A DNA stretch of 64,000 nucleotides. Source: Chryseolinea soli (GTDB lineage: Bacteria; Bacteroidota; Bacteroidia; Cytophagales; Cyclobacteriaceae). Where the stretch lies: NCBI RefSeq assembly GCF_003589925.1, contig NZ_CP032382.1:5952001-6016000 (forward strand), in the 5' to 3' direction. A program made the position numbers and the translations under genes. Positions 1 through 64,000 of this stretch are shown here, one piece after another (position 1 is the first letter of the stretch; each line of letters begins with the position of its first letter). A model generated the notes under the pieces. The model was not told the DNA's origin and did no database searches. It saw only the letters and a list, made by a program, of their open reading frames with translations.

Positions 1-1385
1 GTGATGTAGAGGAGCAAACCGGCAGCGGCCACGCAAACCGGCACGGCCGTGATCCAGATGATCCACGCCGAGTCGCCGGCCATGACCAGCCAGCCCGTAA
101 TTTCCTGGATGACGAGCTTCACGTTCAATCCCACAATGACGGCGGCGATGACCCACGCGGCCACTTTCAGCCAGGGCTTGATCACGAAGACGCCCATCTT
201 GCTTTTATCGCTGTTGAAATGGATGAGCGGGATGATGGCAAAGCCCAGTTGCAAGCTCAGGATCACCTGGCTGAAAATGAGCAACGCCCCGGTTTCCGCT
301 TCGCCGTAAATGATGATGACGAGCAGGGCAGGGACGATAGCGATCAACCGCGTGATGAGCCGTCGCAGCCAGGGGGCGATGCGCAGGTTAAGATAGCCTT
401 CCATCACGATCTGTCCGGCCAGTGTGCCCGTGATCGTGGAGCTTTGTCCTGCGGCCACAAGCGCAATACCAAATAGGAGGGAAGCCCATTTCGTGCCCAG
501 CAGGGGCGCGAGAAATTTGTAGGCGTCCTGTATTTGCTCTACATCGTTCAAGCCCGCTTTAAAGAATGTGGCGGCCGCCAAAACAAGAATGGCAGCGTTC
601 ACAAAGAACGCCGCATTCAAGGCTACGGCCGAATCGATGAAGTTATATTTAATGGCCGACCAAATCCCTTTCTCGCTGGTGTTATAGCGCCGGGTTTGCA
701 CGAGCGATGAATGCAGGTATAGGTTGTGCGGCATCACCGTGGCGCCGATAATGCCAATGGCGATATAAAGCGCCTGCTCGTTCGGCAGCGAAGGCACAAA
801 ACCGCGCGCCAGCTCTGCCACGGGCGGTTTGGCCAGGATCATCTCCACCAGGAAGGCACCGCCGATGATGGCGACCAGGGCAATGATAAACGTTTCGATG
901 CGGCGCATGCCATAGCTTTGCAGCACCAGCAGGAGCAGCGTGTCCAGCACGGTCAAGCTCACCCCCCAGATCAGGGGCAACCCGAAGAGGAGTTGAAGGC
1001 CGATGGCCATCCCCAACACTTCCGCCAGGTCGCAGGCGGCGATGGCAATTTCGGCCAGGATCCACAATGAAAAGTTTACGGGCCGGCTATACGCCGTCCG
1101 CGAGGCCTGTGCCAGGTCCAGTTGGCGCACGATGCCCAGACGGGCGCTCAGGCTTTGGAGGAGCAGCGCCATCATGTTGGACATCAGCAACACCCAAAGC
1201 AGCGAGTAGCCAAACTTGCTTCCACCGGCAATATCGGTGGCCCAGTTGCCCGGATCCATATAACCCACGCTTACCAGGTAGGCCGGCCCCATAAAGGCCA
1301 GCATCTTGCGCCAGCCTTTCCGTTGTGTGTCCACGGAGGCGTGGACTTCGCTGAGTGATTTTCGCTGTATAGTATCGGTTTCCAT
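1..1385 (-). CDS. mntH: Nramp-family Mn2+/H+ symporter (MntH-like), 3' end cut by window edge
   Basis: Reading the minus strand from the ATG at 1385 gives an open frame of about 461 residues that runs off the window. The start reads METDTIQRKSLSEVH. A short cytoplasmic tail is followed by many hydrophobic helices. The family signature of TM1, GPAYLVSVGYMDPGNWATD, is present with the metal-binding DPGN, and TM6 carries the matching IGATVMPHNLYLHSSL. By family, this is a proton-coupled importer of Mn2+ (some members also take Fe2+) in the inner membrane. It starts 9 nt after the stop of the upstream DtxR/MntR-type regulator, so the two are almost certainly one transcript under that regulator. 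The visible part already exceeds the usual 400-450 aa of MntH, so a C-terminal extension (as in Bacteroidota members with an extra domain) is possible but outside the window. Confidence 0.93.
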   Translation of the reverse strand, partial: METDTIQRKSLSEVHASVDTQRKGWRKMLAFMGPAYLVSVGYMDPGNWATDIAGGSKFGYSLLWVLLMSNMMALLLQSLSARLGIVRQLDLAQASRTAYSRPVNFSLWILAEIAIAACDLAEVLGMAIGLQLLFGLPLIWGVSLTVLDTLLLLVLQSYGMRRIETFIIALVAIIGGAFLVEMILAKPPVAELARGFVPSLPNEQALYIAIGIIGATVMPHNLYLHSSLVQTRRYNTSEKGIWSAIKYNFIDSAVALNAAFFVNAAILVLAAATFFKAGLNDVEQIQDAYKFLAPLLGTKWASLLFGIALVAAGQSSTITGTLAGQIVMEGYLNLRIAPWLRRLITRLIAIVPALLVIIIYGEAETGALLIFSQVILSLQLGFAIIPLIHFNSDKSKMGVFVIKPWLKVAAWVIAAVIVGLNVKLVIQEITGWLVMAGDSAWIIWITAVPVCVAAAGLLLYI

Positions 1386-1394
1386 TTGCTTTTA

Positions 1395-2048
1395 TTACGC
1401 GGTTACTAATATGTTCTCGGCCACGGTCTTGCTGATCGTCACTCGTTTGCCATCCACTTCCACTTCCATGCTTTCGTCGTATTCTTCTTTGCCGATGAGG
1501 ATGATCGTCTTGCCGGGCACGGCGCCAATGCGGTTGAGGTACTTCAATAAATTCGAATCCGAATCGTGCACCGCCTCGATGGTTCCCGTATAGCCCGCGG
1601 CCAGGCCATGCAGCGGCTGGCGCAAGGGCACGGCGATCTTGCCGTGTTTGTCGGGAATGGGTTCGCCATGCGGGTCGGTGGTGGGGAAGCCCAGGAATTC
1701 GTCCAGCTTCTGGATGAGCACGGCCGACTGGATGTGCTCCAGTTGCTCGGCGATCTCATGCACCTCATCCCAGTTGAACCGAAGCTTTTCCACCAGGAAC
1801 GTCTCCCAAAGCCGGTGCTTGCGGATCACCATCAGCGCTTCGCTCTTACCTTGCTTGGTGATCTTCACGCCATAATACTTCTCATAGGAGATGAGATTCT
1901 TGGCCGACAGCTTCTTGATCATGTCCGTCACCGAAGCCGCCTTGGTATGCATGACTTCGGCGATTTCATTGGTAAGCACGGCCTGCGATCCGCTGGCGGA
2001 AAGGTGGTAGATGGCTTTCAGGTAGTTTTCTTCCGTGAAGCTGGGCAT
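1395..2048 (-). CDS. mntR: DtxR/MntR-family metal-dependent transcriptional repressor
   Basis: This 217-aa protein has the DtxR layout. An N-terminal winged helix (about residues 1-62, starting MPSFTEENYLKAIYHLS) is followed by a dimerisation/metal-binding segment rich in His, Glu and Cys-like ligands (HRLWETFLV, EVHEIAEQLEHIQS, about 75-115). The C-terminal FeoA/SH3-like domain is at about 145-217. Family members bind Mn2+ or Fe2+ and then repress metal-importer genes. Here the gene is first in a two-gene operon with the Nramp transporter, which favours Mn2+ sensing. A DtxR-type inverted repeat lies 33 nt upstream of the start, consistent with autoregulation. The metal specificity is inference from the neighbour. 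Confidence 0.93.
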   Translation of the reverse strand: MPSFTEENYLKAIYHLSASGSQAVLTNEIAEVMHTKAASVTDMIKKLSAKNLISYEKYYGVKITKQGKSEALMVIRKHRLWETFLVEKLRFNWDEVHEIAEQLEHIQSAVLIQKLDEFLGFPTTDPHGEPIPDKHGKIAVPLRQPLHGLAAGYTGTIEAVHDSDSNLLKYLNRIGAVPGKTIILIGKEEYDESMEVEVDGKRVTISKTVAENILVTA

Positions 2049-2080
2049 GGCATGGAGATATCGATTTACAAAAATAAAAA

Positions 2081-2096
2081 TTTAGGCTAGTCTAAA
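2081..2096. promoter_or_regulatory. Probable MntR/DtxR operator
   Basis: The sequence TTTAGGCTAGTCTAAA is a 16-bp inverted repeat matching its own reverse complement at 14 of 16 positions. It resembles the known DtxR/IdeR/MntR operators (TTAGGnTAG...CTAACCTAA type). It sits in the AT-rich leader 33-48 nt upstream of the repressor start, where it would cover the promoter of the repressor-transporter operon. Confidence 0.72.
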
Positions 2097-2143
2097 AAAT
2101 AATTCAGGCAAAAATGTTTTGAACGGCCCAGGCAGGGATGCGT

Positions 2144-3268
2144 TCAGGCTAAAACGTAGCGAATGGCCTTGAAAAGCTTGTTTTCTTCCGTTTCCCAGAA
2201 GACGTTATGGGGCGGAACGGTATAAAAAGGACCGGCCTTCAACGCACGTAACGTGCTTTCCCCATCAAAATTTTCGGGATCGAAAACGACGGCGGCGCGA
2301 TAAGGAACACACCGCGCCACCCAGGCCGGGTGGTCAATGAGCAACATGGGTAGTTGGTAGGCGAGGTATTCGTAGAGTTTGGTTGGTGTGCTGTGGATGG
2401 TAGAAGGATTGGGCGGATAGGACACGATGCCGAAGTCCGCCGTTTGAATAGCGTCCAGAATGGCCGTGTGTGGCACGAGCTGGTCGCCGCCCTGCAAGGT
2501 CACAAACGGCTTGTCCTTCAGCAAGCCCTTCAATTTGTGAAGCGTGCCCGCGTGAGCGCAATACCCGATAATGACCAACCTGATCCGGCTGTCAAGAGCG
2601 TGAAGCTTGGACGCCACGTCCACGGCCACGAAGACTCCGGTGGTTTCTGCCAGCGTGCCGCTGAACAATAAGTGGATCGTATCGCGTTCGCTCTCCTTCC
2701 GTGACGGCGGGTGTACACCAGATTGGGGTGAGCGCACCTTGTTTTCCAACACCACTTTTCGTTTCCCCAAGAACTGCAGCTCTTTTTCATAGCCTACTTC
2801 CGCGAGAATGTAAAGCGAAACCCACAGCTTCGACAACCGTTCTTTGATCCGGACAATGCCTGCGGCGACGGGACGCAGCAGGGGGGTGAACGTCGGGCTA
2901 TGCAAAATATTCAGCGCGTAGTTCTCCTGCACATCATAGATCACCCGGCAGCCCGTGAGTCCTTTTGCCGCCAGCGAGATCCACAAAAGTTCATGCGTGC
3001 AAACGATCAGCACATCCGGGCGCAAGCGCAACACGGTCCACAACACGGTGAAGACGCGCAGCAGGCGGGCGACACTGATCCTCCGGAAAGGTTTAAGGGA
3101 ATGGACCGCGATCGAACTCGCCCCGGCAGGCGCCTGACCTTCATACCCGATAACATGCACATCATATTCGCGGGCCAGACTCACCCCCAGCTTTTCAAAC
3201 ATGCGCGTGTCGTTCACGGGTTTCAACAGGGAGGCGAGGACTATTCTCCTTTTTTTTATTTCTTGCAT
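2144..3268 (-). CDS. Glycosyltransferase, GT-B fold (GT4-like)
   Basis: This protein of 374 aa has the two-domain GT-B pattern. The N-terminal Rossmann half opens IVLASLLKPVNDTRMFEKLG and contains the segment RPDVLIVCTHELLW. The C-terminal half contains HLLFSGTLAETTGVFVAVDVA and the nucleotide-sugar site pattern STPTKLYEYLAYQLPML (about 300-320), typical of GT4-type enzymes. No signal peptide or clear transmembrane anchor is seen apart from a short hydrophobic patch near 75-95. The donor and acceptor cannot be told from sequence. It stands alone, divergent from dapD with only 29 nt between the starts, so the two promoters must overlap. It could act in exopolysaccharide or lipid glycosylation; no neighbouring wzx/wzy genes support a specific pathway. 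Confidence 0.8.
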   Translation of the reverse strand: MQEIKKRRIVLASLLKPVNDTRMFEKLGVSLAREYDVHVIGYEGQAPAGASSIAVHSLKPFRRISVARLLRVFTVLWTVLRLRPDVLIVCTHELLWISLAAKGLTGCRVIYDVQENYALNILHSPTFTPLLRPVAAGIVRIKERLSKLWVSLYILAEVGYEKELQFLGKRKVVLENKVRSPQSGVHPPSRKESERDTIHLLFSGTLAETTGVFVAVDVASKLHALDSRIRLVIIGYCAHAGTLHKLKGLLKDKPFVTLQGGDQLVPHTAILDAIQTADFGIVSYPPNPSTIHSTPTKLYEYLAYQLPMLLIDHPAWVARCVPYRAAVVFDPENFDGESTLRALKAGPFYTVPPHNVFWETEENKLFKAIRYVLA

Positions 3269-3297
3269 GTCGATTTAAAGCATTTAAAGCTAATACA

Positions 3298-4110
3298 ATG
3301 GAATTGAAAGAACGCATCGAAAAGATCTGGGACGACCGCACATTGCTTCAACAGGCTGAAAGCCAGGAGCTCATTCGCTCCGTAGTAGAGAAACTGGACA
3401 AGGGCGAGCTGCGCGTGGCCGAGCCCGTGGCCACCGGCTGGCAGGTGAACGAATGGGTGAAAAAAGCGGTGATCCTCTATTTCCCCATCCAACAAATGGA
3501 GACCATCGAGGTAGGTCCTTTCGAATTTCACGATAAGATAAAATTGAAACGCAACTACAAAGACCTCGGCGTCCGCGTGGTGCCGCATGCTGTGGCCCGT
3601 CACGGATCCTATATCAGCAAGGGCGTGATCCTGATGCCGTCCTATGTCAATATCGGTGCCTATGTCGACGAAGGGACCATGGTCGATACCTGGGCCACCG
3701 TAGGGAGCTGTGCACAGATCGGGAAAAATGTTCACCTCAGCGGAGGCGTGGGCATTGGCGGTGTGCTGGAACCTGTGCAGGCCGCACCCGTTATCATCGA
3801 AGATGGTGCGTTCCTGGGGTCGCGATGCATTGTGGTAGAAGGGGTCAGGGTAGGCAAGGAGGCCGTGCTGGGCGCCAACGTAGTGTTGACGGCAAGCTCG
3901 AAAGTGATTGATGTAACGGGCTCAAAACCAATTGAATACAAAGGTTTTGTTCCGGATCGCTCCGTGGTCATCCCCGGCACCTACGCCAAGACATTTCCCG
4001 CGGGCGAGTTCCAGGTGCCTTGTGCACTCATCATCGGCAAACGCAAAGAGAGCACCGACAAAAAAACGTCGTTGAACGATGCGCTCCGCGAAAATAATGT
4101 GTCGGTCTAG
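3298..4110 (+). CDS. dapD: 2,3,4,5-tetrahydropyridine-2,6-dicarboxylate N-succinyltransferase
   Basis: This 270-aa enzyme transfers succinyl from succinyl-CoA to tetrahydrodipicolinate in the lysine/meso-diaminopimelate pathway, in the cytoplasm. An N-terminal helical region (about 1-95) is followed by the left-handed beta-helix of hexapeptide repeats (about 100-225; ISKGVILMPSYVNIGAYVDEGTMVDTWATVGSCAQIGKNVHLSGGVGIGGVLEP shows the repeat in short pieces such as VNIGAYVDEGTMVDTWA). The length matches the family. The C-terminal segment CALIIGKRKESTDKKTSLN fits DapD. It is transcribed alone, divergent from the glycosyltransferase. Presence of DapD means the organism uses the succinylase route. 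Confidence 0.95.
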   Translation: MELKERIEKIWDDRTLLQQAESQELIRSVVEKLDKGELRVAEPVATGWQVNEWVKKAVILYFPIQQMETIEVGPFEFHDKIKLKRNYKDLGVRVVPHAVARHGSYISKGVILMPSYVNIGAYVDEGTMVDTWATVGSCAQIGKNVHLSGGVGIGGVLEPVQAAPVIIEDGAFLGSRCIVVEGVRVGKEAVLGANVVLTASSKVIDVTGSKPIEYKGFVPDRSVVIPGTYAKTFPAGEFQVPCALIIGKRKESTDKKTSLNDALRENNVSV

Positions 4111-4183
4111 CCGTCTCTGAAGAGGAGTTGGCACACGCTTTGGATTTCATAAATCGTTTACATCACCGTACGATGTAATTGTG

Positions 4184-4191
4184 TAAATTTG
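4184..4191 (+). promoter_or_regulatory. Candidate Bacteroidota -7 promoter box for the DUF3108 gene
   Basis: TAAATTTG fits the Bacteroidota -7 consensus TAnnTTTG and lies 12 nt before the ATG at 4204. No clear -33 TTG is seen, so the call rests on the -7 box alone. Confidence 0.4.
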
Positions 4192-4203
4192 GTTTGATAA
4201 ACG

Positions 4204-5025
4204 ATGAAGAGAGGAGCATTTAGTTTTTTTATCGTCGCCCTTCTTTCCGGCTTTGTTGCCGAGCAGAATGATGCATACCCCCCGGTAAAAAATCACAGCT
4301 TTAAGCGTGGCGAGGTCATCGAGTTCAAGATGACCTATGGCATCTTCACTGTCGGCAAAGGCAGTGTCACCGTCCATCCCAAATACTTCAGGATCAACAA
4401 CCGCGATTGCTTCAAGATCGATGTCTACGGCAAAACCGTGGGCATGGTCGACTGGGTTGCCGATGTCGACGATCGCTGGGGCGCCTACATCGACACGGTG
4501 GCCCTCATACCGCACCAATTCTACCGCCGCATTCGCGAAGGACGCTACAAAAAAGACGAGTGGACCAACTTCGACCAGGTCAACAAGAAGATCGAGGTAA
4601 AAACGCTCGACAACGAGACCGGCAAATTCAAAGAGCCCAAATACTACGATGCCCCGCCCCAGGTCCGCGACATGGCGGCGGGCTTTCTTATTCTCCGCAA
4701 CATGGACCTGTCGAAAACCAAGATCGGAGACACCGTCTCGGTGAAGGGCTTTTTTGAAGACGAGTTCTACAACTTCAAGATCATCTACGCCGGCAAGGAA
4801 ACCGTCAAGATCAAGGTAGGCAAAGTGCGCGCGCTGGTTTTCAAACCCGTGATGCCCGCCAATAAAGTTTTCGATGGAGAGAATTCCGTCACGGCCTGGT
4901 TCTCCGACGACAAGAATCGCATTCCCGTCAAGATCAATGCGAATATGTTCATCGGCAGCGCCGGGGTGGAACTCACGGGCTATTCAGGGTTGAAGAATCC
5001 CCTCAACCTGGCGCCGGAGGACTAA
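4204..5025 (+). CDS. DUF3108 domain protein, exported
   Basis: This 273-aa protein begins with a short hydrophobic signal-like segment (MKRGAFSFFIVALLSGFVA). The rest is a beta-rich domain with KHSFKRGEVIEFKMTYG-type spacing near residues 33-48 (here NHSFKRGEVIEFKMTYGIF). It matches DUF3108, a family of periplasmic or outer-membrane-associated proteins of unknown function common in Bacteroidota. Features seen include the GKTVGMVDWVADVDDRWGAYID block (about 80-100) and a C-terminal GVELTGYSGLKNPL. It is monocistronic, preceded by a -7 box, and convergent with the response regulator at 5055. No catalytic motif is visible and I do not assign a function. Confidence 0.78.
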   Translation: MKRGAFSFFIVALLSGFVAEQNDAYPPVKNHSFKRGEVIEFKMTYGIFTVGKGSVTVHPKYFRINNRDCFKIDVYGKTVGMVDWVADVDDRWGAYIDTVALIPHQFYRRIREGRYKKDEWTNFDQVNKKIEVKTLDNETGKFKEPKYYDAPPQVRDMAAGFLILRNMDLSKTKIGDTVSVKGFFEDEFYNFKIIYAGKETVKIKVGKVRALVFKPVMPANKVFDGENSVTAWFSDDKNRIPVKINANMFIGSAGVELTGYSGLKNPLNLAPED

Positions 5026-5054
5026 TCTGAAAATTTTTGTCGGTTAAAAAAGGA

Positions 5055-5462
5055 TCAGGCGGCCGCCCGGTTCAACAGCTCGATAAATTTCTCGCGACTC
5101 ACGGGCTTGATGATGTACTCCCGCACGTTCTTGTCCTGCTTGGCACGGTTCACATCGCGTGGATCGATGGAGGAGCTGACCATGTAGATGGAGATCTCTT
5201 TTTTGAGATTGATTTTCAGCGTGGCATAATCTTCCAGGAACATCCAACCGTCCACATAGGGCATGTTGATGTCCAGGAAAATATAGTCGGGGAGGGTATC
5301 GCTTTCCGAGGCGTGTTCTTTCAGGAATTGCAAGGCTTCTTCTCCGTTCTCGAACTGCAGGATCTTGTTTGTGAGATTGGCGGCACGCAGCGTACGCGAC
5401 GAGGTGAGTTGAAAAACCTTGTCGTCGTCTACCAGCGCGATGATCGGAGCATTAGTTGTCAT
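5055..5462 (-). CDS. Single-domain response regulator (CheY/Rcp1-like)
   Basis: The product is a receiver domain of about 135 aa with no output domain. The acidic pocket is in ALVDDDKVFQL, the phospho-acceptor Asp in YIFLDINMPYVDGW, the conserved Ser in VSSSIDPRD, and the Lys in IIKPVSREKF. I chose the ATG at 5462, which overlaps the last 11 nt of the upstream kinase gene (ATGACAACTAA); an in-frame start at 5489 would add nine unlikely residues. Overlap with the PAS kinase gene implies translational coupling, so this is its probable phospho-partner. In Bacteroidota such stand-alone receivers act by protein-protein contact or pass phosphate on; the downstream target is unknown. Confidence 0.9.
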   Translation of the reverse strand: MTTNAPIIALVDDDKVFQLTSSRTLRAANLTNKILQFENGEEALQFLKEHASESDTLPDYIFLDINMPYVDGWMFLEDYATLKINLKKEISIYMVSSSIDPRDVNRAKQDKNVREYIIKPVSREKFIELLNRAAA

Positions 5463-8400
5463 TGAAATTGTACTTATCGAAGTTAACAATAAAAGTTGTG
5501 CCTTGGTTTACCTGGCTTTGAACAGCGATCTCACCGCCCATGGCCTCAATTTGATTTTTTATCATGAATAATCCTATACCCCGGCTCTCCGGGTGGCGGT
5601 GAAAAGTTTTGTGCAGTTTAAAAACCTGGTGGCCGTAGCGCTCCAGGTTGATGCCCAATCCGTTGTCGCTCACCTCCAGCACCGTGTTGCCGTCTTTATA
5701 ATACGTTTTCAGCCACACCTCCGGTTTTAGGTTGGGTCGTATATATTTCAGCGAGTTGCTGAGCAGGTTCAGGAATATGCTTTCCAGGTAGATGTTAGGG
5801 TAGGAGATCACCGGCGCCCCCGCGAAGTCGCTGTGGATCAAGGCGCCCACCTCCGCGATCTTGGCGCTGAGCATGCTCTTGCTGTTTTGCAACACATCCT
5901 CGAACGACACTTTCTGCCGCTCCAGGCTTTTGTTTTGTTTGATCTTGAGCACCTCGTTCAACTCGTGCAGCGTCCGCAACGTGGTGGCGCCCGACTCCTT
6001 GAGCAGGTCCAGATATTCGGCGCGCTCTTCCTCCTTTTCCGACGACTCGAAGAAACTCAGCAGCGTCAGGATGTTGCCCACCGGCGAGCGCAGGTTGTGC
6101 GACACGATCTGGGTGAACTCTTCCAACTGCTCGTTTTTCCGTTTCATGTCCTCGGTAATGGCCACCAACCGGGCGTTTTGCTCCAGGATCTTTTCCGCGG
6201 CCAACTTGCGCTCGGTAATGTCGCGAAACTCGGTCACGCGGATGACCTGACCTTGGTAAGGGATCTTCTTGCCCTGTATTTCCAACGCATAGCGTGTCCC
6301 GTCTTTGCGCAGACCCTCCACGTCATAGGACTTTTCAAAATTGGCCAGGATCTTCCCCATCACCTCCTGCCGGTACTCGGGGCAGACCAGCAACAAGCCG
6401 TTCATACCCACCAATTCCTCACGCGTGTAGCCGGTAATGTCGCACAACCCCTGGTTGCAGTCGATGATCATGCCCTTGTCGTGCAGGCCGATCCCACCAA
6501 ACGATGCCTGCTGCATGGTGCGGAAGCGCTGCTCGCTCTCTTTCAGCTCCTCTTCGATCTTTTTCCGCTCCGTGATGTCGGTAAAGGTGCATACCACCTC
6601 TTTTAATTCTCCATCCACATTTAGGATAGGCTCTGCGTTGACATAGAGCCACACCCGTGATTTTTTCTTCGGATGATACACCCCCATCACCACGCCCAAC
6701 ACGGGTTTATGAGCTCGGATCACCGAATGGATCGGGTGCTGTTCGTTGGGAAAATCCGTGCCGTCTTCGTGGATCACGTTCCACTCAGGGTCAAACGACG
6801 TTTTGCCGATCAACTGGTCTTCCGAAATCCCCAGCAGTTGCAAGGCCGACTTGTTGCCCACCAGCACTTCGGCCGCGGGGCTGCGCAACAACACCCCCAC
6901 ATTCAGGTTCCGGATGAGGTTGCGGAACCGGTGCTCGCTATAGCGCAGGGCATCTTCGGTGCGCTTTCGCTCCGTGATGTCCCAGGCCGCGGCAATGAGC
7001 ACTTCCTTTCCAAAGTAGGAGCCCTTCACAATCCTGACCTCTTTCAAAAAGGCGTCCCCATTCTTTTTCTTGCCCGACCAGTCGGTCACCTGGGGGATCC
7101 CCAGGTTGGCCAGCCGCAACACCTCGTCGGCAAAAGCGCCGCTATGCTTGTCGTCCACGCCCAGAAACGCAGGCGTCTGGCCGATGAAGGCTTCTTTTTC
7201 ATACCCGAATTCGCGGCATGCACCCTCGTTCACATCGATGAAGGTGCCTTCGGAAGTGAGCACATAGATCTCCTGGCCCATGAGGTTGAAGAGCTCGCGA
7301 TAGCTCTTCTCACTTTCGTGAATGCGGTTCTCATTCTCTTTTTTTGCCGTGATGTCCTGCGAGATGCCGATGATCTGGGTCACCTTTCCATGCTTGTCGT
7401 GTTGAAAAGCGGTGTCGCGTCCCATAAACCATTTCCACTCGCCGCTCTTGGAGAGCATGCGGTATTCGATCTCCTTCACTTCACCAAAAGACTCGGTGGT
7501 CCACACGGGAAAAGCCGGGAGGTCGTCGGGATGGATCAGGCGCGTGATGAAGCTGGAGCCCATGCGCTGAATTTCCTCGGGCGTATAGCCCAACAGGTTC
7601 AGCACGTTCCGGTTGATATAGACGTTTTTCTGCGTGGCCAGGTCATAGACATAGAACATGCCCGGCAAGGCGCTTTCCAGGCTTTCCTTAAAACGGTTGC
7701 TTTGCACAAGGCTTTCCTCGGTTTTCACAGAGGCCGTAATGTCCTCCATAGCCCCCAGCATCCGGTGCACTTTGCCCGTGGGCAGCGTGATGAAAAAGCC
7801 GCGGTCATGAACAAAGACGTATTCACCGCTTTTCGCTTTGAAGCGGTATTGGATGTCGAACGGTTTCAAGGAAGCTTCGGCCCGGCTCAGCTCGCGGGAG
7901 GCGTGTTCGCGGTCGCGGGGATGGATGAGGCTTACCCACTTTTTGATGTCCTTCAGGTCTTTCCCCGTATAGCCGAATACTGCCCGGATGTTGCTGCTCC
8001 AGGCGATCTTGCCAGTAGCCGTATCGTAGTCGTAGACCACCTGGCCCGTAGAAGCCGCCACCAGCTCGTAGCGCGTTTTCCAGTCTTCCTTCTCCAGCTC
8101 GTCCGTTTTTTTGTCGGTAATATCTTGAACGGTGCCCGTAAGTTTCACCGGCTTGCCCTTCTTGTTCAAGACCACGTCGCCTTGCGCTTCCACCCAACGC
8201 ACGGTACCGTCCTTATGAACAATGCGGTGGCGAATGTAGTAGCGCTTGCGCTCCGACAGGGTTTCTTTTATCGTCGACAACAGAAACGCCTTGTCGTCGG
8301 GGTGGATCAATTTGAGGTAGCTTTCAAACGTGCCGTCGAAGGCTTTTTCCGAAACCGAGAAAATGCGGTGCACGTCCTGGGACCAATGGATCTTTTCATT

Positions 8401-8586
8401 GCGCAGGTCCCATTCCCAGAGCCCCATTTTGGCGGCCTTCAGGGCGAGGCTCAGTTGCTGCTGGCTCTTCCTCAGGGCTTTATCGGCATTTTTTGGGGAA
8501 AGGGCGGTCTTCTTTTTCTTCAGCGCCTTGCCGGGGGGAGCGGAACCTTGTCCGTCTTTTTTTCGAGCGCCCTTTTTCTTCGACAT
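5452..8586 (-). CDS. Cytoplasmic multi-PAS sensor histidine kinase
   Basis: This 1044-aa kinase has a very basic Lys-rich N-terminus (about 1-40) and no transmembrane segment. Six PAS/PAC modules run from about 40 to 800, each ending in a DIT-type PAC motif such as VQDITDKK, MEDITASV, SQDITAKK, WDITERKR, FTDITERK and FRDITERK. A coiled-coil linker leads to the dimerisation/phospho-acceptor helix (IVSHNLRSPVGNIL, His830) and a HATPase domain with N-box and G-boxes (VSDNGLGINL, ESRGIGLFMIKNQ). Stacked PAS domains suggest sensing of intracellular redox, gas or small-molecule cues; the ligand cannot be read from sequence. The stop overlaps the response-regulator gene. Transcription is divergent from mscL, with about 125 nt between. 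Confidence 0.92.
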   Translation of the reverse strand: MSKKKGARKKDGQGSAPPGKALKKKKTALSPKNADKALRKSQQQLSLALKAAKMGLWEWDLRNEKIHWSQDVHRIFSVSEKAFDGTFESYLKLIHPDDKAFLLSTIKETLSERKRYYIRHRIVHKDGTVRWVEAQGDVVLNKKGKPVKLTGTVQDITDKKTDELEKEDWKTRYELVAASTGQVVYDYDTATGKIAWSSNIRAVFGYTGKDLKDIKKWVSLIHPRDREHASRELSRAEASLKPFDIQYRFKAKSGEYVFVHDRGFFITLPTGKVHRMLGAMEDITASVKTEESLVQSNRFKESLESALPGMFYVYDLATQKNVYINRNVLNLLGYTPEEIQRMGSSFITRLIHPDDLPAFPVWTTESFGEVKEIEYRMLSKSGEWKWFMGRDTAFQHDKHGKVTQIIGISQDITAKKENENRIHESEKSYRELFNLMGQEIYVLTSEGTFIDVNEGACREFGYEKEAFIGQTPAFLGVDDKHSGAFADEVLRLANLGIPQVTDWSGKKKNGDAFLKEVRIVKGSYFGKEVLIAAAWDITERKRTEDALRYSEHRFRNLIRNLNVGVLLRSPAAEVLVGNKSALQLLGISEDQLIGKTSFDPEWNVIHEDGTDFPNEQHPIHSVIRAHKPVLGVVMGVYHPKKKSRVWLYVNAEPILNVDGELKEVVCTFTDITERKKIEEELKESEQRFRTMQQASFGGIGLHDKGMIIDCNQGLCDITGYTREELVGMNGLLLVCPEYRQEVMGKILANFEKSYDVEGLRKDGTRYALEIQGKKIPYQGQVIRVTEFRDITERKLAAEKILEQNARLVAITEDMKRKNEQLEEFTQIVSHNLRSPVGNILTLLSFFESSEKEEERAEYLDLLKESGATTLRTLHELNEVLKIKQNKSLERQKVSFEDVLQNSKSMLSAKIAEVGALIHSDFAGAPVISYPNIYLESIFLNLLSNSLKYIRPNLKPEVWLKTYYKDGNTVLEVSDNGLGINLERYGHQVFKLHKTFHRHPESRGIGLFMIKNQIEAMGGEIAVQSQVNQGTTFIVNFDKYNFNDN

Positions 8587-8711
8587 AGGATTTGCTTTCG
8601 CGGCCTAAAAGATACCAAAAATAGAAGGTCCAAAAAAGGTGGTAACGAAACCATCATTTTGTTGTTAGCTCCCTAAGGCTTAATTTCACTTTAACCTAAC
8701 CCTCGCCACAC

Positions 8712-9152
8712 ATGCTGAAAGAATTCAAAGAATTTGCCCTCCGCGGAAACGTCATGGACCTGGCCGTCGGTGTCATCATCGGCGCTGCCTTCGGAACCAT
8801 CGTCAATTCTGTTGTCAACGATCTCATTATGCCCCTGGTAGGCATTGTCTTCAAAGCTGACTTCAGCAACCTCTACATCCCGCTCAGCGAAAAAGTGATC
8901 GCCGCCAAAGCCGCCGAACCCCAGCTCTCGCTGGCCAAGGCAAAAGAGCTCGGGCCTGTTTTCGCCTGGGGCAACTTCCTCACCGTGGCCATCAACTTCA
9001 TGATCCTGGCCTTCATTATTTTCCTGATGGTAAAAGGTATGAACGCCATCAAGCGCAAAGACGCGACTACAACACCCGCACCTCCTCCCACACCTCCGGC
9101 AGACGTGATATTGCTAACTGAAATCCGGGATTTGTTAAAGTCGAAAGCCTAG
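8712..9152 (+). CDS. mscL: Large-conductance mechanosensitive channel
   Basis: The 146-aa product opens under membrane tension to release solutes in hypo-osmotic shock. The N-terminus [20 protein letters not shown] and the glycine-rich pore helix [22 protein letters not shown] are the MscL hallmark (TM1, about 14-42). TM2 is [22 protein letters not shown] (about 94-115). A proline-rich linker ([13 protein letters not shown]) connects to the short C-terminal helix [13 protein letters not shown]. The length is normal. It is monocistronic; the next 280 nt hold the non-coding repeat. Confidence 0.96.
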
Positions 9153-9223
9153 GGAAGCCTTAAACGCATCCTCGAGGATCGTTCGTGATGAACGCGGATT
9201 CCCTGTCTTACCGTATTACGGGG

Positions 9224-9392
9224 CGGCCCCCCTCGGAGGCCTCGGGGCCGGGCTATCCGTTCCAAGTCCTCGCCCCGCCACACTGGCTCAACCGTCGCTG
9301 TGGGCTTTCCACTACTATCCCTGGCCGGGTGACTTGCCCCAATTTTAGAGCTGAGGCAAAGTAAAGCTTCGCCCCGTCGAAGGCGCAAAGTC
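9224..9392. repeat. Non-coding intergenic repeat, copy A
   Basis: This segment aligns with 29274-29440. The first 52 nt (9224-9275) are identical and about 107 of the first 117 positions match; similarity then weakens but ends in a shared GTCGAAGGC(G/A)CAAAGTC. Both copies have the same orientation. The element starts with a perfect 7-bp inverted repeat (CGGCCCC at 9224-9230 against GGGGCCG at 9244-9250) enclosing GAGGCCTC, so a strong GC hairpin can form. Further blocks are GGGCTATCCGTTCC and GGGCTTTCCACT(A/G)CTATCCC. No frame is shared between copies, so I treat it as non-coding. A short palindrome ATCCTCGAGGAT lies just upstream at 9168-9179. Confidence 0.85.
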
Positions 9393-9497
9393 CTTGGGGA
9401 AACAGCTAGCGGAGTGCCAAATGTGATTGGACCGATGACCTTTGGGGAAAGGGTCAAATACATAATTGCAACTGGAAGTCAGTTATTCGGAAACTAT

Positions 9498-10061
9498 ATG
9501 ATAAATTTTATAACCGGATTCTTAGCGGGTGCATTAACGCTTTTTCTACTAAGCTTTCTTTTTAGAAAGAATCGTGAAAGAAAAGATAAATCTGAAAGAG
9601 AATATCAGTCAAAATTTTTTACGACGAAAATCAGAGATACAATCAGACGTATCATCTTCGAGTACTCAATAAAAAGGATTAACAATGATTTTCTCTTAAA
9701 TATAAACTTTAAGGGAAAGACCAAAATGCAGATTATGCACAGAGCACATTTTCCAGAATTGTGCGCATCAGAAGAAGATATTGAGTTTGGATTGGCAGTT
9801 TACATTCCGACCGAGTGGTTAACGGACGAGCAAGTATTTAAATTGGAATCGATATTAATTGAGGGTTCTGAAAAGTTTGATAAATCCAGACGGCCGGTCC
9901 CTTACTATGTTCTTGATTTAGGAAGGAGGGTCCGACATGGGGGACATTTAGTATCGCGGATATTGAAAGAGCTATTTAATCCAGATGACAGTGATATCAG
10001 CTTTGAATTATTTAGCGAGGGGACTCTGCCGTATTTCTATCCAGCAAATAGGACGAATTAG
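9498..10061 (+). CDS. Orphan hypothetical protein with one N-terminal membrane helix
   Basis: I do not recognise this gene. From the ATG at 9498 it encodes about 187 aa. A single transmembrane helix comes first (MINFITGFLAGALTLFLLSF), then a basic stretch (FRKNRERKDKSEREY) and a soluble domain of about 150 residues with no motif I can name. In-frame alternatives are an ATG at 9435 and a GTG at 9414. The longer forms would run into a near-palindrome next to repeat copy A, so I prefer the shorter one. Base composition is clearly more AT-rich than the flanking genes, a sign of separate origin. It is followed by two more AT-rich orphan genes in the same direction. Confidence 0.6.
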   Translation: MINFITGFLAGALTLFLLSFLFRKNRERKDKSEREYQSKFFTTKIRDTIRRIIFEYSIKRINNDFLLNINFKGKTKMQIMHRAHFPELCASEEDIEFGLAVYIPTEWLTDEQVFKLESILIEGSEKFDKSRRPVPYYVLDLGRRVRHGGHLVSRILKELFNPDDSDISFELFSEGTLPYFYPANRTN

Positions 10062-10143
10062 TTAACTTCGACAAAGTTTTGTCCTGCGATGATGCAGACG
10101 ATGATAAAAATAGTAATCAGCTTTAAGATGTGGTTTGATATAC

Positions 10144-10383
10144 ATGAAGATTGATATAATGACGCTGATTTCATTTGTGGCATGGGCATCGATAATCTTG
10201 GATGTAATCGCATTAATTTTGATTTGGCGATCTAAGGAATTGAGTTTTGTTAGTAAGATGCTGTGGGTTTTGAATATTGTGATAGTTCCTTTAGGGGGTC
10301 CCGTTTTTTTCTTTGTCCACTTGTTAATAGAGAGAAATAAAGAAGAAAAAAAGTTGAAAAAACGATTCGAGAACAGAGGATAA
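10144..10383 (+). CDS. Small two-helix membrane protein, PLDc_N-like
   Basis: The product is about 79 aa. Two hydrophobic segments (ISFVAWASIILDVIALILIW and MLWVLNIVIVPLGGPVFFFVHLLI) precede a charged tail (ERNKEEKKLKKRFENRG). The pattern of a second helix ending in a Pro-Leu-Gly-Gly-Pro turn resembles the PLDc_N module found at the start of cardiolipin synthases and in many stand-alone small membrane proteins. Function is unknown. I use the ATG at 10144; a TTG nine nt upstream is also in frame. It belongs to the same AT-rich group as its neighbours. Confidence 0.6.
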   Translation: MKIDIMTLISFVAWASIILDVIALILIWRSKELSFVSKMLWVLNIVIVPLGGPVFFFVHLLIERNKEEKKLKKRFENRG

Positions 10384-10480
10384 AGACCAAGAGCCACTGA
10401 AGGTATCTATCCAGGACCTGGCAATTGCCTGCGACATGATCCCTTCGCCAATTGCTGTACCATTACATTAAATAGACAAC

Positions 10481-10918
10481 ATGCGACACATATTTTTGAC
10501 ATCCTTTCTTATTGTCACATTTGCAGTGAATGCTCAACGCATTGTATATGACTTGCCAAAAAGCGTTGTAAAAAAGATAGACCAACACATATCTTATTAT
10601 CCCGACTCAGCAAAATTCGTCATATTGTTCGAGTCAATTGAACCAGCCAAGTATCGGATAGCCATACTGAATGACTTTTCAAATACTCCGAATTTCAAAG
10701 ACATTGATGAAACTCTTGTACAACAGACAAGCAGATTTATTAGAGTCAACGATCTACTGATACCTATGATTACTTCGGAGGATTTCCTCTTCGCAGATTT
10801 TGGAACGGTATACACGCCCGAGACGAAAAGCGAAGCGCGAAAAGTTGGCAAGAAAAAGGTAGTCTTCACTAACGAAGAAAAGGGAATAACCTTTGACGCT
10901 TCTGGTCATATCTTTTAG
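10481..10918 (+). CDS. Exported hypothetical protein
   Basis: This 145-aa protein has a typical signal peptide (MRHIFLTSFLIVTFAVNAQ, cleavage after NAQ). The mature part begins RIVYDLPKSVVKKIDQHISY and shows no motif I recognise. It has no cysteine lipobox, so it is probably periplasmic. It is AT-rich like the two preceding genes and unlike the flanking chromosome. The segment between it and the preceding gene (10384-10480) contains paired CAATTG blocks but no evident promoter. Confidence 0.6.
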   Translation: MRHIFLTSFLIVTFAVNAQRIVYDLPKSVVKKIDQHISYYPDSAKFVILFESIEPAKYRIAILNDFSNTPNFKDIDETLVQQTSRFIRVNDLLIPMITSEDFLFADFGTVYTPETKSEARKVGKKKVVFTNEEKGITFDASGHIF

Positions 10919-11247
10919 GCCAAGGGTTTTTAGGAATTTGAGGAAATGGAATCATTGTGACTTTTACCAAGGTAAGTATGCGAGAGGAGAGAATAGCGGA
11001 AGAGTTGATTCAACAGCCTCGTATCGTAATACCAAAGGTACCATTCTGACCGCGGCCTACTCCTTGGCAGTTAGACTCATTTACAAATAGAACCGTTGCC
11101 ATACCGTGTCAATGTCAGGTCAATCCCCAGTATCCATTCTTTTAGCAATGACCCCCTCAAGATTAATTTTTCTCGCTTGTTCAAATTGCTGATAAGAAAA
11201 ATCACTACCGCAATCGATTTCTCGCGGCGCAATCCTTATCTTGGAAT
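10919..11247. other. 329-nt gap before the PUL regulator
   Basis: No credible gene is seen; a 65-codon frame at 10893-11090 overlaps the previous gene and looks random. The AT-rich composition fades across this stretch, so a boundary between the orphan genes and the PUL lies here. A weak -7-like TATCTTGG (11237-11244) is just before the start at 11248. Confidence 0.5.
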
Positions 11248-14200
11248 ATGATTTTTCGTGACCCGCGATCGCTTTTTCTGGCTCTCCTTTTTGTCCTGCC
11301 AGGCGGCGTTCACTGGGGTTATGCCCAAACCCAGGATTTTAGCTTTCAGCACATTACCATCGAGCAGGGATTATCGCAAAGCACGGTATACGCCGTCGTG
11401 CAAGATACCAGCGGTTTTATGTGGTTCGGAACCCGCGACGGATTGAACCGGTACGACTCGCGGAAGATCAGAACCTATCGCCATGACCTTGAAAAGGAAC
11501 ATAGCCTTTCCGATAATACGATCTTTAGTTTGTACATCGACTCCCGGAGCCGTTTTTGGGTCGGTACAAACCAGGGTCTGAATCTGTATGACCCCAGGAC
11601 GGATGGATTTACACGGATCATGCTGGAGGAGGGACAGCAGGGAGGTAAACCGATGTCACCCTTAGCCGGTAATGCTGTCGCCTGCATGCTCGAAGATCGC
11701 CAAAAGAATCTGTGGATCGGAACGCGTAATGGGTTGAATGTGCTGAAGGCGGGAAGTACTTCCTTTTCTTTTTTACGGTTCACACACGCCGACCAGGACG
11801 CGAACAGCCTCGCCCATAATGATGTACGCTCTATTTTAGAGGATGGCGAAGGGAATCTTTGGGTCGGCACATCCGCGGGCCTTTCAAAAATAACGACCGG
11901 GCAAAACGGCACCTATCATTTTACGTCCTACCAGGTACCGGAGTGGAAACCTACCGCATCAAAAACCAACGAGATCAATTCCATCGTCGGGGATGGAAAG
12001 GGCGCCTTGCTCATCGCCACCGAAAACAGCGGACTGCTATCCTTCGATCCGAAAACAGAACAGTTCCGGTCGCTGGACTGGATCGGAAAACCGGACGAAG
12101 CCGTGCGGGTAATTTTAAAAGATAAGCGTACGCAGGACTATTGGATCGGCACGATTGGCGGCGTGTACAAGATCAATCCGGAGCAGGGTAAATTCATTAG
12201 CCTGCGGAATATTCCCGACGACCCGGGTTCGGTGAGCGATAACTCCGTGCGCTCGTTATATGCCGATCGCGACGGGTCCATCTGGATCGGTACCTTCCAT
12301 GGCGGTGTCAATATGTACAGCGCCTTGTCCAGACAGTTTCAGCAAGTCGTGCAAGAAGGGAAACTTCACTTTAAGGTGGCCAGCGCGCTGGTGGCCGACA
12401 CCGACAATAATGTATGGCTTGGTACGGAAGGGAGTGGGCTGTTCCTTACAAACCGCCGCAGCGGCGTGACCCGGCACTTTAAACACCTGCAGGATGACCC
12501 CCACTCCTTAAGCCACAACAATGTAAAATGCTTGTTGCCCGATGGCCACAAAGGACTTTGGGTAGGGACGATCAAGGGATTGAATTATTATGATTTTAAA
12601 ACGGATAAATTCACGACGTTCCACCATCAGCCCGGCCATGCCAACGCGCTCCCGGATGATGCCGTGTATGACCTGGTGCAAGACCGCGATGGCGCCATCT
12701 GGATTGCCACCTACCGGGGCGGGCTTTGCAAATTCGATCCGCACAAAAACAAATTTGAAACCTTTGTCCCCGACGCGCAAGACAGCACCACCCTGAGCTC
12801 CGACGGGGTCACGCGGCTGCTCCTGGACACGCACCAAAATTTATGGGTGGGCACCATAACCGGGTTGAATGTTAAAGCCCCGGGCCAGAATTCTTTCCGG
12901 CGCTATATCCATGACCCTGCCGATACCACCACCCTGAGCAATAACTATATTCTTTGTGTGTTTGAAGATCGCCGGCACCGGATCTGGGTGGGTACGCGCG
13001 ACAACGGGTTGAATTTGCTGTTGCCCGGACAGCGCGGATTCAAACGGTTCAAAATGCAGCAGGGGCTTCCCGGCAATACGATCTACGGTATACAAGAGGA
13101 TCGACACGGGTATTTATGGATCAGCACCGACAATGGATTATCGAAACTCGATCCGGTAGATTTTTCAGTGCATAACTTTGACCGAAATGATGGATTGGTC
13201 TGCAAGCAATTCAATTTCAATTCCTATTGTAAAGACGGATCGGGCACGATGTATTTTGGAGGGTATAACGGCGTGGTGGTGTTTCGCCCGGAAGGGATCT
13301 CCGAGAACCAGATCGTACCCAACGTGACGTTTGTAAATTTTAAACTATTCAACAAAGATATACCCGTCGACCCCGCACAGGGTATCCTGGAACAGGATCT
13401 GAATTACACCCGTGAGCTCACCATGGGCTATGATCAGAACATCTTCTCCATTGAGTTTGCCGTACTGAATTATATCAACTCAGCAAAAAATCAGTTTGCC
13501 TATAAACTGGCGGGGTTTGAAGAACAATGGAACATCACCCCGGAACCTGTGGCCACCTATATGAACCTGAACGCCGGGAGCTATACCCTCCTGGTGAAGG
13601 GCTCCAACAACGACGGGCTCTGGAACGAGACACCGGTCTCCATTAAATTGAAGATCCTGCCCCCGCCGTGGAAATCGTGGTGGGCCTATTCCATCTACGT
13701 TGGCATCTTTCTCGCGTTGCTCTACGCCTGGTCTCGGTTCCATAAAAAACGGATGAAGCTCGAGCACGACCTGGAGATCGAATACCTGGAGCATAAAAAA
13801 CAGGAAGAGTTGCACCAGGCCAAGCTAAGCTTCTTTGCGAATATTGTCCACGAGATCCGCACCCCGCTCACCCTGATGACCGGCCCCGTGGAGAAATTAC
13901 TGGAGCAATACATCGGCGATGTATTCCTGAAAAAAGAATTGTCACTGGTGCACTCCAATACCAACCGCCTGCAACGGCTGCTGAATCAATTGCTGGATTT
14001 CCATAAACAGGAAACCGGCAATGTGCGGATTAAGGTTCACGAAGAGAACATCGTCGAGTTTATTGACGAAATACAGCTTTCCTTCCAGGAGTATGCCCAG
14101 TCGCGGAAGGTGACCTTGAATTTTCATCCGCAGGAGCCGGTACTGAAACTCTGGTTCGACCGGGAGGAGTTGTCGAAAGTATTTTACAACCTGCTGGTAA

Positions 14201-15408
14201 ATGCCTTTAAGTTCACACCCGGTGGAGGAACGGTGTCCATGGCAATAAGCAGGGAACCGGAGTTGCCCGGCACCGATGATTTTAAGGTCAGGATCACGAT
14301 GGAAGATAACGGCCTGGGCATTCCCGCCTTGTACCTGGAAAAAGTATTTCATCGGTTCTACCAGGCAGAGAATTCCGGCATGAACGGAGCGGGCGTGGGG
14401 ATTGGCCTGGCGCTCGCGAAAGGTATCATTGACCTGCATCACGGTTCGGTAGTGGTCGAAAGCAAGGAGGCTACCTCCGATACGACCGGGTTCACCAGGT
14501 TCACCATTCTTCTTCCATCCGGTTGCACCCACTTTAGCACGGACCAGATCGTACCGAAAACGGAAGCGGAGCGATACCGGTGTCTCGATACGGTGCCGGA
14601 AAATCAGGCATCGACCGAAGAGACCGTCGGCAAAAAACAGGCATCCCAGGATAAGCCTTTGGTGTTGGTGGTAGAAGATAATGACGAGATCAGGGCTTTT
14701 GTACGCGATACGCTGTTGCCGTACTACCAGGTAACGGAAAGCGCGAATGGGTTGCAAGGTCTCGAGATCGCCGTCGAGCAATTGCCGGACCTCATCCTCA
14801 GTGATGTGATGATGCCCAGGATGGACGGCCTGGAGCTGGTCCATAAGCTCAAAGCAGACCCGCGCACCAGCCACATTCCCGTGATTCTGCTCACCGCCCG
14901 GGGCGCGTTAAACTACAAGCTGGAAGGGTTCGAGACGGGCGCCGATGATTACCTGACCAAACCCGTTGAGATCCGGTTGCTCCTGGTGAAGATCAAAACC
15001 CACTTAAGGATCCGCGAGAAGCTGAAGGAAAAATACAGCCGCATCGTCACGCTTCAGCCGCAGGACCAGGAGGTCGAGAACCCCGACGATAAATTCCTTC
15101 AAAAATTGATGAGCGCCCTGGAAGAGAACATCACGAATGCAGAATTCAATGTCACGAAACTCGTGCGCGAGATCGGTATGAGCCGGCCGGTGCTTTTCCG
15201 CAAGGTCAAAATGCTTACCGGCCTCTCCGTGATCGACCTGATCCGCAATGTCCGGTTGAAAAAAGCGGAGATGCTGCTGAAGCAAAAGAAATTGAGCATC
15301 TCGGAAGTGGCCTTCACCGTGGGATTCAGCGACCCCAAATATTTCAGTAAGTCCTTCCGCAACCACTATGGAAAATCTCCGTCGGAATACATGGAAGAAC
15401 TGAGTTGA
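11248..15408 (+). CDS. Hybrid two-component system (HTCS) sensor/regulator of the PUL
   Basis: This is a one-protein signalling chain of 1386 aa. After a signal peptide (about 1-27, ending WGYAQ) come about 14 two-component propeller repeats in the periplasm (about 30-690; repeated DG..WIGT and GLN signatures such as DRDGSIWIGTFHGGVN). A Y_Y_Y domain follows (about 740-805), then one membrane helix (WWAYSIYVGIFLALLYAW, about 811-828). The HisKA domain carries His868 in VHEIRTPLTLMTGPVEKLL, and the HATPase is at about 970-1090. A receiver with Asp1186 (LILSDVMMPRMDGLELV) and a C-terminal AraC-type HTH (about 1285-1386, ending FSKSFRNHYGKSPSEYMEEL) complete it. By family, it binds a breakdown oligosaccharide in the periplasm and activates the neighbouring susC operon. 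Its likely DNA site is the direct repeat at 15522-15553. Confidence 0.96.
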   Translation: MIFRDPRSLFLALLFVLPGGVHWGYAQTQDFSFQHITIEQGLSQSTVYAVVQDTSGFMWFGTRDGLNRYDSRKIRTYRHDLEKEHSLSDNTIFSLYIDSRSRFWVGTNQGLNLYDPRTDGFTRIMLEEGQQGGKPMSPLAGNAVACMLEDRQKNLWIGTRNGLNVLKAGSTSFSFLRFTHADQDANSLAHNDVRSILEDGEGNLWVGTSAGLSKITTGQNGTYHFTSYQVPEWKPTASKTNEINSIVGDGKGALLIATENSGLLSFDPKTEQFRSLDWIGKPDEAVRVILKDKRTQDYWIGTIGGVYKINPEQGKFISLRNIPDDPGSVSDNSVRSLYADRDGSIWIGTFHGGVNMYSALSRQFQQVVQEGKLHFKVASALVADTDNNVWLGTEGSGLFLTNRRSGVTRHFKHLQDDPHSLSHNNVKCLLPDGHKGLWVGTIKGLNYYDFKTDKFTTFHHQPGHANALPDDAVYDLVQDRDGAIWIATYRGGLCKFDPHKNKFETFVPDAQDSTTLSSDGVTRLLLDTHQNLWVGTITGLNVKAPGQNSFRRYIHDPADTTTLSNNYILCVFEDRRHRIWVGTRDNGLNLLLPGQRGFKRFKMQQGLPGNTIYGIQEDRHGYLWISTDNGLSKLDPVDFSVHNFDRNDGLVCKQFNFNSYCKDGSGTMYFGGYNGVVVFRPEGISENQIVPNVTFVNFKLFNKDIPVDPAQGILEQDLNYTRELTMGYDQNIFSIEFAVLNYINSAKNQFAYKLAGFEEQWNITPEPVATYMNLNAGSYTLLVKGSNNDGLWNETPVSIKLKILPPPWKSWWAYSIYVGIFLALLYAWSRFHKKRMKLEHDLEIEYLEHKKQEELHQAKLSFFANIVHEIRTPLTLMTGPVEKLLEQYIGDVFLKKELSLVHSNTNRLQRLLNQLLDFHKQETGNVRIKVHEENIVEFIDEIQLSFQEYAQSRKVTLNFHPQEPVLKLWFDREELSKVFYNLLVNAFKFTPGGGTVSMAISREPELPGTDDFKVRITMEDNGLGIPALYLEKVFHRFYQAENSGMNGAGVGIGLALAKGIIDLHHGSVVVESKEATSDTTGFTRFTILLPSGCTHFSTDQIVPKTEAERYRCLDTVPENQASTEETVGKKQASQDKPLVLVVEDNDEIRAFVRDTLLPYYQVTESANGLQGLEIAVEQLPDLILSDVMMPRMDGLELVHKLKADPRTSHIPVILLTARGALNYKLEGFETGADDYLTKPVEIRLLLVKIKTHLRIREKLKEKYSRIVTLQPQDQEVENPDDKFLQKLMSALEENITNAEFNVTKLVREIGMSRPVLFRKVKMLTGLSVIDLIRNVRLKKAEMLLKQKKLSISEVAFTVGFSDPKYFSKSFRNHYGKSPSEYMEELS

Positions 15409-15485
15409 TCAGTTTTCAGGACTCCCCAATCCAACACCCCCAATCCGCAATCGCTTAAACGCGAGCCTGCATGGATACTAAAACC

Positions 15486-15507
15486 TTGTTTCGTGGCCAC
15501 GAAACAA
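15486..15507. promoter_or_regulatory. Perfect 22-bp palindrome upstream of susC
   Basis: The left arm TTGTTTCGTGG (15486-15496) is exactly reverse-complementary to the right arm CCACGAAACAA (15497-15507), with no spacer. It begins 78 nt after the HTCS stop and has no T run after it, so it is not a normal intrinsic terminator. A dimeric DNA-binding protein (for example LacI/GalR-type, whose sites have a central CG or GGCC-like dyad) is the simplest explanation. Confidence 0.6.
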
Positions 15508-15521
15508 TGCTGAACGATTTC

Positions 15522-15553
15522 TACCCCTGAATTGACTGTTTTTTACCCCTGAA
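15522..15553 (+). promoter_or_regulatory. 22-bp-spaced direct repeat, candidate HTCS binding site
   Basis: TACCCCTGAA occurs at 15522-15531 and again at 15544-15553, exactly 22 bp apart, and the bases before each copy also agree in part (TGA..G.TTT). AraC-family domains bind direct repeats about two helical turns apart, so this is the expected form of an HTCS operator. It lies between the regulator gene and the susC operon. Confidence 0.6.
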
Positions 15554-15611
15554 AGGAGGGTGGGCGCTGCAATTTTAGGTAAGGTCTGCAAACGATTTAA
15601 TCGTCTTGAAT

Positions 15612-15716
15612 ATGAAGAAATCAACCGGAGCGAGCCGTAAAGCCAGGATCCGGGAGGTAATCCTCCTGGCCTTTCTTGTTCTCGCGCTGATCTTCATTTT
15701 GACCTCAATTACCTAA
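15612..15716 (+). CDS. 34-aa single-pass membrane peptide upstream of susC
   Basis: An ATG-initiated frame of 34 codons encodes a basic N-terminus (MKKSTGASRKARIREV) followed by one strongly hydrophobic helix (ILLAFLVLALIFILTSIT) and a TAA stop. The positive-inside pattern is that of a real small membrane protein rather than chance. It lies in the leader of the susC transcript, after the putative HTCS operator. Function is unknown; a role as leader peptide, regulator of the HTCS, or small TonB-system partner is speculation. A second frame of 46 codons (15733-15873) overlaps the susC start but looks less protein-like. Confidence 0.5.
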   Translation: MKKSTGASRKARIREVILLAFLVLALIFILTSIT

Positions 15717-15865
15717 CCAAATCCTATTTGCCATGACCCCAAAATCAGAACTACGATCGGTCCCCGGTCCGCTGCCTCGTGAAAGGTGTCTCCGCTTTTT
15801 AGACGCCCGTCCACACCGGCACGCCGGCTTACTTAATTTCTCTAAACCTATTATGTGTCGGATCT

Positions 15866-18800
15866 ATGAATAAAAAACTACTAAGCTTTAAAAACCGGCT
15901 GCAGGCTTCTCTGGGGTTCGGATTTATGCTGATGCTCTTTTGCCAGGCCTCCCTGGCACAACAAATCTCCGGCAAAGTCATCTCCGACGACGGCGAAGCT
16001 TTGCCCGGGGTGAACGTGCTCATTGAAGGCACCACCACCGGTGCATCAACCGATGGTGAAGGAAAATTTGTGCTGGCCGTCAATGACCCCAATGCCGTGC
16101 TCGTATTTTCGTTTATCGGGTATACAACAGAACGCCGGACAGTCGGAACTCAAACGACTATCAATGTCACACTGACCGCGGACCTTCAAAAGCTGGCCGA
16201 GGTGGTGGTCGTCGGTTACGGTGTGCAAAAGAAAGTGAATCTTACCGCCGCGGTAGCCACGATTTCAGCCGAAGACATGGTCTCGAGGCAATCGCCCAAC
16301 ACGATTTCGCTTTTACAGGGCCGCACGCCCGGGCTTCAGATCGTCCAGAATTCAGGGCAGCCGGGCCTGGAGAACAACGACATACGCATCCGCGGGCAGA
16401 GCACCTTCAGTAATGCGGGGAACAACCCCCTCATATTGATCGACGGTGTGGAAGGCCGTATGGATTTGCTGAACCCGAATATGATCGCCGATATTTCCGT
16501 TTTGAAAGATGCTGCTTCTGCTGCCGTCTACGGATCGCGTGCCGCCAATGGCGTAATCCTGGTGACTACCAAAAAAGGGAAGGAAGGCCGTTTGAATATC
16601 GATTATAGCTATACGTACTCGAGTATGAAACCCTCCATGAAGGTGGACCGGGTTACCGATGCAGTGGCGTATATGGAGTTGATGAACAAAGCGATCGATC
16701 ATTCCGGCAAACAACCTACCTGGTACTACACACCCGAAATGATCCAGCCGTACCGTGACAATCCGAATTCGGCGCAATACCCCAGCTATGATTGGACGGA
16801 TGCGCTCATCCGCACGGCACCGATGCACAAGCACTTTCTGAGCTTGAACGGCGGCAAAGGGGGTACCACCTTCAACGCAGGCCTGGGTATTTTGGATGAG
16901 ACCGGCATGCTGTTGGCCACGGGCTACAAACGCTACGATGCCCAGATCAACTTCAAAACCGAGCTGAGCAAGTTTGTTACTTTCGGCAGCGATATCTCGA
17001 TCGCCCGCGGCAAACGGACCGATACCGCGATCACGGCGGGGAGCACGATTGCAGACCTCATCGATTTTAACGCGTCGGAAGACCAGATGCTGTCGGCCTA
17101 CGCTGCGCCACCCGTTGCCACTCCCTGGCTGCCCGACGGAAGCGGAAGGTTCACGGCCTACGCCTATCCGAACCATGGCGGTAACAAAAACCCGATAGCG
17201 ATTGCCACCGATGGCGGCGGCAAACGAGCCGACAACACCTACCTGTTGTTCAGCCCTTACCTGAATTTCAATATCCTCCCGGGCCTAACGGCAGATGTCC
17301 GTGGCGCGTTTAAGTTCCAGGAAGAAATGATCAAAGCCCTGATCGTTTCATCGTACGGCAATGAGTTTTTCCCGGATGCCAACGGTGTTTATAAAGCGAA
17401 TGCCTCTGTCTGGAACGGTGGAACCAACTCGCTGGCCCAGCGCAACGCGCGGGAGAACCAATATACCGCGTATGCCACGTTGAGATATGATAAAACGTTT
17501 GCCGGTGTGCACCATTTCACCGGCATGGTGGGATATCAGCAGGAGAACTATCGCTACGACCGCCTCGAGGCTTATCGCACCAAGCTTCCCTCCAAGACGC
17601 TATGGGATCTGTTTGCCGGAGCTGCGGCAGCGCAAGCCACCAGCAGCAATTCCTACGAATGGGCGACTCAATCCGTTTTCGGACGAATAAACTATGACTA
17701 CAAAGACAAGTATCTATTGGAATTCAGCTTCCGTGATGATGCTTCTTCCCGTTTCCCGAGCGATAACCGCATCGCATTCTTCCCTTCCGTATCGGCGGGA
17801 TGGCGGTTGACGCAGGAGACGTTCATGTCGAACCTGAACTGGATGGATGAATTGAAGCTCAGAGGGTCGTGGGGGCAACTGGGTAACCAGAACATCGGTA
17901 ACTACCCTTATCAGAATTCTTTGAGCATATCCAGTGAGGGCACTGAACAGCTGGATTATAATTTTGGAGGTACGATCGCGCAGGGTGTTTCCAAGCGCAC
18001 CACGAATAATACAAAGATCAAATGGGAGACCACCTCCGTTGCCGACATTGGTCTTGACTTCTCTTTGTTCCATTCGAAACTATTCGGTTCGGTTGACTGG
18101 TATGAAAAGAGAACCTCGGATATTCTCCGGGCGCTGCAGGTTCCTGACCACATGGGGCTGAGAGCACCTACCATCAACGATGGCATCATGAAAAATACGG
18201 GATGGGAATTTATTATCGGCCATAAAAACCAGATCGGTAAGTTCGGTTACAGCATCAGCGCCAACCTTGAAACATACAAGAATACCCTGGTTCGCTATGG
18301 CAATCGTGAAATCGTAGGTACCAATATCCGGCAGGAAGGTTTACCGTTTAATGAGTACTACCTCTTGGTTCAGGATGGCGTTTATCAGAACCAGGCAGAA
18401 ATCGACAACGGACCTACACCGTCGTACACCTCAGGGCTCCTTCCCAAACCCGGCGATCTGAAATTCAAGGATATCAGTGGTCCCGATGGCGTGCCCGATG
18501 GCCGTATAGATCTTACCTACGACCGCGTGCCGGTCAAGGGCGCATTTCCCAAATTCAACTATGGGTTTAACGTTACGGCCACCTACGGAAGCTTCGACCT
18601 CACCGTTTTTATTCAGGGCGTGTATGGTCGCAAAACATTTGTAAAAGACTGGGGTGTTTCGCCCTTCAACCAGGCTGCGGCGCCTCCAAGCTGGTGGGCA
18701 ACCAAGGCGTGGGATGGCGAAGGTACCTCTAACTCCATTCCTGCCGTATACGTCGACTCCCAGTATACACCCAACAATCAAAACTCTACTTTCTGGCTGG

Positions 18801-19093
18801 GTAACTCGTCTTACCTGCGCATAAAGAATGTGCAGTTGGGCTATACACTCCCGGCAGCCTGGAGCCAAAAAGTGAAGATGCAGCATCTCCGCGTATTTGC
18901 ATCGGGAGATAACCTGCATACGTTCACCAAGTTCTTCAAGGGCCTGGATCCTGAACGTGCAGCGCAACCTATACCGTCAACCGCTTCGTCGTTCGGAAAC
19001 CAATTCAACAGCACAAGCACATCGGTACCGACCCGGGCGGCAATCTTTCCTCAGCCGACGATCTACTCTTTTGGTGTAAGAGCTACCTTCTAA
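15866..19093 (+). CDS. SusC/RagA-family TonB-linked outer-membrane transporter
   Basis: This 1075-aa transporter imports oligosaccharides across the outer membrane using TonB energy. It has a signal peptide (about 1-32, ending SLAQ), then a carboxypeptidase-regulatory-like domain (about 33-115; ISGKVISDDGEALPGVNVLIEG in pieces). The SusC motif EVVVVGYGVQKK precedes the plug (about 118-230; LLQGRTPGLQI, IRIRGQST, LILIDGVEG, VLKDAASAAVYGSRAANGV). The C-terminal barrel ends in an aromatic residue (YSFGVRATF). The plug motifs and length are normal. It begins the PUL operon; susD follows after 10 nt. Substrate is inferred only from the enzymes downstream. Confidence 0.97.
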   Translation: MNKKLLSFKNRLQASLGFGFMLMLFCQASLAQQISGKVISDDGEALPGVNVLIEGTTTGASTDGEGKFVLAVNDPNAVLVFSFIGYTTERRTVGTQTTINVTLTADLQKLAEVVVVGYGVQKKVNLTAAVATISAEDMVSRQSPNTISLLQGRTPGLQIVQNSGQPGLENNDIRIRGQSTFSNAGNNPLILIDGVEGRMDLLNPNMIADISVLKDAASAAVYGSRAANGVILVTTKKGKEGRLNIDYSYTYSSMKPSMKVDRVTDAVAYMELMNKAIDHSGKQPTWYYTPEMIQPYRDNPNSAQYPSYDWTDALIRTAPMHKHFLSLNGGKGGTTFNAGLGILDETGMLLATGYKRYDAQINFKTELSKFVTFGSDISIARGKRTDTAITAGSTIADLIDFNASEDQMLSAYAAPPVATPWLPDGSGRFTAYAYPNHGGNKNPIAIATDGGGKRADNTYLLFSPYLNFNILPGLTADVRGAFKFQEEMIKALIVSSYGNEFFPDANGVYKANASVWNGGTNSLAQRNARENQYTAYATLRYDKTFAGVHHFTGMVGYQQENYRYDRLEAYRTKLPSKTLWDLFAGAAAAQATSSNSYEWATQSVFGRINYDYKDKYLLEFSFRDDASSRFPSDNRIAFFPSVSAGWRLTQETFMSNLNWMDELKLRGSWGQLGNQNIGNYPYQNSLSISSEGTEQLDYNFGGTIAQGVSKRTTNNTKIKWETTSVADIGLDFSLFHSKLFGSVDWYEKRTSDILRALQVPDHMGLRAPTINDGIMKNTGWEFIIGHKNQIGKFGYSISANLETYKNTLVRYGNREIVGTNIRQEGLPFNEYYLLVQDGVYQNQAEIDNGPTPSYTSGLLPKPGDLKFKDISGPDGVPDGRIDLTYDRVPVKGAFPKFNYGFNVTATYGSFDLTVFIQGVYGRKTFVKDWGVSPFNQAAAPPSWWATKAWDGEGTSNSIPAVYVDSQYTPNNQNSTFWLGNSSYLRIKNVQLGYTLPAAWSQKVKMQHLRVFASGDNLHTFTKFFKGLDPERAAQPIPSTASSFGNQFNSTSTSVPTRAAIFPQPTIYSFGVRATF

Positions 19094-19103
19094 TTCAACA
19101 CGT

Positions 19104-20612
19104 ATGAAAAAGAATATGAAATTAAAATGGTTATGCATGGCGATGGCCACGGTGTTCATGGCGTGCAGCGATTTCCTGGATAAGAACCCGCTAACACAGC
19201 TGGATAGCGACACCTTCTGGAAAAACGAGCAGGATGTGCAAGCCGCGCTCACCGCCACCTACTCGACACACCGCACGAGCATTTTTGGCTCAGTGCGTGG
19301 CGCCAACGGGGTGGCTATGGACATCGAATCGCTTTCAGACAACGCCATCACGACCTCTAGCTACGTCAGTTATGGCACCATCCTGCAGGGAGGCGTCGGC
19401 CCCAGCACCGGCGGGGCGATCAACCAGTTCTGGTCCGACTGTTACGACGGCATAGCCAAGTGTAACTATTTCCTGGATAATATCGACGATGCTAAAAGCT
19501 TTTTGACCGATGCGAATTACAACAAGTACAAAAGCGAGGCCTTGTTCAACCGTAGCTATTATTACAATGAGCTGGTGCAGAAATATGGCGACGTGCCGCT
19601 GGTACTCTATACGTCAACGATCGACAGTGTGAGCCAGCTCAAAAGCATGCCCCGTTCTCCCAAAGCAGATGTGGTTGCCAGGATGTTGAACGATATCGAT
19701 CTGGCTATTGCCGGGTTACCGGCCGATCGCTATAACGATGGCCATGCCGTTAAAGGCAGTGCCATTATGCTGAAGGTTCGGATTTTAATGAACAGCCAGC
19801 GCTTTACCGAAGCGGCGGATGTAGCGTGGTCGTTGATCGGCGATCCCGCGAACCCCTACAGTCTGTACAGGAACTATTCCGGGCTTTTCTTCAAAGAACA
19901 AAGAGCGGCCGACAACAAGGAGATCATGTTCTCGGTAATATACCAGGCGCCTGCAGATTACCATCAGTTGGATCAATACGTCGGCAGCCGGATGTCCTGC
20001 TTCCCGACGCCCCAGTTGCGCGACGCGTATGAAACGAATCCCAACACCGGCCTGAAGGATCCGCGTTTGGGAATGACGATCTTCCAGGATGGAGATCCGT
20101 GGGTGAACAACACCAAAACGGGCACCTTTAAGCAAGATGGAAGCGTGGCCGAGAGTACGATTCCGTTTACGAAAATGGCCTTTAAAAAATGGATCGATCC
20201 TACGATCCGAACGCCTAATGCTTCCACCTTGAGTGATCAGAATATTGTGAAGATGCGGTACGCCGACCTCCTGCTGCTCTATGCCGAGGCTATGTTCGAA
20301 AGCGGCCAGGGTAGTGATATCCGTGCGCTGAAGGCGTTGAACGATGTGCGCGCCCGGCCCGGTGTAAATATGCCGCCACAAGTCGTGTTGACCCGCGATA
20401 ACATCCGCAACGAAAGAAGGGTGGAGCTGGCGTATGAAGGCATACGCTACAACGACATTATCCGCTGGGGCATAGCCGAAACGGTGATCCCGCAAATCGT
20501 ATTTGCCGCCAACGGAGCCAAGCGGAAATTCGACGGGTATTTGTGGCCTATTCCGCAAGGGCAGATGGATATTATGCAGGGTGTATGGCAAAATAATGCG
20601 CCCTGGAATTAA
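19104..20612 (+). CDS. SusD/RagB-family glycan-binding lipoprotein
   Basis: This 502-aa surface lipoprotein forms the lid on SusC and binds the glycan. A lipoprotein signal is seen (CMAMATVFMACSDFLDKNPL, lipid-modified Cys in MACSD). The SusD fold shows as the N-terminal TPR-like helices (DTFWKNEQDVQAALTATY, YNKYKSEALFNRSYYYNEL) and the C-terminal RagB segment (LRYADLLLLYAEAMFESG-like, here MRYADLLLLYAEAMFE; NERRVELAYEGIRYNDIIRWG). The gene is 10 nt downstream of susC. A terminator-like hairpin follows 73 nt after its stop, probably giving susCD higher expression than the enzymes. Confidence 0.97.
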   Translation: MKKNMKLKWLCMAMATVFMACSDFLDKNPLTQLDSDTFWKNEQDVQAALTATYSTHRTSIFGSVRGANGVAMDIESLSDNAITTSSYVSYGTILQGGVGPSTGGAINQFWSDCYDGIAKCNYFLDNIDDAKSFLTDANYNKYKSEALFNRSYYYNELVQKYGDVPLVLYTSTIDSVSQLKSMPRSPKADVVARMLNDIDLAIAGLPADRYNDGHAVKGSAIMLKVRILMNSQRFTEAADVAWSLIGDPANPYSLYRNYSGLFFKEQRAADNKEIMFSVIYQAPADYHQLDQYVGSRMSCFPTPQLRDAYETNPNTGLKDPRLGMTIFQDGDPWVNNTKTGTFKQDGSVAESTIPFTKMAFKKWIDPTIRTPNASTLSDQNIVKMRYADLLLLYAEAMFESGQGSDIRALKALNDVRARPGVNMPPQVVLTRDNIRNERRVELAYEGIRYNDIIRWGIAETVIPQIVFAANGAKRKFDGYLWPIPQGQMDIMQGVWQNNAPWN

Positions 20613-20684
20613 GATAATGGAATCGTCCGATCGTCCGTTCCTGACAAACGGTGATTCCAGATGTTTGGGTCAGTTCAGTTTAGT

Positions 20685-20716
20685 GCAGTCAGGTGGAGAC
20701 ATCTGACTGCCTTTTC
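20685..20716 (+). terminator. Terminator-like hairpin between susD and GH95
   Basis: GCAGTCAG (20685-20692) and CTGACTGC (20703-20710) form a perfect 8-bp stem with a 10-nt loop, followed by CTTTTCT. The T tract is weak, so partial termination is more likely than a complete stop. Confidence 0.55.
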
Positions 20717-20850
20717 TAAAAGCACTGGCTATACCGTGAAACAACCGCCCGGCACGCTATGGAGTAGGCCATGTAAAAAGAATGTAAAAGTCTGACGTGT
20801 AGTAGGGGCGTTGTATAATTTTTTAGTCTGTGAAAGGGGAAGTGATTTTA

Positions 20851-23412
20851 ATGAAAAGACAATTGATTTTTCTGGTATCCGTGTTTTTTTTGTCGCCACT
20901 GTGCAGTGCGCAGTCTTTAAAAACGGATCCATATCTGAAACTATGGTACACACAACCCGCTTCCGCCTGGGAAGAAGCGTTGCCGTTGGGCAATGGTAAA
21001 ACGGGAGCGATGGTCTTTGGCGGTATCCGCCGCGAAAGGCTGCAGCTCAACGATAACACCCTGTGGTCAGGATACCCCGATCCGGGCAATAACCCCAACG
21101 GTCGCGTCTACCTTCCGCTGGTGCGGAAAGCCGTATCCGACGGTGACTATGCCCTGGCGGCTGCGTATTGGAAAAAGATGCAGGGACCTTATTCGGCACG
21201 ATACCTCACGATGGCCGATCTCTTCCTCGATTTCATAGTAAAAGATACCGTGGTCAGGAAATACAACAGGAGCCTTGATCTGAGCACAGCCACCGCTGCT
21301 GTTACCTACGCCACGGCGGGGGCAACCTATACCCGCGAAATGTTCATCAGCTACCCGGATAAAACACTGGTGATTCGGTTGTCGGCCGATAAAAAGAAAA
21401 GCATCTCATTCAAGACCTTCTTACGCAGTAAATTGAAATATACCGTCACGGCGTCAGCGAATGATCAATTGATCCTTCGGGGCAAGGCGCCGTTGCTGGT
21501 CGCTAACCGCGAGGCTGAACCGCTGCAGGTTGTTTATGACGATTGGAAAGGAGAGGGGACGAATTTTGAGGTCCTCTTGAAAATCAAAGCCGAAGGCGGC
21601 ACGGTACAGAAGCAGGATACATTGCTTTCGGTGTCCGACGCCGATGCCGTCACACTCTATCTAACCGAGGCGACGAGCTTTAACGGATTCAATAAATCGC
21701 CTGGCCTGCAGGGTAAGGATGCTGCGGTGGAGGCCCAAAGAACACTCGACGCAGCAACGGCTAAAACATGGGCGCAACTGAAAGCCAGACACCTTGCCGA
21801 CTACCAGGCATTATTCAATCGTGTTACACTCGATCTGGGTACCGACCCGGAAGCGATGAAACTTCCTACCGATAAACGCATGTTGCGCCTGAACGAAGGG
21901 AAGCCGGACCCCCAGCTTCAGACCTTGTATTACCAGTTCGGGCGCTACTTGTTAATCGCCAGCTCCAGGCCTGGAGGGCCACCCGCTAACCTCCAGGGTA
22001 TTTGGAACGACCATGTCAAACCACCGTGGGGAAGCAACTACACGACCAACATCAATACCGAAATGAATTACTGGCTCGCCGAAAGCACGAACCTGTCGGA
22101 ATGCCACGAGCCTTTATTGGATTTTATACAGCAACTGGCTGTCAATGGCGCGGAAACGGCGGCGGTCAACTACGGCATTACCGAAGGATGGTGTGCCCAC
22201 CACAATGCCGATATCTGGGCCAAGACTTCCCCTCCGGGCGGATACGAATGGGATCCCCGCAGCCAGGCGCGGTGGGCTTGCTGGCCGATGAGCGGCGCCT
22301 GGCTGAGTACACACCTTTGGGAGCATTACCTCTTCACAGCGGATAAAACCTTTTTAAACGATAAGGGTTGGCCGGCGATGAAAGGCGCGGCACAATTCCT
22401 TTTGGCGTGGCTGGTGGAGTCACCCGACGGCTACTTGGTGACGAACCCTTCCACATCGCCGGAAAATGTATTTAAAGTGGAGGGCAAAGAATACCAGGTC
22501 AGCATGGCCACGACCATGGATATGGCCATTACCCGTCAGCTTTTTGAGAATTGTCTGAGTGCAGCAGCAGCCCTGGGGATCAAGGATGAATTCGTCAGAA
22601 AAATAGAAACAGCGACAGCAAAACTCTATCCCTACCACATCGGTCAGCATGGTCAATTGCAGGAGTGGTTCAAAGACTGGGATGATCCCAACGACAAGCA
22701 CCGGCATTTATCGCACCTCTTTGGTCTCCACCCCGGCAACCAGATCTCACCGGCGCGTACGCCGGAACTGGCCGCAGCCGCAAAACAATCGCTGACCCAA
22801 CGGGGCGATATGAGCACCGGCTGGTCCATGGCCTGGAAGATCAACTGGTGGGCGCGCTTACAGGACGGCGACCATGCTTATACGATCTTGAAAGAAGGGC
22901 TCACCTACATCGACCCGAAGCAAAAAAAAGAAACGATGGGTGGGGGAGGAACGTACCCCAACCTTTTTGATGCGCACCCGCCTTTCCAGATCGACGGCAA
23001 TTTCGGAGCTACCGCCGGCATGACGGAGATGCTGCTGCAAAGCCAGGATGGAGCGTTAAGCCTGTTGCCGGCGCTCCCCGGTGAATGGAGAAATGGAAGC
23101 GTCTCGGGACTTAAGGCCCGCGGTGCTTTTGAAGTAGACATCACCTGGAAAGACGGAAAGTTGCAATCCGCCACCATCCGGTCGAAGCTCGGCGGTAACT
23201 GCAGAATACGTTCGGCCATCCCTGTGAAAATCATAGAGGTCACGGCGAAGAACGCGGAGGGCAGCAACCCGAACGCCCTTACACAGGCGGCGAAAATTCC
23301 GCCCTATAAAAAGAACGCCAACGCATCGTTGCCTGAGCTGAAAACCGGCGAGGGCTATGTGATCGACGTGGACACTGAAAAAGGAAAACAGTACACACTT
23401 GTTCCAAAATAA
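20851..23412 (+). CDS. GH95 family alpha-L-fucosidase / alpha-L-galactosidase
   Basis: The 853-aa secreted enzyme starts at the ATG at 20851 ([21 protein letters not shown] signal peptide); a GTG 21 nt upstream is in frame but unneeded. The N-terminal beta domain has the family opening [28 protein letters not shown]. The (alpha/alpha)6 barrel follows, with [13 protein letters not shown] (paired Asn), the Glu in [12 protein letters not shown], and the Asp in [16 protein letters not shown]. These correspond to residues considered catalytic in characterised GH95 fucosidases, so the enzyme should be active and inverting. The family removes terminal alpha-1,2-L-fucose or alpha-L-galactose. It is first in a tight run of enzyme genes; GH97 follows 25 nt later. 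Confidence 0.94.
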
Positions 23413-23437
23413 ACTACACACTATAAAAACCGATACT

Positions 23438-25405
23438 ATGTTTGCCAGAACGATTGCCCCCCTGGGGATTTTTATTTTACTCCTTTCTTTTTCAGCCGTG
23501 CAGACCGTGCAGGGCCAGGGATGGGATGTATCCTCACCGGATAAGAAAATTAAAGTGAGCATTGCCACAATCGGAAACCGGCTGAGCTATTCGGTTTCCT
23601 ACGCGAATACGCCGGCGCTGGAGTCTTCCCCCCTGGGTATTGTGCGCGACGATCAGCAGTTCTCCGAGAACCTGAAATTTATTACGGAGACCACGGCGGC
23701 CATCGACGAAACCTATACCCTTAGCGTTGGCAGGAAACTGCAGTGCCGCAATCAGGCCAACGAAGTTACCTTGACCTTCCAGAATGAAAACAAGGAAAGC
23801 GTGCAGCTCATTTTCAGGGCGTATAATGATGGCATGGCATACCGCTACCATTTTCCGGAAACCGATAACAACCCGCACAAGATCATTCGCGAAGAATCCG
23901 GTTTTGCGATTGCCAGGGATGCCAAAGCGTGGATACAGCCATACGATATGAACGTGCGGAAGAAACCCTGCTATGAGGCATTTTATGAAAATGGAATTGC
24001 CGTCGGCAGCCCGTCTCCGAACCCGGCCGGGTGGGCATTCTCCGCGTTATTCAATACGAAAGGCCTATGGGTATTGCTGACAGAAGCTGGCCTGGACGAA
24101 ACCTACCCCGGCACGCATATGGAAGACAAAGCCGGTAATGGAATATACACCGTCCGCTTCCCTGAGAAAGAGGAAGTCACAAGCGACGCAGATCCCGAAC
24201 CAGTCTCCACCTTGCCGTGGACAACGCCGTGGCGTGCTGCCGTGATCGGTCCGTCGCTGGCGACCATTCAGGAAACATCGCTGGTGACCAATTTGAACCC
24301 GCCATCGGTGATCAATGACGTTTCGTGGATCAAACCCGGAAGATCGAGCTGGAGCTGGTGGTCGGCAGGAGTAACCACCCGGGATTTTGAGGTGCAGAAA
24401 CAATACATCGATTTCACCGCGGATATGAAATGGGACTATGTGCTGATCGATGCCGGCTGGCCCGAAATGAAAAATGGAAAGATGGAAGACCTGGTGAAGT
24501 ATGCGGATTCAAAAGAAGTCGGTATCGTATTGTGGTACCATTCCGGAATGGGCCGGGAAAAGGATACGCTGAGCTATGCCAACCTCATGGCCTTTCCGGA
24601 GGCACGGAAAAAAGAGTTTGAAAAAATTGCCGGGTGGGGAGTGAAGGGTGTTAAGGTCGACTTCTTCGACGGCGACAAGCAGCCCGTGATCAAGCGATAC
24701 TACGATATCATGCGCGACGCTGCTGCCAATAAGGTCATGGTAAATTTCCACGGCTCCACGCTGCCGCGCGGGTGGGAGCGTACCTATCCGCACCTGGTGT
24801 CCATGGAATCGGTAAAAGGCGCGGAAGGCGCCGGCCGGCAGGAATTCTGCGATCGTGCACCGGTGCATAATACCATTCTTCCCTTTACGCGTAATGTCGT
24901 AGGGCCAATGGATTACACACCGGTAACATTTACCAATAAACGCGAAGCCAAACGCCAGACGACCTTTGCGCATGAGCTTGCCCTTTCGGTGGTCTTTGAA
25001 TCCGGTGTATTTCACTTTGCCGACAATATGACGTCCTACCAGGCGCTGCCGGAAGGACCGAAGAATTTTCTCCGCCAGGTGCCCGTGGCCTGGGATGAAA
25101 CCCGCTACGTAACCGGTATCCCCGGAAAATATGCCGTGGTCGCCCGGAGAAAAGGAGATGCGTGGTACATCGCCGGAATCAACGGTCAGGATGCCGAACA
25201 GGAGATCGCATTCGATCTTCCCTTCCTGAAAAAGAAACGCGCCCTGACCCAGATCACCGACGGTCCCGAGGCCGGAACATTTGCTACCACGACCATGAAA
25301 ACCAAAGGCAAGAATATCCGCATCAAGCTGATCGCCAAAGGCGGCTTTGTTCTTTATGCTCCTGAAGACACTGTAAACACGAAACAAAATGCAGCCAGTA
25401 AATGA
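23438..25405 (+). CDS. GH97 family alpha-glycosidase
   Basis: This protein is about 655 aa from the ATG at 23438, with signal peptide MFARTIAPLGIFILLLSFSAVQTVQGQ; an upstream in-frame start inside the GH95 gene is disfavoured because it would hide the signal. The N-terminal beta-sandwich (WDVSSPDKKIKVSI) and the (beta/alpha)8 barrel (SSWSWWSAGVTTRDF, WDYVLIDAGWP, GVKGVKVDFFDGDKQ, MVNFHGSTLPRGWERTYPHL) match GH97. The Asp in KVDFFDGD suggests the retaining branch, which includes alpha-galactosidases, rather than the inverting SusB-type alpha-glucosidases. That assignment is inference. It lies within the enzyme operon. Confidence 0.92.
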   Translation: MFARTIAPLGIFILLLSFSAVQTVQGQGWDVSSPDKKIKVSIATIGNRLSYSVSYANTPALESSPLGIVRDDQQFSENLKFITETTAAIDETYTLSVGRKLQCRNQANEVTLTFQNENKESVQLIFRAYNDGMAYRYHFPETDNNPHKIIREESGFAIARDAKAWIQPYDMNVRKKPCYEAFYENGIAVGSPSPNPAGWAFSALFNTKGLWVLLTEAGLDETYPGTHMEDKAGNGIYTVRFPEKEEVTSDADPEPVSTLPWTTPWRAAVIGPSLATIQETSLVTNLNPPSVINDVSWIKPGRSSWSWWSAGVTTRDFEVQKQYIDFTADMKWDYVLIDAGWPEMKNGKMEDLVKYADSKEVGIVLWYHSGMGREKDTLSYANLMAFPEARKKEFEKIAGWGVKGVKVDFFDGDKQPVIKRYYDIMRDAAANKVMVNFHGSTLPRGWERTYPHLVSMESVKGAEGAGRQEFCDRAPVHNTILPFTRNVVGPMDYTPVTFTNKREAKRQTTFAHELALSVVFESGVFHFADNMTSYQALPEGPKNFLRQVPVAWDETRYVTGIPGKYAVVARRKGDAWYIAGINGQDAEQEIAFDLPFLKKKRALTQITDGPEAGTFATTTMKTKGKNIRIKLIAKGGFVLYAPEDTVNTKQNAASK

Positions 25406-25417
25406 GAGTAGGCTAGT

Positions 25418-26617
25418 ATGAATGCCCCCGTACGATCTCTTGCATTTCTGCTGTTGACTGTCTGTGGACTGTGGACCCACCCCACGCACGCCCAAGGCGA
25501 TGTCATGAAGGAATGCGCAGCCGTACTCAAGGAGCAAATCCTGGCACAGGCCGCGTGGGCGTTGGCACAGGAACCCGTTACGATCACGGCGTCGGCATCG
25601 CCCCGGAGTGCAGGGGGCAAACACGATTTTTATTCGGAGGGAGATTACTGGTGGCCTGATCCGGACAATCCCGGCGGCCCTTATATACAACGGGATGGCC
25701 AGAGCAACCCGGATAACTTTGTGGCCCACCGTCAGGCCATGATCCGCTTCAGCAAGATCGTCGGTGCGCTGGCCTCTGCGTATTTACTGACATCCAACGA
25801 GAAGTATGTTGTGCATGCGTGGAAGCACGCCCGGGCATGGTTTGTAGATACCACTACCCGCATGAACCCCTCGCTTCTCTATGCGCAGGCGATCGGTGGT
25901 AAAGTCACCGGCCGGAGCATCGGCGTGATAGATACCATCCACCTGATGGAGGTCGCGCAGGGACTCCTGGTGATGGAACGCTCACCCGCGAATAACAAAG
26001 CCCTGTATGCTGCGATCAGAAACTGGTTTTCGGAGTACCTCGTATGGCTGACGACCCATCCTTATGGCAAAGAGGAAATGGCCGCTGAGAATAACCACGG
26101 CACCTGTTGGGTGATGCAGGTGGCTTCTTTTGCAAAATTTACCGGCAACCAGGAGTTGATCGGGTTTTGCAGAGAGCGCTATAAAACGATTCTGCTTCCC
26201 GGTCAGTTGGCGGCAGACGGAAGTTTTCCACGGGAGCTAAAGCGAACCAAACCGTATGGCTATTCGCTTTTTAACCTCGATGCCATGACCACCATCTGCC
26301 AGATCCTTTCGGATGAAAAGGAAAATCTTTGGACCTATACCACACCGGAGGGCAGGAACATCGAACAGGGTATTCGCTATATGTTTCCGTATGTGCAGGA
26401 TAAAGGTAAATGGCCTTTGCCGAAGGATGTTATGTATGGGGAGCAGTGGCCGGTAGCGCACCCCTTTCTTGTTTTTGGAGCCGGGGCGTTCCATACGAAG
26501 GCGTGGTTTGAAACCTGGAAAAGGTTGGACCATTTGCCTGTAGTGGAAGAAGTAGTGCGTAATCTCCCGGTTAGAAACCCGCTCCTCTGGCTCGACGCAT
26601 CGAATAAAAGAAACTAA
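25418..26617 (+). CDS. Alginate-lyase-fold polysaccharide lyase (PL38/PL5-like)
   Basis: This 399-aa protein has a signal peptide (LAFLLLTVCGLWTHPTHAQ). The body is an (alpha/alpha)-toroid of the alginate_lyase family. Conserved pieces are YSEGDYWWPDPDNPGGPYIQ-type opening (here DFYSEGDYWWPDPDNPGGPY), RAWFVDTTTRMNPSLLYAQA, GVIDTIHLMEVAQG, and AAENNHGTCWVMQ, the last carrying the Asn-His pair used in catalysis by PL5-type enzymes. Whole-length similarity seems closest to the Bacteroidota group placed in PL38, known to cleave beta-1,4-glucuronan or mannuronan. Beta-elimination leaves an unsaturated uronate, which the two downstream hydrolases could remove. Family placement is moderate; substrate is inference. 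Confidence 0.8.
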   Translation: MNAPVRSLAFLLLTVCGLWTHPTHAQGDVMKECAAVLKEQILAQAAWALAQEPVTITASASPRSAGGKHDFYSEGDYWWPDPDNPGGPYIQRDGQSNPDNFVAHRQAMIRFSKIVGALASAYLLTSNEKYVVHAWKHARAWFVDTTTRMNPSLLYAQAIGGKVTGRSIGVIDTIHLMEVAQGLLVMERSPANNKALYAAIRNWFSEYLVWLTTHPYGKEEMAAENNHGTCWVMQVASFAKFTGNQELIGFCRERYKTILLPGQLAADGSFPRELKRTKPYGYSLFNLDAMTTICQILSDEKENLWTYTTPEGRNIEQGIRYMFPYVQDKGKWPLPKDVMYGEQWPVAHPFLVFGAGAFHTKAWFETWKRLDHLPVVEEVVRNLPVRNPLLWLDASNKRN

Positions 26618-26622
26618 ACGAT

Positions 26623-27829
26623 ATGCGGATCAATTCCATTAGCGTAGCCCTCTTCCTCCTCTGTTCAGCGATGACGAATCGCGACAAGGTCATTTCCAGA
26701 TCCTTTGTGCTGGCCGAAAAACAAGCGGCCGTGATGCTGAAAGAAGTGGAAGCCGGTGTTGAGAAAAGCAGAAGCGAGAATAAAACACCCGTACCGGTTG
26801 GGCCCCGCACCTTGAAGGGCGGTGAGCTTGTGCTGGTACCCTCGCGGGATTGGACCAGCGGTTTTTTTTGCGGGCGAGCTTTGGTATTTGTACGAATATA
26901 CCGGCAAAGACGAATGGCGGAAAAAAGCGGAAGAATTTACCGCCCGGATGGAACCGGAACAATGGAACCGGAAGACGCACGACATGGGATTTAAAATGTA
27001 CTGCACCTATGGCAACGGCTACCGCCTCACGAAGGATGCTTCGTACAAAGCGATCCTGATACAATCCGCAAAAACATTGAGCACGCGATTCCGGTCGGCC
27101 ACGGGGGTTATTCGTTCGTGGGATCACAGCCAGGACCGGTGGAGCTACCCGGTAATCATCGATAACATGATCAATCTCGAATTGCTTTTCTTCGCCACGA
27201 AAATTACCGGTGACTCCTCGTTCTACAAGATGGCCGTAAGCCATGCGAAGACCACGCAAAAAAATCATTTTCGTTCCGATTACAGTTCTTATCACGTGTT
27301 GGACTACGATAGCGTAACCGGCAAGGTGCTCAAGAAAAACACACATCAGGGCTACAATCATGAATCGGCCTGGGCACGGGGCCAGGCCTGGGCGCTCTAC
27401 GGCTACACCATGTGTTATCGCGAAACCAAAGACCGTTCGTTTCTCCGGCAGGCGGAACAGATCGAAGGGTTCATCTTTAATCACCCCAACCTGCCTGAGG
27501 ATCTTATTCCCTACTGGGATTTCAATGCACCGGGTATTCCGAATGAACCGCGCGATGCTTCCGCCGCTGCCGTGATGGCCTCTGCCCTTTATGAATTAAG
27601 CCGGTATAGTACCAACGGAAAGGCGTATCGCGCCAAAGCCGATAAAATTGTTGAAAACCTGGCGGCGCACTACACCTCTCCGGCAGGAGCGAACAAAGGA
27701 TTCATACTGTTGCACAGCACAGGCTCAAAGCCGGCAAACAGCGAAGTGGATGTGCCCCTGAGCTATGCCGATTATTATTTTCTCGAAGCCCTGCTGCGGA
27801 AGCAACACCTCGATGAAAATAAACACTAA
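26623..27829 (+). pseudogene. GH88 unsaturated glucuronyl hydrolase, interrupted by +1 in a T8 run
   Basis: Two overlapping frames make one GH88 protein of about 400 aa. Frame 1 (26623 onward) carries a lipoprotein-like signal (SVALFLLCSAMTN) and reaches RDWTSGFF. Frame 2 continues AGELWYLYEYTGKDEWRKKAEEF to the stop at 27829. The break is at eight T residues (26862-26869); seven would restore the family motif DWTSGFF-x-GELWYLY. Family active-site pieces are intact in frame 2: HDMGFKMYCTYG, the Asp in VIIDNMINLELLFFATKIT, and HESAWARGQAWALYG. GH88 enzymes hydrolyse the unsaturated uronate left by lyases. The shift may be a sequencing or assembly error, a real null, or a slippage switch. A GH105 gene follows 30 nt later. 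Confidence 0.88.
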
Positions 27830-27859
27830 CAACCCCATCTCCATACCATCTCTTCTCAA

Positions 27860-28996
27860 ATGACAAAGACTTCCATACGCGTACTGCTCGCGATTTTATT
27901 CGTATCGTCAAAATTGCAGGCACAGTCTGTTGCCGTCGCTGACCTGCAGAACTGGCCTAAAGGAGCTTCACCGCTGGAAATTGGAAAACGTGTGGCCGAT
28001 CGCTTCATCGCTACGCCCCACCCGAATTTTGGACGGCCCACACCACCCAAGGTCATTACCTACCCGGAAGTTTGCGCCTGGTATGGTGCGCTTAAATTTT
28101 CGCAGGGGAGCAAAGACGAAAAATTAAAACAAGCGCTGGTAGCGCGTTTCGAACTTTTCTTTGGACCAGAAGCGAGTATGGTACCCGTGCCGGATCACGT
28201 AGATTATTGTGTATTCGGGTCCATACCACTGGAGCTCTATACGCAAACCAAAGAGCAACGGTACCTGGACATGGGAAAAAATATGGCCGATAAGCAATGG
28301 GGGCCTCCGGAAGGCCCTCGTGTAAAACCGGAGTCGCAAGGGTTTTATGACAAGGGATATACCTGGCAGACACGTTTGTGGATTGACGATATGTTCATGA
28401 TCACCGCCGTACAGGCACAAGCCTTTCGCGCTACCGGCGACAGAAAATATATCGACCGGGCGGCGCGGGAAATGGTGATGTACCTCGATTCCCTGCAGCG
28501 CGACAATGGCCTTTTCTATCACGCTCCCGATGTTCCGTTTTTCTGGGGCCGGGGCGATGGGTGGATGGCTGCCGGAACAGCAGAGCTGCTTCGTTCGGTG
28601 CCGGCCGATAATCCGGATCGTCCGCGAATTATGGAAGGCTATAAGAAAATGATGGCGTCGCTCTTAAAATACCAGGATGAAAAAGGGATGTGGCACCAGT
28701 TGATCGACGACCCGGAATCCTGGCCGGAAACCTCGTGCACCGGTATGTTCGCCTTCGCCATGATCACCGGGGTGCGGAACGGCTGGCTGGATCAGAAGAC
28801 CTACGGGGCCGCTGCACGGAAAGCCTGGCTTGGGTTGATTTCGTATATCGACGAAAATGGAGACATCCGGGAAGTGTGTCAGGGAACCAATAAAAAGAAT
28901 GACCGCCAATATTATCTTGACCGGCAACGTATCACAGGCGATATGCATGGTCAGGCTCCGGTGCTTTGGTGTGCTGCCGCCCTTTTGCAAAAGTAA
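27860..28996 (+). CDS. GH105 family unsaturated uronyl hydrolase
   Basis: This 378-aa protein has a signal peptide (TSIRVLLAILFVSSKLQAQ) and an (alpha/alpha)6 barrel. The active-site motif TWQTRLWIDDMFMITAVQAQAF contains the catalytic Asp of GH105. The later FFWGRGDGWMAAGTAELL and CTGMFAFAMITGVRNGWL are also family hallmarks. GH105 enzymes hydrolyse the C4-C5 unsaturated galacturonyl or glucuronyl residue made by lyases, releasing a product that opens to a keto-acid. Here it is last in the susC-to-GH105 operon, following the frameshifted GH88 gene; it could partly compensate for loss of that gene. A hairpin (29010-29034) follows. Confidence 0.92.
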   Translation: MTKTSIRVLLAILFVSSKLQAQSVAVADLQNWPKGASPLEIGKRVADRFIATPHPNFGRPTPPKVITYPEVCAWYGALKFSQGSKDEKLKQALVARFELFFGPEASMVPVPDHVDYCVFGSIPLELYTQTKEQRYLDMGKNMADKQWGPPEGPRVKPESQGFYDKGYTWQTRLWIDDMFMITAVQAQAFRATGDRKYIDRAAREMVMYLDSLQRDNGLFYHAPDVPFFWGRGDGWMAAGTAELLRSVPADNPDRPRIMEGYKKMMASLLKYQDEKGMWHQLIDDPESWPETSCTGMFAFAMITGVRNGWLDQKTYGAAARKAWLGLISYIDENGDIREVCQGTNKKNDRQYYLDRQRITGDMHGQAPVLWCAAALLQK

Positions 28997-29009
28997 AGAG
29001 CCCAACGCC

Positions 29010-29034
29010 GTTGTTGGTGTTCTTCACCAACAAC
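29010..29034. repeat. 10-bp-stem hairpin after the PUL operon
   Basis: GTTGTTGGTG (29010-29019) and CACCAACAAC (29025-29034) are perfectly complementary with a TTCTT loop. It begins 14 nt after the GH105 stop, but no T tract follows, so Rho-independent termination is uncertain. The rest of 28997-29273 has no credible gene and no similarity to repeat copy A. Confidence 0.6.
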
Positions 29035-29273
29035 ATTGACTGCGAATCCCTATAAATGATCGAGCCACCATGTTATGACGGTCTTGGCCAAGAACATCAA
29101 TGCGGGCGGACAAATGAAAGCCGTAACCGCCGGTGTAATGTCGGCGCGCGAGCAAAGGGCTTGAATCGATGGGTGTGGATATAAAGACGTGAGACTGCTC
29201 ACAGAAATCTGGACTTATTAAGGCCAAGGCGCAGCTCATGGCGCCGGTTAAGGCTGGCGCGGTGTTGTTTTGT

Positions 29274-29440
29274 CGGCCCCCCTCGGAGGCCTCGGGGCCG
29301 GGCTATCCGTTCCAAGTCCTCGCCCTGCCGCACCTGCCCATCCGTCGCTGTGGGCTTTCCACTGCTATCCCTGGCCGGGCGACTGGCCCATTTTTAGTTG
29401 AGACAGGGTAAGATCTTCTTTCCGTCGAAGGCACAAAGTC
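29274..29440. repeat. Non-coding intergenic repeat, copy B
   Basis: This is the second copy of the element at 9224-9392, in the same orientation, with the first 52 nt identical and the same 7-bp GC inverted repeat at its start. It lies between the GH105 gene and the 3' end of the opposing GH29 gene. The two copies bracket a 20-kb block containing the AT-rich orphan genes, the HTCS and the main PUL operon. Confidence 0.85.
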
Positions 29441-29522
29441 AAACACCCCCGACGTATAAAAAGCTGTGGCAAGAAATGTTGCTATCAAAAAACGCATTGA
29501 AAAATCAGGAGGCAGTTTCTTT

Positions 29523-30947
29523 TCAATCAAGTTCCCCTGCTTTCATCTTTTCCTTTTTACCGGCGACTACGCCATCCGTCATTCCTTTCAGCTCAAGTTT
29601 GATAACCGTGGCAACCGGATCAGAAGCTTTTTCAGGTAGTGTTATCACCAATCCCATTTCGTCTGTTTTTGTTTTCACGGCTTTACCATCCGCCAGAAGT
29701 TTTGCAGACGTGATCTTGTTCTTCAACCCAGGCACCACCAGGTGGCCATCTTTTGGCCATTCAAAGACGGACAGATAAAGCGTTGTGTTCCCGTTTTTCT
29801 CCTTGCGGGTGCAACGTCCCCACGGCAGTGGCGCCAGCGGACTTGCCTTCGTTGCATAAATGGATTCGCCGTTTACTTTCATCCACGCTCCGATTGCCTT
29901 CAGGCTTTCGACACTTTGGATTGGAAATTCTCCATCCGCTTTCGGTCCTACGTTCAGTAAATAGTTTCCGCCCTTTGAAGCAATGTCTATAAGATTACGG
30001 ATCATGGTTTCAGAACTCTTCCATTTATCCGCATAGCTTTTATAGCCCCATGTTTCGTTCATGGTCATACAGGTTTCCCAATCTTTTCCATCCAGCTCTT
30101 TCAGGTCCGGGATGCGTTGCTCCGGAGTTTTATAATCGCCGGGAAAATTCGGGCGCTTCAGCCGGTCGTTCGTAATGATGTTGGGTTGCAACGCCAATAC
30201 TTTCTGGAATTTTTCGGCATACTCATCGGTCATGCCTGTTGGTGTATCCCACCAGAGAACGGCTACGTCGCCATAGTTGGTCAGCAGTTCTTTTACCTGT
30301 GGCACGGCTACTTCGTCAATATATTCCGACATTGTTTTTGTGGTCTGCGCCGGATCCCAATGGCCGCTGTTGGCAAGCGTGTATGCATCGATCCGCGCGC
30401 TGTCCGGATTGTCCCATCCCTCTTTTGCTACCTTTCGCGCCGCTGCACCCCCTGGGTTGTTCCAGTCTTGTGCGTGAGAATAGTAAAGGCCTAATTTGAT
30501 CCCGTATTTATGGCAGGCTTCCGCCAACGGCTTGATGAGGTCCTTTCCATAGGGAGTGGCATCCACCATATCCCATTTGCTGGCCTTCGAATCGAATAAA
30601 GCAAAACCATCGTGGTGCTTGGCGGTGATGACGATGTACTTCATGCCGGCATCCTTCGCCATTTTCACCCACGCCTCGGCATCGTATTTTACAGGGTTGA
30701 ATTGTTTTGCAAACGCCTGGTAATCGGCTACGGGAATTTTCCCGCGGTTCATGATCCATTCGCCAATGCGGTTGATCTTCTGACCGTTATACGTACCGGC
30801 CGGCACGGCATAAACGCCCCAGTGAATGAACATTCCAAAGCGTGCCTCACGCCACCACGCCATGCGCTTATCGGTGTCCGTGGTTTGCGCAAAGAGCGCC
30901 TGGGTTATGCTGATGATGGTGATGGTAATTAGAAAAATCTTTTTCAT
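29523..30947 (-). CDS. GH29 family alpha-L-fucosidase
   Basis: This 474-aa secreted enzyme has the signal peptide MKKIFLITITIISITQALFA. The (beta/alpha)8 domain carries the family opening WWREARFGMFIHWGVYAVPAG, then YIVITAKHHDGFALFDSKAS and KLGLYYSHAQDW. The nucleophile Asp lies in AVLWWDTPTGM. The C-terminal part is the beta-sandwich. GH29 enzymes are retaining and remove alpha-linked L-fucose. It is transcribed toward the PUL operon and separated from it by repeat copy B, but its function fits the PUL: with GH95 it gives two fucosidases of different mechanism. A hairpin of ATCTGCG-type sequence lies 50-95 nt upstream of its start. Confidence 0.95.
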   Translation of the reverse strand: MKKIFLITITIISITQALFAQTTDTDKRMAWWREARFGMFIHWGVYAVPAGTYNGQKINRIGEWIMNRGKIPVADYQAFAKQFNPVKYDAEAWVKMAKDAGMKYIVITAKHHDGFALFDSKASKWDMVDATPYGKDLIKPLAEACHKYGIKLGLYYSHAQDWNNPGGAAARKVAKEGWDNPDSARIDAYTLANSGHWDPAQTTKTMSEYIDEVAVPQVKELLTNYGDVAVLWWDTPTGMTDEYAEKFQKVLALQPNIITNDRLKRPNFPGDYKTPEQRIPDLKELDGKDWETCMTMNETWGYKSYADKWKSSETMIRNLIDIASKGGNYLLNVGPKADGEFPIQSVESLKAIGAWMKVNGESIYATKASPLAPLPWGRCTRKEKNGNTTLYLSVFEWPKDGHLVVPGLKNKITSAKLLADGKAVKTKTDEMGLVITLPEKASDPVATVIKLELKGMTDGVVAGKKEKMKAGELD

Positions 30948-31318
30948 GGGGCCATTCGTGTTGGTTCCTTGTTGAAATCAGTTTCCCTCAGATCTCGCAG
31001 ATGGCTGCAGATCAAAGACAGGAAAATCTGCGATCATCTGCGGGAAAAAAATTAATACTCCTGGTGTATTAGACCCGCTACCCAGTGAGACGAAAAAAAG
31101 TGAGAACCACCCCATCCTTCTATGTAATTATTAGGGGGTATTTGGAGGGGAATTGGCCATTTATAAAATCCATTACACAAAGGGCAAAAAGGCGACACAA
31201 AGAACTTTACAGCGATCCGTATTCTATGAAGAAATTTTTTATGTCACCCTGTAAGGAGTTTACATCACGACAGATGTTTATCTTTCCAACGAAGCCCGGG
31301 CAAGAATGTCTTTGAAAA
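30948..31318. other. 371-nt gap with an ATCTGCG-type inverted repeat
   Basis: No credible gene; a 76-codon frame at 31085-31315 has no protein-like features. The segments 30996-31012 and 31026-31042 are imperfectly reverse-complementary (13 of 17 positions) and contain ATCTGC twice each on one strand, forming a stem with a 13-nt loop. A/T-rich sequence follows. It lies in the 5' region of GH29. Confidence 0.55.
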
Positions 31319-31873
31319 ATGATACTCGAATATAGATTAAGCAATAGGCAGCGCTGGAAATATATTTTCCTTCCCTTGATGAAACTATTGGCTGTAATGG
31401 TGATGATCACAATCGTGGGTGCCCTGTGGTTTGATGTAAGAACAGATCACTTACTGTTCGTAGCTGGTTTTACGTGGTTGTGGGCCTTTGTAATGCATTT
31501 TCTGCCGTTGTTGATCATGGCAGTCCGCCATAGCCGGCGAAGTGCGGGTTCGTCGTTTGCGATCGATACGGTGAACAACACCTATCACTATGAGGAAAAG
31601 GATAGGTCGCTATCGTTTCGATCCGATGAAATCGACAAAGTAATCGTAGTGGTTTCTCCGCCGAAGTATGATCAACGGATGGATATCAGTGGCTTTGGTT
31701 ATTTTTTTTATTGGAAGATTAAGCTGGCGAATGACAGGACGTTGTCAATTTCATGCATGCTCTTCGATGTTGATAGTTTTACAGGAAAGGAGCTGACGCG
31801 GGAAAAGCAATTGTTTCCCATCCCGCCATCCAATCAGGGCCTTTGGCTACCGCGAGATGGAAAGAAGGGTTGA
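31319..31873 (+). CDS. Hypothetical membrane protein with two helices and a PH-like C-terminal half
   Basis: I do not recognise a named family. The 184-aa product has two adjacent hydrophobic helices (IFLPLMKLLAVMVMITIVGAL and LLFVAGFTWLWAFVMHFLPL, about 18-70). A soluble beta-rich half follows (FAIDTVNNTYHYEEKDRSLSF, then IDKVIVVVSPPKYDQRMDI). That layout recalls bacterial PH/YcxB-like membrane proteins, but the match is only by eye. The gene is flanked upstream by 371 nt of non-coding DNA and is convergent with the dehydrogenase gene, 11 nt away. Confidence 0.7.
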   Translation: MILEYRLSNRQRWKYIFLPLMKLLAVMVMITIVGALWFDVRTDHLLFVAGFTWLWAFVMHFLPLLIMAVRHSRRSAGSSFAIDTVNNTYHYEEKDRSLSFRSDEIDKVIVVVSPPKYDQRMDISGFGYFFYWKIKLANDRTLSISCMLFDVDSFTGKELTREKQLFPIPPSNQGLWLPRDGKKG

Positions 31874-31884
31874 TGATAGCTTGA

Positions 31885-32775
31885 TCACTTTTTGAATTGA
31901 GGTGCCACCACAAGCTCCTTACTGCCCGCCGCGTAAGCATAAAATCCTGTCCCGGATTTCACACCACGATGCCCGGCCTGCACCATATTCACCAGCAGGG
32001 GACACGGCGCATATTTCGGATTGCCAAACCCCTGGAACAGTACTTGTAAAATGGCCAGGCAAACATCCAACCCAATAAAATCAGCCAGTTGCAACGGCCC
32101 CATAGGGTGGGCCATGCCCAGCTTCATCACCGTGTCGATCTCTTCCACACCGGCCACGCCTTCGTGCAACGAGCAGATGGCCTCGTTGATCATTGGCATC
32201 AGGATGCGATTGGCCACAAAACCAGGATAGTCATTCACCTCGACCGGGACTTTGCCCAGGGCGCGCGAAAGCTCCATCACCGTTTGCGTCACCGCGTCGG
32301 TCGTCGTGTAGCCCCGGATCACTTCCACCAGTTTCATCAGCGGAACGGGATTCATAAAATGCATGCCGATTACTTTCCCTGGCCGTTTCGTAACCGAAGC
32401 GATCTTCGTGATGGAGATGGACGATGTGTTGGACGCAAGTAGGGCTTCAGGTGCAGCGTGGGCATCGAGCTCCCGGAAGATATTCAATTTCAGATCCACG
32501 TTCTCCGTGGCCGCTTCCACCACCAGTTCGGCCTGGGCAATGCCCGCCTTCAGATCGGTGAACGGAGTGATCAGCGACAATGCCTGTTGTTTGTTCTCCG
32601 CCGTCAACGTGGCCTTTTCCACCTGGCGCGACAGGTTCTTGTCGATAGTGGCCAACGCTTTTTTCAGGGCGTCTTCCGACACATCGATCAGCGATACCTT
32701 GTAGCCATATTGAGCAAAAACGTGGGCGATACCATTTCCCATGGTGCCCGAACCGATAACAGCAATGTTCTTCAT
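31885..32775 (-). CDS. hbd: 3-hydroxybutyryl-CoA (3-hydroxyacyl-CoA) dehydrogenase
   Basis: This 296-aa cytoplasmic enzyme oxidises 3-hydroxyacyl-CoA with NAD+, or runs in reverse. The N-terminal Rossmann motif is IAVIGSGTMGNGIAHVFAQYG with the acidic ligand in SLIDVSEDAL. The active-site His lies in VIGMHFMNPVPLMKLVEVI, with the Ser/Asn region in LLASNTSSISITKIA. The C-terminal helical domain shows DYPGFVANRILMPMINEA and GMAHPMGPLQLADFIGLDV. The length is that of single-domain HBD/PaaH. No other beta-oxidation gene is adjacent, so its pathway here (fatty acid, butyrate or phenylacetate) is not fixed by context. Confidence 0.93.
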   Translation of the reverse strand: MKNIAVIGSGTMGNGIAHVFAQYGYKVSLIDVSEDALKKALATIDKNLSRQVEKATLTAENKQQALSLITPFTDLKAGIAQAELVVEAATENVDLKLNIFRELDAHAAPEALLASNTSSISITKIASVTKRPGKVIGMHFMNPVPLMKLVEVIRGYTTTDAVTQTVMELSRALGKVPVEVNDYPGFVANRILMPMINEAICSLHEGVAGVEEIDTVMKLGMAHPMGPLQLADFIGLDVCLAILQVLFQGFGNPKYAPCPLLVNMVQAGHRGVKSGTGFYAYAAGSKELVVAPQFKK

Positions 32776-32840
32776 GCAAAAAGGATTTTAGGGTGCCTGA
32801 TTACGGAGGCAATATGGGCAAATGCCGCTAACGGAAAAAA

Positions 32841-33215
32841 TCAATCCTCGATGGCAAGCTCCTTGGCCAGGCCCATGGCATTGAACCGGATGGCCAGCCG
32901 TTTGGTCCCCGGCGTGGCCGATGCACAAGCGGGGGCGGGCTGAACAAAATAGTAGAAGAATTTCTGGTTGCGCTTATACAGCTCGTTCTGATCCGGCTTG
33001 CCCAACACGGCCACGATGTCGTCCTCGCTAAGGGCCAGCAGTTTATCCTTTTGTTGTTCGATCAACGCGGCCATGGCCATGCGCTTGTCGCCGCAGGCAT
33101 TCTTGTCGTCTTTCCAGGCGGCGAGATCGACACCGTCCAGGGTGGGCAACGCTTTGCCGCACGACCCGAGCAAACTTCCCACAACCACCACACTAAGCCA
33201 AAGCCATCTGCGCAT
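32841..33215 (-). CDS. Small lipoprotein, possibly SmpA/BamE-like fold
   Basis: The 124-aa product has a lipoprotein signal with lipobox LLGSC (VVVVGSLLGSCGKALPTLDG). The mature part contains LSEDDIVAVLGKPDQNELYKRNQKFFYYF, quoted here in part (DDIVAVLGKPDQ), which resembles the helix-turn-strand of SmpA/BamE-type lipoproteins. Two Cys remain in the mature chain (NACGDKR and PAPACASA). Its start overlaps the last 23 nt of the sterol-desaturase gene, so the two are probably co-transcribed. Function is unknown. Confidence 0.75.
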   Translation of the reverse strand: MRRWLWLSVVVVGSLLGSCGKALPTLDGVDLAAWKDDKNACGDKRMAMAALIEQQKDKLLALSEDDIVAVLGKPDQNELYKRNQKFFYYFVQPAPACASATPGTKRLAIRFNAMGLAKELAIED

Positions 33216-34443
33216 ATCTCTTTTGAATAAAATAAAACCAGCTGGCCGAGATCAGAAAGTAGGCAGCGGCGAGCAAATATAGCCAGGAAGCCCAGTTGTT
33301 CATAAAACAAAGCACAACCAATAGCCCCGGGAAAACAAAAATCCGCACCCACTCCAAATACTTTGCCCAGGCCCGGTTCTCGAACAAAACCCCGGCATTG
33401 ACCACGACCACGCACACCAGCAAGCTGATAAACCCCTTTTCGGCCAGCGAAAACTTCCCGGCATTAAAAAGAAACAACGCGGTGCCTACCAGGCAAAGCA
33501 CATATTGAAAGACCACGTAGTAATTGAGCAGGGCAGGAGCGGGGGTGTCATATTTCTTATAGGTCGATTTGTCAACCGGCGGCGCCGGCCGGTAGCCCCC
33601 GAGGTAGTCGGGTAGCCAGCCTGGCTTTTTGAAGAGGTAGCGGAACTTGTCATACCACTTCGGGATGCGTTTCAGGTCGTGCGCCATTTCCACATAATGG
33701 CTCACGTTGGCGAAGACCGGGTTCCAACTGTTGATGGGTTTGGTGATGCCATAGGTCGGCTTCTCTTCTTCGGGTTGAAAGGTGCCGAACATCTTGTCCC
33801 AGATGATGAGTGAGCCCGCATGGTTCTTGTCGATGTATTTCGGATCGCGTCCGTGATGCACGCGGTGGTGCGAGGGCGTGTTGAAAACATACTCAAACCA
33901 TCCCATTTTGCCGATGGTCTCGGTGTGGATCCAGAACTGATAAAGCGTGTTTAGGGCCGATACAAGCGCAAAATGGAGCGTGTCGAACCCCAAAAAAGCA
34001 ATGGGAAGGCTAAACGCAAAGGTCCACACCACCTGCAGCGAGCTTTGCCGCAGCGCCACCGACAGGTTGTATTCTTCGCTTTGATGATGCACCACATGCC
34101 CGCCCCAAAACAGGTTGATCTCGTGGCTCATGCGATGGGCCCAATAGTAGGCCAGATCCACCAAAAGGAATAAAACGAGCCAATAGATCACTTTCCCGCC
34201 GGTGGGCAGCGTCCCGAGGTTCCACGAAAAGAAGGCAAAATTTTCAAACAGGACCTGGTAAATGCCGATGGCAAAGATCTTCAAAAACAACCCCGACAAC
34301 TGCGAGGTGATGCCGCAGCTCAGGTTGGCAATGGCATCGGGCAAGCGGTAAAGATCCTTGTGGGTGAATCGCTCCACCACCAATTCAATCCCGATGAGAA
34401 TGAAAAAAATAGGGATGGATAAAACAATCGGGTTTACGTTCAA
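33193..34443 (-). CDS. Sterol desaturase / fatty acid hydroxylase superfamily membrane protein
   Basis: This 416-aa integral membrane protein carries the His motifs that hold a di-iron centre: AHRMSHE (about 105), HVVHH (about 118) and HRVHHGRDP (about 196). These are the hydroxylase-superfamily pattern, with more hydrophobic helices at both ends. By family, it hydroxylates or desaturates a lipid (sterol-like, carotenoid, or fatty acyl/ether lipid) with O2 in the inner membrane. The C-terminal extension of about 120 aa with several helices is typical of Bacteroidota members. Substrate is unknown. Its 3' end overlaps the start of the downstream lipoprotein gene. Confidence 0.9.
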   Translation of the reverse strand: MNVNPIVLSIPIFFILIGIELVVERFTHKDLYRLPDAIANLSCGITSQLSGLFLKIFAIGIYQVLFENFAFFSWNLGTLPTGGKVIYWLVLFLLVDLAYYWAHRMSHEINLFWGGHVVHHQSEEYNLSVALRQSSLQVVWTFAFSLPIAFLGFDTLHFALVSALNTLYQFWIHTETIGKMGWFEYVFNTPSHHRVHHGRDPKYIDKNHAGSLIIWDKMFGTFQPEEEKPTYGITKPINSWNPVFANVSHYVEMAHDLKRIPKWYDKFRYLFKKPGWLPDYLGGYRPAPPVDKSTYKKYDTPAPALLNYYVVFQYVLCLVGTALFLFNAGKFSLAEKGFISLLVCVVVVNAGVLFENRAWAKYLEWVRIFVFPGLLVVLCFMNNWASWLYLLAAAYFLISASWFYFIQKRYAQMALA

Positions 34444-34482
34444 GGCTATTTATCCTTTAATTTGCACCCAAATTTAACAAAC

Positions 34483-34917
34483 ATGGGGTTAAAGATTTTA
34501 AAGGGCATTTGGTTTCTTTCGGTGATCGTGGTAGTGGTAAATGCCCTGTACGTTTATGCAAGCCTTCCGGAACATGTTGTTATTCAGGAGGAAGCAACGG
34601 GCATGACGGCCATTGGCCGCGACCCGTTCTTCTATGGCGCCATCTCCTTTATCATCCTCACCAACGCCCTGGTCTTCCTCATCGCCAAAGTATTTGCCCA
34701 CCGGCCCGACTTCCGGACCTGGTTTTACGGCTTTATGGTGGTGCTGAATATCTTTTTTGTGATGTCATTGAGCTTTATATCCCTGTACAACAGCAACGAG
34801 AAATTCGACTACAGCCGGATCGATTTCGCGATCTATGGAAGCGTGGCCCTGATCGTGGTGTGGGCCCTGGCGTGGCCGGTATATAGCCTGTACAGGAAAT
34901 TTGCAGTTAAATCTTAG
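34483..34917 (+). CDS. Small membrane protein with four helices, unknown function
   Basis: The protein is about 144 aa from the ATG at 34483 (MGLKILKGIWFLSVIVVVV). It contains four hydrophobic helices: ILKGIWFLSVIVVVVNALYVY, AISFIILTNALVFLIA, WFYGFMVVLNIFFVMSLSF and SVALIVVWALAWPVYSLY. The loop after helix 1 is acidic. I do not recognise a family. It is divergent from the sterol-desaturase gene (39 nt between starts), so both may share a control region. An AT-rich inverted repeat at 34946-34966 lies just after its stop. Confidence 0.72.
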   Translation: MGLKILKGIWFLSVIVVVVNALYVYASLPEHVVIQEEATGMTAIGRDPFFYGAISFIILTNALVFLIAKVFAHRPDFRTWFYGFMVVLNIFFVMSLSFISLYNSNEKFDYSRIDFAIYGSVALIVVWALAWPVYSLYRKFAVKS

Positions 34918-34945
34918 ATTAATACAATGTTTTTAAGTGTCTGAC

Positions 34946-34966
34946 TATCACTAATTTATAGTGATA
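34946..34966. promoter_or_regulatory. 8-bp perfect inverted repeat between the membrane-protein gene and parE
   Basis: TATCACTA (34946-34953) and TAGTGATA (34959-34966) form a perfect dyad with a 5-nt ATTTA spacer. It could be an operator for the parE-parC operon (start 35157) or a weak terminator for the gene ending at 34917; the stem is AT-rich and T-rich sequence follows only later. Confidence 0.45.
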
Positions 34967-35156
34967 TAGTTAATGTATTTTTACAAATTAGAAACATGAA
35001 AAACGCTGGAACTGATTTCAAAAATTGTTTTATTCGTCGCGAATTGATCCATACGTTCAGGAATGCCCCCGGAAAGATGATTTCCGTGACTTTTTAAAAC
35101 GCAAGAATTGATTTTTTGAGCTTGTATCATTCTTTAACTTATTCCGGAAACGTGTT

Positions 35157-37058
35157 ATGGGAAAAGCAGAAAAACCTTCGGCTATGCTAGAATATAATGA
35201 ATCGAGTATCAAGTCGCTCGACTGGCGCGAGCACATCCGTCTCCGCCCGGGGATGTATATCGGTAAACTGGGCGACGGCTCTTCCAAGGACGACGGCATT
35301 TATGTGCTCGTAAAAGAAGTGATGGATAACTCCATCGACGAGCACATGATGGGCCACGGCAAGACCATCGAGGTGAAGATCACCGACCAAAAAGTGACCG
35401 TACGCGACTATGGACGCGGTATTCCGTTAGGCAAGGTGGTCGACGTAGTGTCCAAGATCAACACCGGCGCCAAGTACGACAGCGGCGCCTTCCAAAAGTC
35501 GGTGGGGTTGAACGGTGTGGGTACCAAGGCGGTGAACGCCCTTTCCAACTACTTCAAAGTGCAGGCTTTCCGCGAAGGCCAGGCCAAGCTGGCCGAATTC
35601 AAAAAAGGCGTGCTCACCAACGACGCGCGCGTGACCAAGACCGACGAGAAGAACGGTACCCTGGTGGAGTTCGAGCCGGACAACACCATGTTCAAGAACT
35701 ACCACTTCATTCCCGAATACCTGGACGACCTCATGTGGAACTACGCCTTCCTCAATGCCGGCCTCACCGTCCTCTATAACGGAAACAAGTACTTCTCCAA
35801 AGACGGCCTGCTCGATCTGCTGAAGCAAAAGACCGACGCGGAAGATCTTCGTTATCCCATCGTCCATTTGAAGGGCAACGACATCGAAGTAGCCCTGTCG
35901 CATGGCAATCAATACGGCGAAGAATACTACTCGTTCGTGAACGGCCAGAACACTACACAAGGAGGTACGCACCTTGCCGCCTTCCGCGAAGGCATCGTCA
36001 AGGGCGTGCGTGACTTCTATAAGAAAGACTATGACGCGGCCGACATCCGCGCCAGCATCGTGGCGGCTATTGCCGTGCGTGTGCAGGAACCGGTGTTTGA
36101 ATCGCAGACCAAAACCAAGTTGGGCTCGACCAACATGGCGCCGGATGGAGCGACGGTGAGAAGCTTCGTGGGTGACTTTGTTGCGAAAGAGCTTGAGATC
36201 TATTTGCATAAGAACCCGATCGCGGCCGATGCCATGTCGAAACGTATCCTGCAATCCGAACGCGAGCGGAAAGAGATCGCCGGCATTAAAAAGCTGGCCA
36301 ACGACCGCGCCAAAAAAGCCAATCTCCACAACCGGAAGCTCCGCGACTGCCGCTACCACTTTGATGAAAAGAACGAAAAAGGGGTGGACTCCATGATCTT
36401 CATCACCGAGGGTGACTCGGCCAGCGGATCGATCACCAAGTCGCGCAGCGTGGAAACGCAAGCCGTTTTCAGCTTGCGGGGTAAGCCCTTGAACTGCTAC
36501 GCACTGACCAAAAAGGTAGTATACGAAAACGAAGAGTTCAACCTCCTCCAACACGCCCTCAACATCGAGGACGGCCTCGAAGGCCTTCGCTACAACAAAG
36601 TGATCGTCGCCACCGATGCCGACGTCGACGGCATGCACATTCGCTTGCTGCTGATGACGTTCTTCCTGCAATTCTTCCCCGAATTGGTAAAGGCCGGGCA
36701 CGTGTTCATCTTGGAAACGCCGCTGTTCCGCGTACGCAATAAGAAGGAAACCATCTACTGCTACAGCGAAGAAGAAAAACAAGCTGCTGTGGCTAAGTTA
36801 GGATCAAAACCAGAGATCACCCGCTTCAAAGGTTTGGGCGAGATCTCACCGGATGAGTTTGGAAACTTCATCGGCGAAGACATCCGCCTGCAACCCGTAT
36901 TGATGGGCAAAGAAGGACACCTCAACCGGATCCTCGAATTCTATATGGGCAAGAACACGCCCGACCGCCAGGGGTTCATCATCGACAACCTGCGGATCGA
37001 ATTGGATAAGGTCGAGGCCAAGGAAGAGGTTGTTGTCGCGGAAGAAGAAGAAGCTTAA
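35157..37058 (+). CDS. parE: DNA topoisomerase IV subunit B (type IIA, GyrB/ParE family)
   Basis: This 633-aa ATPase subunit drives decatenation of replicated chromosomes with ParC. The GHKL ATPase has [15 protein letters not shown] and [13 protein letters not shown]; the glycine loop is [15 protein letters not shown] transducer domain follows. The TOPRIM domain holds the metal-binding Glu418 in [11 protein letters not shown] and the DADVDGMH motif. The end ([14 protein letters not shown]...) is typical, followed by a short acidic tail ([11 protein letters not shown]). ParC follows 47 nt downstream in one operon. The size and tail favour ParE over GyrB; no gyrA is adjacent. Confidence 0.95.
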
Positions 37059-37105
37059 GAGGAATATTGAAAAAAAGATAGTAACGAGAGAAGAAGACAT
37101 AGATC

Positions 37106-39997
37106 ATGAGCAAAAAAGAAAAACCCAAAGCCGCTCCCTACCGACCCCCCGTGCCCCCACAGGATGGAGAAGGCGGCGGTGAGGTGCACTCGGTCGCCAT
37201 CGACGGTTTATACGAAAGCTGGTTCCTGGACTACGCCTCCTACGTGATCCTGGAACGCGCTGTTCCCAAGATCGAAGACGGTTTCAAACCCGTGCAGCGC
37301 CGCATCATGCACTCGCTGAAGGAAATGGACGACGGCCGGTTCAACAAGGTGGCCAACGTGATCGGGAACACCATGCAGTATCACCCGCACGGTGATGCCG
37401 CCATCGGCGAGGCCATCGTCAACATCGGCCAAAAAGATATCCTCATAGAAACCCAGGGCAACTGGGGCGATGTGCGCACCGGCGACGGCGCGGCAGCCCC
37501 GCGTTATATTGAAGCCCGGCTTTCCAAATTCGCCCTCGATGTGGTCTACAACCCGCAAACCACCGAGTGGCAACTCTCGTATGACGGCCGCAAGAAAGAG
37601 CCCGTAACGCTACCGGTAAAGTTCCCTTTGTTGTTGGCACAAGGCGTGGAAGGTATAGCCGTAGGGTTATCCACCAAGATCCTGCCCCACAACTTCAACG
37701 AGCTCATCAAAGCATCGATCGACGTCCTCAAAGGCAAGAACCCGAAGGTCTACCCCGACTTCCCAACAGGCGGCACGGGCGATTTCACAGACTACAACCA
37801 AGGGCTTCGCGGCGGCAAGATCAAGGTCCGCGCCAAGATCGAGATTGTTGATAAAAAGACGCTGATAATCAAAGAGATACCATTCTCCACGACAACCACT
37901 TCTTTAATGGAGTCGATCGTGAAGGCGAGCGAGAAGGGACAGATCAAAGTGAAGCAGGTGATCGACAACACGGCCAAGGACGTGGAGATCCAGATCCTGT
38001 TGCAACCCGGGCAGTCGCCCGAGATCGCCATGGATGCCTTGTATGCCTTCACCGATTGTGAGATCAGCATCTCGCCCAATGCCTGTGTCATCATCGAAGA
38101 CAAGCCCACCTTCCTCACCGTGGGCGACATCCTCAAATACAACACCCGTCAAACGGTTGAGTTACTGAAAAGGGAACTCGAGATCCGGAAAGGCGAGTTG
38201 ATGGAGAAGATCCTCTTCTCTTCGCTGGAAAAGATCTTTATCGAAAACCGGATCTACCGCAACATCGAAGAGGCCGAAAGCTGGGAGGAAGTGATCGAGA
38301 CGATCGACAAAGGCCTGAAGCCCCACAAAAAGAAATTCTATCGCGAGATCACCCGCGACGACATCATCCGCCTCACGGAGATCCGCATCAAACGCATCTC
38401 AAAATTCGACTCGTTCAAAGCCGACGAGATGCTGCGCGACCTGCAGAAGGAGTTGAAGGAAACCGAGCATAACCTGAAGAACCTCACGGACTATGCCATC
38501 GCCTACTATCAAAACCTGCTGACCAAATACGGCAAGGGACGCGAACGCAAGACCGAGATCAAGAGCTTCCAGTCGGTGACCGCCGTGGAGGTGATTGCCA
38601 ACAACCAGAAATTGTATGTGAACCGTGCCGATGGCTTCGTAGGCTACGGTCTGAAACGCGACGAGTACATCGCCGATTGCTCCGAGCTCGACGACGTCGT
38701 TGCCATCCGCAAAGACGGCAAATTGCTGGTGTCACGCATCCAGGAAAAAGCGTTCATGGGCAAAGACATCCTGTTCGTGGGCATTTGGAAAAAGGGCGAC
38801 GAGCGCATGGTCTACAACGTGATCTATTCCGATGGAAAGAGCGGCAGCGGCTTTGTGAAACGTTTCAACTTGCCGGGTATGATCCGCGACAAGGAGTATG
38901 ACCTCACTCAAGGCAATCCGAACTCCAAGCTTTATTATGTGTCGGGCAATCCCAATGGAGAGGCCGAACAAGTGGAGGTGAAGTTGTCGCAGTCCAGCAG
39001 CGCCCGGAAGAAGATCTTCAAATTTGATTTTGCAGAGTTGGAAGTGAAAGGCCGTGGCGCACGGGGCAACATCCTCACCAAGTACCCGCTGCGGAAAGTA
39101 GACTTCCTCAAGGCCGGCGGCTCCACACTGAGCAAGCTCGACCTCTGGTACGACGCCGATGCCGGTCGCATCAACAAGGAAAAGCGCGGCAAGTACCTCG
39201 GTAAATTCGAAGGCGACGACCAACTCATCGCTTTTGGCCGCAATGGCACCTACAAGATCACCAACTACGACATCACCAATCGTTACGAACCCGAGAAGAC
39301 ACTGCTCGTAGAACGCTTCAATCCCGAGAAACCCATCTCGGCCGTCTATGTCGATGGCGAAAGCAAGCAATTCATGGTGAAGCGTTTCCTCATCGAAACC
39401 AGCACCGCCGACAAGGAATTCGGTTTCATCTCCGAAGGCATCGGTTCGCGCCTGGTAGTCGTGACCACATCCGAAACACCCGAGGTGGAAGTGACGGAAG
39501 TGAAAGGCAAAGACAAAGAGAAAGTGACCGACACGGTGAACCTCGAGGAGATCGTGGAAATAAAAGGCTGGAAAGCGCTGGGCAACCGCCTCAGTCAAAA
39601 CAAGGTAACGAACGTGACGTTGGTGGCCGAACCGGAAGAAACAGGGTTTGAAGAAGGGGATGAGGATAACAACCTCGTGGAGGCAGCGGATAGCGGCCAA
39701 AAAAAAAAGAAGTCCCTGACCACAACCAGTGGATCGAAGAAGGGGAGCAAGCCAGCCTCTTCGCCGAGCCCGAAAAGCCAAAGCACCAAGTCCCCGCAAA
39801 CCAGCAAGGCGAAAGCCAGCGGCCAAAAGTCAAAGTCGAGCAGCAAGACCTCTTCGGCCAAGCCCAAGGCGGCCAAGAAAGCGCCGGCGAAGAAGGCTCC
39901 CGCCAAAAAGGCTCAGGCCAAGAAGGTGACAGCCAAAAAAGCGCCGGCGAAGAAGAAAGCGGCCAAGCCGGCGAAAGCAGCGAAGAAAAAACGCTGA
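37106..39997 (+). CDS. parC: DNA topoisomerase IV subunit A with histone H1-like C-terminal tail
   Basis: This 963-aa cleavage subunit has a winged-helix/tower core at the N-terminus (about 30-490). The catalytic Tyr134 sits in AAPRYIEARLSKFA, and a quinolone-pocket region lies in YHPHGDAAIGEAIV. The C-terminal beta-pinwheel spans about 500-850. From about residue 864 the protein changes to a very basic tail of about 100 residues, rich in Lys, Ala, Ser and Pro with repeats of the form KKAPAKKAPAKKAQ, resembling histone H1-like or ParC/TopA tails of some Bacteroidota. Such a tail should bind DNA non-specifically. It is in an operon with parE; a strong hairpin terminator follows at 40085. Confidence 0.95.
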   Translation: MSKKEKPKAAPYRPPVPPQDGEGGGEVHSVAIDGLYESWFLDYASYVILERAVPKIEDGFKPVQRRIMHSLKEMDDGRFNKVANVIGNTMQYHPHGDAAIGEAIVNIGQKDILIETQGNWGDVRTGDGAAAPRYIEARLSKFALDVVYNPQTTEWQLSYDGRKKEPVTLPVKFPLLLAQGVEGIAVGLSTKILPHNFNELIKASIDVLKGKNPKVYPDFPTGGTGDFTDYNQGLRGGKIKVRAKIEIVDKKTLIIKEIPFSTTTTSLMESIVKASEKGQIKVKQVIDNTAKDVEIQILLQPGQSPEIAMDALYAFTDCEISISPNACVIIEDKPTFLTVGDILKYNTRQTVELLKRELEIRKGELMEKILFSSLEKIFIENRIYRNIEEAESWEEVIETIDKGLKPHKKKFYREITRDDIIRLTEIRIKRISKFDSFKADEMLRDLQKELKETEHNLKNLTDYAIAYYQNLLTKYGKGRERKTEIKSFQSVTAVEVIANNQKLYVNRADGFVGYGLKRDEYIADCSELDDVVAIRKDGKLLVSRIQEKAFMGKDILFVGIWKKGDERMVYNVIYSDGKSGSGFVKRFNLPGMIRDKEYDLTQGNPNSKLYYVSGNPNGEAEQVEVKLSQSSSARKKIFKFDFAELEVKGRGARGNILTKYPLRKVDFLKAGGSTLSKLDLWYDADAGRINKEKRGKYLGKFEGDDQLIAFGRNGTYKITNYDITNRYEPEKTLLVERFNPEKPISAVYVDGESKQFMVKRFLIETSTADKEFGFISEGIGSRLVVVTTSETPEVEVTEVKGKDKEKVTDTVNLEEIVEIKGWKALGNRLSQNKVTNVTLVAEPEETGFEEGDEDNNLVEAADSGQKKKKSLTTTSGSKKGSKPASSPSPKSQSTKSPQTSKAKASGQKSKSSSKTSSAKPKAAKKAPAKKAPAKKAQAKKVTAKKAPAKKKAAKPAKAAKKKR

Positions 39998-40084
39998 GGG
40001 AAAGAGCTGAACGGGAAGGAAGAGACGGCGGCCATGAAGGTGGCAAGGCTTTTGGTGTAGGTGAAACGATTGATCTTGATTTAT

Positions 40085-40120
40085 AACGAAGCATTCCGGT
40101 ATTCACCGGAGTGTTTCGTT
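40085..40120 (+). terminator. Hairpin terminator of parE-parC
   Basis: AACGAAGCATTCCGGT (40085-40100) pairs with ACCGGAGTGTTTCGTT (40105-40120) over 16 positions with two G-U wobbles and an ATTC loop. The following T tract is short and interrupted (TCACTT). Confidence 0.7.
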
Positions 40121-40139
40121 TCACTTTATAAAAGTTATC

Positions 40140-40147
40140 TACCTTTG
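40140..40147 (+). promoter_or_regulatory. -7 promoter box; predicted leaderless mRNA for the OmpA-like gene
   Basis: TACCTTTG is an exact match to TAnnTTTG. The ATG is at 40153, only 5 nt further on, so transcription should begin at or next to the start codon. The same octamer stands 6 nt before hemF. Confidence 0.6.
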
Positions 40148-40152
40148 CCCGC

Positions 40153-40821
40153 ATGAAGACTCTCATTATTTCCTTAGGCTTGTCTATGGTGGTCACCCTC
40201 GTCATGGCACAAGAGCCCGAGATCCTCGCCGAAGGCAAGGTCACCGACTCGCGGACCAACAAAGGCATCAAAGCCAACGTCAAATACAGCAGCATCCCGA
40301 CCGGAAGCATCTTCGGCCGCTTTAACGACAGCACGTTCTCGTTCCCGATCTTTGGCACCGCCAAATACCAGATCACCGCAGAAGCCACCGGCTACAACCC
40401 CCGCACCGTTATCGTCGACCCCAAAGACATCGACGCCAACCGCAAAGTGCTCCGCGACATCTCGCTCACCCCCACGGGCCAAACCATGCGCTTGACCCAC
40501 CTGATCTTTGCGCAAGGCAAATCCACCATCGACCCGAAGTCGTTTGGCGAGTTGGATGAGGTTGCTCAAATGATGAAGGAGAACACCAAGATCGTGATCC
40601 AGCTCGAAGGCCACACCGACAACCAAGGGAGCAGCAAAGCCAATCTCGCGCTGTCGGAAGAACGCGTGGAAGCGGTGAAAAAATATCTGGTAAACAAGGG
40701 CATCGGGAAAGACCGCGTAAAGACGAAAGCCTTTGGCGGCAGCCAACCGCTTTCAAACGAGATGACCCAGGAAGCCCGCGCGCTCAACCGGAGAGTGGAG
40801 ATGCGAATTCTGAAAGATTAA
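40153..40821 (+). CDS. OmpA-family cell-envelope protein
   Basis: This 222-aa exported protein has a signal peptide (MKTLIISLGLSMVVTLVMAQ) and a small beta-rich region at about 21-115 (ILAEGKVTDSRTNKGIKANV, resembling carboxypeptidase-regulatory-like repeats). The C-terminal OmpA peptidoglycan-binding domain is at about 120-222. Its hallmarks are IFAQGKSTIDPKSFGELDEV, IQLEGHTDNQGSSKANLALSEERVEAVKKYL (quoted in part: EGHTDNQGSSKANLALS) and LNRRVEMRI. The domain binds diaminopimelate in peptidoglycan, so the protein likely tethers the outer membrane or a periplasmic partner to the wall. It has its own -7 box and is followed by the convergent lactonase-like gene. Confidence 0.92.
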   Translation: MKTLIISLGLSMVVTLVMAQEPEILAEGKVTDSRTNKGIKANVKYSSIPTGSIFGRFNDSTFSFPIFGTAKYQITAEATGYNPRTVIVDPKDIDANRKVLRDISLTPTGQTMRLTHLIFAQGKSTIDPKSFGELDEVAQMMKENTKIVIQLEGHTDNQGSSKANLALSEERVEAVKKYLVNKGIGKDRVKTKAFGGSQPLSNEMTQEARALNRRVEMRILKD

Positions 40822-40887
40822 TAATCTGGCTACTTTTTTTCTTAGAACACGCCTTCCGAAAGGCGCGGGGATGTTCGTGCGAATGCG

Positions 40888-42075
40888 CTAGAGCGTAAGC
40901 ATTTTCAAACACACCGGCGAAGGCACTTTCAACGGCTTTCCCACTACCGTGAGCTTACCGGTTTTCGGATTGATCCGATAGGTAACGATCGTATCCGAAT
41001 CCATGTTCGCCACGAAAATGAATTCCCCTTTCGGATCCATCATAAAATTCCGGGGCGTCTTTCCGCCAACATCCTGCGTGCCGATGAATGTCAATTTACC
41101 GGTCGTAGGTGAAATGCTGAAGATGCTGAGCGCGTTGAGTCCGCGATTGGACATGTACAAGAACTTGCCTTTCGGATCGACGTGGATATCGGCGCTGGTG
41201 TTTTGCTCTTTGAACGTCACGGGGAGCGAACGAACCGTGTCTTCCACCACCGTCCAGGCGCCAGTTGTTTTGTCTACCGCATACACACCGACCGTCGATG
41301 TCAACTCTTCCACCACGTAAGCAAATTTACCGTTCGGGTGCCAGGTCATGTGGCGCGGGCCGGCTCCAGGCGTGACGTTAACCTCCGGGGTACTGGCCGG
41401 TTGCAGGGTGCCGTTCGTTTCATCGAAGTTATAGATGTAGATCTTGTCCGTACCCAAATCGGCCACATAAAGAAATTTGTTGTCGGGCGAGATCATCGTG
41501 GAGTGCACGTGCGGGCCGTCCTGGCGCTTCACGTTCACGCTGGTGCCCACGTAGCGTTTGGCATCCGAGGGCGTGCCCAGCAGGCCGTCGTCGAACAACG
41601 GGAGCACGATCAGGTTGCCCTGGCTATAGTTGGAGATGAAAACAAATTGGCCGTTTTTGTCCACCGTGATGTGGCAGGGTCCATCGCCATAAGAGGACCG
41701 GTTGTTGAGACCGCTAAGTCTCCCGGTCTTGGGATCGATACCATAGGCACTCACCGAACCCTTTTCGCTATCGTTCACATCCGCCTTGCCGCTATTGACA
41801 GAATACAGGAATTTATGATTGGGATGGATGGCCAGGAAGTTAGGGCTCTCCAAACCGGGTACCGTCTGCAACGGTTTGAACGTGCGTTTGGCGCGGTCGA
41901 ATGTGAAGGCATAGATGCCCTGGCTGCCCCGAACCGAGTAGGTGCCCACGTACATGATCTCTTTACTTTGCTGAGTTTTTTGCTGAGTGCTCTTTTGTTG
42001 CGTGCTCCTTTGCTGAGCGCTGGCCGTAAAAAAAAGCAAGAGCGATAGCAGTGCGGGTATCAGTCTTTTCATCAC
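40888..42075 (-). CDS. Exported lactonase-family beta-propeller (6-phosphogluconolactonase-like)
   Basis: This 395-aa protein has a signal peptide (LIPALLSLLLFFTASAQQ). An unusual Gln-rich spacer follows (STQQKSTQQKTQQSK, made of near-repeats of STQQK). The seven-bladed propeller of the YbhE/lactonase family fills the rest, with blades marked by FLYSVNSGK, FVFISNYSQGNLIVLPL, FLYVADLGTDKIYIYNF, FAYVVEELTSTVGVYAV, FLYMSNRGLNALSIF and FIFVANMDSDTIVTYRI. Cytoplasmic YbhE hydrolyses 6-phosphogluconolactone, but an exported copy without phosphate-sugar context may act on another lactone or just bind. It is convergent with the OmpA-like gene. Confidence 0.85.
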   Translation of the reverse strand: MMKRLIPALLSLLLFFTASAQQRSTQQKSTQQKTQQSKEIMYVGTYSVRGSQGIYAFTFDRAKRTFKPLQTVPGLESPNFLAIHPNHKFLYSVNSGKADVNDSEKGSVSAYGIDPKTGRLSGLNNRSSYGDGPCHITVDKNGQFVFISNYSQGNLIVLPLFDDGLLGTPSDAKRYVGTSVNVKRQDGPHVHSTMISPDNKFLYVADLGTDKIYIYNFDETNGTLQPASTPEVNVTPGAGPRHMTWHPNGKFAYVVEELTSTVGVYAVDKTTGAWTVVEDTVRSLPVTFKEQNTSADIHVDPKGKFLYMSNRGLNALSIFSISPTTGKLTFIGTQDVGGKTPRNFMMDPKGEFIFVANMDSDTIVTYRINPKTGKLTVVGKPLKVPSPVCLKMLTL

Positions 42076-42178
42076 ATTGGGGAGAAGTGTTTCAAAACTA
42101 AACTAACTTTTCACAACCGCCAAGCAGAAGCGCACACACGGCGTTTTGTATAGAGGAAAGATACAGAGAATCGCGACG

Positions 42179-43381
42179 TTAGCTCGCGACCTTTTTTTGA
42201 ACGGCAACCCTGATCTTCTTGGTGTAGGCCAACGAAGCATACAAGTCGCCACTGGGGCGCCGGCGCCGGTGCATGGTAACGGGGTCGCATTCATACAACC
42301 CGAAGCGCATCGAAGGGCCGAGGTGCCATTCGAAATTGTCCCACGTGCTCCAGAAATAATAGCCTTTGATGTCGATGCCGTCTTGCAACGCTTCGTGGAT
42401 GATGAGCGCGTAATCCTGGATCGCCTGCAAACGCAGGAAATCGCTTTCGTCGCAGACGCCGTTCTCGGTGATGATGATGGGCTTTTTGTATTTATTCCAA
42501 TACCGGTCGATGCAGGTGCGGAGTCCTTCGGGGTGATATTCCCAGATGTCGTCGTGGCGGCGGCCGAGGGCTTTCATCTTTTCGGGCGTCTCCAGGAAGG
42601 TGATGGGCAATGGGTCGTGGGGGATCCGCCCGTAATAGCTCATGCCAAAAAAATCCGCTTTCTCGAAATGGCTGGGTACGTATTCCATAAACCACCAGTC
42701 CGAAAGCCGCGCGGGAAACCAACCCAACAGGTTTTCAGCCGAAAAGATCGTGGCGTTGTGCGAGATGCCCACAGGATGTGCGGGGAATTTTTCTTTGATG
42801 TAATCGTATACCTGGTCGTGTGCCAGGCCCATGTTCTTCACCACTTTACCGGCCAGCAATGGATTGATCTTGAAAGGAGGGAAGAAGGCGGTGATCCAGC
42901 CGTAGCTGGCATATACATTGGGCTCATTGAACGTGTTCCAGTACGACACGTATTCGCCAAACTCGTCCACCACTTTGCGGGCAAAGTCCACCCAATAGGG
43001 AATGTTCTCTTCTTTTTCCCATCCACCCAACCGGGAAAACCAGAGCGGGTTGGTGAAGTGATGGAGCACCATCATGATGTCGACACCCTTTGCTTTCAGA
43101 TCCTGGATAAAGGCATGGTATTCCTGTGCGGTCTCGCGGTGGAACGTTCCATAGGGCTCGCGTTGCAGCTTGCTCCACTGCAAGCTCATTCGGTAGTTGG
43201 GGGCCAGCGAAGCAATGATGCCGGCGTCTTCTTTAAAGCGTTTTTCGTGATCGGTGGTGCGGTCGAACACAAATCCGTGGCGGGCTTTCACGCCTTGCCA
43301 ATCGTGTTCAAATGCGGTTTCAATTTGGGGAGCGGCGGTGCTGGTGCCGAAGAAGAAGGCATCCGGGAATTGGATCTTCAT
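42179..43381 (-). CDS. GH1 family glycosidase (beta-glucosidase-like)
   Basis: The protein is about 400 aa from the ATG at 43381 (MKIQFPDAFFFGTSTAAPQIE). A longer in-frame reading to 43534 lies within the upstream gene and lacks homology. The TIM barrel carries the acid/base Glu in YWNTFNEPNVYASYG and the nucleophile Glu in KKPIIITENGVCDES, so both catalytic residues are present. FFGMSYYGR and the aglycone segment GYYFWSTWDNFEW agree with GH1. No signal peptide is seen, so it is probably cytoplasmic. Its start codon overlaps the stop of the M15 peptidase gene (TGATG). GH1 covers beta-glucosidase, beta-galactosidase and related activities; which one is not shown by sequence alone. Confidence 0.92.
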   Translation of the reverse strand: MKIQFPDAFFFGTSTAAPQIETAFEHDWQGVKARHGFVFDRTTDHEKRFKEDAGIIASLAPNYRMSLQWSKLQREPYGTFHRETAQEYHAFIQDLKAKGVDIMMVLHHFTNPLWFSRLGGWEKEENIPYWVDFARKVVDEFGEYVSYWNTFNEPNVYASYGWITAFFPPFKINPLLAGKVVKNMGLAHDQVYDYIKEKFPAHPVGISHNATIFSAENLLGWFPARLSDWWFMEYVPSHFEKADFFGMSYYGRIPHDPLPITFLETPEKMKALGRRHDDIWEYHPEGLRTCIDRYWNKYKKPIIITENGVCDESDFLRLQAIQDYALIIHEALQDGIDIKGYYFWSTWDNFEWHLGPSMRFGLYECDPVTMHRRRRPSGDLYASLAYTKKIRVAVQKKVAS

Positions 43382-44157
43382 CACCGGCGGGTCATGGCGC
43401 TTTGGGTAACTTCCCATTCCTTCCAATACTTCCGGAGCGTCAGGAGGTCTTCCTCGAGACAAGGATATTCGTTTTCGGAAACGGAGGGCAGTATGCCGGC
43501 GGTGAGGTGTTTGGACGTGAGGCCGCCGGTCCATTCAAAGTGGCCGGGGTCGTAGGGCTTGCGCCAGCGTCCACCCCAACGCAAACCAAGTTTTTCACCG
43601 GTCACGCCCACTTTGCGCCAGAGGGCGACATTGTCCCACACGGCAACGGAGTCAACGATCGGCACGACGTCGATCGCCAGACCATATTGGTGCTTGGAGC
43701 GGCCGGCGCCGGAGTTCGTGTATTTCTTGCCCATGGTCTTGTATTCGTTTTGCTTGGCATGGGTGCGATAGGATTCAACAACGGCCAGTTCGATGCCTTT
43801 GGCGCGGCAGTCGATGATGAGCTTTTTAATTTTATCACGGAAGTACGGATGCAGGGCGTTGAGGTCGGTGATCATGGCCATGGCGCCGCGGTCTTTGCCA
43901 AACGTGTAGTTCTGAACGCTGCTCCAGGTTTTCCAGGCCTCCAGGGTGTCGATGGCCTCTTCGGCCAGGTCGGCAGAAGGGGCGGAAAAGCCCCTGCGGT
44001 AGGGTATAACTACGTTATCCTCAACAGGTTCCTCGTGGAACCATTCGGCGTGGCTGCGGCAATCCAAAGGGGCCAAAAGGTCGCCAATTTGCGCTTGGGA
44101 CGAGAAACCAGCCACTGCAAAAGCTACTGAAAGAGAGAGTTTTAGAACACTACGCAT
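43381..44157 (-). CDS. M15-family peptidoglycan peptidase (D,D-carboxypeptidase / L-Ala-D-Glu peptidase-like)
   Basis: This 258-aa protein has a signal peptide (SLSVAFAVAGFSSQAQ). The catalytic domain is about 130-255, with ESYRTHAKQNEYKTMG, the zinc ligands in GRSKHQYGLAIDVVPI (His and Asp) and the third ligand in DPGHFEWTGG. This is the pattern of M15 (VanY/endolysin L-alanoyl-D-glutamate peptidase) enzymes, which trim peptidoglycan peptides in the periplasm. An N-terminal segment of about 110 aa is not assigned. The stop overlaps the GH1 start (TGATG), suggesting translational coupling. A -7 box (TATATTTG at 44182-44189 on this strand) is upstream. Confidence 0.88.
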   Translation of the reverse strand: MRSVLKLSLSVAFAVAGFSSQAQIGDLLAPLDCRSHAEWFHEEPVEDNVVIPYRRGFSAPSADLAEEAIDTLEAWKTWSSVQNYTFGKDRGAMAMITDLNALHPYFRDKIKKLIIDCRAKGIELAVVESYRTHAKQNEYKTMGKKYTNSGAGRSKHQYGLAIDVVPIVDSVAVWDNVALWRKVGVTGEKLGLRWGGRWRKPYDPGHFEWTGGLTSKHLTAGILPSVSENEYPCLEEDLLTLRKYWKEWEVTQSAMTRR

Positions 44158-44181
44158 TAATACATCCTACATTATAGCAGG

Positions 44182-44189
44182 CAAATATA
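44182..44189 (-). promoter_or_regulatory. -7 promoter box for the M15-GH1 operon
   Basis: On the minus strand TATATTTG fits TAnnTTTG and lies 24 nt before the ATG at 44157. No clear -33 element was seen. Confidence 0.45.
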
Positions 44190-44418
44190 TGATTTTTAGA
44201 ACATTGGGTCCATATTTTTCATCACCCGAATACCGTTAATTTTTTAAGTTTTACATCCGGCGTAAGGTTTATCATGGCCTTTTCGGAATCCGCGTAGGCG
44301 CACCGTGGGGGATATACAAAATGCCATAAGCCGGAAGGCAAATCCAACAGCGACCGCTCACCCATCCAACCGTTAGCCTTTTTACGGCATATGATTATAT
44401 TCGCGAAACTCTTAACCT

Positions 44419-46482
44419 ATGAAAAAACTAGCACATGTTGTCCTCGCAGGGGTTGCCCTCGCTGCGGTGTCCTGTTCTACAAAGAAAGCGGAAGAAGACA
44501 AGCTCCCCGAGGGGGTGGGCATCAACCTTTCGTACGTAGACACGACCGTGCGTCCCCAGGATGACTTTTTCAAGTATGTGAACGGCGGTTGGATTGCCAA
44601 AACCAACATTCCCGCCGATCAAGGTCGCTGGGGCTCTTTCAACGAGCTTCGTGAATACAATAACGACGTGGTATTGAAAGTGTTGAAGAAAGCCGCCGAA
44701 AACACGCAGCTCTATCCCGAAGGCACCGATCAGCGCAAAGCTTCCGATTTCTATTCCATCGGCATGGACTCTACCTTGGCTGAGCGCGTGGGCATCACAC
44801 CCATTAAACCGATCCTGGCCCAGATCGAAGCTATCAAATCCAAAAACGACATTCAGGCCTATCTGGTGGAGGATGTGCTCACCGGCGGTGGGGCCTTCTT
44901 CGGTCTGGGTATTTTGCCCGATCTGAAAAACAGCAAAAAAATGGGCGCCTACCTGGGTTCGGGTGGCATTGGCCTGCCGGAACGCGACTATTATCTGAAA
45001 GACGACGCGAAGTCCAAAGAGACGCGCGAAAAGTACAAGGAATACCTGACCAAGCTTTTCACGCTGGCGCTCGTGTCCGACACCAAAGCGAAAGCCGATG
45101 CTGCCACCGTGCTGCGCCTGGAAACCGATCTGGCAAAGGCCACACTCAGCAAAGAAGACAGCCGCAACCCGGTGAAGCAATACAACCCCCGGACGGTGGC
45201 AGAGCTCACCAAACTAACGCCCTCCATAAACTGGAAAGCCTATTTTCACGGGCTGAACGTGCACGAAGACACGATCATCGTGACCGAGCCCGAGTTCATG
45301 AAGGCCTACGAAAAGATCGTGAACACCTACAAGATCGATGACATCAAAACCTATTTGAAAGCGGCCTTACTGCGCGGCTCGTCCCCTTTCTTGAACCACG
45401 ATTTTGTGGATGCCTCCTTTGAATTCAACACCAAATACCTTCGCGGCACCGACAAGATGCGTCCCCGCTGGAAGCGCGTATTGGATGTTACGGACAGCTA
45501 CCTCGGCGAAGCCATGGGCAAGCTCTACGTAGACGAAGCCTTCCCACCGGAAGCCAAGAAAAAGGCCCTGGAAATGGTGGAAAACATCAAATTGGCCTTT
45601 GCCGACCGTATCAACAGCCTCGACTGGATGTCGGATTCCACCAAGAAAAGCGCGTTGCACAAGCTGAGCACGTTTACCGTGAAGATCGGCTATCCCGACA
45701 AATGGCACGACTATTCGAAGCTGACCATCGAGAAGGCCCCTGAAAAAGCCTCCTACTTTGGCAATGCCCTGGCCGCTTCACGCTTCCAGGTGATCGAGCA
45801 GATCGAGAAACTGGGCAAGCCGGTCGACAAGACCGAGTGGCAAATGACGCCCCAGACCGTGAATGCCTACTACAACCCGCTCTTCAACGAGATCGTTTTC
45901 CCCGCCGGCATTCTGCAGCCCCCGTTCTATGACTATCGCGCCGACGAGGCCGTGAACTACGGCGGCATCGGTTCGGTGATCGGCCACGAGATCTCCCACG
46001 GCTTCGACGACCAGGGCAGCCAGTTCGACGCCGACGGCAACCTGAAAAACTGGTGGCAGAGCGTTGACCTGGACAAATTCCAGGGCAAAGGCAAAGCCTA
46101 CGCAAAGCAGTTTGATAAATACGAACCGCTGCCAGGCGTGTTTGTGCAAGGCCAATTCACGCTGGGTGAAAACATCGGCGACCTCGGCGGCCTCGCGGTG
46201 GCCTATGAAGGCCTGCAGCGTTTCTATAAAGACCACAAGAAACCCGGCCCCATTGACGGGCTCACACCGGAACAGCGCTTCTTCATGTCGTGGGGCACCA
46301 TCTGGCGCACCAAGTACCGCGACGAAGCCCTGCGCACCCAAGTGCTCACCGACCCCCACTCTCCGGGTATGTATCGTGCCAACGGTCCACTGTCGAACTT
46401 CGAACCTTTCTATAAAGCTTATGATGTGAAGGAAGGTGACAAGATGTTCAGACCGGATAGTGCGCGTGTGAAGATCTGGTAA
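44419..46482 (+). CDS. M13-family zinc metalloendopeptidase (neprilysin/PepO-like), lipoprotein
   Basis: This 687-aa lipoprotein has a signal ending in lipobox VSC (VVLAGVALAAVSCSTKKAEED). The N-terminal M13 domain follows (LSYVDTTVRPQDDFFKYVNGGWIA). The C-terminal catalytic domain carries the zinc motif HEISH in IGHEISHGFDDQGSQFD (His523, Glu524, His527) and the downstream Glu in ENIGDLGGLAVAYEG. The substrate-binding NAYYNP segment (VNAYYNPLFNEIVFPAGILQ) is intact, and the end matches the family CXXW-like terminus (here KIW). It should cleave peptides on the periplasmic or cell-surface side. It is monocistronic, with a terminator-like hairpin at 46497. Confidence 0.95.
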   Translation: MKKLAHVVLAGVALAAVSCSTKKAEEDKLPEGVGINLSYVDTTVRPQDDFFKYVNGGWIAKTNIPADQGRWGSFNELREYNNDVVLKVLKKAAENTQLYPEGTDQRKASDFYSIGMDSTLAERVGITPIKPILAQIEAIKSKNDIQAYLVEDVLTGGGAFFGLGILPDLKNSKKMGAYLGSGGIGLPERDYYLKDDAKSKETREKYKEYLTKLFTLALVSDTKAKADAATVLRLETDLAKATLSKEDSRNPVKQYNPRTVAELTKLTPSINWKAYFHGLNVHEDTIIVTEPEFMKAYEKIVNTYKIDDIKTYLKAALLRGSSPFLNHDFVDASFEFNTKYLRGTDKMRPRWKRVLDVTDSYLGEAMGKLYVDEAFPPEAKKKALEMVENIKLAFADRINSLDWMSDSTKKSALHKLSTFTVKIGYPDKWHDYSKLTIEKAPEKASYFGNALAASRFQVIEQIEKLGKPVDKTEWQMTPQTVNAYYNPLFNEIVFPAGILQPPFYDYRADEAVNYGGIGSVIGHEISHGFDDQGSQFDADGNLKNWWQSVDLDKFQGKGKAYAKQFDKYEPLPGVFVQGQFTLGENIGDLGGLAVAYEGLQRFYKDHKKPGPIDGLTPEQRFFMSWGTIWRTKYRDEALRTQVLTDPHSPGMYRANGPLSNFEPFYKAYDVKEGDKMFRPDSARVKIW

Positions 46483-46496
46483 GCGAAATTCATTTG

Positions 46497-46543
46497 AACC
46501 GCGCCTCCGCGCTCGTCGAAGCCTTAGCGAAGGTGAGGCGGTT
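46497..46543 (+). terminator. Terminator-like hairpin after the M13 peptidase gene
   Basis: AACCGCGCCTC at the left and GAGGCGGTT at the right pair with a small bulge, with an inner CGCT/AGCG stem, followed by TTTTAAATTTTTTT. It lies 15 nt after the stop. Confidence 0.6.
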
Positions 46544-46565
46544 TTAAATTTTTTTCACGCCGAGT

Positions 46566-46595
46566 TTGTAATAAACCGATAACTCACTATTATTG
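46566..46595 (+). promoter_or_regulatory. Candidate promoter for bTHX and possibly the trp operon
   Basis: A -33-like TTG (46566-46568) and a -7-like TATTATTG (46588-46595; one mismatch to TAnnTTTG) are 19 bp apart, the usual Bacteroidota spacing. It lies 23 nt before the bTHX start. Only 15 nt separate bTHX from trpL, so this may also drive the trp operon. Confidence 0.4.
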
Positions 46596-46618
46596 CCCTC
46601 GCAAAGAGCAACCATAAC

Positions 46619-46798
46619 ATGGGAAAAGGAGATAAAAAGTCGAAAAAAGGAAAGATCTGGAGAGACTCTTACGGAGTATCCCGCAACAAAAAAGCCCTGA
46701 AGGCAAAATTGAAAAGAACGGCTTCTAAGAAGCCCGTAACCGCGGAAGCCGCTGGTGAAGCAGCAGCAAAACCGAAAAGAACAACGACTAAAAAATAA
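46619..46798 (+). CDS. Small ribosomal subunit protein bTHX
   Basis: This 59-aa, very basic protein begins MGKGDKKSKKGKIWRDSYGV, the hallmark start of the Bacteroidota 30S protein THX (compare MGKGDKKTKKGKI in relatives). It continues with SRNKKALKAKLKRTASKK and an Ala/Pro/Lys tail. THX sits in a cavity at the top of the 30S head and stabilises rRNA. It is too short for most gene-length cut-offs. It is preceded by a candidate promoter and followed after 15 nt by the trp leader peptide, so the two may be co-transcribed. Confidence 0.85.
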   Translation: MGKGDKKSKKGKIWRDSYGVSRNKKALKAKLKRTASKKPVTAEAAGEAAAKPKRTTTKK

Positions 46799-46813
46799 GG
46801 AGTCGAAAATCAA

Positions 46814-46870
46814 ATGATGAAGTTTACAAACATTGCATGGTGGTGGCACAGATCGGGATCCGATATGTGA
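46814..46870 (+). CDS. trpL: trp operon leader peptide with three Trp codons
   Basis: An 18-codon frame reads MMKFTNIAWWWHRSGSDM and ends at TGA (46868-46870). Three consecutive TGG codons are at 46838-46846. It is placed 94 nt upstream of trpE, and its RNA overlaps the alternative hairpins described in the attenuator entry. Three Trp codons in 18, directly before a terminator and the trp genes, is diagnostic of ribosome-stalling attenuation. A start at the second ATG is equally possible. Confidence 0.88.
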   Translation: MMKFTNIAWWWHRSGSDM

Positions 46871-46935
46871 ACAGCCTTGTTATGACTTTTAAGATAAGCC
46901 GAAGGCCTGCTGTTCACAGCAGGCCTTCTTTTTTT
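46847..46935 (+). promoter_or_regulatory. Tryptophan transcription attenuator (1:2, 2:3, 3:4 hairpins)
   Basis: Three alternative stems are seen. 1:2 is CACAGATCGG (46847-46856) with CCGATATGTG (46860-46869): nine pairs and one mismatch, loop GAT. 2:3 is TGTGAACAGC (46866-46875) with GCTGTTCACA (46909-46918): ten perfect pairs. 3:4 is GAAGGCCTGCTG (46901-46912) with CAGCAGGCCTTC (46917-46928), loop TTCA, then seven T: the terminator. The strands are shared, so the forms exclude each other. A ribosome stalled on the Trp codons (46838-46846) would cover strand 1 and free strand 2 for the antiterminator. A ribosome reaching the TGA at 46868 would cover strand 2 and let the terminator form. This is the classical trp attenuation logic. 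Confidence 0.88.
46901..46935 (+). terminator. Intrinsic terminator of the trp attenuator
   Basis: A perfect 12-bp stem with a 4-nt loop is followed by seven T, ending 29 nt before the trpE ATG at 46965. Confidence 0.93.
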
Positions 46936-46964
46936 GTCCAAACTCAATCCATAGCTATACGCCG

Positions 46965-48368
46965 ATGAAGTACAAATTGAAAACCTACTCCAAAAAACTG
47001 CTGGCCGACACGCTCACGCCCGTGAACATCTACCTGAAGCTGCGCGATGTGTATGCCGGAAGCATTTTGCTGGAAAGCTCCGATTATCACGGTCATGAAA
47101 ACAGCCTCTCCTATATCTGTTGCGACCCCATCGCTTCGTTCGAAGTAAAGGACAACGCCGCCGAATACCGTTATCCCGACGGCAAAACGGAGAAGGAAAC
47201 CATTACCCGTGTCGGCCAGGTCACCACCATGTTGGAGAATTTCAAGAACGCCATCGAACCCGACAACATTCCCTCGGCCTATGCCAATTGCGGCTTGTTC
47301 GGCTACATCGCCTATGATGCCATCCGTTTCTTTGAGGACGTGAAGATCGAACGGAAAGAGCAAAGCATCCCGGATGTGTTGTATAAGTTGTATCGCTATG
47401 TGATCATCGTGAACCATTTCTCCAACGAGTTGAGCTTGTATGAGCATTGCTACGCCGGCAAAGGCGAATGCCACAGCACGCTGGACCGCGTGGAGCAGAT
47501 CATTTTCAGCAACAAGTTCTCGACCTACAAATTTTCCCTCACCGATGGCGAGACCTCTAATGTGGACGACGAAGAGTTTGTGAAGATCGTGGAGAAAGGG
47601 AAGGAGCATTGCTATCGTGGCGATGTGTTTCAGATCGTGTTGTCGCGCCGGTTTACCACCGGTTTCAAAGGCGATGAGTTTAATGTGTATCGCGCGCTGC
47701 GTTCCATAAACCCGTCGCCTTATTTATTTTATTTTGATTATGGAAGCTTCAAGCTGTTCGGTTCGTCGCCGGAAGCGCAGTTGCAGGTGAGCCACGGCAA
47801 GGCTCACATTTACCCCATCGCCGGAACCTTCAGGCGCTCGGGCAACGACCAGGAAGACGCCGCCATCGCGGAGAAGCTGGCCGCCGATGAAAAGGAAAAT
47901 GCCGAACACGTGATGCTGGTCGACCTGGCCCGCAACGACATGAGCCGCAATGCCGAACACGTCACCGTGGAGGTATTCAAAGAGATCCAATTCTATTCGC
48001 ACGTGATCCACCTGGTTTCGAAGGTGACGGGTACGTTGAAGAAAGATACGTCTGTTGTGAACATTGCAGCCGATACATTTCCGGCGGGAACCCTTTCCGG
48101 AGCTCCGAAGCACATGGCCATGACGTTGATCGACAAGTATGAAAACATCAACCGCAGTTTCTACGGCGGCGCGATCGGCTTTATGGGATATGACGGTTCT
48201 TTCAACCATGCCATCATGATCCGCACCTTCCTGAGCCGTGAAAACAAATTGATCTACCAGGCCGGTGCCGGGGTGGTGTCCAAGTCGAATTCCGAGAGCG
48301 AGTTGCAGGAAGTGAACAACAAGCTTACGGCATTGCGCAAGGCAGTTTTATTGGCAGAGAAAATCTAA
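46965..48368 (+). CDS. trpE: Anthranilate synthase component I
   Basis: This 467-aa enzyme makes anthranilate from chorismate with ammonia from TrpG. The feedback-inhibition motif LLESSDYHGHENSLSYI (about 31-47) indicates tryptophan-sensitive TrpE rather than PabB. The chorismate-binding domain shows CYRGDVFQIVLSRRF, NPSPYLFYFDYGSFKLFGSSPE, YPIAGTFRRSGNDQED (short pieces) and the active-site end DTFPAGTLSGAPKHMAMTLID and YGGAIGFMGYDGSFNHAIMI. It is the first structural gene after the attenuator. TrpG follows 50 nt later. Confidence 0.96.
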   Translation: MKYKLKTYSKKLLADTLTPVNIYLKLRDVYAGSILLESSDYHGHENSLSYICCDPIASFEVKDNAAEYRYPDGKTEKETITRVGQVTTMLENFKNAIEPDNIPSAYANCGLFGYIAYDAIRFFEDVKIERKEQSIPDVLYKLYRYVIIVNHFSNELSLYEHCYAGKGECHSTLDRVEQIIFSNKFSTYKFSLTDGETSNVDDEEFVKIVEKGKEHCYRGDVFQIVLSRRFTTGFKGDEFNVYRALRSINPSPYLFYFDYGSFKLFGSSPEAQLQVSHGKAHIYPIAGTFRRSGNDQEDAAIAEKLAADEKENAEHVMLVDLARNDMSRNAEHVTVEVFKEIQFYSHVIHLVSKVTGTLKKDTSVVNIAADTFPAGTLSGAPKHMAMTLIDKYENINRSFYGGAIGFMGYDGSFNHAIMIRTFLSRENKLIYQAGAGVVSKSNSESELQEVNNKLTALRKAVLLAEKI

Positions 48369-48418
48369 AATCAACCGAAAAGAAATCATCACACGCAAAA
48401 GCAAATCAGCAGACACAC

Positions 48419-48985
48419 ATGAAAATTCTTGTTCTCGATAATTACGATTCGTTTACCTATAATCTCGTCCACATCCTGCGGGCGTTGAACTATTCCCTTG
48501 ATGTTTTCAGGAACGACAAGATCGCGTTGGAAGCGGTGAAAGCTTATGATAAGATCTTGTTGTCGCCAGGCCCGGGCATCCCCGATGAAGCCGGCATCAT
48601 GAAACAGGTGGTGCGCGAATATGGTCCGACCAAAAGTATCCTGGGCATTTGTCTCGGACATCAGGGTATTGGCGAAGTCTATGGAGCAACCTTATTCAAC
48701 ATCCCCAAAGTGCTGCACGGTGTAACGTCGGTGGCCAGGGTGACCGACCGCAACGAATATCTTTTCAAGAACGTGCCCGACACGTTCCAGGCCACGCATT
48801 ACCATTCCTGGGCCGTGAAACCCGAAACCCTCACCGACGACCTGCGCGCCACCGCCACCAACGACGACGGGCTCATCATGGGACTAACCCACGTGCGCTA
48901 CGACGTGAAAGGTCTGCAATTCCACCCCGAATCCATCATGACGCCGGAAGGACCCAAGATGGTGGAGAATTGGTTGAAACATTGA
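48419..48985 (+). CDS. trpG: Anthranilate synthase component II (glutamine amidotransferase)
   Basis: This 188-aa class I glutamine amidotransferase supplies ammonia to TrpE. The N-terminus is ILVLDNYDSFTYNLVHILR. The oxyanion strand has LLSPGPGIPDEAG, the nucleophile Cys is in ILGICLGHQGIGEVYG, and the catalytic His-Glu is in LQFHPESIMTPEG. HYHSWAVKPE is also typical. It could double in folate synthesis as PabA; no pab gene is adjacent. It lies in the trp operon, 46 nt before trpD. Confidence 0.95.
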   Translation: MKILVLDNYDSFTYNLVHILRALNYSLDVFRNDKIALEAVKAYDKILLSPGPGIPDEAGIMKQVVREYGPTKSILGICLGHQGIGEVYGATLFNIPKVLHGVTSVARVTDRNEYLFKNVPDTFQATHYHSWAVKPETLTDDLRATATNDDGLIMGLTHVRYDVKGLQFHPESIMTPEGPKMVENWLKH

Positions 48986-49031
48986 TCGCCCTGCATTCAG
49001 ACCTCATACAAAAGCATTCAATAAAAACAAC

Positions 49032-50018
49032 ATGAAAGAAATTCTCAACGAACTCATCGACCACCGCTCGCTCACCAAAGAGTCGGCGAAGAAAGTGCTG
49101 GTCGACCTGGCGTCCGGAAAATATAATCCCAGCCTGACCACCGCCTTCATGACCGTGTACATGATGCGCAGCATTACGGTGGACGAACTGCAGGGCTTTC
49201 GCGATGCCATGCTGGAACTTTGCGTGCCGGCAAAATTTGATCAGCCCGTGATGGATGTTTGCGGCACCGGCGGCGATGGCAAGAATACCTTTAACATGTC
49301 GACGTTGTCCTCCTTTGTGGTGGCGGCGGCAGGACAGCCCGTTGCCAAGCACGGCAACTATGGCGTATCCTCGGCATGCGGATCGTCAAACCTGCTGGAA
49401 TATTTTGGCTACAAATTCACGAACGACATCGACGAACTGAAGCGCAGCCTTGACCGGGCAAACATTTGCTTTATGCACGCCCCGCTGTTTCATCCCGCCA
49501 TGAAGAATGTGGCGCCTATACGCAAGGAATTGGGCGTGAAGACATTTTTCAACATGCTGGGTCCGATGGTAAACCCGGCCTTTCCCACGCGACAGCTCGT
49601 GGGTGTGTTCAACCTGGAGCTGGCGCGGCAATACGGGTATTTATATCAGAACACAGAAAAAGATTTTGTCATCCTCCATTCCATCGACGGCTACGATGAA
49701 GTGTCGCTGACGGGGCCGTTCAAATTCTTTTTCAACGGCGGCGAAAAGATGCTGGAGCCGGCCGACCTTGGGTTGCCCCGCCTCACGCACGACGATATTC
49801 GCGGGGGCAGCACGGTGGAGGAATCCGCGAAGGTGTTTATGAACATTTTGGAAGGGAAAGGCACGCCCGCGCAAGTATCGGCCGTGACGGCCAATGCGGC
49901 GATGGCATTGTACACGGGTCATCAAAAAGAAGGCTTGCCGCGTGCCGTGGAACGTGCCACCGAAGCGCTCAAATCCGGAAAGGCGTTGCAGTCTTTCAAA
50001 AACCTGATGGGAAAATAA
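49032..50018 (+). CDS. trpD: Anthranilate phosphoribosyltransferase
   Basis: This 328-aa enzyme transfers phosphoribose from PRPP to anthranilate. The PRPP/Mg2+ site is in MDVCGTGGDGKNTFNMSTLSS (pieces: GTGGDGKNTFNMST). It continues KHGNYGVSSACGSSNLLEYFG and FMHAPLFHPAMKNVAPIRKELG, and MLGPMVNPAFPTRQLVGVF. The length and order match TrpD. TrpC begins 13 nt downstream. Confidence 0.96.
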   Translation: MKEILNELIDHRSLTKESAKKVLVDLASGKYNPSLTTAFMTVYMMRSITVDELQGFRDAMLELCVPAKFDQPVMDVCGTGGDGKNTFNMSTLSSFVVAAAGQPVAKHGNYGVSSACGSSNLLEYFGYKFTNDIDELKRSLDRANICFMHAPLFHPAMKNVAPIRKELGVKTFFNMLGPMVNPAFPTRQLVGVFNLELARQYGYLYQNTEKDFVILHSIDGYDEVSLTGPFKFFFNGGEKMLEPADLGLPRLTHDDIRGGSTVEESAKVFMNILEGKGTPAQVSAVTANAAMALYTGHQKEGLPRAVERATEALKSGKALQSFKNLMGK

Positions 50019-50031
50019 AACAAAGACCGAC

Positions 50032-50829
50032 ATGAACATTTTAGACGAGATCATCGCCTATAAAAAGAAAGAAGTTGCCGATCGCAAGGAGCTTTACCCG
50101 GTGAAATTGCTGGAGCAAAGTCACTACTTTGCCACGCAGCCGGTATCATTAAAGAAATACATTCAGCGCGACGACCTTTCAGGAATCATTGCCGAGATCA
50201 AACGCAAGTCGCCTTCAAAAGGAGTGATCAATCCGCACGTGTCGGTGGAGCGTACATCCATTGGCTATATGCAAGCCGGCGCTTCCGCGTTGTCGGTGCT
50301 GACCGATACGAATTTCTTTGGCGGCAGCAACGACGACCTGATGACGGCGCGCAAATTTAATTTTTGCCCCATCCTTCGGAAGGATTTTACCGTCGATGAA
50401 TACCAGATCGTGGAGGCCAAGTCGATCGGCGCCGACGCGATATTGCTCATCGCCGCCGCCTTGCCACCGGCCCGCGTAAAAGAACTCGCGGCGTTTGCAC
50501 ATTCCTTTGGACTGGAGGTTTTACTGGAAGTGCACAACGAAGAAGAACTAAACGCCAACCTCGACGCCCAAGCCGATCTGATCGGTGTAAACAACCGGAA
50601 CCTGAAAACTTTTGAGCTCAGCGTGGAGATCTCCAAACAACTGGCCAAGCGGATCCCCGACACCGTAGTGAAAGTCTCGGAGAGCGGCATCGAATCCGTG
50701 GCAACGATTCTTGAATTGAAGACCTACGGCTACGAAGGATTTTTGATGGGGCAGAATTTTATGCAATACAGCCGTCCCGAAATCGCCGCGAAGGAATTTA
50801 TACACGACCTAAAAAAAGCAACGCACTGA
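50032..50829 (+). CDS. trpC: Indole-3-glycerol-phosphate synthase
   Basis: This 265-aa TIM-barrel enzyme closes the indole ring from CdRP. Signature pieces are GIIAEIKRKSPSKGVINP (catalytic Lys and Glu), VLTDTNFFGGSNDDL, PILRKDFTVDEYQIVEA, DLIGVNNRNLKTFELSV and VSESGIESVATI. Its stop TGA overlaps the trpF start ATG by one nucleotide (TGATG at 50827-50831), so the two are translationally coupled. Confidence 0.96.
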   Translation: MNILDEIIAYKKKEVADRKELYPVKLLEQSHYFATQPVSLKKYIQRDDLSGIIAEIKRKSPSKGVINPHVSVERTSIGYMQAGASALSVLTDTNFFGGSNDDLMTARKFNFCPILRKDFTVDEYQIVEAKSIGADAILLIAAALPPARVKELAAFAHSFGLEVLLEVHNEEELNANLDAQADLIGVNNRNLKTFELSVEISKQLAKRIPDTVVKVSESGIESVATILELKTYGYEGFLMGQNFMQYSRPEIAAKEFIHDLKKATH

Positions 50830-51467
50830 TGGCCCGGCTCGCGGACATAAAGCTGAAGATCTGCGGCATGCGGGATGCCGAAAACATCCAGGCAGTAACT
50901 GCGTTGTCGCCACAGTACATGGGCTTTATCTTTTACCGGAAGTCGCCGCGGTTTGTCGGCGATGATTTTGTGATGCCGGCCATTTCGCCGGGTATAAAGA
51001 AAGTGGGCGTCTTTGTCAATGAGACCACGGAAAACATCCTGCGCATCGCTTCCCGGTACGACCTCACCCTAATCCAACTGCACGGGCATGAAACGCCGGA
51101 GCAATGCCGCGATCTGAAAGCCAAGGGACTGAGTGTCATCAAAGTGTTTTCCGTGGGGGAAGATTTTGATTGGAGCACCGTGCAGCCTTATAAATCGTTG
51201 GCCGATTTTTTTCTTTTCGACACCAAAGGCAAATACTACGGCGGCAATGCCCAGGCGTTCGATTGGTCGTTGCTCCAAAAATATGACCAGGAAATTCCAT
51301 TCTTCCTGAGTGGTGGACTTTCGCCGGAAAATATCGATGACGTGGACCGGTTAAAAGGCATGAATCTTTATGCGCTGGATGTAAACAGCGGTGTGGAGGA
51401 CAGCCCCGGTGTGAAGAATGCGTCAAAAATTGAATCTGTTCTTGAGAAATTAAAATCATTGAAGTGA
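50829..51467 (+). CDS. trpF: Phosphoribosylanthranilate isomerase
   Basis: This 212-aa TIM-barrel enzyme isomerises PRA to CdRP. The N-terminal catalytic Cys is in LKICGMRDAENIQAV. It continues KVGVFVNETTENILRIASRY, LIQLHGHETPEQC, KVFSVGEDF and the phosphate-binding end FLSGGLSPENIDDV with LDVNSGVEDSPGVKNASKI. It starts inside the trpC stop codon and is followed by trpB after 15 nt. Confidence 0.95.
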   Translation: MARLADIKLKICGMRDAENIQAVTALSPQYMGFIFYRKSPRFVGDDFVMPAISPGIKKVGVFVNETTENILRIASRYDLTLIQLHGHETPEQCRDLKAKGLSVIKVFSVGEDFDWSTVQPYKSLADFFLFDTKGKYYGGNAQAFDWSLLQKYDQEIPFFLSGGLSPENIDDVDRLKGMNLYALDVNSGVEDSPGVKNASKIESVLEKLKSLK

Positions 51468-51482
51468 TCTAAACCCGAAAGC

Positions 51483-52664
51483 ATGAAATACACTGTAAAC
51501 GAAAAGGGATACTACGGCAAATTTGGAGGCGCCTATATTCCCGAAATGCTTTACCCCAACGTGGAAGAGCTGCGCACACGCTACCTGGATATCATTTACG
51601 AGGAAGGGTTTCAAAAAGAGTTTCACAAATTGCTCCGCGACTACGTGGGACGGCCCACGCCGCTCTACCTGGCGAAACGTCTTTCTGAGAAATATGGCGC
51701 CACGATCTATCTGAAACGCGAAGACCTCTGCCATACCGGCGCGCACAAAGTGAACAATACGATTGGTCAGATCCTGTTGGCAAAACGCCTCGGCAAACAA
51801 AAGATCATTGCTGAAACCGGCGCCGGACAACACGGTGTGGCTACGGCGACGGTATGCGCGCTGATGGGAATGGAATGCATTGTCTACATGGGCAAAATTG
51901 ACATGGAGCGGCAGCGTCCTAACGTAGAGCGCATGCGCATCCTCGGGGCCACTGTAGTTCCCGCACTTAGCGGCAGCATGACTCTGAAAGATGCTACCAA
52001 TGAAGCCATGCGGCACTGGATCAACAACCCCACCGATACACACTACATCATTGGATCGGTAGTAGGACCTCATCCTTATCCCGACATGGTGGCTCGCTTT
52101 CAGTCGGTGATCAGCGAAGAAATGAGAAAGCAATTGCAGGAAGAGATCGGCAATCCATACCCCGACTATGTGTTTGCCTGCGTCGGAGGCGGTAGCAACG
52201 CTGCGGGAGCGTTCTATCATTTCCTGGACGATGAACACGTCACACTGGTAGCATCTGAAGCTGCTGGCAAGGGAGTCGACAGCGGCGAATCCGCGGCGAC
52301 TACGGCGCTTGGAAAACCCGGTGTGCTTCACGGCAGCAAAACGATATTGATGCAGACCGAGGATGGTCAAGTGGTGGAACCCTATTCCATCTCGGCCGGG
52401 TTGGATTACCCCGGCATCGGGCCTATACACGCCCACTTGTTTGATGTAGGACGTGTAAAGTTCGTGAGCGCCACCGACGACGAAGCCATGAATGCGGGGC
52501 TGGAGTTGAGCCGGATGGAGGGCATCATTCCTGCCATCGAATCGGCCCATGCGCTGGCTGCCTTGAATCAATTCACCTTTGAAAAGGACGACGTGGTGGT
52601 GGTCAATTTATCGGGCCGTGGCGACAAGGATTTGGAAACCTATATCCGTTGGGGAAAATATTAA
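51483..52664 (+). CDS. trpB: Tryptophan synthase beta chain
   Basis: This 393-aa PLP enzyme condenses indole with serine. The N-terminal segment [21 protein letters not shown] is typical of TrpB1. The PLP Lys89 sits in [20 protein letters not shown]. The ammonium/phosphate loops are [20 protein letters not shown] and [15 protein letters not shown], and the C-terminal [14 protein letters not shown] is conserved. trpA begins 49 nt downstream. Confidence 0.97.
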
Positions 52665-52713
52665 CGAGACCCGATCGACACTTCACCCACACATCAACCT
52701 CAAAACGAAGAAA

Positions 52714-53502
52714 ATGAAAAACAGGATCAAAGACCTTTTCGCAAGCGGAAAAGGAAATATATTGTCAGTGTTCTATACGGCAGGCTTCCCCACGTTAGAC
52801 AGCACGGCGGCTATTGCCACAGCCCTGGAGAAAGGCGGTGCGGACATCATCGAGATCGGCATTCCCTATTCTGATCCGGTGGCCGACGGACCGACCATCC
52901 AGGAAAGCAATAAAGTGGCACTGGAGAATGGCGTAACGTTGCCTAAAATACTAGAACAAGTAAAGCTCATCCGCAAGACGGTTAAAATTCCCATTATCCT
53001 GATGGGCTATGTAAATCCCGTCATGCAATACGGCATCGAGCGCTTTGCTAAAGACGCCGCTACGGCTGGGGTAGACGGTGTAATTTTGCCCGATCTGCCG
53101 ATGGACGCATTTCTGGCCGAATACAAAACCACCTTTGAGGCCGCCAACCTCAGTAACACGTTCCTGATCTCGCCCACCACCTCAGAGGAGCGCATTCGCA
53201 AAATCGACAACGAGACAGACGGGTTCATCTATGCAGTTTCAGCCTCCAGCATCACGGGCGCTCGCGGCGAGTTCGCCGATACACAGCTGCAATATTTTGA
53301 CCGCTTGAAGAAGATGAAGTTGAAAAATCCTTTCCTCATCGGCTTTGGCATCTCCGATCATACCACGTTTGCTAAAGCATCGTCCTATGGTGCTGGGGCC
53401 ATTGTGGGCAGCGCGTTTATCAATTTGCTCAAGAAATCCACCAACGTCGCCGCCGACAGCGAGGCGTTTGCCATCTCACTTAAAAATAACGCCAAGTCAT
53501 GA
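52714..53502 (+). CDS. trpA: Tryptophan synthase alpha chain
   Basis: This protein is about 262 aa from the ATG at 52714 (MKNRIKDLFASGKGNILSVF). A longer in-frame reading starts inside trpB and has no homology. The catalytic Glu is in DIIEIGIPYSDPVADGPTIQ and the Asp in AGVDGVILPDLPMDAF. FLISPTTSEERI, YAVSASSITGARGEF and the phosphate end IVGSAFINLLKK also match. It cleaves indole-3-glycerol phosphate and channels indole to TrpB. Its stop overlaps the aroF start (ATGA). Confidence 0.96.
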   Translation: MKNRIKDLFASGKGNILSVFYTAGFPTLDSTAAIATALEKGGADIIEIGIPYSDPVADGPTIQESNKVALENGVTLPKILEQVKLIRKTVKIPIILMGYVNPVMQYGIERFAKDAATAGVDGVILPDLPMDAFLAEYKTTFEAANLSNTFLISPTTSEERIRKIDNETDGFIYAVSASSITGARGEFADTQLQYFDRLKKMKLKNPFLIGFGISDHTTFAKASSYGAGAIVGSAFINLLKKSTNVAADSEAFAISLKNNAKS

Positions 53503-54509
53503 TCATTCAATTGCAACCGTCGATCGCAACGGCCGACAAAGAAGCGATCATCGCGAAGAGCAAAGCCCTCGGTTATAAGACCACCGAAGTAAAGACGCAA
53601 GAGCATGTTTACCTGGTGGGCATCGGCAAAAAAGAATTCGACATCCGCCTGCTGGGACACATGGCAGGGATAGCCGACATCCACCGCGTTTCGGACGACT
53701 ACAAACTGGTGTCGCGCAAATGGAAAGTAGACCGTACCCATCTCGATCTGGGTGACGGCGTGATCATTGGCGACGGCACCTTGTCCATCATGGCCGGCCC
53801 GTGTTCGATCGAAAACGAGGCGCAGGTGCAGCAAACCATCGACCACCTGGTGGCGCAAGGCGTGCGCATTATGCGGGGCGGTGTTTTTAAACCCCGCAGT
53901 TCACCCTATGCCTTTCGCGGGCTTGGGGTGGACGGCCTGAAGATGTGGCATACGCTGGCGCGCAAGGCAGGCATGAAGATCATTAGCGAGGTGATGCAGG
54001 TGAGCCAGATCGCGGAGATGCATGATTATGTGGATGTGTTCCAGGTGGGCGCGCGCAACACGCAGAACTTTAACCTGCTCGATGAATTGGGCCGGGTAGA
54101 CAAAGCCGTGATGATCAAACGCGGCATCTCAGGCACGATCGAAGAATTGTTGTACTCCGCCGAATACGTTTTTGCCGCCGGCAACGAAAAGCTTTTGCTG
54201 TGCGAACGAGGCATCCGCACCTATGAACGCGCCAGCCGCAACACCCTGGATATAAACGCCATCCCGATCCTCAAGGAGAAGACACATTTGCCGGTGATCG
54301 CCGACCCGTCGCACGGTATCGGCATCCGCGAGTATGTCGAGCCCGTGGCCCTGGCCGCCGTCATGGCGGGCGCTGATGGTGTGATCTATGAAACCCACCA
54401 AAAACCGGAAGAGGCCGCTTCGGATGGACAACAAACGCTGGACTTCAAGGAATCGGAAAAACTTATCCGCAAGCTCCGAAAGGTGTATGAACTGCGTGAA
54501 AATTTTTAA
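53499..54509 (+). CDS. aroF: 3-deoxy-7-phosphoheptulonate (DAHP) synthase, type I beta
   Basis: This 336-aa enzyme catalyses the first step of the shikimate pathway. An N-terminal ferredoxin-like regulatory domain (about 1-70; IIQLQPSIATADKEAIIAKSK) precedes the TIM barrel. Conserved barrel pieces are IMAGPCSIENEAQVQQT, RGGVFKPRSSPYAFRGLG, VFQVGARNTQNFNLL, MIKRGISGTIEEL, LLCERGIRTYERASRNTLDI and ADPSHGIGIREYV. Feedback control by the N-terminal domain is likely. Its placement at the end of the trp operon (overlapping trpA by ATGA) puts chorismate supply under the same attenuator, a common arrangement in Bacteroidota. Confidence 0.95.
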   Translation: MIIQLQPSIATADKEAIIAKSKALGYKTTEVKTQEHVYLVGIGKKEFDIRLLGHMAGIADIHRVSDDYKLVSRKWKVDRTHLDLGDGVIIGDGTLSIMAGPCSIENEAQVQQTIDHLVAQGVRIMRGGVFKPRSSPYAFRGLGVDGLKMWHTLARKAGMKIISEVMQVSQIAEMHDYVDVFQVGARNTQNFNLLDELGRVDKAVMIKRGISGTIEELLYSAEYVFAAGNEKLLLCERGIRTYERASRNTLDINAIPILKEKTHLPVIADPSHGIGIREYVEPVALAAVMAGADGVIYETHQKPEEAASDGQQTLDFKESEKLIRKLRKVYELRENF

Positions 54510-54533
54510 CAGACTTAATTTCTTAATTCCCCT

Positions 54534-54884
54534 ATGACCGTCTACGGCATAAAAAATTGCAACACCGTGAAAACCGCGATGGACTGGCTGAAGCAGCACA
54601 ACGTCGCCGTCGATTTTCACGATTACAAAACCAAGGGCATCACGGCCGTCAAACTAAAAGAGTGGAGCAAGCAAGTAGGGTGGGAGAGCCTCGTGAACAA
54701 ACGCGGCACCACCTGGCGCCAACTCGACGAAACCGAACAGGCCAAGGTGACCAACGAAAAAGCAGCCATCGAATTGATGACGGAAAAGACGAGTGTCATC
54801 AAACGCCCGCTCATCGAGAAGGACGGCAAAGTAGTGGCACTAGGCTTCGACGAAGCTGCCTATGTAAAAGCGTTTAAAAAGTAG
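54534..54884 (+). CDS. ArsC/Spx-family thioredoxin-fold protein, YffB-like
   Basis: This 116-aa protein has the thioredoxin-like fold of the arsenate reductase family (MTVYGIKNCNTVKTAMDWLK). The single Cys in the KNCNTVK loop is placed as in YffB. KRGTTWRQLDETEQ and VIKRPLIEKDGKVVALGFDEAAY are the family segments. It lacks the extra Cys residues used by true arsenate reductases and is not near ars genes, so arsenate reduction is unlikely. YffB proteins are thought to be glutathione-related but have no settled role. It lies 24 nt after aroF and could be the last gene of that transcript; it is convergent with the kinase gene. Confidence 0.85.
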   Translation: MTVYGIKNCNTVKTAMDWLKQHNVAVDFHDYKTKGITAVKLKEWSKQVGWESLVNKRGTTWRQLDETEQAKVTNEKAAIELMTEKTSVIKRPLIEKDGKVVALGFDEAAYVKAFKK

Positions 54885-54889
54885 AGCTG

Positions 54890-56512
54890 CTAGACGGGCA
54901 ATAAGATCCTGAACGTCGTTCCTTGATGGGGAACGCTTTCGACCTCGATCGATCCATTCAATTTTTCAACCTGCTGTTTCACCAGGTAAAGTCCGAGACC
55001 CTTACCGGGGATGTGGTCGTGGAATCGCTTATAGAGTTTGTAGAGGTCATTTTGATAGCGTTTCAAATCGATGCCCAAACCGTTGTCAGTCACCTCCAGA
55101 ATGAGCGTGCGGTCTTTCAATACCGAGGTGATATGGATCGTTGGCTTTCTTTCCGGCGAACGGTATTGAATGGCGTTGCTGATCAGGTTGTACAATATGC
55201 TGCTGAGGTAAGCCCGGATGGAAACAAACGCTTCGCCATGTTTGAAATCATGGGTGATCGCGATGTTGTTTTCCACGATAAACGTTTTCAACGATTCTGT
55301 GATCACCGACAACACCTCGTCCAGCAACACGCGTTCGTTGATGTTGAATTTATCATGACGGATATCGATGATCTTGTTGAGGTCCTTGATCACCGTTTCT
55401 AGCGACAGCGCCGATTGCTCGATCAGCTTGAGGATGTGTTTTTTGTCATCCGCGTTCTCGGTGAGGTTGATGATGTTGATCAGGCCCAGCAAACTGGCTA
55501 CGGGTCCCCGCAGGTTGTGCGATACCGTATATGAAAATTGTTCCAATTCCGAATTGCGCGATACCAGCTGTTGATTGGTTTGCACCAGGTCTTGTTTCTT
55601 CTCGGCCAACAATGCTTCCAGCAACTCGTTTTGGTTTTCGAGCTCCACCTTTTGCTCTTCGATCTTGTGATTGGCCATCACCAGGCTCTCCTGGCTTTGC
55701 ATCAGCTCTTCGCTTTGCGCCTGGATCTCTTCGTTCTGTGTCTCAATGTCCTGGTTCAGCCGGTAGAGATCGCGGTTGTTCTTTTCCAGTTGGGCATTTT
55801 TATCGTTCAGGTTGTCGATGAGTCTTTCGTTGAGCAATTCGAAATCCTCAAAGAGGTTCTTGAGAAAGACCACGCTTCCCATCAGAAACAAGCCGGCTAC
55901 CAGAATGGTGAGGTTGTTTCCGAAGTAACGATAAAAGCCATATTCGCCGTTGCGATCGGAGCTGAGATAAAATAGGATGGGGTCGATCGTCACCAGGATC
56001 AGGATGTTGATGCTCACGGCGGGAATGAGCAGCCTCCGTTCACGAATGCTGAAGACCATCAGGGGAACGATGCTGGTGGCCAAGACCATGCAAAACAATT
56101 GCGGACTGCGGGGCAGATAGTGAAACAGGTCCGGATTTTTCCAGCGCGGCAGAAAAAGAATGGCGCAGCAAGCCACCGGCACCAACACGCTGAGGATGAA
56201 GCGGCTCAGGTTGAAGCGCCGGGCGTCATTCAACACGAGGATGCCCCCCAAGACCACAATCACACCGAGGTTGATCGACGACCCAACGCTGAGGTGTCCG
56301 TGGTTGCGTATGAAAGCATGAAGAAACGTAATGCTGGCCAGCACGACCGTGATCATCACCAGGGCATTGGTGAGCACGATGGTGCGCATGAGCGAGCGCG
56401 ATAGGGCACGGTGAATGCCCGCATACAAAATTCGTTGGATAAAACTTTTCAATGTAACGTGGTCAATTTTTTTGGTTGGCAAGGTGGGCTTAGGATGAAA
56501 TCCAGTCAACAC
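54890..56512 (-). CDS. Membrane sensor histidine kinase
   Basis: This protein is about 540 aa (start uncertain). Several hydrophobic helices (about six; TIVLTNALVMITVVLASITFL, INLGVIVVLGGILV, FILSVLVPVACCAILFL and others) fill residues 40-215. A long coiled coil rich in Gln, Glu and Asn follows (about 225-320; SEELMQSQESLVMANHKI). The phospho-acceptor is EQFSYTVSHNLRGPVASLLG (His332 from the GTG start) and the HATPase has VTDNGLGIDLKRY and GKGLGLYLVKQQVE. A GTG at 56512 overlaps the end of hemF by 23 nt; a TTG at 56452 or an ATG at 56389 are alternatives. No response regulator is adjacent. The core resembles that of the multi-PAS kinase (both SHNLR type). Confidence 0.88.
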   Translation of the reverse strand: MLTGFHPKPTLPTKKIDHVTLKSFIQRILYAGIHRALSRSLMRTIVLTNALVMITVVLASITFLHAFIRNHGHLSVGSSINLGVIVVLGGILVLNDARRFNLSRFILSVLVPVACCAILFLPRWKNPDLFHYLPRSPQLFCMVLATSIVPLMVFSIRERRLLIPAVSINILILVTIDPILFYLSSDRNGEYGFYRYFGNNLTILVAGLFLMGSVVFLKNLFEDFELLNERLIDNLNDKNAQLEKNNRDLYRLNQDIETQNEEIQAQSEELMQSQESLVMANHKIEEQKVELENQNELLEALLAEKKQDLVQTNQQLVSRNSELEQFSYTVSHNLRGPVASLLGLINIINLTENADDKKHILKLIEQSALSLETVIKDLNKIIDIRHDKFNINERVLLDEVLSVITESLKTFIVENNIAITHDFKHGEAFVSIRAYLSSILYNLISNAIQYRSPERKPTIHITSVLKDRTLILEVTDNGLGIDLKRYQNDLYKLYKRFHDHIPGKGLGLYLVKQQVEKLNGSIEVESVPHQGTTFRILLPV

Positions 56513-57407
56513 CTTTTATTAACAAAGCCTGTGTCGCCGCCTCGGGTGAGTCCGGTGCGGGCACATGATTATATTCCCATTGCGCTTGAGGCGGCAGGCT
56601 CATGAGAATGGACTCTGTGCGTCCATCCGTATCCAGCCCGAACTTGGTGCCGCGATCCCACACCAGGTTAAACTCTACATAGCGTCCGCGTCGAAGGTAT
56701 TGCCATTGCTTTTCTTTTTCCGCGTACGGCAATCCTTGATTCTTTTTCATCAACTGGGTATAGATCGGAGCAAAGGCAGATCCCACGCTTTTCACAAACT
56801 CAAAACGCGTCGCTTTGGTGTGGGGCGCATCGCCTTTCAGGTAGTCAAAAAATATGCCGCCAACACCGCGGGTTTCGTTCCGGTGTTTGATGAAGAAATA
56901 GTCGTCGGCCCATTTCTTGAAGTCATTGTAGTAAGCAGGATCGTGACGGTCGCAAACGGCTTTTAACTGCGTATGAAAATAATGCGCATCTTCCGGAATG
57001 ACATAATGCGGCGTGAGGTCGATGCCGCCACCAAACCACCAGGTGCCGTTGCTCATTTCAAAATAGCGCACATTCATGTGAATGATGGGCACCATGGGAT
57101 TGTAGGGATGCAAAACAATAGACACCCCTGTGGCAAAGAAATCGGGATGCACACCGGGCTCGAGGGCCATGGTCTTCAACACGGGCTCCGGCGTCTTTCC
57201 CCACACGGCCGAAAAATTGACGCCGCCTTTTTCGATGATGTTCCCGCCGGTGAGTACCCGGCTCACGCCGCCGCCACCACCGGGCCGTTCCCAGGGATCG
57301 CTGATGAATTTTGCCTTGCCGTCCGTGACTTCTAACTGTTCGCAAATGTTTTGCTGGAGTGAGGTGAGCCAGTCGCGTATTTCTTCTTTTGTGGGCATCG
57401 TGGACAT
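56490..57407 (-). CDS. hemF: Oxygen-dependent coproporphyrinogen III oxidase
   Basis: This protein is about 305 aa from the ATG at 57407 (MSTMPTKEEIRDWLTSLQQN). It decarboxylates coproporphyrinogen III to protoporphyrinogen IX using O2, so the organism makes heme aerobically. Conserved pieces are DPWERPGGGGGVSRVL, VHPDFFATGVSIVLHPYNPM, PIIHMNVRYFEM, GGGIDLTPHYVIPEDA, RGVGGIFFDYLKGDAPHT and RGRYVEFNLVWDRGTKFGL. A TACCTTTG -7 box is only 6 nt upstream, predicting a leaderless transcript. The stop lies just inside the upstream limit of the sensor-kinase frame, so the two genes are likely linked. Confidence 0.96.
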   Translation of the reverse strand: MSTMPTKEEIRDWLTSLQQNICEQLEVTDGKAKFISDPWERPGGGGGVSRVLTGGNIIEKGGVNFSAVWGKTPEPVLKTMALEPGVHPDFFATGVSIVLHPYNPMVPIIHMNVRYFEMSNGTWWFGGGIDLTPHYVIPEDAHYFHTQLKAVCDRHDPAYYNDFKKWADDYFFIKHRNETRGVGGIFFDYLKGDAPHTKATRFEFVKSVGSAFAPIYTQLMKKNQGLPYAEKEKQWQYLRRGRYVEFNLVWDRGTKFGLDTDGRTESILMSLPPQAQWEYNHVPAPDSPEAATQALLIKGVDWISS

Positions 57408-57413
57408 TCCGTG

Positions 57414-57421
57414 CAAAGGTA
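57414..57421 (-). promoter_or_regulatory. -7 promoter box; predicted leaderless mRNA for hemF
   Basis: TACCTTTG on the minus strand is an exact TAnnTTTG match with 6 nt to the ATG at 57407. It is identical to the box before the OmpA-like gene. A TTG 19-21 bp upstream was not found. Confidence 0.55.
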
Positions 57422-57562
57422 TGAAAGGCAGGTGCGAATAAGAAGGATTGTTTCCAAATTTCCACAGCGTTCATTCGCCGTTCATCACATACTTCAGGCT
57501 TGGATCAATCGTTTGAATAAAGTGAAATATGTATCTTTAACGCGAGACCAACCCAGTTCAAC

Positions 57563-59656
57563 ATGTCCCTGACAACCCCATCACCGGCGCGTCGGAAGCT
57601 GAAGCCCGAAGTAGACCGCGAAATTCTGATGAAGGCCTTCGCGCTGATGTGCCAGGCCCGTCGCATGGCCGAGACGTACGACGAGAAACGAGACGTCTGT
57701 GGTAAATATGTGCACAGCACTTCCCGTGGCCACGAAGCCATTCAATTGGCCACCGGTCTTCAACTGACCGCGATCGACTACTTGTCTCCCTACTATCGCG
57801 ATGAGTCTATGTTGTTGGGAATCGGATTGTCACCCTACGAGCTGATGCTGCAACTGATGGCCAAGCGCGACGATCCCTTCTCCGGCGGCCGGTCTTACTA
57901 TGGACATCCTGCCCTTCGGCGAGAAGGTTTTCCGACCATCCCACATCAAAGCTCGGCCACCGGCATGCAGGCCATCCCGGCCACCGGCATGGCGCAAGGC
58001 ATTGCCTACCTGGAATCACAAGGACTAAAGGAATCCAGCGGCGCGCTGGTAGTGTGCTCGTTGGGCGACGGCTCCGTGACCGAAGGTGAAGTAGCCGAAG
58101 CGTTTCAAATGGCCGTCCTGAAAAAACTGCCCATCCTCTACCTGGTGCAGGATAACGGTTGGGGTATCAGCGCCACGGGCAAAGAGATGCGCACGATGGA
58201 TGCCTACGAATATGCAGGCGGATTCAAAGGGATGGACCGCATGGCGATCGACGGCGCGGACTTTATCGACTCCTACCTGGGTATGAAAAAGGCCCTGGAG
58301 ACGGTGCGCAAAAAAAGAAGCCCCATGCTGGTGCACGCCACGTGCCCGCTATTGGGTCACCATACATCGGGTGTACGAAAGGAATGGTATCGTGGCGACT
58401 CGCTGGAACAAGCGCGTCAGAACGATCCCATCGATCGCTTGCGCGAATATCTCTTGCAACACGGCGAAACCGAGGAAATCTTGTGGGCCATTCAAACCGA
58501 AGCCGCGACAAAAATTTCAGAGGCCTACGAACGTGCAAAAGAATCGCCCGACCCGTCGCCGTCTGATTTTGATACGCACGAATTTGCGCCGCCCACTATC
58601 GTCACCGAACAAGGCGAACGGCAACCCGATGGCGGCGAAAAAGTACTCATGGTCGATGCTGCCCTACACGCAGTGGACGACCTCTTAAAAAATCATCCGG
58701 AAGCTTTGTTCTATGGCCAGGACGTGGGCCGGCGGCTCGGTGGTGTGTTTCGCGAGGCGGCAACGCTGGCGCAAAAATATGGCGATGAGCGCGTATTCAA
58801 CACGCCAATACAGGAAGCCTACATCGTCGGGTCCACGGCAGGCATGTCGGCGGTGGGAGCGAAGGCCATCGTGGAGATACAGTTTGCGGATTATATCTGG
58901 CCTGGGATGAACCAGTTGGTGGAAGAGCTTTCGAAGAGCTGTTACCTCTCGCATGGAAAATTCCCCGTGCAGTCGCTCATTCGCGTTCCCATCGGTGCCT
59001 ATGGCGGCGGTGGACCTTATCACTCCGGAAGCATAGAGTCGACGTTGCTGACGATACGCGGTATAAAAGTGGTGTATCCATCGAACGCCGCCGACATGAA
59101 AGGCTTGTTGAAGGCATCCTTTTACGATCCTAATCCCGTGGTGCTATTGGAACACAAAGGGTTGTATTGGTCGAAAGTACCCGGCACCGAAGAGGCCAAG
59201 ACCATTGAACCGGACGCAGACTATGTCATCCCCCTGGGTAAAGCAAACGCGGTTCAATGGGCCGACGAAGAAAAAGTAGCGGAGGGATCAACCGCCGTCA
59301 TCATCACGTATGGCATGGGCGTTTATTGGGCAAAGGAAGCCTCCCGTTCATTCGAGGGACGGTTGGAGATCATAGACTTGCGCACTTTGAATCCCATCGA
59401 TTGGGAAGCCATCACGCTGGCCGTAACAAAACACGGCAGGGCATTCGTGCTCACCGAAGAACCCTTGCTCAACTCCTTTGCCGAATCGTTGGCCGGCCGC
59501 ATTCAAAAGGAATGCTTTCGCTCACTCGATGCCCCTGTATGGACCTTGGGTGCGGCAAACCTTCCGGCGGTTCCACTCAATGTCGGCCTGGAGAAAGCCA
59601 TGTTGCCCAACGCCGAAAAGGTCAGGGACGCTGTGGAAACACTCCTGAATTTTTGA
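57563..59656 (+). CDS. Fused 2-oxoacid dehydrogenase E1 (alpha+beta), branched-chain/pyruvate type
   Basis: This 697-aa protein joins E1-alpha (about 1-340) and E1-beta (about 365-697) in one chain. The alpha part has the ThDP motif GDGSVTEGEVAEAFQMAVLK (about 168-187) with the later NGWGIS, and HTSGVRKEWYRGDS in the phosphorylation-loop region. The beta part opens VLMVDAALHAVDDLLKNHPE, with GQDVGRRLGGVFREA, NTPIQEAYIVGSTAGMSAVGAKAIVEIQF (pieces) and GAYGGGGPYHSGSIESTL. It should decarboxylate a 2-oxoacid and acylate the lipoyl arm of E2. Fused E1s of this kind in Bacteroidota are usually annotated as branched-chain (2-oxoisovalerate) type. No E2 or E3 gene is near. Confidence 0.93.
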   Translation: MSLTTPSPARRKLKPEVDREILMKAFALMCQARRMAETYDEKRDVCGKYVHSTSRGHEAIQLATGLQLTAIDYLSPYYRDESMLLGIGLSPYELMLQLMAKRDDPFSGGRSYYGHPALRREGFPTIPHQSSATGMQAIPATGMAQGIAYLESQGLKESSGALVVCSLGDGSVTEGEVAEAFQMAVLKKLPILYLVQDNGWGISATGKEMRTMDAYEYAGGFKGMDRMAIDGADFIDSYLGMKKALETVRKKRSPMLVHATCPLLGHHTSGVRKEWYRGDSLEQARQNDPIDRLREYLLQHGETEEILWAIQTEAATKISEAYERAKESPDPSPSDFDTHEFAPPTIVTEQGERQPDGGEKVLMVDAALHAVDDLLKNHPEALFYGQDVGRRLGGVFREAATLAQKYGDERVFNTPIQEAYIVGSTAGMSAVGAKAIVEIQFADYIWPGMNQLVEELSKSCYLSHGKFPVQSLIRVPIGAYGGGGPYHSGSIESTLLTIRGIKVVYPSNAADMKGLLKASFYDPNPVVLLEHKGLYWSKVPGTEEAKTIEPDADYVIPLGKANAVQWADEEKVAEGSTAVIITYGMGVYWAKEASRSFEGRLEIIDLRTLNPIDWEAITLAVTKHGRAFVLTEEPLLNSFAESLAGRIQKECFRSLDAPVWTLGAANLPAVPLNVGLEKAMLPNAEKVRDAVETLLNF

Positions 59657-59845
59657 CGATCACAACGTAATACCTATACGCTGTTTAGAAACCACCGGGA
59701 GTATGTATTTCATAAAGCCAAATCCCTGGCAGCGAGCCCATAAACCGGTTATCCATCCATCCCGAAAGGGTTGTGAAAATAATTGAAATTAATGCATATT
59801 TGATCGACTTGAACCGGGTCATCTACCGGTCTTAAAAAACGCATT

Positions 59846-60820
59846 ATGAAAAAAACAGGACACACCAAAACACGCATCGCGTCGCCATACGTTTTGTATG
59901 CCGCTTTCACCGCTCTCATGATCTTCCTCTCCGCCGTTGGCGCATATGCTCAGGAAGCCCCACGCCCCATTGAAGGACGCTGGGACATCACCGTCGACCA
60001 GGATGGCAAATCCCTTCCGTCGTGGCTGGAAGTTGAACATTCGGGCAATCATACCCTGGTGGGCCGTTTTTGTTATGCTTTCGGCAGTGCCCGTCCCATC
60101 TCCAAAGTGAATTTTGCCGACGGCAAGTTTAGCTTTGCCATCCCCCCGCAATGGGAACCCGGCACCAGCGACATGTCGTTCGAAGGCAACGTGTCGGGCG
60201 ACAAACTCACCGGCACGATGGTGTATACCGATGGCAAGACCTATAACTGGACCGGGGTGCGCGCGCCCTCACTCAAAAGACAAAGCGAGCCGGTTTGGGG
60301 TGCTCCCATAACGTTGTTCAACGGCAAAGACCTGAAGGGATGGCACGCACAAGGCGCCACAAACCAATGGGTGGTGGAGAACGGTGTTCTGCGCAGCCCC
60401 AAATCCGGATCCAATCTGCTGAGCGATCAAACCTACAATGATTTCAAACTGCACCTGGAATTCCGCTATCAAAAGGGCAGCAACAGCGGCGTGTACTTGC
60501 GTGGCCGCTATGAAGTGCAAATCGAAGACAGCAAAGGCAGAGAGCCCTGGTATGGATATCTTGGCGGTGTCTATGGATTGATCACCCCCAGCGAAATGGT
60601 GGCCAAGGACGCCGGCGAATGGCAGACCTACGATATCACACTCGTGGGCCGCCACGTAACCGTGGTTGCCAATGGCAAGACCATCATTTCAAACCAGGCC
60701 ATTGCCGGCCCCACGGGTGGTGCCATCGATAGCAAGGAAGGAGAGCCCGGTCCCATCTTATTTCAGGGCGACCATGGACCGATCGATTTCCGCAACATCG
60801 TGATCACCCCTGCAAAATAA
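59846..60820 (+). CDS. Exported DUF1080 (3-keto-disaccharide hydrolase-like) protein
   Basis: This 324-aa protein has a signal peptide (YVLYAAFTALMIFLSAVGAYAQ). A small N-terminal beta domain (about 35-135; IEGRWDITVDQDGKSLPSWL) precedes the DUF1080 concanavalin-like domain (about 150-322). Its hallmarks are ITLFNGKDLKGWHAQG, DFKLHLEFRYQKGSNSGVYLRGRYEVQIEDS (pieces) and GPILFQGDHGPIDFRNI. Several DUF1080 proteins hydrolyse 3-keto-glycosides; others have no known activity. It may work with the GH116 enzyme on the opposite strand 54 nt away, but that is only proximity. A strong terminator follows. Confidence 0.88.
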   Translation: MKKTGHTKTRIASPYVLYAAFTALMIFLSAVGAYAQEAPRPIEGRWDITVDQDGKSLPSWLEVEHSGNHTLVGRFCYAFGSARPISKVNFADGKFSFAIPPQWEPGTSDMSFEGNVSGDKLTGTMVYTDGKTYNWTGVRAPSLKRQSEPVWGAPITLFNGKDLKGWHAQGATNQWVVENGVLRSPKSGSNLLSDQTYNDFKLHLEFRYQKGSNSGVYLRGRYEVQIEDSKGREPWYGYLGGVYGLITPSEMVAKDAGEWQTYDITLVGRHVTVVANGKTIISNQAIAGPTGGAIDSKEGEPGPILFQGDHGPIDFRNIVITPAK

Positions 60821-60827
60821 CATACCC

Positions 60828-60868
60828 ATAGCAAGGCGCAGAGCGATACTTTGCGCCTTGCTATTTTC
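60828..60868 (+). terminator. Intrinsic terminator between convergent DUF1080 and GH116 genes
   Basis: ATAGCAAGGCGCA (60828-60840) and TGCGCCTTGCTAT (60852-60864) form a perfect 13-bp stem with an 11-nt loop, followed by a short T run (TTTC). Confidence 0.85.
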
Positions 60869-60874
60869 AATACA

Positions 60875-63574
60875 TCACACCACGATCGAAAGCTTGTCAC
60901 CCGTTGAAAGCGTGATGGGCTCTTTCAAAATGATCCTGATCTCCGCACCTTCTTGTTGAACATCTGCCAACAGCGTTTGTGCGCCGGCCCTCACCGTTGC
61001 GGATTTTACTTTACCACCTTCTATTTTCTCCACAGCAATTGTTTGCAAGGTCAACGAACCGCATTTCACCTCCAGGTGATGCTCTTGTGATTTACCGGAT
61101 TTGTTTTGGGCGTAGGTGCCCCAACCCTGGGCAACGGTGAAAGGGGCCTTGAAGGCTTCCTTCTGGAAACGGGGCGCAAATTTTATATACTGCTTTGGCC
61201 CATGATATTCAAAGCCGCAGGCGGTGATGAAAGTGCCATAGCTGGCCATGGCGCGGGCATAATGGTCGCTGCACTCCACTTCGTTGAAAGGATTGCGTTT
61301 GGCGGCGTGGTAGCGGTCGTGAATGGTCCGGGTTAGGATGAGCGACTCTTCTGTCATGCCCTCGGCCATCATGTGGGCTGCGACCTGGTGTTCGAAGCCG
61401 CTCATGCACTCGTGGAAGTAGGTGACCTGCCACGCATCTTTCACACCATAGGGCAGGGGATCGCGTTTGGGATTGGTGTTCATGATCATACCCCCCTCAC
61501 CGGGCAACGCATACGGCCGGCCGCCGTGATGTTCTTTCAAATACGGACCGACATCCGTGGTGAAATTATATTTCCACAACGCATGCAAGGCGGAGAGCGT
61601 CTTTTGCCTGTCGATCACCCGACCTAAACCAACCTGGTGTGCCCAACTCTGGCCATACACCTGGTCGATGTGACACGTGTCGTAGGAACCGATCACGGTC
61701 TTGCCTTTGGTTGCGTCGGGGCGGTGAATGAAGTATTCGCCGTTGAACAACAGTTTCTCCAGGTTGGCTTTGCCGGTATCCACAAAAGTTTGGCATTGAC
61801 GGGCAAAAGCTGTGTCGTTCATCTCTTCGGCCATGCGCTGGCCGGCTTTGATACACGCCAGCCCAAGCCCGACAATCCACGCGATTTCTCCCGGCCATTT
61901 GGCGTCGAGCGTGTTCTCGAGTTGGGTGTCGATCATGCCGTCGCCGTTGGTGTCCTGTTTGAGCACAAATTGAATGGCTTGTTTTGTACGGGGCCAATTG
62001 CGTTTCAGGAAGGCGCCGTCAGCGCTCATTTGGTGTTCGCGGTAGATGCCCAATATCCTTCCGGCCTGGCCATCGATGGAAGGTTGTTCGTCATATTCGC
62101 CGCGAAAGCCGATATGACCATCGTCGTGAAAGGCAACCCCTAAGTCTACACGCTCGCGCGTGTCGCGTTCCAGCGCGGGGAAGATGCGCGCCATGGCATG
62201 CGCATATTGCCACACGTGATTGCACGTGCCGGGACAACTTCCCACACCTTCCCAGGCGTAGAACCTCCCGGATTGAAAACGGTGACAGGTGGTGGTGGCC
62301 AGTGTTGAAATGTTGAGGAACGTGCGCTCCAGGAACCAATAAGGCAGCGTGCTTTCGCGATACCATGTGTCGCACCAGAGATTGGTTTGCGTAGAGAGCT
62401 TTTCAAAGTGTTGGCGAATATAGTCCGCTACTTCCACAGAAGATTTGAAGCGGTTGGCATAATAACGACCGCCCTCTTTTTTCAGACTTTCAAAGGTGAG
62501 GTTCGGATAATACCAGGCGATAACATAGTGCTGGGTTTTTGTTTCGCCGGCCTTCAGGGCAAAATCATTTCCTACGCTGGCAATGGATGCGTTGCCGTGT
62601 TCGGTCTTGCTTTGTTCGCGATGATCGGCGGTGAAGAAGCCATCTGTAAATTCAAGTTTAGCCGCGGTGTTGATCCTTGTATTTTCGTTTAGAGAGGCCA
62701 GGCAAAAATTGCCATAGTCATGGGCGCTCTTAAAGGGTTCATCCGCCCAATTGTAGCTGTCGGTATACTCCAGCACGGCCGAAAGTCCGTCCTTCGCAGA
62801 AGCTTTGTTTACGCGGAAATACTGCTGATCGATGGCTGTGTATAAACACGATTTGTTCTCCAGCCACCCCGTGATACTGATCTTTACCGGGGTATTACTT
62901 TTATTTTCGATCGAAAAACTGAGTATGGTGGCGGGCAGACCTGAATCATCTTCATCCAATGGGATAAAGGGTGAATAAGCTTTCAACACCACAGCCACCG
63001 GTAGAGCAGGATCGCTATAGCGGATGGTGGCCATCGGATAGGTGGCTTCGAAAGCAATCTCTTCCCAATCCTCCTGTTGCAGACGCTTGATCACGGTTTT
63101 TCCTTCGTACTCCAGGCGAATGGCAAAGCCCTGCTCCAGCGGACGCACGTCTTTCACGGGCTCCACATAGTTAGCCCCGTCAAACGGGCGCACGTAGTCA
63201 AAGTTGAATTGAATTTTTTCGTGCCAAGGGATATTCTTATAGACCACACCCGTTTGATTCTTGTTGAACACATCCCACAGCCAGAGCCGGCCATCGCCAC
63301 CCAGGTACACCATGCCGGTCTGGATGCCCCCCACGGGCATGCCGATGTAGGCGAGCTCGTTCCGGCTTTTCAAATAGGTGGTGGCCGTGCCGCGATCATA
63401 GAGCGACCTGATCCATTTGGCATCCAGCTTTTTTTCAAGTTGTGCGCCGGGATTCTCTTTCTTGCCGGGAGTGGTCGTTTCACCGAAATTGGCATAGGGC
63501 ACTGCCAGCATTCCCGCAGAGATCAAGCTGGATTGCTTTAGGAAACTTCTGCGTTTTATGAAATTGTTTTTCAT
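60875..63574 (-). CDS. GH116 family glycosidase with twin-arginine signal
   Basis: This protein is about 899 aa from the ATG at 63574 (MKNNFIKRRSFLKQSSLIS); an in-frame start 42 nt upstream is not needed. The RRSFLK motif is a twin-arginine (Tat) signal, so it is exported folded. The N-terminal beta domain (ELAYIGMPVGGIQTGMVYLGGDGRLWLWDVFNK in pieces: GMPVGGIQTGMVYLGGDG) and the (alpha/alpha) barrel match GH116 (GBA2/bile-acid glucosidase family). Typical pieces are GVGSCPGTCNHVWQYAHAMA, HDDGHIGFRGEYDEQPSIDG, DTNGDGMIDTQLENTLDAKW (containing the NGDG-x-x-D segment) and ECMSGFEHQVAAHMMAEG. Members act on beta-glucosides or beta-xylosides; the specificity here is unknown. Confidence 0.9.
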   Translation of the reverse strand: MKNNFIKRRSFLKQSSLISAGMLAVPYANFGETTTPGKKENPGAQLEKKLDAKWIRSLYDRGTATTYLKSRNELAYIGMPVGGIQTGMVYLGGDGRLWLWDVFNKNQTGVVYKNIPWHEKIQFNFDYVRPFDGANYVEPVKDVRPLEQGFAIRLEYEGKTVIKRLQQEDWEEIAFEATYPMATIRYSDPALPVAVVLKAYSPFIPLDEDDSGLPATILSFSIENKSNTPVKISITGWLENKSCLYTAIDQQYFRVNKASAKDGLSAVLEYTDSYNWADEPFKSAHDYGNFCLASLNENTRINTAAKLEFTDGFFTADHREQSKTEHGNASIASVGNDFALKAGETKTQHYVIAWYYPNLTFESLKKEGGRYYANRFKSSVEVADYIRQHFEKLSTQTNLWCDTWYRESTLPYWFLERTFLNISTLATTTCHRFQSGRFYAWEGVGSCPGTCNHVWQYAHAMARIFPALERDTRERVDLGVAFHDDGHIGFRGEYDEQPSIDGQAGRILGIYREHQMSADGAFLKRNWPRTKQAIQFVLKQDTNGDGMIDTQLENTLDAKWPGEIAWIVGLGLACIKAGQRMAEEMNDTAFARQCQTFVDTGKANLEKLLFNGEYFIHRPDATKGKTVIGSYDTCHIDQVYGQSWAHQVGLGRVIDRQKTLSALHALWKYNFTTDVGPYLKEHHGGRPYALPGEGGMIMNTNPKRDPLPYGVKDAWQVTYFHECMSGFEHQVAAHMMAEGMTEESLILTRTIHDRYHAAKRNPFNEVECSDHYARAMASYGTFITACGFEYHGPKQYIKFAPRFQKEAFKAPFTVAQGWGTYAQNKSGKSQEHHLEVKCGSLTLQTIAVEKIEGGKVKSATVRAGAQTLLADVQQEGAEIRIILKEPITLSTGDKLSIVV

Positions 63575-63755
63575 GGGAGCGTGGTCGTTAAAACGTGTCT
63601 GGAGGTTGCTAGTCAAACTTAATGAAAAGCAGGAAGGAGTAAAAATAAAGCCTCCTCGTCCATGCGTGAAAGCTTGCCATTGGCCATTGCGAAAGCGCGG
63701 AAAAATTGATTTCGATGCGAGTGAATATTGTTCCCCCGGCAGTCCTGATCTGAAT

Positions 63756-64000
63756 TTAAGGTTTCACGGTCTTTAACATGTCGTGAACGGCTGTGAGGTC
63801 TTTGAGGGTTAAGTCGTAACCCATGCGGATATAGCGAATGGTGATCTCCGAGTCGATCTTAATGATGCACATCACGTCGTTGTGAACGACCAAGGCATAG
63901 CGATTGTTGGGAAGGGAGGAGAAGCCTCGGTTGAAGGTCTGAATGGCGGCAGAAGAGAAGCCGATGTCGATGTAGTTTTTCTTTACCACGGGGTCGTATA
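63756..64000 (-). CDS. Partial hypothetical protein, 5' end beyond the window
   Basis: An open frame of about 81 codons enters from the right edge with no convincing start (a GTG at 63989 is in frame, but the frame stays open to the edge). The visible C-terminus includes SSLPNNRYALVVHNDVMCI and a final helix DLTLKDLTAVHDMLKTVKP. No family is recognised. The 181 nt between it and GH116 hold no evident gene. Confidence 0.5.
   Translation of the reverse strand, partial: YDPVVKKNYIDIGFSSAAIQTFNRGFSSLPNNRYALVVHNDVMCIIKIDSEITIRYIRMGYDLTLKDLTAVHDMLKTVKP

Follow-up and report, generated by a model that had tools for sequence, protein, structure and literature searches.

How is the tryptophan operon of Chryseolinea soli regulated, and which transcript carries its regulatory leader? 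The window, i.e. the whole analysed stretch of 64,000 nucleotides from a contig of 8.24 Mb, contains on its plus strand trpE (46965-48368), trpG (48419-48985), trpD (49032-50018), trpC (50032-50829), trpF (50829-51467), trpB (51483-52664) and trpA (52714-53502), all assigned by NCBIfam. A DAHP synthase gene for the first shikimate step (53499-54509; NF006421 above cut-off) follows on the same strand and overlaps trpA by 4 nt. A 116-aa open reading frame, also on this strand (54534-54884), begins 24 nt past the DAHP-synthase gene and may close the operon. Upstream of trpE lies bTHX, encoding the 30S ribosomal protein THX (46619-46798, plus strand; TIGR04560, E 4.5e-13), a single-copy gene with one match across the genome. 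In enterobacteria, the trpL region comprises a leader peptide with Trp codons, four RNA strands and a terminator before trpE. An initial annotation of the locus had recognised this architecture of ribosome-stalling attenuation between bTHX and trpE. With a probability of about 0.9, as judged from sequence comparisons, we conclude that a ribosome-mediated transcription attenuator controls trpEGDCFBA and the DAHP-synthase gene. Leader-peptide attenuation as such is a known kind of mechanism.

The leader peptide and its competing hairpins

The leader frame trpL (46814-46870, plus strand) starts 15 nt past the bTHX stop codon and encodes MMKFTNIAWWWHRSGSDM in 18 codons. It contains the tandem Trp codons TGG TGG TGG at 46838-46846 and ends with TGA at 46868-46870. 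Directly behind the Trp codons, strand 1 (46847-46856) pairs with 46860-46869 to form hairpin 1:2 (CACAgATCGG-gat-CCGATaTGTG, 46847-46869) with nine pairs. Strand 2 (TGTGAACAGC, 46866-46875) includes the leader stop codon, and strand 3 (GCTGTTCACA, 46909-46918), which forms the antiterminator, is its exact reverse complement over ten pairs. The intrinsic terminator 3:4 (46901-46935) consists of a 12-bp stem at 46901-46928 with a loop of 4 and seven T at 46929-46935, the last of which lies 29 nt before the ATG of trpE. Direct reading thus bore out the initial annotation, in which the frame with its three Trp codons was correct to the base, both alternative pairings of strand 2 were real and the perfect terminator was rightly placed. 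The predicted energies were -8.3 kcal/mol for 1:2, -13.9 kcal/mol for 2:3 and -22.7 kcal/mol for 3:4. Among 18 terminator-like matches between 46400 and 55000, terminator 3:4 had the highest number of pairs and of G-C pairs, tied solely by its own minus-strand reading. Moreover, the 146-nt region 46800-46945 folded better than all of 200 dinucleotide shuffles (z -3.63).

A stalled ribosome was modelled by masking the RNA through the third Trp codon and over an assumed ribosome footprint of 15 nt. When strand 4 was absent, the predicted fold was 2:3, and with the ribosome placed at the stop codon it was 3:4. Including strand 4 in the stalled-ribosome RNA gave 3:4 as the equilibrium fold. Antitermination therefore requires that 2:3 forms first.

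According to the mechanism that we propose, RNA polymerase would start upstream of bTHX and transcribe bTHX followed by the leader. When charged tRNA-Trp is available, the translating ribosome would clear the three Trp codons and halt at the TGA inside strand 2. Strand 2 would then be masked or bound to strand 1, 3:4 would form, and termination near 46935 would leave a short bTHX mRNA. When charged tRNA-Trp is scarce, the ribosome would stall on the Trp codons and cover strand 1. Strand 2 would pair with strand 3 while strand 4 is still to be transcribed, which would allow read-through into trpEGDCFBA and the DAHP-synthase gene. Repeated Trp codons in a short open reading frame and an intrinsic terminator before the first structural gene, two marks of this class of attenuators, are present at the locus. 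The third, an exclusive antiterminator that stalling is predicted to expose, emerges from the complementarity, the folds and the exchange of terminator arms described below.

Conservation and complementarity among relatives

We searched 176 regions upstream of trpE for ATG frames that span 8-40 codons and contain WW or WxW, and compared them with 880 dinucleotide shuffles and with 526 real segments that were antisense or located further upstream. Such a frame was found in 167 of the 176 regions, as against 15 shuffles and 11 real controls. Frames with WWW occurred in 143 regions, in none of the shuffles and in one real control. A WW or WxW frame together with a terminator was present in 166 regions but in only one sequence of each control set. 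Adding an uninterrupted antiterminator of at least six pairs left 131 regions, one shuffle and no real control; in 35 of the 166 loci with leader and terminator the scan found no uninterrupted six-pair antiterminator.

Leader and terminator precede trpE in 90 of 93 loci of the same family and in 60 of 62 loci of other families, which belong mostly to the same class and include two that are kin at the phylum level only (L125 and L134). For other classes the figure was 14 of 19 in a small sample (20 loci taken, one dropped). A set of named loci, among them those from Flavobacterium, Pedobacter, Sphingobacterium, Hymenobacter, Algoriphagus, Draconibacterium and an uncultured Chitinophaga, yielded both elements in 75 of 80 cases, three of these loci being repeats from the other groups. 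The orientation of each locus for the open reading frame scan was set by tblastn. The initial annotation had named the conservation of tandem Trp codons as a check, and relatives do keep them: 77 of the 93 family loci have WWW and 91 have WW or WxW. Among 235 distinct systems, the longest Trp run was three in 195, two in 23, one in 12 and four in five. The leader peptides diverge widely between clades, with the Trp run and the hairpins persisting. Within clades the residues before WWW are kept, and some of their codons are silently changed (Ala GCA/GCT; Ile ATA/ATT).

The same annotation had proposed that the competing strands should change together. Of the 160 cells that 1:2 and 3:4 comprise in the window and seven close relatives, 99.4% were paired; for helix 1:2 the figure was 98.4%. 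Two-sided changes affected 2 of the 20 pairs of 1:2 and 3:4 in this small sample, a value reached by 52 of 500 shuffles. The key strands, 2 and 3, do not vary at all in this set, which is why it shows only weak covariation. Therefore, we compared own with swapped pairings over the 235 systems. The stretch between the Trp codons and the terminator was paired with the system's own terminator arm and with that of every other system. The mean energy was -16.3 kcal/mol for own, -11.2 kcal/mol for swapped and -10.8 kcal/mol for reversed own arms, in a set of related loci whose relatedness was only partly controlled. The gain of the own pairing amounted to 5.1 kcal/mol over all swaps and to 5.4 kcal/mol over dissimilar arms, and in 96% of systems the own pairing beat the median swap. 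It ranked among the best 5% in 34% of systems against all arms and in 46% against dissimilar arms, where its median rank was 0.056. The strands thus change together beyond swapped controls, and with the conserved Trp codons this supports the ribosome-stalling architecture that had been assigned to the locus.

Linkage to bTHX, putative promoter position and doubled leaders

With a search pattern that included MGRGD starts, 23 of 256 scanned regions were found to carry bTHX at a distance of up to 1000 nt upstream. In 13 of these 23 loci, the window included, the distance from the bTHX stop to the leader start is -1 to 15 nt. In a TrpE tree of 44 rows, a branch with support 100/99 separates these 13 coupled loci from the rest. 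Of the ten others, L083 has 20 nt between bTHX and leader and the remaining nine have 37-197 nt; this gap contains a readable TAnnTTTG box in five loci, namely L018, L052, L058, L069 and L088. Upstream of bTHX, a TAnnWTTG box lies at a distance of 25-32 nt in 11 of the 13 coupled loci. In the window, a promoter-like site of the Bacteroidota type spans 46565-46595 on the plus strand and consists of TTTG (46565-46568), a spacer of 19 nt and TATTATTG (46588-46595). The leader is probably a second cistron that is co-transcribed with bTHX. Judged from sequence, the simplest history would be a single capture by bTHX together with loss of the leader's own promoter.

Among 222 loci without close bTHX coupling, 153 have a TAnnTTTG box upstream of the leader, compared with 8.5 expected from mononucleotide shuffles, and in the other 69 no such box was found near the leader. 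Between the end of the box and the leader ATG lie 4-36 nt (median 11), and 117 of the 153 box-bearing loci also have TTG near -33. For F. johnsoniae, transcription is taken to start 4-5 nt past the box, and leaders exceed 10 nt in 87% of transcripts (PMC6847099). In 90 of the 153 loci no more than 14 nt separate the end of the box from the ATG, and the F. johnsoniae rule then predicts a 5' leader no longer than 10 nt. Therefore, the trp leader peptide is often predicted to lie almost at the 5' end of the transcript.

A tandem of Trp leaders, with a terminator behind each of the two, was putatively identified in 11 of 254 loci (L024, L047, L069, L081, L083, L088, L089, L191, L250, L252 and L257). 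The mechanical test for serial attenuators was passed by 13 loci; L135 and L254 were left out of the eleven because one member lies far upstream with a weak hairpin, so that they look like chance. Draconibacterium and a Prolixibacteraceae bacterium (L250, L252 and L257) share the sequence IWLPWWGLL in the first peptide. Two serial switches should steepen the response. Tandem attenuators have been described for Salmonella mgtCBR, where two regulatory leader frames also stand in series, although they do not respond to tryptophan and are not one sensor used twice (PMC3641672).

We give even odds to a broader history of these leaders. Across the phylum, the ancestral form would have been a leader peptide near the 5' end of the transcript, which was doubled in several lineages. 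In the clade of the window, the leader would have been captured by the bTHX unit, with bTHX ribosomes re-initiating on it and one hairpin serving both as bTHX terminator and as trp switch. If this capture is true, trp transcription would scale with ribosome synthesis times tRNA-Trp shortage. The coupled form would make it possible to test directly whether a leader peptide can be supplied with ribosomes by the cistron before it.

Alternatively, the hairpin might be nothing but the bTHX terminator, the Trp-rich frame might be accidental and trpE might be transcribed from its own promoter further down. With some 100 nt between the end of bTHX and the hairpin, the position of the latter fits such a role. 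We reject this explanation as extremely improbable because leader and terminator recur together in loci without bTHX within 1000 nt; moreover, the shuffled sequences contained no WWW frame at all. Attenuation could also be real with a leader promoter that lies inside the bTHX gene, so that bTHX and trp would form distinct transcription units, as is apparently the case in relatives. The boxes upstream of so many uncoupled leaders are in line with this, as are the 20-197 nt that separate bTHX and leader in the ten other bTHX-bearing loci. In the coupled clade, however, hardly any gap is left, and a TAnnWTTG scan through bTHX itself, which covers this sequence type only, gave an internal match in just 1 of the 13 loci. 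We consider an internal promoter unlikely and favour co-transcription from upstream of bTHX.

The signal, too, could differ from tRNA-Trp charging. Free tryptophan might act on the leader peptide within the ribosome as it does for TnaC, which controls a degradative operon. The conserved residues before WWW, kept within clades despite some silent codon changes, would agree with a nascent-peptide sensor, but across clades it is the Trp run and the hairpins that persist, whereas the peptides differ widely. Moreover, control of a degradative operon has the opposite sense (PMC8429421), and we regard such a sensor as very improbable. Other known regulators of tryptophan genes were searched as well. 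Neither TrpR (PF01371) nor TRAP (PF02081) was found over cut-off in 60 genomes of the family, sub-threshold matches to TrpR being present in 1 of the 60, and a T-box (RF00230) had no match in the genome of C. soli. Control by TrpR, TRAP or a T-box was rejected as these genes and this element were not found in those searches. We thus retain a sensor of tRNA-Trp charging as the preferred reading.

Comparison with known attenuators and further leaders in the genome

The attenuator shares with enterobacterial trpL (RF00513) the short leader with tandem Trp codons, the exclusive pairings 1:2, 2:3 and 3:4, the stop codon near strand 2 and the intrinsic terminator before trpE. The enterobacterial anatomy proposed initially holds for the attenuator elements but not for the layout, which is altered here with the leader as a second cistron behind bTHX, a point that the initial annotation had not made. 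A further difference is that no TrpR was found. Likewise, the Rfam model Trp_leader was not among the six matches up to E 10 in the region 46000-48000, where the best match, to Thr_leader, scored 25.5 bits and so stayed below the gathering score of 55.

Ribosome-mediated attenuation outside Proteobacteria has been described for actinobacterial amino-acid leader peptides, i.e. in a different phylum (PMC1262725), and is likewise stated in PMC2965389. In 2010, the latter knew of no case outside Proteobacteria and Actinobacteria besides its own from Firmicutes and the atypical ermC leader. Attenuator motifs have been considered to be possibly of gamma-proteobacterial origin (PMC3766115). In our comparison, the trp form was found upstream of trpE at 150 of 155 loci from the same family and from other families, most of which belong to the same class. 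Within the phylum, strong clues to leader-peptide attenuators before amino-acid biosynthesis operons were reported for Flavobacterium psychrophilum, with 5' elements named upstream of pheA and hisG (PMC9723704). Neither trp nor tryptophan occurs in the main text of that paper. In the part of the literature covered, we found no description of trp attenuation in Bacteroidota or of a bTHX-linked leader, which is not a claim of absence from print. On the basis of PMC3766115, PMC2965389, PMC9723704 and the missing Trp_leader match, we rate the core as known; the novelty lies in the bTHX-coupled leader, for which no separate promoter could be recognised. Since an attenuator works only with a ribosome close behind RNA polymerase, transcription-translation coupling becomes testable in Bacteroidota, a phylum without Shine-Dalgarno sequences (PMC6847099).

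Similar leaders were seen at other amino-acid genes of C. soli. hisG is preceded by the leader MRNAINNSNHHHHHVKHTMRGTAVS with five His codons and by a strong terminator (L260:1189-1319), and we regard it as a candidate his attenuator. In front of a prephenate-dehydratase gene we observed a Phe/Tyr-rich leader, MTINRTSFYFYYFFSTPAGL, with a terminator (L261:1325-1455) and with a TATCTTTG box upstream. A terminator and an Ile/Leu/Val-rich leader, which reads MASLFLLLLIVVIVVKPAGAMVI when an inner ATG is taken as the start, precede an operon containing ilvD; this leader is located on the minus strand of L262, at 254-325 of the reversed locus. The neighbours of ilvD, named by reading, look like a branched-chain aminotransferase and an acetolactate synthase.
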